This document shows positions 1-36,305 of a DNA stretch of 36,305 bases, piece by piece; within the stretch, counting starts at the first letter, position 1, and every line of letters starts with the position of its first letter. Source of the DNA: an uncultured Pseudomonadota bacterium. GTDB lineage: Bacteria; Bdellovibrionota_B; Oligoflexia; Oligoflexales; CAIYRB01. Made by a program: the position numbers and the translations under genes. The DNA lies in contig CAIWTN010000207.1 in NCBI GenBank assembly GCA_903915625.1, positions 1 to 36,305 on the forward strand, read 5' to 3'. The notes under the pieces are model-generated. The model did no database searches and was not told the DNA's origin. It was given only the letters and a program-made list of their open reading frames with translations.

Positions 1-1107
1 CATCAACTCCCGAGTGGGATATTTCATGACGGCCAGGTCAGCGCCTTGGCTGCTGGAGTCGTGATCAATCCCGCACAACTAGTGATCGAGATGGCTAAAG
101 CTTCAGAATTTGGCGTAAAGCTGACGCCAAATCGCCTTTGGTTGTCTGGCCGCGCGCATGTGATCACACCCTGGCATATTTATTTAGACGAGCAGCGCGA
201 GAGCCGCAGTCACGGCGCCATCGGCACCACCAAGCGGGGCATCGGTCCAACTTATTCCGATAAAGCCGCACGCACTGGCCTGCGTTTAGGCCACTATGTT
301 AAGGCGGAGACGCGGACGCGCTGGGTTAAGCAGATGCGTGAGCTACATCCAGAATTCAACAAAGTTTGGGCTGACCGGTCTGAGGCATGGGCTGCATTTG
401 AAGCAGCGGCTGAGACACTGGCTCCATTTGTCACCGATGCGGAATCCAATATTAGAGCTGCTGCTCGCGAGTTCAAAAAGATTCTACTCGAGGGCGCCCA
501 GGGCGCATTGCTGGATATCGATCACGGCACATACCCTTACGTGACTAGCAGCACCACTGGGGCTGCTGGCGCCTGCCAAAGTATCGGTCTTTCACCGCAC
601 TTTATCGGCCAGCGACTTGGTATTGCTAAAGGCTACGTGACGCGCGTCGGTGCAGGACCGTTCCCAACAGAACTACACGACGAAGTAGGCAAGACTCTTG
701 CCGCCAAAGGCCAAGAATTTGGCGCCACCACTGGCCGCCCAAGGCGTGTTGGCTGGCTCGACGCGGTAGCTCTGCGCTATGTTGCCGAAGTTAATGGCCT
801 GAGCGGTGTCATTCTAAATAAAATGGACATCCTGACAGGTCTTAAAGAAGTGAAGATCGCGGTAGCATACCGCCATCCGCAACTTGGCGAGCTGCGTGAG
901 ATGCCGTGGGACACCGAGGTCCTCGAGGCATGTGAGCCCGTCTATATCAGCATGCCCGGCTGGCAAGATCAAGTCCCGAGCAGCGGCCGCATCAGCGATT
1001 TGCCGAAAGCAGCGCGTGATTTTGTCGCCGCGGTTGAAGAACACATCGGCACACCAGTGCTCATGGTCGGTACCGGACCCAACCGAAGCGATGCCCTTTA
1101 TCGCTGA
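1..1107 (+). CDS. purA: Adenylosuccinate synthetase, 5' end outside the window
   Basis: This enzyme makes adenylosuccinate from IMP, aspartate and GTP, the first committed step to AMP, in the cytoplasm. The reading frame is open from base 1, where it reads HQLPSGIFHDG, the conserved PurA segment after the IMP/GTP loops, so the start and the N-terminal GTP loop are missing. Later landmarks are GTTKRGIGPTY, the EGAQGALLDIDHGTYPYVTS block, TRVGAGPFPTEL, EFGATTGRPRR and the guanine-binding NKMDIL segment. It ends with GTGPNRSDALYR, like other PurA proteins. A TTG at position 46 is not the real start because the homology continues upstream of it. A small unrecognised gene follows 26 bases downstream on the same strand. 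Identity is essentially certain from the motifs. Confidence 0.97.
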   Translation, partial: HQLPSGIFHDGQVSALAAGVVINPAQLVIEMAKASEFGVKLTPNRLWLSGRAHVITPWHIYLDEQRESRSHGAIGTTKRGIGPTYSDKAARTGLRLGHYVKAETRTRWVKQMRELHPEFNKVWADRSEAWAAFEAAAETLAPFVTDAESNIRAAAREFKKILLEGAQGALLDIDHGTYPYVTSSTTGAAGACQSIGLSPHFIGQRLGIAKGYVTRVGAGPFPTELHDEVGKTLAAKGQEFGATTGRPRRVGWLDAVALRYVAEVNGLSGVILNKMDILTGLKEVKIAVAYRHPQLGELREMPWDTEVLEACEPVYISMPGWQDQVPSSGRISDLPKAARDFVAAVEEHIGTPVLMVGTGPNRSDALYR

Positions 1108-1133
1108 GACCACGGCGAGATATTAGTGATCTT

Positions 1134-1373
1134 ATGTCTGCGCTAGATGCATTTACCCGGACGCGACTCATCCGCTTCGTGTCGGCCTTCAAGGCCGATC
1201 ACGGGCGCGACGCATCGGAGCGCGACCTCACCGATGCTGGTTTTACCGCGGCAGTCATTGACCGGCTGGTTCGAGATGGTGCCCTAACAAAGTACCAAGT
1301 CACAGCAGGCACCGGTAGCCGCGAGAATCGTTACAAGCTCGGCCAGGACCCGTCGACATGGCGGCGAGTCTAG
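1134..1373 (+). CDS. Small hypothetical protein downstream of purA
   Basis: This encodes a 79-residue soluble protein with no signal peptide or membrane segment. It is rich in Arg and Asp and predicted mostly helical, with a TRLIRFVSAFKADHGRDASERDLTDAGF stretch (residues 8-35) and a GALTKYQV turn. The size and pattern recall a small winged-helix-like fold, but I do not recognise the family. It begins 26 bases after purA on the same strand, so it is probably cotranscribed. No strong Shine-Dalgarno sequence is visible. Its stop is only 18 bases from the stop of the convergent lipoprotein gene. The call as a gene rests on position and unremarkable amino-acid composition. Confidence 0.6.
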   Translation: MSALDAFTRTRLIRFVSAFKADHGRDASERDLTDAGFTAAVIDRLVRDGALTKYQVTAGTGSRENRYKLGQDPSTWRRV

Positions 1374-1391
1374 CCGAGCTTAAACTTACGT

Positions 1392-2525
1392 TTAGCCTTG
1401 CGATGGTTCCGCATCGCTGGTCTCTTGACCCTGACCAGCGCGCTCATCAGCGTCTAGCTTGCCGTCCTTGTTCTTGTCTTTGCCGAAACCGGAATGAATT
1501 TTCATATTCTTGAGAAGCTTCTTCATAATCTCGCTATTATTAGTCCGGTTGATGTACATGGTTCCTTCCGCATCAACCAGTGCAGTATCGAGATCGATAC
1601 CCTCGAACCATTTCCCGATGTTGAAATCGACGATGAGACTATTGTCTTCGCCCGTCTTCACCGCCGCTCCTTTTTCACCCGCAATCCGGAAATTCAAGGC
1701 AACACTCCACTCGATTTCCACCGGAATGATCGCGCCGTCATTTTTAGTGAAGTTACCTTTCATGGCAAAAACATGTCCCAGAAGTGGATCCGATTCTGGC
1801 GCACCAAAGTTACGCAGCATCTGGAATTCTACCCGCTTGTAGCTACCATCGACTAAATCGACTTTGGGAGCTTCGCCTTCGATTTTTTTCAGTACTGCAT
1901 CGTAGACGTAAGGACCGACGAACTTCGTGCTTTTGTCTTGCTTTAGGCCCTTTTCAAGCCGCTCCTTCTCGCGACCTTTGAGGTCTTCAAGTTTTTCTTT
2001 TACCTTCGCCCGCTCCGCTTCCTTCTTAAATCGCTGTCCGTTTGGTGGCGGTGGCGGCAGAGGCTGCCCGCCAGTTGGGTCTAGTAAGTTTGTGGACGAT
2101 GACGACAGGTCACCAATAAGACGATCGAGGGTCGATACCGCTGTCTTCTCGTCAGCGATTTCAGACTTTTCTAGCTCCTTCTCGCCTTCCTTCTGATCTC
2201 TCTCAGCTTTCATTCTGATCTTACCAATGTTGAACTTGGCGTAGTTCAGCGACAGCTTATCGTTGATCTCGATGCTAGTTGCAGGCGTTGCAGACTCTGG
2301 AGCTGCTCCAGCATCGACGAGTGGAAGACTGCTATCACTCGGGGCGCCGAAGGTTGAGGCAAATAGTAAAGCGACGCTGGTCATTGCTCCGGTCGAGTCA
2401 GATGGTTTTGATTCTTCGAGCGCAGCCATTTCAGAAGTGGCTGCATCTTTTGCACTTTGGGTTAGGCCGCAACCGGCTATCAAACCAAATACGACGAGCG
2501 AGGTTAAATTACTTCGTGTGCGCAT
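1392..2525 (-). CDS. Lipoprotein with proline run and C-terminal EF-hand loop
   Basis: This 377-residue exported lipoprotein has an N-terminal signal ending in the lipobox LIAGC (Cys at about residue 19). A low-complexity region follows, then a highly charged Lys/Glu helix (about residues 105-125), a proline run LPPPPPNGQ near residue 155, a second charged helix and a globular beta-rich C-terminal half. Near the C-terminus, DKNKDGKLDADE (about residues 350-361) fits the 12-residue EF-hand calcium loop, with D1, N3, D5, G6 and E12 in place. The start is supported by AGGGGAG eight bases upstream. I do not recognise the family. Calcium binding is inferred from the loop alone. The lipoprotein at the window's right end has a similar layout (lipobox, acidic stretch, poly-Pro). 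Confidence 0.85.
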   Translation of the reverse strand: MRTRSNLTSLVVFGLIAGCGLTQSAKDAATSEMAALEESKPSDSTGAMTSVALLFASTFGAPSDSSLPLVDAGAAPESATPATSIEINDKLSLNYAKFNIGKIRMKAERDQKEGEKELEKSEIADEKTAVSTLDRLIGDLSSSSTNLLDPTGGQPLPPPPPNGQRFKKEAERAKVKEKLEDLKGREKERLEKGLKQDKSTKFVGPYVYDAVLKKIEGEAPKVDLVDGSYKRVEFQMLRNFGAPESDPLLGHVFAMKGNFTKNDGAIIPVEIEWSVALNFRIAGEKGAAVKTGEDNSLIVDFNIGKWFEGIDLDTALVDAEGTMYINRTNNSEIMKKLLKNMKIHSGFGKDKNKDGKLDADERAGQGQETSDAEPSQG

Positions 2526-2872
2526 GAGTTGTACTCCCCTTAATCGTTACCATGGTACTAATGCGGAACTACCTGTCCGCCACCTTGAGACGCCTTATTC
2601 GGCACAGGCGGCACAGTCATTTAGATAAAAAAAAATAAATCAGCAGTGTCTGCTGTTTACGAGAACAGACCGCAAAAGCCCAAAAAGCAATCGACCCAAA
2701 TGATTAGCAAAATTCCCTAATCTTTTTGTTTCAAGGCAGCGGTTTTGCTCAAGTATTCACAAAGAGCTCCGAATCATTTCTCGCCGCTTACTGGCCTCGA
2801 CAGATATCGCGACCTTAAGTAGTCTGACTTCCCAGAGATTGTTGGATCTTCCTTTAGACCGGAGACTCCCTA
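2526..2872. other. Intergenic region between divergent lipoprotein and peroxidase genes
   Basis: This 347-base stretch contains no credible gene. It must hold the promoters for both divergent neighbours. It is AT-rich around 2628-2640 (an A-run) and has a small perfect hairpin CAGCA-gtgtc-TGCTG at 2641-2655. I could not assign -35/-10 boxes with confidence. The ribosome binding site of the peroxidase gene is a GGAG about nine bases before the ATG at 2873. Confidence 0.5.
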
Positions 2873-3901
2873 ATGAAGCACGCCCTAGGCTCAGCCATCC
2901 TGATCAGTTCTGTCGCACTGTCGATGACGGCTGCCAAGCCAAGATCAGAGCCGATCACTCCGATTGAAGCAGTAAAAGTCACAAACCCAGCAAAAGTTTC
3001 ACTCGGCACGATGTTATATTTCGAGCCTCGCCTCTCGAAGTCGGGGTCCATCTCGTGCAACTCTTGTCATAACTTAATGACGAGTGGAGCCGACAATCTA
3101 CCAAGCTCCATAGGCCACGGCTGGCAGCTTGGTCCTATCAACTCGCCCACCGTATTCAACTCAAAATATAACCTAGCCCAATTTTGGGACGGTCGCGCAA
3201 AAGACCTCAGCGAGCAAGCGGGCGGTCCTATCGCAAATCCAGGCGAAATGGGATCTACGCATGAGCTAGCTACGGAAACTTTGCAATCGATTCCAGAGTA
3301 CCGAGCACTGTTCAAGAAAGTATACGGTACAGACAAGGTAAATATTGCTAACGTGCAAGATGCAATCGCTGCCTTTGAAGAGACCCTGGTGACGCCTAAT
3401 TCACGCTTTGACCAATGGCTGAAAGGTAGTGACAAGGCCCTAACTGCGACAGAGCTCCGCGGTTACGAAACATTTAAAAACAAAGGCTGCGTCGCCTGCC
3501 ACAGCGGCCCTGGCGTCGGCGGCGGCATGTACCAAAAGTTTGGTTTAGTAAAACCATACGCTGGAAATGACCATCCTGGCGCACAGGTCGGTCGCTTTGC
3601 CGTGACGAAAAACGAAACTGACAAGTTTGTCTTCAAAGTTCCACTGCTGCGTAACATCGAACTAACTGCACCGTATTTCCATGATGGCTCGCATTGGACT
3701 CTCGAAGAGACGGTAAAAACTATGGCCAATGTCCAACTTGGTCAAACATTGACCGATGCTGAGGCCGGCGACATTGTTGCATTCCTCAAAACACTGACTG
3801 GTGAACGGCCGAAAATTTCCATGCCACTTCTGCCGCCGTCCACTAACACTACGCCGCACCCCGACCTCACCGTTGCGCCCAAGGCAGCAACTAGCGGCTA
3901 A
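2873..3901 (+). CDS. Periplasmic di-haem cytochrome c peroxidase (CcpA/MauG family)
   Basis: This is a 342-residue exported protein. Family members reduce hydrogen peroxide to water in the periplasm using electrons from c-type cytochromes. The N-terminus is a Sec signal peptide (Lys then a hydrophobic run, ending near SMTAA). Two haem-attachment motifs are visible: CNSCH (Cys62, Cys65, His66) and CVACH (Cys206, Cys209, His210), the spacing expected for a two-domain peroxidase. Between them are LGTMLYFEPRLSKSGSISC, FWDGRAKDLSEQA and the NPGEMG segment typical of bacterial CcpAs. PYFHDGSHWTLEETV near the C-terminus is also typical. The length fits the family (about 320-350). It stands alone, followed by a strong hairpin. 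MauG-like enzymes with other substrates share the same domains and cannot be excluded. Confidence 0.93.
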   Translation: MKHALGSAILISSVALSMTAAKPRSEPITPIEAVKVTNPAKVSLGTMLYFEPRLSKSGSISCNSCHNLMTSGADNLPSSIGHGWQLGPINSPTVFNSKYNLAQFWDGRAKDLSEQAGGPIANPGEMGSTHELATETLQSIPEYRALFKKVYGTDKVNIANVQDAIAAFEETLVTPNSRFDQWLKGSDKALTATELRGYETFKNKGCVACHSGPGVGGGMYQKFGLVKPYAGNDHPGAQVGRFAVTKNETDKFVFKVPLLRNIELTAPYFHDGSHWTLEETVKTMANVQLGQTLTDAEAGDIVAFLKTLTGERPKISMPLLPPSTNTTPHPDLTVAPKAATSG

Positions 3902-3916
3902 TTTTTATGTAATGCT

Positions 3917-3955
3917 ATGCCGGCCGATGATTCCCGAGGGGTCATCGGCCGGCAT
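3917..3955 (+). terminator. Hairpin terminator after the peroxidase gene
   Basis: A perfect 14-base-pair inverted repeat (ATGCCGGCCGATGA, 3917-3930, with its complement at 3942-3955) closes an 11-base loop. It is followed on the plus strand by TATGTTTT. It sits 16 bases after the peroxidase stop. It could also stop transcription from the convergent gene ending at 4030, but there is no T-run on that side. Confidence 0.8.
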
Positions 3956-4029
3956 TATGTTTTCAGCCGTTTTCGCTAACGAAAAAGGACTGGAAAGGAT
4001 ACGGGTCAGCAAAAAATGGTATCGCTCAC

Positions 4030-4512
4030 CTAGTGCGCAACATCAAGCGGCTTATCACTCTCAACTTGAAGTTGCAGCCCCTCAGTGACACCAGCGATCG
4101 CTTCAGCAATCACCGTAATTGGCGCCAGATCTTTAATCGGATAAAGGAACGGCGTATCTGGACTTACCCGAACATACTGGACCCTCTCCGAATTTTGATC
4201 GAAGATTGCGAGCCGCAAGGATCTGATCATACCTTGATTTAAATTGACCGGCATAAACCGCAGCGTCTGTGGCATGTCGGTGCCAGTTAATACGACTCTT
4301 GACGTTAACGGCACGTAAGTCGTGGCAGGTCGGGGCATGGTGACGTTTTTACCCTTGGGCAATCGCTCGAGGCTAAAGCCGGAGGGAGATTGGCTAGCAG
4401 CATGCGTTATTTTTTTCGCTGACTTAGCAAACGCGGGTCTTATCAGAGCTGCATCGACTAAGGCAGCACCGATAAAAGCAGCACCGATAAAAGCAGCTTG
4501 TTTGACCCGCAT
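4030..4512 (-). CDS. Small exported protein of unknown function
   Basis: This 160-residue protein has a signal peptide built partly from a repeated AAFIG unit (residues 7-16), ending near RPAFA. The mature part (about 130 residues) is predicted beta-rich, with YVPLTSRVVL, LRLAIFD and YVRVSPDTPFLYP strands and no cysteines. I do not recognise it. The beta pattern could fit a small periplasmic beta-sandwich protein. The signal-peptide repeat is mirrored in the DNA as a perfect 15-base tandem duplication at 4463-4492. It is convergent with the peroxidase gene and divergent from pilT. Confidence 0.7.
   Translation of the reverse strand: MRVKQAAFIGAAFIGAALVDAALIRPAFAKSAKKITHAASQSPSGFSLERLPKGKNVTMPRPATTYVPLTSRVVLTGTDMPQTLRFMPVNLNQGMIRSLRLAIFDQNSERVQYVRVSPDTPFLYPIKDLAPITVIAEAIAGVTEGLQLQVESDKPLDVAH
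4463..4492. repeat. 15-bp tandem duplication inside a signal-peptide coding region
   Basis: The unit GCAGCACCGATAAAA occurs at 4463-4477 and again at 4478-4492, followed by a further GCAGC. On the minus strand each unit adds five residues to the hydrophobic core of the signal peptide of the gene at 4030-4512. The perfect identity suggests a recent replication-slippage event. Confidence 0.85.
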
Positions 4513-4742
4513 GCTGGATGCCTCGCATGAGTCCAGCGACGGCCGGCTCTCTTAAAATTGTAAGATTATAGCCTTAATGTCGCAAGAATTATGTCTGCAG
4601 CGAGAATCGGTCGCCGCCACACCGCCCAGTAATCAAAGCATATTTCGATGTACTTTCAAAAATCGACCAAATATTGCTAAGTTTTTTTTAGCTAACTCAG
4701 GTCACCGACTAAGCCGAGACACTAGTTAGAGCCTCATCCAGT

Positions 4743-4748
4743 GGAGGT
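4743..4748 (+). promoter_or_regulatory. Ribosome binding site that decides a TTG start for pilT
   Basis: GGAGGT at 4743-4748 is a near-perfect Shine-Dalgarno sequence. It is positioned to serve TTG at 4753 (four to five bases away). It overlaps the GTG at 4741, so that GTG cannot be its target. Confidence 0.7.
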
Positions 4749-4752
4749 CAGC

Positions 4753-5823
4753 TTGGATCTCGACCGCATTTTAAAAGTAGCCGTGCGCGGTGGCGCAAGC
4801 GATGTTTTGCTTAAAACAAATGGTTTACCGCGATTTCGCTTCAATGGCGACATTGTACAGTTAATCGACGGCAAAGAGATCACCAAAGAAATCATGGCAA
4901 TTTGGGTAGAGAAAGTGCTGCCTGAGCATTTGACCGAACGTCTTAAAGAGCGCGGCGACGTTGATTTCGCCTATCAATCGCCGGATGGCAACCGGTTTCG
5001 CGCGCATATTTTTCGCCAGCGCCAGACCTACAGCATAGTTCTGCGTGTTATCAACACTCACATTCGCACTATAGAAGAGCTGCAACTCCCGCGCGTCATA
5101 TCAAAATTGACCGATGAAAAAAGAGGTCTGATTTTAGTCACAGGCGCAACTGGCTCGGGAAAATCAACGACGCTTTCGGCGATGGTGCAGCGCATAAACT
5201 TAGAACGCCCAGCGCACATTGTGACTATCGAAGATCCGATTGAATCATTATTTGTAGATCAACAATCAACTATTCAGCAACGCGAGATTGGCGTCGACAC
5301 TGACTCATACTCCTCAGCACTTCAAAGTGCTCTACGCCAGAATCCGGACGTTATTTTGGTGGGTGAATTACGTGATCAAGCAACTATTGAAACTGCGCTG
5401 ATGGCGGCTGAAACGGGCCATCTCGTACTGTCGACGCTGCATACGAGCGATGCGTCCGAGACTCTGACACGACTGATTTCTCACTTCCCCCCACACCAGC
5501 ATCAGCTGTTGAGACAAATGATCGCGAGCACATTAGTCGCTGTTGTATCGCAACGTTTAGTACTTCGCCTTGATGGTAAAGCCCGCGTCGCGGCGCACGA
5601 AATCCTGATTAATAATGCCAGCGTTCGTGACGTGATGATGAAAAACGGTAGCTTCGATGATCTGCACACAATCATCAGCAAAGGTGAATCTTATGGGATG
5701 CTTACCTTCGACGACTCGCTATTTGCACTCTATCAGTCGGGAGCGATCAGCAAGGAACAAGCGCTCGCCCAAGCATCTCGCCGCGACAATATGAAGCTCA
5801 AGATGCGAGGGGTTGGTACTTAA
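4753..5823 (+). CDS. pilT: Type IV pilus retraction ATPase PilT
   Basis: PilT is the hexameric cytoplasmic ATPase that pulls type IV pili back, driving twitching and DNA uptake. From TTG at 4753 the protein is 356 residues, within the usual 340-370. It begins MDLDRILKVAVRGGASD, matching the usual MDI..LL....ASD start of PilT. A GTG at 4741 would add four residues but has no ribosome site of its own. The N-terminal PAS-like domain is followed by Walker A GATGSGKST (residues 131-139), an Asp box TIEDPIE, Walker B ILVGELRD and the His box HLVLSTLHTSD. The C-terminus lacks a clear AIRNLIRE motif: the aligned region reads GSFDDLHTIISKG. No other pilus gene is in the window. PilT rather than PilB fits the length and the lack of a zinc-binding cluster. 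Confidence 0.93.
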   Translation: MDLDRILKVAVRGGASDVLLKTNGLPRFRFNGDIVQLIDGKEITKEIMAIWVEKVLPEHLTERLKERGDVDFAYQSPDGNRFRAHIFRQRQTYSIVLRVINTHIRTIEELQLPRVISKLTDEKRGLILVTGATGSGKSTTLSAMVQRINLERPAHIVTIEDPIESLFVDQQSTIQQREIGVDTDSYSSALQSALRQNPDVILVGELRDQATIETALMAAETGHLVLSTLHTSDASETLTRLISHFPPHQHQLLRQMIASTLVAVVSQRLVLRLDGKARVAAHEILINNASVRDVMMKNGSFDDLHTIISKGESYGMLTFDDSLFALYQSGAISKEQALAQASRRDNMKLKMRGVGT

Positions 5824-5835
5824 GCGCCAATCAAA

Positions 5836-6915
5836 TTAGCGAATCTTGATTAGTAGTACCAACATCACCATCGTCAACATCACCTGCACTAAGGCAAAGC
5901 GCACCAGCACCTGCGTGTTGGACCAGCCTTTGTTGTGGCGGACATGATCGTGAAGAGGAAAGCGCACCGTGCGAAAGATAGCTATTTTGAAAAAGCGTAG
6001 CAGAGCCACCTTGATCAAACCCGTACCACCGTTCACTAGCAGTACGCCCGAAACAATGAAAATGATGAACGGATTACCGGCCTTGATCACAAAGACACCG
6101 AGCAAAAACCCAAGCGACCGCGATCCCGCATCACCCATAAGCAAACTACTGGGGTTGGCGTTGTACCAAAGGTATCCCATGATCGTTCCGACCAGCGAAA
6201 AGGCCATGATGCCCCAGATGGCTCCATCTGGGTAATGCGGCAGCAGCAGGTAGGACGAGATTTCTTTGTGACCCAAGATGAAATAAAGGAGCCCACCTAG
6301 GCTGGTAAAGGCGACCGCTGTCAGGGTCCCGGACAGCCCATCGACACCGTCGGTGCAGTTGGTAGAGTTGATCGCCGTCCAAATCAGTACCGTACCACTG
6401 AGGATAAACAGCCACGGTGGAACACTCATCGTCATCTTGGTAAACGGCAGCCAGATTTCCGCAGGTTGCGCCTCACACAGCATCGCGGATGCGACCACAG
6501 CTAGTACCACATCGATCAGCGCCTTCTTATACTCGCTCCAGGAGTTGATGGCGCGATCATCAAACCAGCCGGATAGCATGGCTAAAAAATTTAATAAGAT
6601 AGCTGCTAGAGCTTGCCGCGACGGGGGCAAAACCAATATTTCGATGATGGTAAATATGCTGACGAAAATAACTCCGGCACCAGTTGGCTTACCCTGAGCC
6701 GCAGAACTCTGTACAGCATGTGCCCGACCGCGGTCCCTCGGCAAATATTTTGCCAGCTTTGGTAGCAGTAGAAAGGTGACCAGCCAGCACAGCACGACGC
6801 TGAGCCCACCGAGGAATAAATGCGATGTCAGCAGGCGAAAAGGTCCGAAATACTTCTCAAGCAATTCGCCGATCCAAAATAACAAGCGGACCTCCGGGGC
6901 GGTATTTTTCTCCAT
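5836..6915 (-). CDS. MraY/WecA-family phospho-sugar transferase, atypical active-site motif
   Basis: This 359-residue integral membrane protein of about ten segments belongs to the family that moves a phospho-sugar from a UDP-sugar onto a polyprenyl phosphate. MraY makes lipid I for peptidoglycan; WecA-type enzymes start other glycans. Family motifs seen: GKPTGAG (about 75-81), DDR (119-121), NCTDGVDGLSG (Asp189, Asp192) and MGDAGS (Asp262). The last catalytic loop reads PLHDHVRHNKGW, so the middle His of the usual MraY PLHHH is Asp323 between His322 and His324. The gene is solitary, with no mur/fts neighbours, and convergent with pilT. I infer either a divergent MraY or a paralogue with a different role. 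The ATG at 6915 has little ribosome site in front of it. Confidence 0.85.
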   Translation of the reverse strand: MEKNTAPEVRLLFWIGELLEKYFGPFRLLTSHLFLGGLSVVLCWLVTFLLLPKLAKYLPRDRGRAHAVQSSAAQGKPTGAGVIFVSIFTIIEILVLPPSRQALAAILLNFLAMLSGWFDDRAINSWSEYKKALIDVVLAVVASAMLCEAQPAEIWLPFTKMTMSVPPWLFILSGTVLIWTAINSTNCTDGVDGLSGTLTAVAFTSLGGLLYFILGHKEISSYLLLPHYPDGAIWGIMAFSLVGTIMGYLWYNANPSSLLMGDAGSRSLGFLLGVFVIKAGNPFIIFIVSGVLLVNGGTGLIKVALLRFFKIAIFRTVRFPLHDHVRHNKGWSNTQVLVRFALVQVMLTMVMLVLLIKIR

Positions 6916-7045
6916 AGGATGGTATAACTATAATGCAATCAGCGAGATGAAGAAACAGTCCTGACGACTGGTTGTGCTTCTCAGCCGGTCCATGAGCTTT
7001 CATGAAGCTTTCTTTCTGGGACGTCGCTACATTGCTTTTTTTGAT

Positions 7046-7051
7046 GGAGGG
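7046..7051 (+). promoter_or_regulatory. Strong ribosome binding site selecting the start at 7058
   Basis: GGAGGG at 7046-7051 lies six bases before ATG 7058. Upstream in-frame starts (GTG 6974, ATG 6992) have no comparable site, so the shorter protein is favoured. Confidence 0.7.
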
Positions 7052-7057
7052 TCCCCG

Positions 7058-7432
7058 ATGCCAAATCCCACCCCGGAGCGGGTTGCCGTTTGCCTTACCC
7101 GCACGAAGAACGAAGTTTCTGAGCTGCTAGTTCAGCGTGAAGAGCACCGCCAAGGTGCCTCCGTAGGCCTTCCCGAGACAGAGATTTTGCCAAATGAGCA
7201 TCCCGCTGAGGCCGCCTGGCGACTGCTAAAAGATGCCTTTGACCGCGATAGCTGCCGCACGTTTCATAAGTTAGCTCAGGTCGCCACGGAAGACGGCGGC
7301 TACCACGTCTTTCAAACCGGCTTAGATGAGGAGCTACCGGAACCGGTAAGCCCGCTGATTTGGCTGGAGCAAGGCCTAGCTAAGGCCAAGCTAGATACGG
7401 CATGGCACCCAACTTTGACCAAGCTAAGGTAA
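7058..7432 (+). CDS. Degenerate Nudix-like protein
   Basis: From ATG 7058 this is 124 residues. The opening beta strand RVAVCLTRTKNEVSELLVQR resembles the first strands of the Nudix fold. GLPETEILPNEHPAEAAWRL (about residues 42-61) occupies the place of the Nudix box (LPGG...E...EAAxRELxEE). The spacing and the EAAxR core are kept, but the metal-binding REUXEE glutamates are mostly lost (RLLKDAF). I infer a catalytically inactive or altered Nudix-fold protein. No signal peptide or membrane segment is present. The thioesterase gene follows 22 bases downstream, so they are probably cotranscribed. An unrelated small alpha/beta protein is the alternative. Confidence 0.65.
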   Translation: MPNPTPERVAVCLTRTKNEVSELLVQREEHRQGASVGLPETEILPNEHPAEAAWRLLKDAFDRDSCRTFHKLAQVATEDGGYHVFQTGLDEELPEPVSPLIWLEQGLAKAKLDTAWHPTLTKLR

Positions 7433-7450
7433 TCACTAGCTAAGGTAATC
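7422..7450. repeat. 13-bp direct repeat spanning a stop codon
   Basis: AGCTAAGGTAATC occurs at 7422-7434 and again at 7438-7450, with three bases between. The first copy carries the TAA stop of the Nudix-like gene. The AAGG of the second copy may serve as ribosome site for the ATG at 7455. Confidence 0.75.
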
Positions 7451-7454
7451 CTCT

Positions 7455-7985
7455 ATGTATGTCTGGTTGCGTTTGCCCCGCATCATTGCCACGTCAACAC
7501 TGGCGCGTCGCTCCGACGCCATGGCTGAGGTGCGGACACCGCTGCGTGTGCTCCCTGGTGATGTCGATGCATTTCAGCATCTGAATAATGGCCGCTACCT
7601 GACCATCTGCGACATCGGGCGCTACGATTGGTCGGCACGTACCGGCATGCTGCAAGTATTTCGTAAGAATAATTGGTTTCCAATTATTGCTTCAGCGGCA
7701 GTGACCTTCCGCCGCTCGCTAGAGCTTTTCCAGAAGTTCGAGCTATCGACCAAGCTGATTTATTGGGACGAAAAGTGGTTCTACGTCGAACATTCCTTCA
7801 TTCGCGAAGAGTCTGTCTGTAGCCGCGTCCTCGTCAAAGGCGTGGTGCGCGATAAAAACAAACGCGCTATTTCGATGACTCAGATAGTCGATGCTTTAGG
7901 TGAGCAACAACGCCCTGTCCCCCCGCTCCCCGATATAGTTCGCGACTGGAATACGTGGGAAAAACAATTGATTCGCCACAAATGA
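7455..7985 (+). CDS. Hotdog-fold acyl-CoA thioesterase, THEM6-like
   Basis: This 176-residue protein belongs to the 4HBT / hotdog superfamily, which hydrolyses acyl-CoA or related thioesters. The hydrophobic, Arg-containing N-terminus (about 20 residues), then RVLPGDVDAFQHLNNGRYL and CDIGRYDWSARTGML, match the THEM6 branch, which has VLPTDxDxxxHxNNGRY. Asp37 and His43 of this block are the likely catalytic region. The middle strand FYVEHSFIREESVCSRVLVKG closes the hotdog sheet. ATG 7455 is preferred because THEM6-type proteins carry such an N-terminal extension; ATG 7521 would remove it. The natural substrate is unknown. It sits directly after the Nudix-like gene, and a shared hairpin separates it from convergent recA. 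Confidence 0.82.
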   Translation: MYVWLRLPRIIATSTLARRSDAMAEVRTPLRVLPGDVDAFQHLNNGRYLTICDIGRYDWSARTGMLQVFRKNNWFPIIASAAVTFRRSLELFQKFELSTKLIYWDEKWFYVEHSFIREESVCSRVLVKGVVRDKNKRAISMTQIVDALGEQQRPVPPLPDIVRDWNTWEKQLIRHK

Positions 7986-8004
7986 GCGGCTTAAGTTAAG
8001 AAAA

Positions 8005-8037
8005 ATGCCCAGAGGACGCATCGCGTCGACTGGGCAT
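8005..8037 (-). terminator. Terminator between the thioesterase gene and recA
   Basis: ATGCCCAG (8005-8012) pairs with CTGGGCAT (8030-8037), with a second inner stem GACGC/GCGTC. On the minus strand the hairpin is followed by TTTTT, so it ends recA transcription 27 bases after the recA stop. On the plus strand it is followed by CTCTTT and may work weakly for the thioesterase gene. Confidence 0.8.
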
Positions 8038-8063
8038 CTCTTTAATCACCTAACTCGCCGAGA

Positions 8064-9251
8064 TTACTTACCAGCAGCGACTGCGCCTGGCTTCTTAGCG
8101 ACGAACTTAGCAGCACCGGTTGTGCCATTAGCAGCAACAGGTGCTGGGCTAGCCCCTGCAGCAGCTGCACCAGCGCGCGGCAAGTCCGCCTTGCTGTCTT
8201 TGGCGCTATCTTTGCCGGCTACTGCTTTTGCATCAGCGACATCACCGTCACCTTTGATGTTGTAAGCAGTGAGCACTTCCTGCTCAATCTTAGCAGCAAT
8301 CGTCGGATTTTGTTCGAGGAACTCCTTGGCATTCTCACGACCTTGACCTAGGCGCTCTTCTTTGTAAGCAAACCATGCACCAGTCTTAGCGATGATATTC
8401 TTAGCCACGGCCAAGTCGATCATGTCGCCAATGCGGGAAATCCCTGTACCAAACATGACATCAAATTCAGCGATCTTGAATGGTGCGGCGACTTTATTTT
8501 TCACCACTTTAATCTTCACGCGGCTACCGACAACCTCTTCACCCTGCTTCACCGAAGCAATGCGACGGATGTCCAAACGCACGCTGGAGTAGAACTTCAG
8601 CGCGTTACCACCGGTGGTGGTCTCAGGGTTACCGAACATGACACCAATTTTCATCCGCAGCTGGTTGATGAAGACCACCATAGTCTTCGACCGCGCAACA
8701 GATCCGGTCAATTTACGCAGCGCCTGCGACATCAGACGAGCTTGCAACCCGACATGGCTATCGCCCATCTCGCCTTCAATCTCAGCCTTAGGTGTCAGAG
8801 CAGCGACCGAGTCGATCACGATTACATCAACCGCATTGCTCTTTACCAACATGTCGACGATCTCAAGCGCCTGCTCACCAGTGTCAGGCTGCGAGACCAA
8901 AAGGTCCTCGAGCTTAACGCCGATACTCTTCGCATACGTAGTGTCCAAAGCATGCTCAGCATCGATGAACGCTGCTACGCCGCCGCGCTTTTGCGCCTCT
9001 GCTACTAAGTGCAAAGTCAGCGTCGTTTTACCGCTGGATTCTGGCCCAAAGATCTCCACGATCCGACCACGCGGTAAGCCGCCAATACCGAGAGCGATAT
9101 CAAGCGATAGAGCTCCTGTGGGTATGGTCTCTATGGGATCGTTGAGCGCATTTTTCTCGCCCAGACGCATGATAGCGCCCTTGCCGAACTGTTTCTCAAT
9201 CGAACCGACTGCCTGCTCAATCGCCTTACGGCTCTCATTACCTGCCAACAT
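8064..9251 (-). CDS. recA: Recombinase RecA with an unusual basic Ala/Lys tail
   Basis: RecA forms filaments on single-stranded DNA, drives strand exchange in repair and triggers LexA cleavage in the SOS response. The conserved core is complete: [10 protein letters not shown], Walker [27 protein letters not shown], the L1 loop [19 protein letters not shown] and the L2 loop [19 protein letters not shown]. At 395 residues it is about 40 longer than E. coli RecA. The extra length lies in a C-terminal tail (about residues 333-395) rich in Ala, Gly and Lys, ending [11 protein letters not shown]. The start has AAGGAGGA close upstream. The upstream EI24-like gene stops 11 bases before, and its TAA overlaps the recA ribosome site, so recA is probably cotranscribed with it. 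I did not find a clear LexA box. Confidence 0.98.
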
Positions 9252-9262
9252 CTACATCCTCC

Positions 9263-9998
9263 TTAGGAATATATCGAATTTAATTGCTTATCGCGCGCAA
9301 GCGCGTCGAGGTTTAAAAAAGTAGCTCCCGCCACCGCTAAAGGTAGCGTCAACATCTGAGTAAACGGAATTGCCAACCACAGGCCAAGGCCCATCACAGC
9401 CCATCCCTCGCGACGCGCTAAACGCAAGCGAGCTCTTAAGTGGCCAACCACGTCGTGCCATCGGATAGTCAAATAAATCCCACCCAGCCAAGAAGGCTGC
9501 CACCAGGCCGGACACTACATTGAGGCCGGGGATCAACAAAAGCAAGACGGAAAGAGTGAGGATCAAGACCACCTTTTTGCACTCTAACCACAGTATCCGG
9601 AGGGTGCCGCCAAACCCAGGTGCCGTCATCACAGTCCCGGTCACTTCGCGCTCCACCGCAGCCGAGATCAGTTCATAGACGGGTGATGCGGCGATACTCA
9701 TAATTAGGGCGCCGCCCACCAGGACCAGGATAACGCCGCTCAGGAGCAGCGAGGCCTGTGCCAGATAAAATAGACCGAGCATCGGCCAACTTAATGGCTT
9801 GGTAAATAATAAGGCCGCCGTCAGCTCAGGAGCATAGGTGATGATCAAACTGATCCCACCCACCACGCTAGCCAGCCCCCCAAGCCATGGCAAAGTCAGT
9901 AACCAAAAGTAGCGCGGGTTGGCTTTTAGCCACCGCACACCTTGGACGTAAGCTTTAAATCCGCGGCTTAAATCGCCAGCGGGTTTCAGTACCGACAT
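9263..9998 (-). pseudogene. EI24/CysZ-family membrane protein, frameshifted in this sequence
   Basis: Starting from ATG 9998 (MSVLKPAGDLSRGFKAYVQG) this encodes a multi-span membrane protein of the EI24/CysZ superfamily, whose CysZ members carry sulfate. Four or more hydrophobic segments are visible. The frame reads through FDYPMARRGWPLKSSLAF and then loses homology, running on to 9288. The family's C-terminal part, ARREGWAVMGLGLWLAIPF, continues in the next frame and stops at 9263. Removing one base near 9419 joins the two into a 244-residue protein of normal family length. Either the gene is recently broken or the base is a sequencing error. It is the first gene of the recA operon. Sulfate transport is not established for this member. 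Confidence 0.8.
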
Positions 9999-10157
9999 GG
10001 ATGCCTCTTGCCTACTCAACTTGGGACGCAGACAACAATACACAAAAACCCCCCGCATACCTAGCCTCTACCGTACAATTGTCTGGCGCCGACCCCGCAA
10101 CCCCCTGCCCCAAGCTAAGTCTATGGCCGTAGCTGCCGATAATTATTACGCGAAACT

Positions 10158-11471
10158 ATGCGTTACCCCTCCCCACATCGACTCAGACTTTGCCGGTCCG
10201 CCGTGACCTGCTTGGGCCTCCTCATGTGCCTGGGGGCCACCCCCGCTGCCGCCCCTGAACCTCAAGCCGAAACACCTAAGGCCGCCGCCCCCTACCCCGC
10301 CGGTCTCAGCATGCCCTGGCGCCTAATCGGCATCGATGCCGAAGTAGCAGCCGCAGCTAGGGCCGCCTTAACGGCAACGGCTAAAACTCTCGCAGCCAGC
10401 TGGTTAACCACGCCGCAATCTTTTACGGCAGCACTGCAGCGCACTAAACCAACCATCAACAACCGCCGCATTACGGATCAAATCAGCGCTGGCCAGCCCC
10501 AAAACAGTACCGGCGCACCAGCTCTAACATTGGAGCCTAGTTGGTGCTCGCTGATGAACCGTCACGTGTTTTTCGTCACCGTGACCGACACGCAGCTAAA
10601 TACAGTGCTGGGATCGGCACACGTAGCAATCGGAAGAGACGAATGGAAAAAATTACGTGGTACCGCAGCGCAAACCGCTTACCTAAACTCTAAGATCCCC
10701 GCTCTAGCAACTCAGGCGCTCACAGCCGCTGCTGGAGGTAGTAAACCAGCTTCGGATGCGATGCATGTCGCGTTCGCACTCGGCAAAGAAGTCACTCGCA
10801 AAAACGAGGGGAGCAGCCTCTGCCTCAACCAATTGCTAGAAGAAAAGCTCGGCACTCGCTACACGGTGGCACGAGCTCTCGGACATGATCACCTCGCTCT
10901 TGTGCGCGATTTACTTGGACAACTGCCAGCTCTGCGGCGGCCAACACGCACTCTCATATTAAATTGGAATCACGCTTCAGCCGCTGAATTCAAGCCGCAA
11001 GTTCCGGTGAATTTCACTCTCAATGCCAGTCTGGCCGAGACGGTTTATGGTAAACATATTCCTGTTGATTATAAAGACGACTGGACTTGCCAAGACAGCA
11101 GCAATAGCGGCATCAACTGTAGCGGCAGCGGCGAAGCCGCGCTGACAAAATTACTTGATGACGAAAGCAAAACCCTGCAGCTAAGCGATTGGCCACAAGT
11201 GGCACGACGTGACCGCGCCTGGGTTTATCTCGACCGTGGCCGCGCCTGGGGACTCAAGATGAACGACCGCATGGTTGCCGAAATAGATGGTCAACAAGTC
11301 AAAGGGCACGTTGTGCACTTTTTTGGACCAGAGGCTAAACTAAAATCACCACGGGGATTCGCCATCAACGAAGGAGCCGTCCTTTATATCCGCCTCAATC
11401 AGAAACTACCGACGCTTGGCACTACGTTCCGTTTCGACCCGCGGACATTCCCGACGAAGTATCCTCCGTGA
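10158..11471 (+). CDS. Exported protein of unknown function
   Basis: This encodes 437 residues with a clear signal peptide: several Arg in the first 13 residues, the hydrophobic run CLGLLMCLGATPAAA, and an Ala/Pro-rich linker. The mature part is Ala-rich, with several Cys (WCSLMN, SLCLNQ, WTCQDS, INCSGS) that may form disulfides. The C-terminal part (AWVYLDRGRAWGLKMNDRMVAEIDGQQVKGHVV...VLYIRL) looks like a small beta-barrel domain of the 'GLKxGDR' type seen in envelope proteins such as FlgT. That comparison is only a pattern impression. No lipobox is present. It is transcribed divergently from the EI24/recA operon and borders the accessory region. The function is not recognised. Confidence 0.75.
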   Translation: MRYPSPHRLRLCRSAVTCLGLLMCLGATPAAAPEPQAETPKAAAPYPAGLSMPWRLIGIDAEVAAAARAALTATAKTLAASWLTTPQSFTAALQRTKPTINNRRITDQISAGQPQNSTGAPALTLEPSWCSLMNRHVFFVTVTDTQLNTVLGSAHVAIGRDEWKKLRGTAAQTAYLNSKIPALATQALTAAAGGSKPASDAMHVAFALGKEVTRKNEGSSLCLNQLLEEKLGTRYTVARALGHDHLALVRDLLGQLPALRRPTRTLILNWNHASAAEFKPQVPVNFTLNASLAETVYGKHIPVDYKDDWTCQDSSNSGINCSGSGEAALTKLLDDESKTLQLSDWPQVARRDRAWVYLDRGRAWGLKMNDRMVAEIDGQQVKGHVVHFFGPEAKLKSPRGFAINEGAVLYIRLNQKLPTLGTTFRFDPRTFPTKYPP

Positions 11472-11508
11472 GACATGCGAGCTGAGTCGCGGATCCTCCA
11501 TCAGCTAA

Positions 11509-11612
11509 GGGGTCGGGCACTGGCGCTAAGCTACTGAAAGTCTATGTACTATTGTAGCCATGTTTTGTGGTGTTCTAATGGTGTCGATGAGTTGCTCGAA
11601 GTGCCCGACCCC
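11509..11612 (+). repeat. Element copy A: 104-bp repeat with perfect 13-bp terminal inverted repeats
   Basis: The ends GGGGTCGGGCACT (11509-11521) and AGTGCCCGACCCC (11600-11612) are perfect complements. The interior (GGCGCTAAGCTACTGAAA ... TCTAATGGTGTCGATGAGTT) recurs in copy B at roughly 80% identity, including both ends. It has no coding capacity. Architecture and size fit a small non-autonomous element (MITE-like) or a RAYT-associated REP-type element. No transposase is visible in the window. It abuts the truncated 3' end of a tail-fibre-like gene. Confidence 0.85.
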
Positions 11613-11892
11613 AAGAAGCATGTAAACCGTCCCGTTGGCAAGGCAGGTCCAGCCCGTAGTTCCGTTGGGCTTGGTTTGTTGGACCGCGCCAGAGGCTAAA
11701 TCACACCCGCCTCCGAGCACTTGCTTGCCAGCTGAACAAGAGACAGAACATATATTGCTCGACGGACAAGTGGCCACGACCTGTTCGTAGCCCATTGCTA
11801 TCGATCCAGTGCCAACATCCAGAGCCGCAGTTGGCGCCGTAGAACCGATCCCGACGTTGCCGAAAAGTCAGATACATGTCGTTGGACGCCAT
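11613..11892 (-). pseudogene. Remnant of a tail-fibre-like gene (GNVGIG / Cys-rich C-terminal domain)
   Basis: On the minus strand one frame reads GNVGIGSTAPTAALDVGTGS then GYEQVVATCPSSNICSVSCS, GKQVLGGGCDLAS and PNGTTGWTCLANGTVYMLL. The GNVGIG..AP.A.LDV motif is a hallmark of phage tail-fibre and long bacterial surface proteins. The Cys-rich GYE..TATC/GGGC/WTC block is a C-terminal domain found on such proteins. Just upstream, NDMYLTF continues the pattern in another frame, so a frameshift lies near 11862. The gene is cut at its 3' end by element A, which supplies the last codons, and it lacks its main N-terminal body. I call it a dead fragment. The short open frame at 11526-11795 is not a functional gene. 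Confidence 0.7.
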
Positions 11893-11937
11893 GGCTCACG
11901 ATTGCTAAAGACACCGCGATGACTACCGGAGGATTTC

Positions 11938-12285
11938 ATGACTCAAGTGGCGCACCATGTCGGAGTCATGCGCAGCGGCAAGGCAGTACAGGCACCGATC
12001 TTCAGCGATGAGCCGAAGCCAGAATTACCAGCGGCGTGCGCGTTATTCACCCCGGCCGATCACTTTGATGCACACGCGGTGTTCGAGTCTCTAATCTCAA
12101 GGGAACTAAGCCGCGGTGCAACGGACACCCGTGCATTGCTCACGTATGATCAAATGAGCACTGCCCACAAGTCCGAGCTAGATGCGGACTGGCTGAAGTC
12201 CGAGCGCTTAGCCCTTGGTCTGGCGACGATTTTTGCAATCCTTAATCATGGCAAGGGTCTTGCTGATCGTATCTTCCAAGATTAG
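11938..12285 (+). CDS. Hypothetical protein between the two repeat elements
   Basis: This encodes 115 residues with an excellent ribosome site (CGGAGGA six bases before the ATG), the best argument that it is or was translated. The protein is soluble and acidic, mostly helical in the second half (HFDAHAVFESLISRELSRGA, DADWLKSERLALGLATIFAI), with no signal peptide. I do not recognise a family. It lies inside the interval bounded by repeat elements A and B. Its last 78 bases overlap antisense with the convergent gene ending at 12208, which is unusually long for real neighbours, so the C-terminal end of one of the two may be disrupted. Confidence 0.6.
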   Translation: MTQVAHHVGVMRSGKAVQAPIFSDEPKPELPAACALFTPADHFDAHAVFESLISRELSRGATDTRALLTYDQMSTAHKSELDADWLKSERLALGLATIFAILNHGKGLADRIFQD

Positions 12286-12657
12286 ATGCCAATCAGGAGC
12301 GAGTAGTTGGTTGCAGGAAATGTTGGGATCGGCATCACCATCCGCAAGGAAATAAACTGTCGTTCGTCCTGGCACGAACCGGTTTACATACCGATCTGAT
12401 TCGAACGTGATGATATGATAGGCCGGGTCGCGCCGGACAAAGTCCAAGAGAATATCGGCCTTCTCGCTGTCAAATCCACCCAATATGGTGTCAGGCTCCA
12501 GGCCGAGGTGCAGCAGTTCCTGCCAGAGATATAACCTTCCGGTCCGCTCGGCAAATGCAACGCCGTCGGTGTAGAGATCGGGGGTTGGCTTGGCGCTGGC
12601 TCCCACTTCAAAAACCCTCACAGTATAGAACCTAGTCTCATGGACTCCTTTCGGCAC
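12208..12657 (-). CDS. Hypothetical protein between the repeat elements
   Basis: From GTG 12657 this is 149 residues. The protein reads like a real alpha/beta domain: FYTVRVFEVGAS, RLYLWQELLHLGLEPDTIL, KADILLDFVRRDPAYHIITF, GRTTVYFLADGDADP and a helical end. It has no signal peptide or membrane segment, and I recognise no family. No Shine-Dalgarno sequence precedes the GTG; another GTG at about 12621 is possible. It overlaps the 3' end of the convergent 115-residue gene by 78 bases, and its 5' end lies close to element B. Both unknown genes may have arrived together as cargo. Confidence 0.55.
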   Translation of the reverse strand: MPKGVHETRFYTVRVFEVGASAKPTPDLYTDGVAFAERTGRLYLWQELLHLGLEPDTILGGFDSEKADILLDFVRRDPAYHIITFESDRYVNRFVPGRTTVYFLADGDADPNISCNQLLAPDWHLILEDTISKTLAMIKDCKNRRQTKG

Positions 12658-12686
12658 AATCCCAAGTATGCTTGAGAGCTAGGGGG

Positions 12687-12789
12687 GGGGCGGGCACTGG
12701 CGCTAAGCTAATGAAAGCCTTAGATCTTTTGTAGTCAGGTTTTGTGGTCTTCTAATGGTGTCAATGAGTTGCTAGCAGTGCCCCGCCCC
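12687..12789 (+). repeat. Element copy B: ~103-bp repeat related to copy A
   Basis: This copy is in the same orientation as copy A, 1178 bases downstream. Its left end GGGGCGGGCACTG and right end CAGTGCCCCGCCCC are inverted repeats with one base of difference. The interior shares CTGGCGCTAAGCTA, ATGAAAG, GTTTTGTGGT, TTCTAATGGTGTC and ATGAGTTGCT with A. A run of nine G precedes it (12682-12690). It lies 16 bases from the stop codon of a second tail-fibre-like remnant. Confidence 0.85.
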
Positions 12790-12805
12790 AGGAAGTAACG
12801 TTCAG

Positions 12806-13048
12806 CTAATCACGGCAGAATTGCTCACTTGCATGGTCTAAGCAGACGATATCTTTCAATGCTCTTACTTCGTCTTTTAGTTTCTTGTTCTCTGCATCAA
12901 GGATTTTTATCGCTTCAATCATTGGCGCTATCAACGAGGAATGGGACACTGACTTAGTTTTTTCGCTATCGTTAGCGGTCATTACAGCTTCAGGAAATAC
13001 TCGCTCTACCTCCCCTGTTATCCATTTCGTCTGTTCGTCAACAAGTTC
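12806..13048 (-). pseudogene. Remnant of a peptidase S74-type tail-fibre chaperone domain
   Basis: An 80-codon open stretch without a proper start ends at TAG (12806-12808). It reads GEVERVFPEAVMTANDSEKT, then SVSHSSLIAPMIEAIKILDA and a coiled-coil end ENKKLKDEVRALKDIVC. This is the pattern of the intramolecular chaperone domain (peptidase S74), whose core is QEVE..FPE.V ... V.Y..L...L.EAI..L...N..L. That domain sits at the C-terminus of phage tail fibres and some surface proteins. A stop (13049-13051) closes the frame immediately upstream, and the usual S.R.LKKNI part is missing, so this is a fragment. It is on the same strand as the other fibre remnant and likewise ends beside a copy of the repeat element. 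Confidence 0.7.
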
Positions 13049-13849
13049 CTAAAACTTTAGGAAAAAAGGCAATAATCCAATATTATTGGTATTCATGAGA
13101 CCGTTTTTTTTGCGAAGGAAAACTCGATCCTTAGGTAAACAAGAAAATACAGTCGTTACGGGCTCATGCGAAGTCCGCACGGTGGGTTCGATGGCATCGA
13201 GTACTCCATCCCAGGACACTATACGAACAGCCGACGGAACGGAACACCACCGGATCGTAATGTAGCTGGGTCAACTCATTGGAGCCATTCGCACGAATCC
13301 CTTTACCTGATCGAGTCGTACGCACTTTCCTTCCCAGATGAAAGCTCGACTTGGTCAGTTCACGGCATATCCGAGACTCGCATTAGTAAGGCTGAAGATG
13401 GTAGCAATAATTGGTTGTGGAACCAGACATAAAGATCAATCATCCATTTCAAACATGCGAGCCTCTTGGTTTTACACCAGGTGCAACGGCTTAGGCGTTT
13501 AAGGTTATCTTGAACCATTGCGCAGGTATGCCTAGTCGCTGCCGCGTGGCATGGAAATTACACAGGATCACTCTCGCCTGGTCTTTGGCGGACATCTGCA
13601 AGTGACTGTTCATTTTACTTGACGCATTTTAGCGGGCTTCAAACTGAGCATTTATTGCGCCAAAAACACAGTCGACCGATTTTTTCATCCCACCCAAAAG
13701 TTAACGCAGTAGTTTTGATCTCTGGCGACATGGCCGGTTATCTATTTTCCATCGACAATAGCGATCGCGATTCACCCAAAAAAAGCCGTGATAAATAAAT
13801 GCTGTCAGTGCTGTTTAACCGCAATTTATGTTTGCGTTGGAGCTGCCTT
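13049..13849. other. Gene-poor accessory DNA
   Basis: About 800 bases lack a convincing gene. An 88-codon open frame on the plus strand (13166-13432) and a 40-codon frame on the minus strand (13491-13613) have no ribosome site or recognisable protein. I see no transposase, tRNA or repeat here. AT-rich stretches at 13085-13115 and 13775-13800 may carry promoter elements, the latter for the HNH gene. The region looks like decayed or non-coding accessory DNA. Confidence 0.5.
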
Positions 13850-14845
13850 ATGATGACTTTCCGCGAGCAGTTACTTCAGTTAATCGCCGAAGCTCAAAAA
13901 ATCCACCGGGAAGAAAAATCCCTGACGATGCGATCACTGAAAGTCATTGGCGAGCTCGAGCTTCGCCGAGCTGCTCCTAGCTGCGGCATGTCGGTAGAAA
14001 AATTTGCGCGTCATATAGCCTTAACCAAAGATCAGTACCTAAAGAGATCAGCGGCATCTCGCACTCTTAGATTCATACCAGAAGCAAAGCCTTTGCTCGA
14101 AGCGGGCGAGATCTCGCTGTCTCATTTGGCTCTGATTTCTGCCAAGATCACGCGAGCTAATCGCAAGGTCGTACTGGAAAATATTAAGGGTAAGAGCCTC
14201 CGAGAGGCTAAACTTTTTATATCTCGCGTCACTCCAGATGGTGAGCTGCTGCCTCAAGAAGAGATCTGTGAGTTAAAGCTCACGCTGACTAAGCCACAAT
14301 TCGCCTTGTTCGAGAGGGCGCGTGAAGTTTTAGCTGCGGCTGGCTCCGTCCCAACCGATGCTGAGATTTTTATGAAAGCCGTGGTCGACCTGCTCACCAA
14401 GAGAGACCCGATGCGTAAGGCCGAGCGCGCTGCCGCGCGGCATGGACATCGTGATGATGATCTGAGGAGCAGGAACAACGCTATCGAGAACACTGTCGAG
14501 AACAATAGTGCCGCAGAGACGCCCCCAAAGGAGGGACCCACTATCGCTGCGACGCGGCAGCAACAAAACACCGCAGGTAGATATATACCCGCTGCCGTGC
14601 GGCATCAGGTCTGGCTGCGAGATCAGGGGCAATGTATGCATATGCATCCCGATGGATCCCGCTGCCAAGAGAGGATGATGATCGAGTTGGATCATATCGA
14701 TTTATATTGTCGCGGCGGCGAGCATTCCGCGAGCAATTTGCAACTGAAGTGCAGACTTCATAACCACTTTGCTGCAGCGGCAGCATTGGGGAACGAGTGG
14801 TATCGACAGAGGTTGGAGTTTGTAAATTCGGTTCGAGATTCTTAG
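13850..14845 (+). CDS. HNH endonuclease-domain protein with DUF222-like N-terminus
   Basis: From ATG 13850 (GGAG seven bases upstream) this is 331 residues. The N-terminal ~190 residues are helical (TMRSLKVIGELELRRAAP..., ISLSHLALISAKITRANR), resembling the helical region found before HNH domains in DUF222-like proteins. A low-complexity linker follows. The C-terminal HNH domain begins RYIPAAVRHQVWLRDQGQCM and carries IELDHIDLYCRGGEHSASNL (Asp281-His282) and CRLHNHFAA, the beta-beta-alpha metal fold. A Cys pair (CM..., RC) may bind a structural zinc. Such proteins often occur in several copies per genome, and some sit within mobile DNA. This one borders the accessory region. The target DNA and role (defence, homing or other) cannot be told from the sequence. 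Confidence 0.85.
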   Translation: MMTFREQLLQLIAEAQKIHREEKSLTMRSLKVIGELELRRAAPSCGMSVEKFARHIALTKDQYLKRSAASRTLRFIPEAKPLLEAGEISLSHLALISAKITRANRKVVLENIKGKSLREAKLFISRVTPDGELLPQEEICELKLTLTKPQFALFERAREVLAAAGSVPTDAEIFMKAVVDLLTKRDPMRKAERAAARHGHRDDDLRSRNNAIENTVENNSAAETPPKEGPTIAATRQQQNTAGRYIPAAVRHQVWLRDQGQCMHMHPDGSRCQERMMIELDHIDLYCRGGEHSASNLQLKCRLHNHFAAAAALGNEWYRQRLEFVNSVRDS

Positions 14846-14953
14846 AGCCCTGCCTGGCAGTCAAGAACCTTGCCAGTTATAATTACTCGCAAAAGCTCGC
14901 CGGCGCGGTTGATAGCCAACCATCTCCAGGAGATTTTCGGTAGATCTCGCTCT

Positions 14954-15823
14954 TCAAGAATTCCCAAGTGCCCGCGGAGCCCGTGAACGGCCAACAAATC
15001 CGGCGAGTACTACAATCGTGATCATGTAGGGCAGAATTTGAATAAACTGTACCGGCACTTTGCCGAACCCGTCCATTTGAATTCCCTGTAGTCGCATCTG
15101 CACGGCATCAGCAAGACCGAAAAACAAACACGCAAAAAGTACAGGCAATGGCCGCCATTTCCCGAGAATCAGAGCTGCCAACGCAATAAATCCGCGACCT
15201 GAGGTCATGTTGCGGGAGTATGCTGAGGACAAAAAGATCGATAAAGTCGCGCCCCCTACCCCAGCAAGAAATCCTGCTGTAAGTACCGAGGCCCATCTGA
15301 TCCTCCGCACATTCACTCCAGCCGCTGCTAGAGCCGATGGATGTTCACCAGCAAACTGCAGCCATAGACCGCCGCGGGTATGCGACAGAAAGCTCCAGAT
15401 CACTAGGGGCAAAAATACGGCCAGCACCATAGGTGCCACAGAGAATCGCTCAGCCAAACTAATGGCCGGTGTTGATCCAGTCACATCGTAAAGTATCTTC
15501 GCGACGAACGGCGGAATCCCAAATGCCAGCATATTAATACCGGTGCCGGCGACAATTTGATTCGCCTTAAGCGGCAACACAGCAACGCCGTAAAGAGCTG
15601 CCAACAAAACTCCGGCTAAACCGCCGCCGATTAAACCAACCCACGGCGATCCGGTAGAAAGCGTGACCACTGCTGCGGCAAAGGCACCGACCACCATCTT
15701 GCCTTCCAGCGCAATATTAATCACACCACTGCGCTCACTGATCAGCCCGCCCATCGCCGCAAAAATGAGCGGGGTCGAGAGTCGCAGGGTCGCTGCAGCT
15801 AAATCTAATAAATATTCAAGCAT
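14954..15823 (-). CDS. BMP-family ABC importer, second permease (NupQ-like)
   Basis: This 289-residue inner-membrane permease belongs to the BPD_transp_2 / simple-sugar-type family, the shorter of the two permeases that pair with BMP binding proteins (NupQ/YufQ, RnsD). About eight hydrophobic segments are visible. The family signature near the N-terminus is clear: TPLIFAAMGGLISERSGVIN then IALEGKM. LSGRG-like TSGRGFIALAALILGKWRP precedes the last two segments. It is the last gene of the four-gene operon and overlaps the preceding permease gene by eight bases, implying translational coupling. The substrate is inferred from operon type as nucleosides. Confidence 0.93.
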   Translation of the reverse strand: MLEYLLDLAAATLRLSTPLIFAAMGGLISERSGVINIALEGKMVVGAFAAAVVTLSTGSPWVGLIGGGLAGVLLAALYGVAVLPLKANQIVAGTGINMLAFGIPPFVAKILYDVTGSTPAISLAERFSVAPMVLAVFLPLVIWSFLSHTRGGLWLQFAGEHPSALAAAGVNVRRIRWASVLTAGFLAGVGGATLSIFLSSAYSRNMTSGRGFIALAALILGKWRPLPVLFACLFFGLADAVQMRLQGIQMDGFGKVPVQFIQILPYMITIVVLAGFVGRSRAPRALGNS

Positions 15824-16886
15824 GGTTTTTTACCTCAGGCTTGGCACGCCGCCACTTTAGCCATGTAAAACCGGCCTCCGCCGCGACAGCTAGCACCACC
15901 ATAGCCTGTATGATAGCTGCGAGATCGCGCGTGACGTAAGTGGTCTCAAGATCGAGCTCGGCAGTACCCTTTTGCAGGACAGCGAACAGCAGTGCACTTG
16001 CGACCGCACCGAGTGGATGAGCGCGCGCCATTAAGGCGACGGGAATGCCGATGAATCCGTAGTCGGGAGAAAAGCCCAGACGGAAGCGGCCGCTGTTGCC
16101 GCAAACCTCAGCGATACCCACAAGCCCGGCGATACCGCCACCAAGCGCCATAGCCAACATCTGCATAAAGCGGACATTGATGCCGGCGAACCGTGCAGCG
16201 TCGATGCTCAGGCCCGTTGCCTTTAGTTCATAGCCACGCACTGTGAACCTAAGAAACAGCCACACTAAAAATGCTGTGAGCACCGCAAGAGGCAGTGCCC
16301 ATGTTACTGGTGCGCTGCTAAAAGCAGAAAAATGTTCCAAGATATAATTAGCACTGATGCGCGCTGATTCAGGATTTTGCGAGTCCTGACTTGGAATCAA
16401 AGCCAAAACCACCCAGCTCGTCAGCCCTGCCGCGATGAAATTCAGCATGATCGTCGTGATCACTTCATGACTGCCGCGGTAAGCACGCAACCACCCGGCA
16501 ATGCCGCCCCATAAAGCACCTGCGGCAAAAGCGGCAAGCACACTCACTAATAGACTCATGGGTGCGGACACATTCGGCAGCAGCACGCCGACTACTGCCA
16601 CGGCCAGAGCCCCCATGAGCAACTGACCCTCAGCACCGATGTTGAAAAGTCCCGCCCTATACGGAAGAGCCACTGCTAAACCAGTGAGGATCAGCGGCGT
16701 AGCATAGAACAATGTCATACCGGCATCATACGGGGTACCGAGAGCGCCGCGCACAATCACCATAAACACTTGCCAGGGATTTTCTCCGGCAAATGCCGTC
16801 AAAGCAACTCCGAGCGACAGCCCAATCAACGCGGCAAGTGCCGGCCTAAGGGCTGCAACTAACGGCTGCTTGAGATTGCTACTCAT
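15816..16886 (-). CDS. BMP-family ABC importer, first permease (NupP-like)
   Basis: This 356-residue inner-membrane permease is the longer partner of the pair. It has roughly nine or ten hydrophobic segments. It contains ATPLILTGLAVALPYRAGLF then NIGAEGQLLMGALA, the coupling-region signature of this family, and GYELKATGLSIDAARFAGIN, typical of NupP/RnsC proteins. The start overlaps the stop of the ATPase gene by four bases (ATGA), and its own end overlaps the next permease gene. The four proteins form one complex: binding protein, two permeases and a double ATPase. Confidence 0.93.
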   Translation of the reverse strand: MSSNLKQPLVAALRPALAALIGLSLGVALTAFAGENPWQVFMVIVRGALGTPYDAGMTLFYATPLILTGLAVALPYRAGLFNIGAEGQLLMGALAVAVVGVLLPNVSAPMSLLVSVLAAFAAGALWGGIAGWLRAYRGSHEVITTIMLNFIAAGLTSWVVLALIPSQDSQNPESARISANYILEHFSAFSSAPVTWALPLAVLTAFLVWLFLRFTVRGYELKATGLSIDAARFAGINVRFMQMLAMALGGGIAGLVGIAEVCGNSGRFRLGFSPDYGFIGIPVALMARAHPLGAVASALLFAVLQKGTAELDLETTYVTRDLAAIIQAMVVLAVAAEAGFTWLKWRRAKPEVKNHA

Positions 16887-18457
16887 GAGCCTCCCCCCAT
16901 CAGCCTACCAAGATGCGCTTCATCCACACCGCGCTCACATTCACCGATAAAATGGCCCTCGTACATCACGAGAATCCGGTCGGACAGAGCTAGCACTTCT
17001 TCCAAAGAGGACGAAATCAGCAGTACAGCCATCCCCTGGCTTCTGGCTTCGAGAAGGCGCTGATGAATAAATTCTATCGCCCCGACATCCACCCCACGCG
17101 TCGGCTGAGCGCAGATCAGAAGTTTGGGTTGCCGGGCCAATTCCCGCGCGATGACTAACTTTTGCTGGTTGCCGCCGGATAGACCTTTAGCCAAGGCGCT
17201 GGGTGTCTTCGGCCGGATATCGAACTCAGTGATAGCTTCCGTCACAGCACGAGTAGCCGCTTTTGCCCGAATCCAACCAAACTGACTAAACTGTGGTTCT
17301 TGAGCCAAACCAAGCAGGAAATTTTGCGTCAAATCTTGCTCGAGTAGCAAACCTTGACGGTGTCTATCCTCGGGTACCATACTGACGCCTTGGTCCCGCA
17401 GCCGCGCTGCCGACCAGCTCCTCACATCATGGCCGAGCACGATTAAGTCGCCGCTTGCCGTTAGTCGGTGGCGTCCTTCTCCGTGGCCAAAATAAAGTCG
17501 GGGGTCAGCCAGAAGTTCTAGAAGCTCAGACTGTCCGTTGCCTTCGACACCAGCAATGCCGACTATTTCGCCGCCGCGGACGCTAAGTGAGATATTATTT
17601 AAGCGCGGCTTGCTACCGCGACTACCCAGACTTAAATTCTGGCAGGACAATGCCACGGAGCCACGCTCTGGTGCGGGTGGCACCTTAGCAATTAATTGTA
17701 CAGCATGACCGACCATGAGTTCTGCTAATTCCTGCTCAGTGAGACCAGCAGTCGACCTGGTGGCTACCACACGACCGCCCCTCAGGACCGCAAGATCGTC
17801 CGCATGACTCAGCACCTCACGCAACTTATGCGTAATGATAATGATCGTTTTACCCTGCTCTTTAAGATGATGCAGGCTAGCGAAAAAGGCCTCAGTTTCG
17901 TGAGGTGTCAGTACCGCTGTTGGTTCATCAAGAATCAGAATGCCGGCGTTGCGGTAGAGCAACTTTAAAATCTCGAGTCGCTGCTGCACGCCTACAGGCA
18001 TCGCATCAACGGACTGATCAAGATTGACAGCAATCTGATGCTTGGTAATCAAGTCGTCTAAATCTTTTATCGCGCGCTTACGGCTGATGGGACGAGCCCA
18101 GCGTGGCAGAAAGCGCCAACCTTTATGCTCCGGCTCGTCACCCAGTATGATGTTGTCTAGGCCGGAATGCGGTCCCGCCAACATAAAGTGCTGATGCACC
18201 ATACCCAAGCCAGCTCGGATAGCCTCGCGCGGGGAACGCCAAGTGCGCTGTTCACCGCGAATATGAATCGTGCCGCTGTCGGGCTGAAACAATCCATAGA
18301 GCAGATTCATACAGGTCGACTTACCAGCGCCGTTTTCGCCGACTAATGCGAAGATCGTCCCGGTGCGCACTGAGAAGGAGACAGAGTCATTCGCAACCAA
18401 AGACCCGAAAGCCTTGGTAACACCACGCATCTCGACCGCATAGGGAGTATTGCTCAC
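16883..18457 (-). CDS. BMP-family ABC importer, double ATPase (NupO-like)
   Basis: This 524-residue protein has two fused nucleotide-binding domains, typical of sugar/nucleoside importers (NupO/YufO, RnsB, MglA-like). Domain 1 has Walker A GENGAGKST (residues 40-48), Q-loop VHQHFML and Walker B ILILDEPTAVLTP. Its signature loop is degenerate (PVGVQQR). Domain 2 has a weakened Walker A (GVEGNGQSE), signature LSGGNQQKLVIAREL and LLICAQPTRGVDVGA in place of a standard Walker B Asp-Glu (the Glu is Gln). Unequal nucleotide sites are usual in this subfamily. Overlap with both neighbours is four bases. It energises uptake through the two downstream permeases. Confidence 0.95.
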   Translation of the reverse strand: MSNTPYAVEMRGVTKAFGSLVANDSVSFSVRTGTIFALVGENGAGKSTCMNLLYGLFQPDSGTIHIRGEQRTWRSPREAIRAGLGMVHQHFMLAGPHSGLDNIILGDEPEHKGWRFLPRWARPISRKRAIKDLDDLITKHQIAVNLDQSVDAMPVGVQQRLEILKLLYRNAGILILDEPTAVLTPHETEAFFASLHHLKEQGKTIIIITHKLREVLSHADDLAVLRGGRVVATRSTAGLTEQELAELMVGHAVQLIAKVPPAPERGSVALSCQNLSLGSRGSKPRLNNISLSVRGGEIVGIAGVEGNGQSELLELLADPRLYFGHGEGRHRLTASGDLIVLGHDVRSWSAARLRDQGVSMVPEDRHRQGLLLEQDLTQNFLLGLAQEPQFSQFGWIRAKAATRAVTEAITEFDIRPKTPSALAKGLSGGNQQKLVIARELARQPKLLICAQPTRGVDVGAIEFIHQRLLEARSQGMAVLLISSSLEEVLALSDRILVMYEGHFIGECERGVDEAHLGRLMGGGS

Positions 18458-19470
18458 TTTGCTTTAGCCACTACGTAGTAATCCGGCACTTTAATCTTTC
18501 CGGCTATGATGTCCGCTTTAAGACTGGCCAGTTTCTTTAGTATCTCAGGAGAAAGTAGTTTCTCATTGTTCTGATCTACCGCAAAGTCGACGCCCTGATC
18601 GGATAAGCCGTACTTGATGATGCCGCTATGGAAGATGCCCTTTTGGCCGTCCTCAATGATTTTAAACACAGCGACGTCCACGCGCTTCAGCAAACTGCTC
18701 AAAACAAATCCCGGTTTAATCCAGTTTTGATTCGAATCACAGCCAATCGCTAGTTTCTTTTGTTCCTCAGCAGCGTCAAATACGCCCATATTAGTCGCGC
18801 CAGCTGCTGAGAAGATGACGTCCACGCCTTGGTTGTACTGGGTCAGTGCCAGTTCTTTGCCTTTAGGGGGGTTATTCCACGATTCGCCAGTCACGCCGGC
18901 GTAGTTAACCAGCACTTTCGTTTGGGGCTTAACGCCTTTGACTCCGGCTTCGTATCCCATCTGAAAACGGCGAATCAGCGGGATGTCCATACCACCGACA
19001 AAGCCTACCTTACCGGTCTTGCTGGTGAGTGCGGCAAGGGCACCGATCAAATACGATGCCTCATGCTCTTCAAAGATGACGGAAGCCACGTTCGGCGACG
19101 TAACAGTCGAATCTACAAGCACAAAATGGCGATCGGGAAACTGCGCCGCAACTTTCTTTACCGCCTCCGCCTGACTGAAGCCGATAGCGAAAATCAGATC
19201 GAATTTCTTTTCCGCTAGGGACCTGAGCATGGGTTCGGACGAGTTGTCGTCACGGCCTTCTAGTACCTTAGTCTGAACGCCGAGCTTCTTTTCCGCCTCT
19301 TGGGCGCCTTTGAACGCAGCAGCGTTGAAGGACTTGTCGTCCTTACCGCCCTTATCCAAGACGATCCCAACACGGTACGATGCCGCCCACACAGGACGAC
19401 CGGTTGTGAGGCCAAGGAGTCCAGCTATCAGCGACATCAACAGGTGCCTACCCATCCAGTGCCTTTGCAT
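18454..19470 (-). CDS. BMP-family periplasmic binding protein
   Basis: This 338-residue protein starts the importer operon. Its N-terminus is a Sec signal (ending near RPVWAA) without a lipobox, so it should be soluble in the periplasm. The mature sequence opens YRVGIVLDKGGKDDKSFNAA, the BMP/Med family hallmark (PnrA/NupN type) with the D..F ligand-binding region. VGFVGGMDIPLIRRFQMGYE and VIFSAAGATNMGVFDAAEE are further family landmarks. PnrA- and NupN-like members bind purine nucleosides, so I infer nucleoside capture. GGGGAG upstream of the ATG supports the start. A 25-bp imperfect palindrome lies about 70-95 bases upstream. Confidence 0.94.
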   Translation of the reverse strand: MQRHWMGRHLLMSLIAGLLGLTTGRPVWAASYRVGIVLDKGGKDDKSFNAAAFKGAQEAEKKLGVQTKVLEGRDDNSSEPMLRSLAEKKFDLIFAIGFSQAEAVKKVAAQFPDRHFVLVDSTVTSPNVASVIFEEHEASYLIGALAALTSKTGKVGFVGGMDIPLIRRFQMGYEAGVKGVKPQTKVLVNYAGVTGESWNNPPKGKELALTQYNQGVDVIFSAAGATNMGVFDAAEEQKKLAIGCDSNQNWIKPGFVLSSLLKRVDVAVFKIIEDGQKGIFHSGIIKYGLSDQGVDFAVDQNNEKLLSPEILKKLASLKADIIAGKIKVPDYYVVAKAK

Positions 19471-19540
19471 CCACGCTCCCCGAGCTTACTTCGTTGATAT
19501 TATTGAAGAAATCAAAAATAAAGCGTCGTGGCGGAATGTA

Positions 19541-19565
19541 CCATAGGAAATTTTGAATTTCATGG
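19541..19565. promoter_or_regulatory. Palindrome upstream of the BMP operon, possible operator
   Basis: GAAATT-TTG-AATTTC (19547-19561) is a perfect inverted repeat flanked by CCAT (19541) and ATGG (19562), which extend the symmetry with a two-base offset. It lies between the tRNA gene and the binding-protein gene, where a repressor site would be expected. This is inferred from symmetry only. Confidence 0.35.
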
Positions 19566-19623
19566 GAAATCATCACTGGAGCAAGGGCGCAGCTTAAGGT
19601 AGGGTGTGAAACCTTAGAGAGCA

Positions 19624-19698
19624 GGCCCCATAGTTCAAGGGATAGAATAAGCCTTTCCTAAAGGTTAGATGCATGTTCGAGTCATGCTGGGGCCGCCA
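19624..19698 (+). tRNA. tRNA-Arg (anticodon CCT)
   Basis: A complete cloverleaf can be drawn. Acceptor GGCCCCA (19624-19630) pairs with TGGGGCC (19688-19694), followed by discriminator G and an encoded CCA (19696-19698). The D arm is GTTC...GAAT. The anticodon stem AGCCT/AGGTT closes the loop TTCCTAA with anticodon CCT, which reads AGG. The T stem GCATG/CATGC encloses the TTCGAGT loop. It is antisense to the 3' end of the pentapeptide-repeat gene, overlapping its last 17 bases. Confidence 0.95.
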
Positions 19699-20125
19699 CG
19701 CAACCTTCCCAATTCGCACCCGTAGTAATCGCCGCACCGAGCTTAGCACCACGCAGATCAGCATTGCGCAGATTAGCATTGGTAAAATCAGCAAAATCTA
19801 AGATAGCGCCGCGCAAACTCGCGCCTTCTAAATTAGTCTCACTGAAATCTGCACCACGTAAGTCGTGCTCAGCGAAAGACATGCCGCGAAGGTCTAGCCC
19901 ACGAAAGCAGGCGCGTTGACCTTGCACCGGCAGCGCCGGAGCCGACAGCGAATTCAACCACTGAGCATGCAAGCGCACGACATCGAGCAAATCGTCTTCA
20001 TCAGAGATTTGCACGGGCTCTGCCGGACTCAGCTGCACCATGGACAGGATCTTGTCGGTGAACTCATGAATACTTGGCAGCACAAATGATGACTCGGTCT
20101 GTAGATGTTGATCAGCCTTCGACAT
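19682..20125 (-). CDS. Pentapeptide-repeat protein
   Basis: From ATG 20125 this encodes 147 residues. An earlier in-frame ATG at 20173 exists, but AGGAGGA about eight bases before 20125 decides the start. The N-terminal ~70 residues are an acidic helical region (ISDEDDLLDVVRLHAQWLNS). From about residue 73 come roughly a dozen A(D/N)LxG-type pentapeptides (LDLRG, HDLRG, ADFSE, TNLEG, ASLRG, ADFTN, ANLRN, ADLRG), which fold as a right-handed quadrilateral beta-helix. Functions in this family range from gyrase protection to unknown. Nothing here points to one. No signal peptide is present. The last codons overlap the 3' end of the tRNA-Arg gene on the opposite strand. Confidence 0.85.
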   Translation of the reverse strand: MSKADQHLQTESSFVLPSIHEFTDKILSMVQLSPAEPVQISDEDDLLDVVRLHAQWLNSLSAPALPVQGQRACFRGLDLRGMSFAEHDLRGADFSETNLEGASLRGAILDFADFTNANLRNADLRGAKLGAAITTGANWEGCVAAPA

Positions 20126-20437
20126 GGCGACTCCTCCTGATCGAGACTTTAGCGTATGTAAACAGCTTAACATGAGCTGCGTGACTGCGGCGCTATCGGC
20201 AAATTTTACCTAGTAACAGGCACCGTCAGAAAACTGTCGATAGGCAGTATTTGATGGGTAAATTCGCCTTATTTATCTGTCGCCGCCTTGGTGCTACGCT
20301 TTTCTATAAGCGTGGAATTCCACCGCTTCTCATAGCCCCAACTCCGACCCTTCGCTCTCCTTAGATGTTACACGAAATGCTGCGAGTAGACGCATCTACC
20401 GCACCCAGGTTCCACCCCAGTAGCGGATAAGAGAACT
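20126..20437. promoter_or_regulatory. Leader region of the coiled-coil gene with overlapping hairpins
   Basis: This 312-base gap between divergent genes has no coding potential I can support. ACGCTT (20296-20301) pairs with AAGCGT (20308-20313), and AAGCGTGGAATTCCAC (20308-20323) is also one side of a near-perfect palindrome closing with GCTT (20325-20328). The two folds share AAGCGT and exclude each other. They lie about 110 bases before the ATG at 20438. The core GTGGAATTCCAC could alternatively be a repressor site. Confidence 0.4.
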
Positions 20438-23089
20438 ATGAAAATCCAAGACATTGCTGGCCAAGAAGACATCGCAAGCTCAACCAACGAGGCTGACCCA
20501 AACTCCTGTAGCGCGGCAAACGCTGAGGCAAGTGAGCAGATGGATTCTGCTGACCCAGGCCCAAGGGCAGATTCATTTGCATCACCGGACTCAATGGAAT
20601 CAGCTGACTCCAATATAGAGTGTACGGACATGGCTGAATCGGCCGATGACGAACCTCAGTTCGCCGATGCACCAGAAGAACCACCTCCGCCTGCCCCCCA
20701 AAGGCATTTCGACAACACACTGAGCTCGCGTCAGCAGCAAGCCGTGATTTCCTTCACGACAGAACTCAAAGGCCGTGAAGAATTCGCTCTGCAAAACCTG
20801 CGTCAAGGTCTGCTGCGGACCGAACAAGAGGCTGCCACAGCCCGCCTAAACGAACGCCTTCAGATCGAAGAAGAAGCAAGCAAAGCGCGAATGGCAAAAC
20901 GGATTAAAGCAGAACTAGCGGAATCCGAACGTCGTCAACAACGCCAATTACAATTAGAACGCATGCAGGCGAAAAATCGCCACGCCGAGCGCCTATCCGC
21001 AGAAAAGAAAATGGCTGGTGAGCGAGAAAGCGACACGCGCAAACGCGAAGCGCTAGACGCTGAAAAACGCCTTAATGCAAACCTTGAAGCGGAAAGACTC
21101 GCGGCCGAACAGCGCTTAGCTGAGTCATTCCGCGAGGCAGAGACACGGGCGCAGCAACGCCTTGCAGCAGCCCTATCCGACGAAGAGCAGACCGCAAAAG
21201 AACGCCTAGAGACTGCAATTCGTAACGAAGAAGCTGCTGCCGAAAGACGTTATCGCCAACAAGTCGCCGAAGAGTCACGCCTCGCAGAACAACGCCGTAA
21301 GGCTCAAATCGTTGCAGAAACTGAGCTAAGCAAACAACGTTTAGCCGCTGCCCTAGTAGCCGAGGAAAAAGCCGCTGAAGAGCGCTTAGCTGATGAACTT
21401 AGGGCTGAAGCCGTAGCTGCTGATGAGCGTGCGGCATCAGACAAAGCACGCGAGCAAGCTGAAATCGATTGCTGGCGCAGCGAGCATGATGAGAAGGCCG
21501 AAGCTGCTAGGCAATTGCGCGCCGCGAAAGCAGCAAGCGAAGAGCAAGCGGCTTACGAGGAGCGTCTGGCGATTCGCCTCAGCGAGGAGCAAAAAGCCGC
21601 AGATGAACGCTTGCAGCTACAACTGACACAAGAAGCCGAAGACGCAAAAGCCCGCTACGAACAGACCCTCAAAGATGAAGCCGCAGCAGCCGTCATCCGC
21701 GCTGAGGACCGCCGCATTGCGGAAGTCGAGCAAAGTCAGCAGCGCATTACCGCGCTCCTCGCAGAAGAAAGCAACGAATCGCGTAAACGCGAACAACTGG
21801 CCATGGAGCGTGAGGAGCAACTAGCGAAAAAACGCGCTAAAGAAATCATGCTATGTGAACGCATCATTATGCACACGCTGCGCGAACGCATGATCCAGGC
21901 TGAAGTTGAACCGGCAAATAATCGGGCGAAGATTCGCGCAGCTTCTGAAGCAGCCGCAGCACAAGAGCGACTGGAACAAGCTCTCAACTTCGAGACCGAA
22001 GCTGCCGCTCAACGCCTCGAGGAACAACTCGCTGCTGAAGAGCGTGCCGCCGAAGAACGCCTCGCCGAGAATTTAATCCAGGAGGCGAAAGTAGCCGAGG
22101 CAAGACTGAGCTCAGCGATCGCTTATGAACTCTCTGAAGCAGAGCAACGACTGCAAGAGGCTCTCAAAGCCGAGTCTGAGGCCGCCCGGATTCGTCACCA
22201 CCAAGTCATTAAGCAGGAAGAGGATGCCGCGCGTCAACGCGCTGTGCAAAGAGCTCAGTCAGAAGTTGCCGAAGCGAACAGACGCAAAGACCTCCGCAGT
22301 AAACACGAAGCAGTCGCTGCTAAACAACGGCTAGAAGACTCCCTATCCCGCGAAGAAATGGAGGCCCAGCGCCGCCTTGCCGAGCTTGAGTCTATTGAAC
22401 AGGCCGACATGGTTAAGCTCGAGCAGGAAACTGCCACGGCTGAGTCCTTCGCCGCAGAGATGCGGAAAGTTAAACGGCTCGAGGCAGAACAAAAAATCAT
22501 TGCCGAGTACGAACACCGTCGTCAGACTCTGGTCAAACGACGTGAGCAACAGGCGATCGCTGCCTTAGCGGAAACCGCTCCGGTCAAAACTCCTGACATC
22601 GTCCAGCCGCACGGGATCGGCAATCTTTCTCTGCGGCCTGAGCCACAGTTCTTCGACACCAGCGATATCGCGCCCCGCCCTACCCCGGCGGTCATTGCGA
22701 AGACCGTGTTGGTCCCCCACGGCAGCTCTAGCGTTGGCTCGAATTCCACAGCCAATTCCAGTACCAGTTCCAATTCCAGCTTTAGTTCCAACTCTAATGC
22801 GAGGTCCAACGGCACCAACTCGGCTCAGGGGAACGACCTGGTTAGGCTAAAGGCCTTCACTGCTGACGATATTCAGCGCCAGTTAGCCACTTATACCCCA
22901 GCCGAAACTCTGAGCATTCTCTCCCGCTGCACCATTCCGGCCCGTCAGTACTTACTGGATCACATCCAGCAGCCGATGCATTCCGCGATCGTTTATGCTC
23001 TCGAGCAAAATCCAGAGGAAATCACCAACGGTGTTAACTCAGGCGTGGACGACTTCATTCTAGGTTTGCAGACTGGTCCCAGCGCCTAA
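20438..23089 (+). CDS. Giant Ala/Glu/Arg coiled-coil protein
   Basis: This 883-residue cytoplasmic protein has no signal peptide or membrane segment. Residues 1-92 are acidic and low-complexity, ending in EEPPPPAPQ. Residues ~95-710 are an almost unbroken charged helix with repeating AEERLAEEL / AAEQRLAE-type heptads, a very long coiled coil. Residues ~710-795 are a linker with a Ser/Asn run (about residues 765-785, SNSTANSSTSSNSS). The last ~85 residues (LKAFTADDIQRQLATYTPAE..., ILSRCTIPARQYLLDHIQQP) form a compact helical domain whose spacing resembles the helical repeats of FliG/MgtE-N. That resemblance is inference. No family was recognised. A structural or filament-forming role is plausible from the architecture. 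Codon choice matches the neighbours. Confidence 0.85.
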   Translation: MKIQDIAGQEDIASSTNEADPNSCSAANAEASEQMDSADPGPRADSFASPDSMESADSNIECTDMAESADDEPQFADAPEEPPPPAPQRHFDNTLSSRQQQAVISFTTELKGREEFALQNLRQGLLRTEQEAATARLNERLQIEEEASKARMAKRIKAELAESERRQQRQLQLERMQAKNRHAERLSAEKKMAGERESDTRKREALDAEKRLNANLEAERLAAEQRLAESFREAETRAQQRLAAALSDEEQTAKERLETAIRNEEAAAERRYRQQVAEESRLAEQRRKAQIVAETELSKQRLAAALVAEEKAAEERLADELRAEAVAADERAASDKAREQAEIDCWRSEHDEKAEAARQLRAAKAASEEQAAYEERLAIRLSEEQKAADERLQLQLTQEAEDAKARYEQTLKDEAAAAVIRAEDRRIAEVEQSQQRITALLAEESNESRKREQLAMEREEQLAKKRAKEIMLCERIIMHTLRERMIQAEVEPANNRAKIRAASEAAAAQERLEQALNFETEAAAQRLEEQLAAEERAAEERLAENLIQEAKVAEARLSSAIAYELSEAEQRLQEALKAESEAARIRHHQVIKQEEDAARQRAVQRAQSEVAEANRRKDLRSKHEAVAAKQRLEDSLSREEMEAQRRLAELESIEQADMVKLEQETATAESFAAEMRKVKRLEAEQKIIAEYEHRRQTLVKRREQQAIAALAETAPVKTPDIVQPHGIGNLSLRPEPQFFDTSDIAPRPTPAVIAKTVLVPHGSSSVGSNSTANSSTSSNSSFSSNSNARSNGTNSAQGNDLVRLKAFTADDIQRQLATYTPAETLSILSRCTIPARQYLLDHIQQPMHSAIVYALEQNPEEITNGVNSGVDDFILGLQTGPSA

Positions 23090-23107
23090 TTAGTCGGTCG
23101 TTTACGA

Positions 23108-23171
23108 AGCTCCTCAATGATAAGCTCCTCAGTGAAGGGTATCCATGGACCTTTGCCGAGGAGCTAAATTT
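23108..23171 (+). terminator. Terminator-like hairpin that contains the next gene's ribosome site
   Basis: AGCTCCTC (23123-23130) pairs with GAGGAGCT (23158-23165), with an inner AAGG/CCTT stem, then AAATTTTT. This looks like an intrinsic terminator for the coiled-coil gene. GAGGAG is at the same time the Shine-Dalgarno sequence of the ATG at 23174. A second copy of AGCTCCTC (23108-23115) could pair with the same target. Confidence 0.65.
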
Positions 23172-23173
23172 TT

Positions 23174-23962
23174 ATGTCCGACTCTCAATCCTTTGTTAGC
23201 ACTGAGATCAAAACCGCGGGCTATGCCATCGTTACGATCGCTCGTGAGCCCGTAAACTCCATGAATTTGGAACTATGGCAGCAACTGGCTAGCGCCGTCA
23301 GCGAGCTAGAAGGCAATCCGAAGGTTCGTGGTGTGATCCTGCAGTCGGGTCTAAAAAAAGATGTCTTCACCGCTGGGAACGACATCAACGAGCTCTATGC
23401 CCCAAATACGAGCTTTGAACGCTATAAAAACTTTTGGGTGACACAGAACACCTTTCTGGCTCGCCTGTACCGCTCACCCCTCGTCACCGTAGCAGCGATC
23501 CGCGGTGCCAGTCCAGCCGGAGGCTGTGCGACGGCCCTTTGCTGCGATGCTCGGATCATGACGGATTTTGGCACATTTGGTCTTAACGAAGTGGCCTTGG
23601 GCATTCCCGTACCAGAGTATTGGGGCCAGCTCATGGTACGCACCATCGGCCAAAGAGCGACCGAACGCCTGCTCCTCAACGGCACCCTAGCCTCAGCTGA
23701 AGAGGCCCTGCGGCTGGGTCTGATAGATGCCACTGTTCCGGTAGAACAACTCACGGCTCGTGCAGAAGAGTTAATTCAGCAACTAATCACAGTCCCGATG
23801 CCTGCCCGCCAACAGACCAAGAAACAACTTCGTGCGTCCTTTGCCAAAGACTGGGAAGGCTTCTGCCACAAGGAGGCCGAAAGCGCCTGGCAAATGCTCG
23901 CCAGCCCAGGAGTAGTGGCAGCACTCGGCCAGGTTTTGCAGCGTTTGAGCAAACCAAAGTGA
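23174..23962 (+). CDS. Enoyl-CoA isomerase/hydratase, ECI1-like
   Basis: This 262-residue crotonase-fold protein is closest in pattern to delta3,delta2-enoyl-CoA isomerases of the mitochondrial ECI1 type, which move the double bond of unsaturated acyl-CoAs for beta-oxidation. EPVNSMNLELWQQL at the N-terminus, VFTAGNDINELY (about 64-75) and the oxyanion-hole loop GASPAGGCATAL (111-122) are as in ECI1. The single glutamate Glu139 in LNEVALGIPVP fits the isomerase catalytic Glu. The second hydratase Glu is not present at its usual place: the oxyanion loop holds SPAGG instead. It has no signal peptide. It is convergent with the GH2 gene. Other crotonase reactions remain possible. Confidence 0.88.
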   Translation: MSDSQSFVSTEIKTAGYAIVTIAREPVNSMNLELWQQLASAVSELEGNPKVRGVILQSGLKKDVFTAGNDINELYAPNTSFERYKNFWVTQNTFLARLYRSPLVTVAAIRGASPAGGCATALCCDARIMTDFGTFGLNEVALGIPVPEYWGQLMVRTIGQRATERLLLNGTLASAEEALRLGLIDATVPVEQLTARAEELIQQLITVPMPARQQTKKQLRASFAKDWEGFCHKEAESAWQMLASPGVVAALGQVLQRLSKPK

Positions 23963-23998
23963 CCTGATTTTTTGCTAACGTGCTCGATGTGCAAATTA

Positions 23999-26497
23999 TC
24001 AGTGCGTGACGATCTCGCTGCGAGCTGCCCTAAGCTGCGGGGTCGTCGCCTCCAACTTTAGTTGTGCTGCTCGGCCGGCGATACTTCGCACAATGACCAC
24101 AGCTTGTCCGTGGAACAAACGCACGTCCTTAGCCACAAAGGGATCGAGTGAGTTGGGATCGCCGTTACCGACTCCGACGATTTGCCCAGGGCCGGTCAGA
24201 TGGAGTTGCACCAGTTGATTGCCCTCTGGATCGACGGTGCCATGATCGTCACGCGCCGTGATGGTGATGAAACTTAGATCCTCACCGTCTGCACGGATGT
24301 CTTGGCGATCAGCCTCCAGCTCCAGGTGAGTCGGAGGTGCGGCCGTGCGCATGCGAGTTTCGCCAATCACTTGATTGCCTCGGTAAGCGACCGCCCTCAG
24401 TTCTCCGGGTTCAAACTTAACCTCGTCCCACCGCAGCCTGTAGCTGCGCGTTACGCCGTAGTAGGAGCCATCGCCCTGACTTGCCGCAGTAAGATTAGTC
24501 AGATTAGTAGGATTAGTAGGCCCTGACCATGCACCGTTAACCGGAGATTTTGATTGCCGCCCCAAAGAGCGGCCGTTGAGAAACAATTCAGCCGAATCAC
24601 CGCTCGTGTACACCATGACGGGAACCGTCTGACCCATTTTGTTGGGCCAATTCCAATGCGGCAAGATGTGCACGGTATCTACCTCAGGACGCCAATAGCT
24701 ACGGTATAGATAGTAGCGATCCTTAGGTAGTCCAACTAAGTCGACAGCACCAAAAAATGAGCTGCGCGCTACTTTTTCGTACGGCGTGGGCTCACCTATA
24801 TAATCAAATCCACTCCAGATGAATTCGCCAGCGATATAGGAATGGCCATCTAATTTGGCAAACTCAGTGTCGGCAATATCACCCCAAGATACTGCATGGA
24901 AATCAAAGGAGCTCAATAGCGGTGCCGCCGGAAAGGCATCCTTGTAACGGGGAAGCGGTAGCTCGTAATACCCCCGCGTGCTCACTGCCGATGCCGACTC
25001 ACTCATTAAGACCGGCATATCAGGATAAGCCTGACGACCAGGTATATACTTACGTCCGTAGTTCCAGCTCTGCACATCAAGGTAGCGGTGAAGTCCCGTT
25101 TTTATTGACTGGGGGATGTGTGTGGCCATCGTCACGGGACGAGTCGGATCATTGGCGCGCACGTAACTTGCGATGGTCCCCACTTGCTCAGCACTGCCAC
25201 CAAAAACGTTGGCCTCGATATCCCAAATTTCGTTGCCGATGCTCCAGATCATGATGCTCGGATGATTCCGATCTCGGCGTATAAAGCTGCTGATCTGACG
25301 TTCGGCAAAATCGTTGAGATTCACCTGAGGCAAACGATCTGCTGTTTGGTCCCATTTATCGAAACACTCAGCAAACACCAAAAAACCCATTTCGTCAGCG
25401 AGTTCTAGAAACTCCGGAGCTGCCGGATTGTGACTGAAACGGACGGCATTAACGCCCATGTCCCGCATGATTTCCAGTTGCCGCTGAGCGGCTCGGCGGT
25501 GGAATGCAGCACCTAGAGGTCCAAGATCATGATGCAGGTTAGCACCATGTAACTGCACCCTTTGACCATTAAGCAGAAGTCCCTGGTCTTTAGTGAACTG
25601 TAGGGTCCTGATGCCAAACTTCGTGTCGTAACTGTCGCGCGTCTCACCACCAACTTTTAGCACGGACACGGCGGTATATAGGTTCGGAGTCCGCAAATCC
25701 CACAGTTGAGGTGTCCGTACGCTTAGAACCTGCGTGACAGTAGCCGAGGCTGAAGCTGGCACGGTGACGGTCTCCGTGCGTTGGGCGACCGGAGCCCCCC
25801 TTGGACCTGGCGCATAGATATCAGTCGTCAGACTGACAACGGTGGGCTCAGATTGATTATTGTCGATGGTGGTGCGGACGGCCACGTCGGCTGCCGCAGG
25901 ACTCAACTTAGGGACCGTGACAAACGTTCCCCACTCTGCAACATGCACTGGGCCTGTGACAGTCAAGGTGACTTTGCGGTAGATACCAGCGCCAGGATAC
26001 CAACGCGATGCGTGATTGCGAGTATCGGCATGCACCGCAATGACATTATCGCGGCCAAAATGCAGATAAGGCGTCGCATCTACACGAAACGAGTTGTAGC
26101 CATAATCCCATTCGCCGGCGAGCTGACCGTTGACGTAAACTTTTGGAAAAGCCATCACGCCATCAAAATCGAGAAAGAACCGCTTTCCCGCATCTGACTC
26201 AGGCGGGGTCAGGTGATAGCGATACCAACCCTCCCCGTGCCAGTTAAACTTACTGTTTCCGTCCCCCTTCGGGTCCATCGGCCCAGATATTGCCCAGTCA
26301 TGCGGGACTCGCACCTCGGCCCAACTGGTATCGTCGAGGTCCGGGCTAGCTGCACCAGCGGGATTGCCACGGACAAAACGCCAGGGCTCCACCAAACGCA
26401 TCGTGTAGCGCTGCGCTTCTGCAAGTGCCGCTTGCTCCGACATGAAAAAAAATCCAAATACAGACAAAATTCTTTGTAATTGCATTAGTTTCTTCAT
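23999..26497 (-). CDS. Exported glycoside hydrolase family 2 (beta-galactosidase type)
   Basis: This 832-residue protein has a Sec signal (MKKLMQLQRILSVFGFFF, cleavage near AALAEA). The GH2 order is visible: jelly-roll sugar-binding domain (WAEVRVPHDWAIS, GYNSFRVDATPYLHFG), immunoglobulin-like domain, TIM barrel, then C-terminal beta-domains of the DUF4982 / Ig type. LHGANLHHDLGPLGAAFHRR and MGVNAVRFSHNPAAPEF are classic barrel motifs. Glu423 in SIGNEIWDIE is the likely acid/base, and Glu500 in LMSESASA the likely nucleophile. Exported GH2 enzymes of this layout act on beta-galactosides or related sugars; the substrate is inferred. GGAGGT nine bases upstream supports the start. A nine-base repeat (24492-24518) encodes a TNx-TNx-TNx stretch. 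Confidence 0.93.
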   Translation of the reverse strand: MKKLMQLQRILSVFGFFFMSEQAALAEAQRYTMRLVEPWRFVRGNPAGAASPDLDDTSWAEVRVPHDWAISGPMDPKGDGNSKFNWHGEGWYRYHLTPPESDAGKRFFLDFDGVMAFPKVYVNGQLAGEWDYGYNSFRVDATPYLHFGRDNVIAVHADTRNHASRWYPGAGIYRKVTLTVTGPVHVAEWGTFVTVPKLSPAAADVAVRTTIDNNQSEPTVVSLTTDIYAPGPRGAPVAQRTETVTVPASASATVTQVLSVRTPQLWDLRTPNLYTAVSVLKVGGETRDSYDTKFGIRTLQFTKDQGLLLNGQRVQLHGANLHHDLGPLGAAFHRRAAQRQLEIMRDMGVNAVRFSHNPAAPEFLELADEMGFLVFAECFDKWDQTADRLPQVNLNDFAERQISSFIRRDRNHPSIMIWSIGNEIWDIEANVFGGSAEQVGTIASYVRANDPTRPVTMATHIPQSIKTGLHRYLDVQSWNYGRKYIPGRQAYPDMPVLMSESASAVSTRGYYELPLPRYKDAFPAAPLLSSFDFHAVSWGDIADTEFAKLDGHSYIAGEFIWSGFDYIGEPTPYEKVARSSFFGAVDLVGLPKDRYYLYRSYWRPEVDTVHILPHWNWPNKMGQTVPVMVYTSGDSAELFLNGRSLGRQSKSPVNGAWSGPTNPTNLTNLTAASQGDGSYYGVTRSYRLRWDEVKFEPGELRAVAYRGNQVIGETRMRTAAPPTHLELEADRQDIRADGEDLSFITITARDDHGTVDPEGNQLVQLHLTGPGQIVGVGNGDPNSLDPFVAKDVRLFHGQAVVIVRSIAGRAAQLKLEATTPQLRAARSEIVTH
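24492..24518. repeat. Three 9-bp units within the GH2 gene
   Basis: Near-identical units AGATTAGTC, AGATTAGTA and GGATTAGTA follow in tandem at 24492-24518. On the minus strand they encode the loop PTNPTNLTNLT of the GH2 enzyme. The position is a likely surface loop, so length variation would be tolerated. Confidence 0.7.
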
Positions 26498-26676
26498 GAG
26501 CTAGGAACCTCCGTAGCCACACGTCGAAGTCAACTTAACAGTGCTTATAAAAATGTTAAAGATTCTTAAAATGAGGAGAGCGGTGCCCGCGCTAAACATT
26601 GCCTTAGCGAGGAAGCTCCAGTATCTTATTCAAAAGCTCAAGCGCCACAAGACTTCAAAGGACCGAGGAATCGAGC

Positions 26677-27039
26677 ATGAAGAAATTGCTTATTCTCCTG
26701 ACCGCCGTTGCGATTACAGGGGGCAGTTACTTCCTCTTAACACAAGTGAACAATCGACAGGCCGTCACGGCAGCCGTGCCCGCGAGCTTGGATGTGGAAG
26801 AGTTCGATACACAACCGGCCGAAGAATCAGCGGGTACGGAATATTACGAAAACGATTACGATCGATACGACGATCCTACCAGCGGCATGGTGGACGAGCA
26901 GGACTCAGAAAGAGAACGCCGCCAACTGCAGCAAGCGAGCGCCGCTGATGCTGAGCCCATAGACGATGCCGATGCTCCGAGCCAAGCTGCAAAGGCCCCG
27001 TCCACGACAGACGAAAAAAATAGACCGCGGAGTCTTTAA
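26677..27039 (+). CDS. Small membrane-anchored or exported acidic protein
   Basis: This encodes 120 residues. An N-terminal hydrophobic stretch (KKLLILLTAVAITGGSYFLL, residues 2-21) could be a signal peptide or a single anchor. There is no lipobox. The rest is strongly acidic and disordered in character (DVEEFDTQPAEESAGTEYYE, DRYDDPTSG), with a charged SERERRQLQQ segment. GAGGAAT before the ATG is a moderate ribosome site. I do not recognise it. The 3' end lies within the terminator hairpin of the convergent rpsU gene, so the last codons double as part of that structure. Confidence 0.65.
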   Translation: MKKLLILLTAVAITGGSYFLLTQVNNRQAVTAAVPASLDVEEFDTQPAEESAGTEYYENDYDRYDDPTSGMVDEQDSERERRQLQQASAADAEPIDDADAPSQAAKAPSTTDEKNRPRSL

Positions 27040-27052
27040 CGACTGCGCGGTC
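27014..27052 (-). terminator. rpsU terminator inside the opposing gene's end
   Basis: On the minus strand GACCGCGCAGTC (27052-27041) pairs with GACTCCGCGGTC (27034-27023) with one mismatch, followed by TA and a run of seven T (27020-27014). It is a good intrinsic terminator about 80 bases after the rpsU stop. It overlaps the stop codon and last codons of the plus-strand gene ending at 27039. Confidence 0.75.
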
Positions 27053-27133
27053 TCGCTGAGAACCATACCACCGCGTGGAGACGCCTTTCAGGGGCTCCCA
27101 TACGGTGGCTGGCAACTCTCTCTTTATCGTAAC

Positions 27134-27337
27134 TTAGGCTCCGCGACCCATTTTACGCAGCTGCTTAATGCGGCGCTTACGAGCGGCAATGGCCTTCTTC
27201 TTGCGTTTAACGGAGGGCTTTTCGTAATGTTGGCCCTTCTTCAAGTCGCCGATCACACCGGCCTTCTCGACTTGTTTCTTGAAAATGCGCAGTACCTTAT
27301 CGATCGGCTCCCCGTCCCTAACCTTAATACCCGGCAT
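27134..27337 (-). CDS. rpsU: 30S ribosomal protein S21
   Basis: S21 is a small basic protein of the 30S subunit, important for initiation. From ATG 27337 it is 67 residues: [20 protein letters not shown], then a middle [20 protein letters not shown] and the highly basic helix [20 protein letters not shown], all characteristic of the family and of usual length (58-71). An upstream ATG at 27406 would add 23 residues unlike any S21; AAAGGAAA before 27337 decides the start. No dnaG or rpoD neighbour is present, so this is not the macromolecular-synthesis operon. A terminator is at 27014-27052. Confidence 0.96.
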
Positions 27338-27616
27338 AGATTTCCTTTCGCGTCCCTGGGCAAAAACAGAAGCCGGACCATAACAAACAATATTCTTAAC
27401 ATGCAACTGTAATCAACCTGGGGCTTAAGTTCGCTAATCCTGGGTGGCGCCCCCCGTCCCCACGGTCAAACTGATTATTATTCATAAATACACCAAGGTA
27501 CAATGTAACGCCTGATCTTTTCATGCCTGTCAATGGCGAGAATCAGCCGTTCTCAAACGACCTTATATGCGTCACGCTAGATATAAAGAGCCAATGAATA
27601 CAATTCGAGGTCTCGT

Positions 27617-29239
27617 ATGAATTCAAGAGCGTTTTCGCGTCTTGCCGGGGTCGGTCTTTGCTTAGTTTTGGCTAGCTGCGGCAAGACCGCGGTGCCGAGC
27701 TCTCACACTGCGGGGATGCCCTGGGCAAAGGACTATACTGAACGCCATTTACGCATCCCCACTCCTGACGGGACACGGCTCAGCTCGAGCGTTTTCATGC
27801 CCGATGCAAAGAAATTTCCAGGCAAACGACCTGTTGTGATCCTCGGTAGTTCTTGGGCCCTAAATGAATGGGAATACGACGGCCAAGCTCGGCAATTTGC
27901 CGCTGCGGGTTATGTAGTTCTGAATTACGCACCGCGTGGCTTCGGCTTGTCCGGAGGTCGTGTTGGCGTAGCTTCGGCAACCGATATTCACGACATCACA
28001 GACCTGATCGACTGGCTGGGCGCCAATACCAACGCCGACACGAATCGCGTGGCCATGGCTGGGGTGTCCTACGGAGCCGGCCTTGGCTTGCTCGCCGCGG
28101 CCCATGACGAGCGGATTAAAACAGTCGTTGCCCTGAGCGGCTGGGGAGACCTGAACCAGTCCCTTGCTCCCAACGACAGCCCGCGCCAAGTCTGGATCTC
28201 ACTTTTAATTGGCACCGGCGCTATCTTCGGCCGCCTCGATCCGGATCTCTATAAACGCGTGGACGATCTCTTCAACCATCACAACGTTGAGGATCTCCGC
28301 GCCTGGGCCCGTGCCCGCTCGCCACTGAATTACGTCGATAGGCTAAATGCGCGGCAAGTGCCCATATTCGTCGGCAACAGCTACCAAGACAACCTATTCC
28401 CACCAAGTCAAATGCGCGAATTTTACGACAAATTGACCGGCCCCAAAATGTTCTATTTGGACCGCGGAATACACGCCATGACGGCAGTACCTGGACTGTT
28501 CGGCATGCCAAGCGAAGTCTGGTTTGACGCGCATGCCTGGATCGATCACTGGCTGCTCGGTACAGACACTGACATCGTGCGTCGCCCACCGGTCAGCTTT
28601 GGCACGGACAGGGGCCGTGAGTATTACAACGAGATACCGCAGCCGAGTTCTGCAGAGTCCGCGGTGTTCAAACTCACAGCCCTTAATAAATTGGTTCAAA
28701 AAGAATCTGCGAGTAACGAAAGCACCCTGTCAAATATTGTCATTCGCTTGATCGGTAACATCGATTCATCAGCAACTTCCGGCATTCCGTTGCTGTCCGA
28801 CACCTCGGATGCCTTCCTTGGATTGCCGGTACTTCAGGACATGAAACGGATCAACAAAACCTACGCCGCAGTCTACCTCAGCCAATCCGTAGGAACCTTG
28901 ACGTCACTTCGCGGCTCGCCACGCGTGACGATTCACCTCCAACCACACCAGGGACCGATCCAACTGAATGCTTATCTTTATGACGTCGACGATAAAAACA
29001 TTGGTAAATTAATCACCCATGGCACCTTCACTCGCTATGAGGCATCCACCGTCGCTAGCATCGTACCACTGGAGCTACTCATGGCCGCTTACGATGTACC
29101 CGCTGGCCACCGTATCGCCGTTGCCATCGACACCCGCGACCCGCTTTACGTGAACCCAGCCACCGCGGCTTACCAGCTCGAGATTGATCATTCGGCGCAT
29201 TCAGAGACCACTGTGGCCTTACCGATTGTCCCAATCTAA
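27617..29239 (+). CDS. CocE/NonD-family hydrolase, lipoprotein
   Basis: This 540-residue alpha/beta hydrolase of the X-Pro dipeptidyl-peptidase / CocE-type family acts on esters or peptides outside the inner membrane. The N-terminus is a lipoprotein signal with lipobox LASC (Cys about residue 21). The hydrolase core shows RLSSSVFMPDAKKFPGKRPVVI, GYVVLNYAPRGFGLSGG and the nucleophile elbow GVSYGAG with Ser151. The Asp in NSYQDNLFPPSQM and the His in RGIHAMTA complete the likely triad. The C-terminal ~200 residues (HLQPHQGPIQLNAYLYDVD) form the jelly-roll domain of the family. The substrate is unknown. It lies upstream of ggt on the same strand with a 103-base gap. Confidence 0.9.
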   Translation: MNSRAFSRLAGVGLCLVLASCGKTAVPSSHTAGMPWAKDYTERHLRIPTPDGTRLSSSVFMPDAKKFPGKRPVVILGSSWALNEWEYDGQARQFAAAGYVVLNYAPRGFGLSGGRVGVASATDIHDITDLIDWLGANTNADTNRVAMAGVSYGAGLGLLAAAHDERIKTVVALSGWGDLNQSLAPNDSPRQVWISLLIGTGAIFGRLDPDLYKRVDDLFNHHNVEDLRAWARARSPLNYVDRLNARQVPIFVGNSYQDNLFPPSQMREFYDKLTGPKMFYLDRGIHAMTAVPGLFGMPSEVWFDAHAWIDHWLLGTDTDIVRRPPVSFGTDRGREYYNEIPQPSSAESAVFKLTALNKLVQKESASNESTLSNIVIRLIGNIDSSATSGIPLLSDTSDAFLGLPVLQDMKRINKTYAAVYLSQSVGTLTSLRGSPRVTIHLQPHQGPIQLNAYLYDVDDKNIGKLITHGTFTRYEASTVASIVPLELLMAAYDVPAGHRIAVAIDTRDPLYVNPATAAYQLEIDHSAHSETTVALPIVPI

Positions 29240-29342
29240 ACCGAAACGTTAAGGTTCTCAGACCATTGCCGGGAGCAGCTAGACGCGATACTAAGCATAA
29301 CAGCTTAATTAATCTCGTCCCGTTTGTTGAGGTCGGTGGTCG

Positions 29343-31157
29343 ATGCTAAAGGTTTATGCCCGCGAAGTGTCGGGGTTCAGGTCGCTCGGAAAAATACTGG
29401 CCTCGATATTCGTCGCATTTTGTTTTGCGACGCAATCATTGACCGCTGCTACTGCCAGTATTTTTCATCCACCTTTAGATCCTGCTCGGCCTCGGTCTAG
29501 TTACATCGCTCAGGCAAAGCGAGGCATGGTTGTCGCTGCTCACCCGCTTGCTAGCGCTGCCGGTGAAGCCATGCTCAAGGCCGGCGGTCTTGCAGTTGAT
29601 GCTGCCGTTGCTACTTCATTTGCACTTGCAGTCGTGCGCCCTCAATCTACGGGGATCGGTGGTGGTGGCTTTCTCCTCTACCACCAAGCCAGTGATAAAT
29701 CGACGCGGGCCTATGACTTCCGCGAGCGCGCGCCCGCCTTAGCTACTCGCGATATGTTTCTCGACACAAAAGGAAATCCAACCAGTTTCCGCTATAATGG
29801 CATCGACATACCTGACTCTGCCGTAAATGGCCACTTAGCCGTGGCTGTGCCTGGACTAGTTCGTGGCCTGGTGGAGCTCCATACAAAGTACGGCAAGCTG
29901 CCGCTGGCGCAGGTCTTGGCACCAGCGATCAAAATCGCCGAGTCAGGATTTCCTGTATATCCAGCCTTAGCGAAACTATTGCTGCAGCGAGAATCCGTTC
30001 TTAAACACTTTCCTGGTACTTTTAAGATATTTTTTCGCCGGAGCAAACCGCTACAAACGGGCGATCTACTCGTCCAAAAGGACCTCGCTTGGACCTTGCG
30101 CCAAATAGCAGCGAAGGGCACGGCAGGTTTCTACGACGGTGCCGTAGCTAATCTTATCGTAACTGAGATGAAACGCGGCAAGGGCTTGGTGACAGCAAAT
30201 GATCTAGCGAGCTATGCCATGCGCGAACGTGAACCGCTTACCGGTGCGCACCGGGGCCACCGGATTATTTCGATGCCTCCCCCATCATCTGGTGGAGCGG
30301 TCATACTAGAAATTCTTAATATTCTGGAAGCTAGTGGAGCTAATCAGGAGCAAAAGCTCACTTACGGATCAACGGGAGCCGTGCACTGGCTAACTGAAGC
30401 CATGCGCCGTGCATTTGCTGATAGATCGATATTCTTAGGCGATCCAGAATTTACCAAGGTGCCGCTCAAGGGACTTATCTCAGCAGAATATGCCGCTTCC
30501 CTTCGAGCGAGCATCAATCCGCTCAAAGCAACCCCGTCGAGTGAGGTCAAAGGCGGAGATCCAGAAAAATTCGAACATCCATCCACGACTCATCTGTCGG
30601 TGATCGATAGCCAAGGGAACGCAGTCAGTAGCACTCAAACTGTTAATTATTATTTTGGCTCCGGCGTCGTGGCAGAGGGTACAGGCGTCTTACTTAACGA
30701 TGAAATGGATGATTTTGCGAAGAAAAGCGGGACGGCAAATGTCTTTGGCCTAGTAGGTAGCGACGCCAACGCGATCAAGGCTGGCAAAACCCCACTGTCG
30801 TCCATGTCACCCACACTTGTATTTGATCACAACGGCAAATTACGCCTTGTCCTCGGATCGCCTGGTGGGCCTAGGATCATCACCGCTACCCTACAGACCA
30901 TCATCAACGTACTGGATCATCAAATGAGCCTCGCTGATGCTGTGCACGCGTATAGGATTCACCAGCAGTGGTTGCCAGATAAGCTGGAAATGGAGCCTGA
31001 CGGACTCACCCCAAACGTAGTAAAAGAGCTTAAGGCTATGGGCCACAATGTGGTGGAGCACGTAGGTATGGGGGATGTAGAGGCTATCGAAGTTACCGAA
31101 TCTGGACTTATCGGCGTGTCAGATACGAGGTCCGATGGTAAGCCTATGGGTTTTTAG
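29343..31157 (+). CDS. ggt: Gamma-glutamyltransferase precursor
   Basis: GGT removes or transfers the gamma-glutamyl group of glutathione and other gamma-glutamyl compounds in the periplasm. The 604-residue precursor carries a signal peptide (hydrophobic run LASIFVAFCFATQSLTAATA). MVVAAHPLASAAGEAMLKAG, VDAAVATSFALAVVRPQSTG and IGGGGFLLYH are typical of the large subunit. The autoprocessing and catalytic Thr is Thr415 in the motif STTHLSVID. The small subunit shows NYYFGSG, LLNDEMDDF, PLSSMSPTLVF and GSPGGPRIITA, matching the family's oxyanion and glutamate-binding motifs. The lid-loop region is present (DEMDDFAKKSG). The length is near 580, as usual. Ribosome site before ATG 29343 is weak. 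Confidence 0.96.
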   Translation: MLKVYAREVSGFRSLGKILASIFVAFCFATQSLTAATASIFHPPLDPARPRSSYIAQAKRGMVVAAHPLASAAGEAMLKAGGLAVDAAVATSFALAVVRPQSTGIGGGGFLLYHQASDKSTRAYDFRERAPALATRDMFLDTKGNPTSFRYNGIDIPDSAVNGHLAVAVPGLVRGLVELHTKYGKLPLAQVLAPAIKIAESGFPVYPALAKLLLQRESVLKHFPGTFKIFFRRSKPLQTGDLLVQKDLAWTLRQIAAKGTAGFYDGAVANLIVTEMKRGKGLVTANDLASYAMREREPLTGAHRGHRIISMPPPSSGGAVILEILNILEASGANQEQKLTYGSTGAVHWLTEAMRRAFADRSIFLGDPEFTKVPLKGLISAEYAASLRASINPLKATPSSEVKGGDPEKFEHPSTTHLSVIDSQGNAVSSTQTVNYYFGSGVVAEGTGVLLNDEMDDFAKKSGTANVFGLVGSDANAIKAGKTPLSSMSPTLVFDHNGKLRLVLGSPGGPRIITATLQTIINVLDHQMSLADAVHAYRIHQQWLPDKLEMEPDGLTPNVVKELKAMGHNVVEHVGMGDVEAIEVTESGLIGVSDTRSDGKPMGF

Positions 31158-31235
31158 ACAAAACTCATCAGAATGGTGAATTAGTCTAGTACGTCAGTTC
31201 TTCTATTCAGTCACGCCGCTACAACCCAAGGTGCG

Positions 31236-33197
31236 ATGACGAAAGATAAAGAATATAATGGTGAATACACCATGACTACCTGGACGTTACCCATGACCAA
31301 ACTCACTGTGCAAGCAGTGCTCGCAACCGCTTTGCTTGCTACCCAGGCAAGCGCACGCCATATAGAAACACTCGATCACGGGGCCGTCTGGCGACTTGAG
31401 GCTGTTGGCTTGACTGCGAATACTGCACAAGCCTCAGTAACCCTTCGCCCTGTCCTGCGCACGACTGAAGGTTGGAAACAACCGAGCGCCGACGATTGCG
31501 AATTGAGAACGTCGCGGTATCATTGTCGCATAGTTGGTTATGGTGACTTGGTTGTGAATATGCAGCCCTCCGTGCACGTGACTTTTACGGCAACTAAGGC
31601 AACGTCAGTCATAGGAATCGGCCTCGGCGGCAGCATGCATCTGCCTGACACTAAAGGCTGGCTGTCGAATGGATTTCAATCTTGGTCGCAGACTGGTGTC
31701 ATTGCGCTGAGAAAACCCGTCAGCGAAGCAGCGCTAAACAAAGCCCTCGCTCTCATCGGCGAGGACGAGGTCTATCGCCGCGGCCGCGAATTTTCCTGGT
31801 GGTATAGCTTTGCTTCAGGGGGCCATGACAGTTTTCTTGCAGGCGCCACGACGGCACAGCATCTTAAATCATGGGTGCAGCTCACTAAAGGCAATCAGAC
31901 TGACGATATTAATGTGAAGATCATCAGTGGGGCGACCGAAAAGCTAGACGTACAACCTGGTGAATCGATCAAGAGTGAAGCATGGACACTTTATCTGGGT
32001 CCCGAATTGGCAAAAGGCATGGAAGTGTATGCCGCTGCCATTCCCAGTCGTCATTATCATAAGCCGCAGCCCGTGCCCGTGGGCTGGAATTCTTGGTATG
32101 AACTTTGGAACACCGTCAAAGCTGAGGACGTGCTGGGCAATGCTCACATGTTCAGTCAACTATTTCAGTCACGACTCCCCTCCCCTAACTTGCCTGCATA
32201 CATCGTGTTAGATGACGGCTGGCAGCAAGCTTGGGGCGATTGGTATCCGAACAATAAATTTCCCCACGGGATTAGCAGTGTGGCCAAAGAACTAAACGAC
32301 CAAGGCTTCACCATGGGCATCTGGCTTGCCCCGTTGCTGGTAGCAAAAAGCAGCCAGCTCGCACGCAATCATCCAGATTGGTTGGTCCAGGGCGCACGCT
32401 ACTCACATCCAACCACGGGTGAATACGGTGTACTTGATGTCACCAACCCCAAGGCTGCTGAACACCTACAAGCTACGATCAGTCGTATAGTTGGATGGGG
32501 AATCAAGCTACTCAAGATCGACTTCTTGTTTGCGGGTACTATAGAAGGTAAGCGCTATAAACAAGTTACTGGTAGCGAGGCGTACGAGAGAGCTCTCGCG
32601 CTGATCCGTGCAGCAGCCGGGGAACAAACTCAGTTAATGGCCGTGGGCGCCCCGCCCATCCCCAGCTTAAAATATGTCGACGGCTGGCGCGTCGGTGGCG
32701 ATATCGCCTTTACCCCCTCTATCTTTGGTTGGCCGCAGCCCAATTTTGCCTTTATCGCTAACCAAGCGCGCAGTGTCGCGGGACGCTATCCTTATTGCTT
32801 GGCTACGCTTTGTGACGCCGATCCCGTGCTACTCAGATCGCCTTTGCCCGCCAATGAGGTCAATGTTGGTAGCTGGGTAGTCGCCGCTACCGGCAGCGCC
32901 CTATTTCTCTCCGATGATCTGCGGCAACTAACCGCAGAGAGGGCTTTTTGGGCCTTAGACCACGAACGGGTACGCGTCGCGACGTCGGGAGAGCCGGCTG
33001 TGCCGGCGAGTTTTGTCCCGCCGCAAGTTCCTGATGAATTAGTCAGTATGAAAGACAGCTTATATACTGCCGAGCATCACGTGCCGAATCTTTGGATCAT
33101 GCCGAATGGCGACAAAGTTGGGCTGAACTTTAGTCATTCCGCAGCAGAGATTGCTGGCAAGAAAGTCCCGCCCAAGTCGAGTGTGGTGATTAAGTAG
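31236..33197 (+). CDS. Exported alpha-galactosidase-like enzyme, GH36 type
   Basis: This 653-residue protein has a signal peptide (KLTVQAVLATALLATQASA). The start could be ATG 31236, 31272 or 31293; none has a strong ribosome site, so the first is kept. After an N-terminal beta-domain comes a TIM barrel with VPVGWNSWYELWNTV, YIVLDDGWQQAWGDWYPN, FTMGIWLAPLLVA and the GH36 nucleophile segment LLKIDFLFAG (Asp429). DGWRVGGDIA (Asp489) sits where the acid/base Asp is found in GH36 (as in Thermotoga GalA). Substrate is inferred as alpha-galactosides (melibiose, raffinose or polysaccharide side chains). It follows ggt on the same strand, 78 bases away. The stop codon lies in an inverted repeat. Confidence 0.9.
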   Translation: MTKDKEYNGEYTMTTWTLPMTKLTVQAVLATALLATQASARHIETLDHGAVWRLEAVGLTANTAQASVTLRPVLRTTEGWKQPSADDCELRTSRYHCRIVGYGDLVVNMQPSVHVTFTATKATSVIGIGLGGSMHLPDTKGWLSNGFQSWSQTGVIALRKPVSEAALNKALALIGEDEVYRRGREFSWWYSFASGGHDSFLAGATTAQHLKSWVQLTKGNQTDDINVKIISGATEKLDVQPGESIKSEAWTLYLGPELAKGMEVYAAAIPSRHYHKPQPVPVGWNSWYELWNTVKAEDVLGNAHMFSQLFQSRLPSPNLPAYIVLDDGWQQAWGDWYPNNKFPHGISSVAKELNDQGFTMGIWLAPLLVAKSSQLARNHPDWLVQGARYSHPTTGEYGVLDVTNPKAAEHLQATISRIVGWGIKLLKIDFLFAGTIEGKRYKQVTGSEAYERALALIRAAAGEQTQLMAVGAPPIPSLKYVDGWRVGGDIAFTPSIFGWPQPNFAFIANQARSVAGRYPYCLATLCDADPVLLRSPLPANEVNVGSWVVAATGSALFLSDDLRQLTAERAFWALDHERVRVATSGEPAVPASFVPPQVPDELVSMKDSLYTAEHHVPNLWIMPNGDKVGLNFSHSAAEIAGKKVPPKSSVVIK

Positions 33198-33225
33198 TTT
33201 CTGTGGCGAAAGAGCCAGAAACTAC
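33194..33225 (+). terminator. Inverted repeat over the stop codon of the GH36 gene
   Basis: GTAGTTTCTG (33194-33203) pairs perfectly with CAGAAACTAC (33216-33225), and GC/GC inside extends the stem past a two-base bulge. The TAG stop (33195-33197) is within the stem. No T-run follows on either strand, so it may be a 3'-end stabiliser rather than a true terminator. Confidence 0.55.
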
Positions 33226-33267
33226 CCTAATCAGAATGAAGGATCGCGACGATTACAGGTCAAGTTT

Positions 33268-34371
33268 TCATTTCGAAATAAACGCAGTACCAAATTGGTC
33301 CGCAGCGAAAATCGCGTCTTTCACCATCTGCCAAGTTAGGGGAAATGGCTCGTTATGCGACGTCTCTCCTTCAGCGATTGCAATCTCGGCAATACGCCGC
33401 GCTTGCTCCAAACTTAGGTTTTCGATACCAAGCTCCTTGAGCGTCACTGGTAAGCCTACCGATCGACAAAAAGCCATGACCTCGTTCAAAACGTGCCGTT
33501 CACGCCCCTCAAGCACGAGCTGCACCAGCGTGCCGAAAGCGACCTTCTCACCATGCAGACAACCGTGCGTTTCGGGAGCTACGGACAGGCCGTTATGAAC
33601 AGAATGGGCAACGGCTAAACCACCGGATTCAAAACCGAGGCCGGACAGCAGCGTGTTAGCCTCGACAATGCGTTCTAGGGAGGGTGTTACTGCTCCCGCA
33701 CGCGCTGCAGCAACCGCGCTCACACCGTCACTAAGCAATGTCTTGTAGCAGAGCTCGGCAATCGCCATCGCCGCTAAAGTGCTGCCACCTCCAACTTGAT
33801 TAGCTTTGTGGGCGCGGTGCGCCGTATCCGCCTCAAACCAAGTCGCGAGGGCATCGCCCATCCCGGCAATCAGGTAGCGCACCGGAGCCCGCGCGATAAC
33901 ACTCGTGTCCACCAAAACCAAATCTGGATTTCGCTTATAGAATAAATATTTTTCGAAGACACCTTCCTGACTATAGACTACGGACAAGGCACTGGTTGGT
34001 GAGTCACTAGCCGCTATAGTTGGGCAGCAGACTACAGGCAAACCCAACTCGCTGGCGACTGCTCTGGCGGTATCGAGCGCTTTACCACCACCGGCACCAA
34101 CGATGCTTTTAGCCTGAGTGCGCCGAGCCTCCGTCTTACCGCGCTCAATCTCCGCTATTGAGCACTCTCCACCAAATTCGAGCACATCGAAAGCCGTCCC
34201 CTGTTTACCGAAGCTCTCACGCCACATGGCCTCCGTATTAGCCCTCGCGCTTGCCCCAGCAATGATCAAAGTCCGTCCGGTCAACCCCACCCTTACCATC
34301 TCATGGGCCAATTCACGCGTGGCATCACGGCCTTGTACGTAACGAGCGGGCGCACAGAATATATTTAGCAT
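33268..34371 (-). CDS. gldA: Glycerol dehydrogenase-type iron/zinc alcohol dehydrogenase
   Basis: This 367-residue protein is of the NAD-dependent glycerol dehydrogenase family (glycerol to dihydroxyacetone). Landmarks are ARYVQGRDATREL at the N-terminus, the NAD-binding GAGGGKALDTARAVA (the GGGK motif) and CCPTIAASDSPTSALSVVYS, typical of GldA. The metal ligands fit: Asp173 in GMGDALATW, His256 in VAHSVHNG and His273 in HGCLHGEKV. Length equals that of known GldA proteins. GGAG seven bases before the ATG supports the start. It is solitary and convergent with the GH36 gene, with no glycerol uptake gene nearby. Related family members use other small polyols, so substrate is inferred. Confidence 0.92.
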   Translation of the reverse strand: MLNIFCAPARYVQGRDATRELAHEMVRVGLTGRTLIIAGASARANTEAMWRESFGKQGTAFDVLEFGGECSIAEIERGKTEARRTQAKSIVGAGGGKALDTARAVASELGLPVVCCPTIAASDSPTSALSVVYSQEGVFEKYLFYKRNPDLVLVDTSVIARAPVRYLIAGMGDALATWFEADTAHRAHKANQVGGGSTLAAMAIAELCYKTLLSDGVSAVAAARAGAVTPSLERIVEANTLLSGLGFESGGLAVAHSVHNGLSVAPETHGCLHGEKVAFGTLVQLVLEGRERHVLNEVMAFCRSVGLPVTLKELGIENLSLEQARRIAEIAIAEGETSHNEPFPLTWQMVKDAIFAADQFGTAFISK

Positions 34372-34493
34372 GGTGTGGACTCCGTCTGGGACATGCCGCT
34401 GGTTGATTCTAAAAATCGCAAAGAACTCAAAAAAACTCAGGCAAACCTGATGTACTATAGTGTCAGTTGTAACATTCAGCTAGGAGCAGATGC

Positions 34494-35075
34494 ATGCTTA
34501 CCTCAAATATGAGAACGCACCTAATCCCATTTAGCGTCGCTCTTTGCGCGATCATCGTCCCAATCAATGACACCCAAGCTAAACCATACTTCGCAGAGAT
34601 CAGCACCAGCGCGAGTATCGATTCAGGATCAGTTAAAGTCCGTGATGCCGATGAGCAGAGTAAAAGCAGTTTTAATGCCGATGTCTCTTGGCTATTTTTG
34701 ATCAAGCAATTTGAAGTCGGACCTATCGTCAGCTACGTCACCAACAGTTCTAGCGGCACCAACGCCAGCGCGCTTGATTTGGGCCCGATGTTCAAATGGA
34801 ACTTTGGCGTGCTTGGCGCCGACTCAACTGTGCCTTTTGCCTACGGTTCCCTGCAATTCGGCAGCAGCCAAAACACCTATGGTGGATTTACTGGGACTTA
34901 TAATGGGACCAGCCTATCTGTAGGCGGCGGCGTAAACTTCATGATGGGCCAGAATGTCAGCTTTCAGCCGCGTCTAGAGCGCTATTACTCATCAAGGACT
35001 TCCAGCGGTGGCAGAAGTGTATCGGTGGTGTCGAGCGGCTTTAAGATGCTTTTCGGTATAAGCATTTTTATTTAA
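34494..35075 (+). CDS. Small outer-membrane beta-barrel-like protein
   Basis: This 193-residue protein has a signal peptide (N-terminal Arg and His, hydrophobic run FSVALCAIIVPI, cleavage near TQA). The mature part alternates polar and apolar residues in short strands rich in Gly, Ser, Tyr and Phe (FEVGPIVSYVTNSS, PFAYGSLQFGSSQNTYGGF, NGTSLSVGGGVNFMMG), and the last strand ends in FGISIFI, as expected for an outer-membrane barrel of about eight strands. AGGAG seven bases before the ATG supports the start. No OmpA-type domain is present. No family was recognised; the barrel is inferred from pattern. Confidence 0.75.
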   Translation: MLTSNMRTHLIPFSVALCAIIVPINDTQAKPYFAEISTSASIDSGSVKVRDADEQSKSSFNADVSWLFLIKQFEVGPIVSYVTNSSSGTNASALDLGPMFKWNFGVLGADSTVPFAYGSLQFGSSQNTYGGFTGTYNGTSLSVGGGVNFMMGQNVSFQPRLERYYSSRTSSGGRSVSVVSSGFKMLFGISIFI

Positions 35076-35102
35076 GTTACATCACTGCATTTATGACTTG
35101 GA

Positions 35103-36272
35103 TCATTGGCCAGCCGCCACAACCAAGCGTGGTATCTGTGCATCGCCGGTCTCAATGACTACGGCGCTTAAATCTTGGTTGCTCGTAGATACGTAAAACG
35201 ACTGCCTCGGGTTAAGTCCAAGATTAGCGGTCTGTGCACCAAAATCAGTCCGAATCGCATAGGCTACATCGGCTTTGACACCGATCTCAGGAAGATCACC
35301 AGAAATCGGCGTCACCGTCACCTTGCCCTTAACTTTAGTGCCCTGAGGCAGAGCAGCGTCGTTAGAATTCGTGACCGTTGCTGTAATGTTGTCAAAAGTT
35401 TTACCGTCGCCAATTTCGGTTTTAAACCGAGCAGCTGTAGCCTTGGCCCAAATCGCACCGGGTATCGGGGTATCAAACTGAACGGTTTTCGACTTACCAC
35501 CCTTTGAGAAGGTAATGGTCTTGGTAGGAGTTATAGTACACAGGATGCTCTTCCATGGACCAGGATTAGAGGATAAGGTCGAATGTTCTTCTTCAGACGG
35601 ACCTGCGGACGATGAGTCAGAATTATTAGCCGCAACCTCACGCTCAGCATCGGCACGTCCGGCATTTGGTGGTATCGAAACACCTGGCGGCAAGCCGGTA
35701 ACGCTAACGTTGAATGCTTCAAGTCCAACACGCACGCTCTGGGTAGCACCCGACATCGAGCCTGCAACATTTACTGTAGCGCGGACAACAGCTGTGTAGT
35801 TTGCCGGAGGCAACGACGCCACGACGCGGTTGGTAATGCCACCAATAATGCGACCGATGATGGGGATCGGTGGTGGCGGTGGAACCATGGAGGGATCGAT
35901 GGGCTTGGTCCCTTTAATCGTTACCTGCTGCGAACGCATCGACTTTTTGAACACGATTTCTTTAGGGTCGGGCAAAGTCCCGTCGGGAAAACCACAGTCT
36001 TTGATGATCGCATCAATCTCGGCTGTACCATCATCAAGCGGTAGGTCACCAGCCTGATTATCGGGATCCTGAGTCTCATCGACACCCTCAGCGGCAGCAA
36101 GCTTTCTCTTGGATGTCGATTTTCTGCTGTTGGTCGAAAGATTTTTATCACTACTTGCAAAGCTAGATGAAGCGTTGGGTTTATTGATTTGTTCACTTGA
36201 GCAAGCGAAAAGGCCGAGGCTTAGTCCTAGACTACTGACCACGAATGTAAACGGTGTCGGCTTTAGAACCAT
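35103..36272 (-). CDS. Lipoprotein with Ser/Asn-rich and poly-proline regions
   Basis: This 389-residue exported lipoprotein has lipobox LFAC with Cys at about residue 24. It continues with a Ser/Asn/Lys-rich stretch (residues 25-55), an acidic segment (DPDNQAGDLPLDDGTAEID), a run MVPPPPPIPIIGRIIGGI (about 128-145), and a beta-rich body with repeated TATV, VTVTPISGD and TVNVAG strands. AGGGGAG eight bases before the ATG is identical to the site in front of the lipoprotein at 1392-2525, and the overall plan is similar, though the sequences are not clearly homologous. Its function is not recognised. It is convergent with the barrel-like gene. Confidence 0.82.
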   Translation of the reverse strand: MVLKPTPFTFVVSSLGLSLGLFACSSEQINKPNASSSFASSDKNLSTNSRKSTSKRKLAAAEGVDETQDPDNQAGDLPLDDGTAEIDAIIKDCGFPDGTLPDPKEIVFKKSMRSQQVTIKGTKPIDPSMVPPPPPIPIIGRIIGGITNRVVASLPPANYTAVVRATVNVAGSMSGATQSVRVGLEAFNVSVTGLPPGVSIPPNAGRADAEREVAANNSDSSSAGPSEEEHSTLSSNPGPWKSILCTITPTKTITFSKGGKSKTVQFDTPIPGAIWAKATAARFKTEIGDGKTFDNITATVTNSNDAALPQGTKVKGKVTVTPISGDLPEIGVKADVAYAIRTDFGAQTANLGLNPRQSFYVSTSNQDLSAVVIETGDAQIPRLVVAAGQ

Positions 36273-36305
36273 GGCTTTTTCTCCCCTGTAAACTCCTTGT
36301 CGGTA

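Follow-up and report, generated by a model that had tools for sequence, protein, structure and literature searches.

Dimeric repeats sharing their ends with a Y1/HUH transposase gene, probably of TIRYT type, and clustering of breakpoints at repeat edges in an uncultured bacterium

The two 104-bp repeats, A and B, found in the window (the whole 36,305-nucleotide stretch analysed, which is the entire contig C207) are probably non-autonomous inverted dimers served by a TIRYT-type Y1/HUH transposase, which is proposed to cut the outer edges of the repeat units and to rearrange the adjoining DNA. The repeats belong to a family dispersed in the genome, and matching ends lie round a transposase gene. 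The spelling of the ends varies with the transposase among congeners, and breakpoints detected by comparison with a sister species are concentrated at unit edges. The transposase would act by nicking DNA strands, as judged from these sequence comparisons.

Copies A (11509-11612) and B (12686-12789) are both 104 bp long, reside on the same (plus) strand with a start-to-start distance of 1177 bp, and are 85% identical over 110 nt, similarity extending about 6 nt to the right of the 104 bp, up to 11618 and 12795. Copy A, delimited by alignment, genome matches and folding, is an inverted dimer of the end unit and falls in spacing class 90. Its left end, GGGGTCGGGCACT (11509-11521, plus strand), includes the exact family 12-mer at 11510-11521, and its right end (11600-11612, minus strand) is a perfect inverted copy of the left one. 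Copy B is a second dimer with slightly decayed ends, which are alike at 11 of 13 positions when read directly from the sequence (GGGGGCGGGCACT and, as reverse complement, GGGGCGGGGCACT). An earlier note, made from the window alone, had described two direct copies of an element with inverted-repeat ends, perfect over 13 bp in A and nearly the same in B, and the description is accurate. The long foldback mentioned in the same note is found in copy A, folded as single-stranded DNA (-19.9 kcal/mol, z -5.1), and is weak in copy B (z only -2.1). That the repeat is the only dispersed family of the window, as also claimed, is doubtful, because the DNA intervening between A and B is itself multi-copy in the genus. 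No matching direct repeats, of the kind expected for target-site duplications, were seen in the inspected flanks of either copy. Copy A occupies the equivalent site in the sister species (G005), after 1.6 kb of 92.6% identical DNA, and must therefore be old; homology to the sister genome ends at 11613, one base beyond the element. The window also hosts a tRNA gene at 19624-19695 (Rfam RF00005, 57.9 bits), the only known RNA found in it.

The genome to which the window belongs (G000) spans 4.42 Mb in 252 contigs, and the 104-bp query has 22 matches in it. Near-full-length copies number 13: one of 85 bp, and 12 in which at most one of the 104 bp is missing and identity is 80-100%. Two further full-length matches, weaker at 70-73%, are left out of this count. 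Exact occurrences of the end 12-mer GGGTCRGGCACT amount to 102, against none for the reversed control. This copy number rules out a local duplication, and denotes a multi-copy non-autonomous element; the case of two copies only, with no matching transposase, which the earlier note had set against its own proposal, clearly does not apply. Unique ends retrieved from the genome are 117, of which 63 have an inverted mate and 54 are single. Nearly all the inverted pairs feature discrete spacings of 90, 66, 91 or 84, the commonest being 90 (104-bp dimers) and 66 (80-bp dimers). The unit consensus, about 36 nt long, is roughly TG-GGGTCRGGCACT-NNCNSYAACYNNCTGAAATYA, with the core GGGGTCRGGCACT. Many units sit near gene ends, in apparently intergenic DNA. 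A search of the open-access literature with the end sequence retrieved only apparently unrelated papers.

Neither folding nor mutual pairing of units revealed a consistent or common hairpin within the unit, and no convincing pair emerged from column covariation in the unit alignment. Moreover, a dimer-type foldback is precluded in roughly one unit out of two, for lack of a mate near enough to pair with. The proposal that single-strand hairpins are recognized, put forward in the earlier note, is consequently not supported. At position 6, where A and G alternate, the two ends of a dimer agree in 22 of 29 cases (shuffle mean 15.8; a value reached in 0.9% of the shuffles), which hints weakly at a role of pairing, or of joint descent.

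Only one Y1 gene in the genome is flanked by ends of the family. It encodes a Y1/HUH transposase of 183 aa (C147:3751-4302), and carries the motifs HWH (residue 60) and YVERN (residue 122), corresponding to the HUH and to the catalytic tyrosine (Y...N). The locus (L041) has two plus-oriented ends upstream, at 3538 and 3596, and one inverted end downstream, at 4307, which begins about 5 bp past the stop codon. The protein scores 49.8 bits against Y1_Tnp, above the Pfam cut-off, and 64 bits against the NCBIfam model REP_Tyr_transpos, below the curated cut-off of 80. Y1_Tnp is the only Pfam domain at E<=0.001, no C-terminal helix-turn-helix being detected, and no PDB relative was found by phmmer. 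The IS200-type genes residing on contigs C119, C186 and C139 were considered as partners, and discarded as no family ends lie beside them. The element had been tentatively regarded as a MITE, or as the small partner of a RAYT transposase encoded elsewhere; the partnership stands, with a Y1/HUH transposase as the partner, while identity with a canonical REP is not supported, and a classical DDE MITE is very improbable. The transposase locus is kept in the sister genome (contig C6), with equal layout and 95% protein identity. The sister genome lacks 510 bp (L041:4327-4836) which adjoin the downstream end of the transposase element and lie inside the neighbouring gene.

The end sequence varies among genomes. 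GGGTCRGGCACT is found 102 times in G000 and 132 times in the sister species, and only 3, 8, 1 and 0 times in G001, G002, G003 and G004, respectively. The variant end GGGTCAGTCACT is in turn represented 37 times in G001, 48 in G002 and 8 in G000. The transposase of G001, 69% identical and split by contig ends, is flanked by GGGTCAGTCACT. End spelling and transposase therefore co-vary between congeners, with the one exception of G002, in which no transposase was found at this search sensitivity despite the 48 variant ends; the exception may denote loss of the transposase, or an incomplete assembly. In a different genus (G006) the transposase gene (L297:862-1765) is associated with GTGTCAGTCACC ends, and has the same layout, with two plus-oriented ends upstream. 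Genes of distant homologues in several phyla are surrounded by inverted ends of the GGGGTC, GGTGTC or GGGGAC type.

Breakpoints were monitored by looking in the sister species for the sequences that flank 44 units on their outer side, along with the far-side flanks of 24 of these and of the two window copies; the compared genomes are fragmented metagenome draft assemblies, and one sister species was available. At about nine loci both flanks are found on one contig of the sister genome, wider apart than in G000 by 0.86-4.2 kb. One junction is located at, or at most 8 bp from, the GGGG of the unit at L099, L124 and L109, where the opposite junction is devoid of a unit; element sequence is present at both sides of the extra segment at L108, L113 and L121, and the junction falls within the unit, or just beyond, at L096, L102, L106, L118 and L095. 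When all the retrieved pairs are pooled, the homology blocks have 102 ends, and 28 of these fall no more than 6 bp from a unit's outer edge. Circular shifting, repeated 500 times and confined to the same loci, all picked for containing units, gave 1.3 such ends on average and never more than 7. Once duplicate loci are removed, the offset profile shows 27 and 23 ends in the windows at -6 and 0 bp, and 0-9 at other offsets. Nine of the edge-coincident ends belong to blocks located wholly outside the unit, and hence have not been created by shared repeats. A separate repeated segment, which extends over at least 2.2 kb at two loci of G000 (L332:204-2447 and L333:326-2569), starts exactly at the outer edge of a unit; the start is the same, as far as the sequence reaches, at a third locus of G000 (L334:246-1031) and in the sister species (L248:4332-5001). 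The content of this segment resembles repetitive fibre-type coding sequence.

Unit edges are also marked by small duplications. Exact tandem duplications of at least 5 bp abut 15% of the unit edges in G000 and 1.5% of control positions, and 15 of 106 edges in the sister species against 2.0 expected, figures which in part reflect the flank shared by the 104-bp subfamily. These microduplications, about 5-9 bp long, are one-sided and directly abut the GGGG, as at L113:505-520 and at L315. In the latter two loci, which are orthologous, the duplicated word differs between the species, and each species has the same word in its two copies, as though the duplication had arisen anew. Microduplications can tentatively be interpreted as the repair scar of repeated nicking. 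None of the loci compared provided an unambiguous empty site for a copy of 104 bp. An 80-bp element in L127 was evaluated as an empty site and rejected, since the locus has a further difference, of about 225 bp, upstream. Flanks were too diverged, and cargo did not match, when G002 was used as outgroup, and the direction of change, gain or loss, is unpolarised for every event.

The extra segments of the sister genome are cassettes of 0.9-4 kb. Their genes encode a HicA toxin and its HTH partner, a HipA-type protein accompanied by an HTH protein, an AAA_14/DUF4143 ATPase, an FMN oxidoreductase and short proteins which on visual inspection look like lipoproteins; a convergent gene pair is present in two instances. 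Two AAA_14/DUF4143 ATPase genes reside between inverted unit dimers at L039:567-3239, and a third gene of this type is the extra DNA found in the sister species at another unit. In the window, the DNA between copies A and B hosts a convergent two-gene family, made of P1 (12208-12657, minus strand, about 130 aa, with the family match starting from about 12603) and its partner P2 (11938-12285, plus strand, 115 aa), the 3' ends of which overlap. Copy B is located about 80 bp upstream of the start of the P1 match. P1 is present in 14 copies in the genome, and 8 of them have a unit 65-235 bp upstream, against about 0.2 expected, as estimated from unit density. At L298:2068-5623 and L317:567-2690 the pair is organized in arrays, with units between copies in direct orientation. 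No Pfam family over cut-off and no convincing PADLOC match was obtained for P1 and P2, and no PDB fold was matched by their AlphaFold models, whose confidence is moderate (78.4 and 79.2). The minus-strand stretch at 11613-11860 (GNVGIGSTAPTAALDV...), cut off at copy A, looks by eye like part of a tail-fibre/Peptidase_S74-type gene; the counterpart in a relative (L258) runs on into a Peptidase_S74 gene, and we infer that the window holds a fragment of such a gene. Fragments of similar appearance flank the gene pair on both sides, at 11613-11860 and at about 12800-13100, both on the minus strand.

In the model proposed, the transposase would nick single-stranded DNA at the outer edge of the unit, just 5' of GGGG, the nicked strand being probably the lagging-strand template. 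Where two units are inverted, whatever lies between them could be mobilized: a dimer of 80 or 104 bp would travel in this way, and so would the transposase gene or a longer cassette. The gene pair lodged between copies A and B may represent one such cassette. A lone unit would give rise to one-sided events, in which neighbouring DNA is deleted, inserted or joined at the unit edge.

Cutting by the transposase has to be weighed against other sources of the breakpoints. The transposase may have spread the repeats, while breakpoints and cassettes derived solely from RecA-dependent recombination, through deletion between direct copies and integration of circles. The element flanks the extra segment on both sides at L108/L304, at L113/L314 plus L315 and at L121/L311, and arrays of units and gene pairs in direct orientation exist, in line with this scenario. 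Homologous recombination indeed explains some events, such as those at L108, L113 and L121, with no need of the transposase. As the sole source of rearrangements it is rather unlikely, given the loci L099, L124 and L109, where only one junction has a unit, and given that exchanges inside the repeat would not pile breakpoints on the edges of unit-free blocks, as observed for nine ends. It is improbable that units and cassettes are causally unrelated, and simply gather wherever intergenic DNA is permissive. Many units do lie near gene ends, and the DNA there, apparently intergenic, tolerates small insertions as well; the loci, too, were chosen for containing units; within these very loci, however, ends coincide with unit edges to within 6 bp far in excess of expectation (28 versus 1.3), and the profile drops to 0-9 at other offsets.

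The nature of the element itself can also be viewed differently. Terminal inverted repeats, small size and lack of coding capacity are shared with the classical MITEs derived from DDE insertion sequences, an origin made very improbable by the lack of target-site duplications at either window copy, and by the finding that the gene with the same ends encodes a Y1/HUH transposase. The hypothesis that the 104-bp elements are attC-like sites, and that cassettes are moved by an integron integrase, draws on the direct arrays of gene pairs of about 0.8-1 kb with one unit each, and on a toxin-antitoxin cargo reminiscent of sedentary chromosomal integrons. We regard it as the least credible of all, as just 3 of the 117 units contain the core motif RYYYAAC and 2 the core motif GTTRRRY, and the gene enclosed by ends of this family encodes a Y1/HUH transposase.

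If A and B are dimers dependent on a TIRYT-type transposase, a broader role of the enzyme may be contemplated, though on balance we would not expect it to hold. By cutting at the edges of single or paired units, TIRYTs could work as shufflers of gene cassettes, which insert, delete and amplify small cassettes, and play an integron-like role at dispersed sites. The cassettes involved would possibly be the toxin-antitoxin genes, the DUF4143 ATPases and the convergent pairs travelling with a unit. Were this so, a new route for the gain and loss of small modules would operate in uncultured bacteria. The change of spelling along with the transposase, and breakpoints set at the edges to within a few bases, lead in any case to a concrete prediction of the cleavage site.

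The family has points of contact with several known systems. As in the IS200/IS605 group (IS608, ISDra2), a Y1/HUH transposase acting on single strands is involved, and the gene represents the autonomous partner. IS200/IS605 elements have subterminal hairpins and no inverted ends, and the IS200-type genes of the genome (C119, C186 and C139) are devoid of family ends. Sedentary chromosomal integrons similarly host small cassettes, toxin-antitoxin pairs included, each with a short inverted-repeat site, but here loci are dispersed, the site sequence is different, and the enzyme is of the Y1/HUH type and not a tyrosine recombinase. REPINs and RAYTs (Bertels and Rainey 2011, PMC3116915; Nunvar et al. 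2010, PMC2817692) offer a closer parallel, being non-autonomous inverted doublets of about 100 bp in which each spelling is tied to one transposase. In contrast to them, the units described here have neither a GTAG guide nor a hairpin of their own, a 5' GTAG or GTGG at the foot of a hairpin being absent from the profile of the 117 ends, and the transposase falls short of the RAYT model (64 bits, cut-off 80).

The passages on TIRYTs and TIRtrons in the papers which named them report GGGGWSAS as the TIR consensus (Di Nocera et al. 2013, PMC3733652; Quentin et al. 2018, PMC6006769), and, according to those of the second study, most TIRYTs belong to a subclass characterized by a C-terminal HTH (PMC6006769). 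Mobility and cellular role of TIRYTs are left open in the same passages (PMC3733652, PMC6006769). The system described here conforms to them in that a Y1/HUH transposase is flanked by inverted ends, GGGGTCAG fits GGGGWSAS exactly, the GGGGTCGG subtype of end being one base off, and TIR repeats, distinct from GTAG REPs, occur genome-wide as single, paired or clustered units. It departs from them in the number of units, more than 100 per genome, in the lack of a detectable C-terminal helix-turn-helix, found in subclass 2.1 of Quentin et al., to which the transposase is accordingly not assigned, and in the coincidence of unit edges with cassette junctions, which is not described in those passages of PMC3733652 and PMC6006769. 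The family is best classified as a TIRYT-associated TIR repeat in dimer form, in preference to a GTAG REPIN or a DDE MITE.
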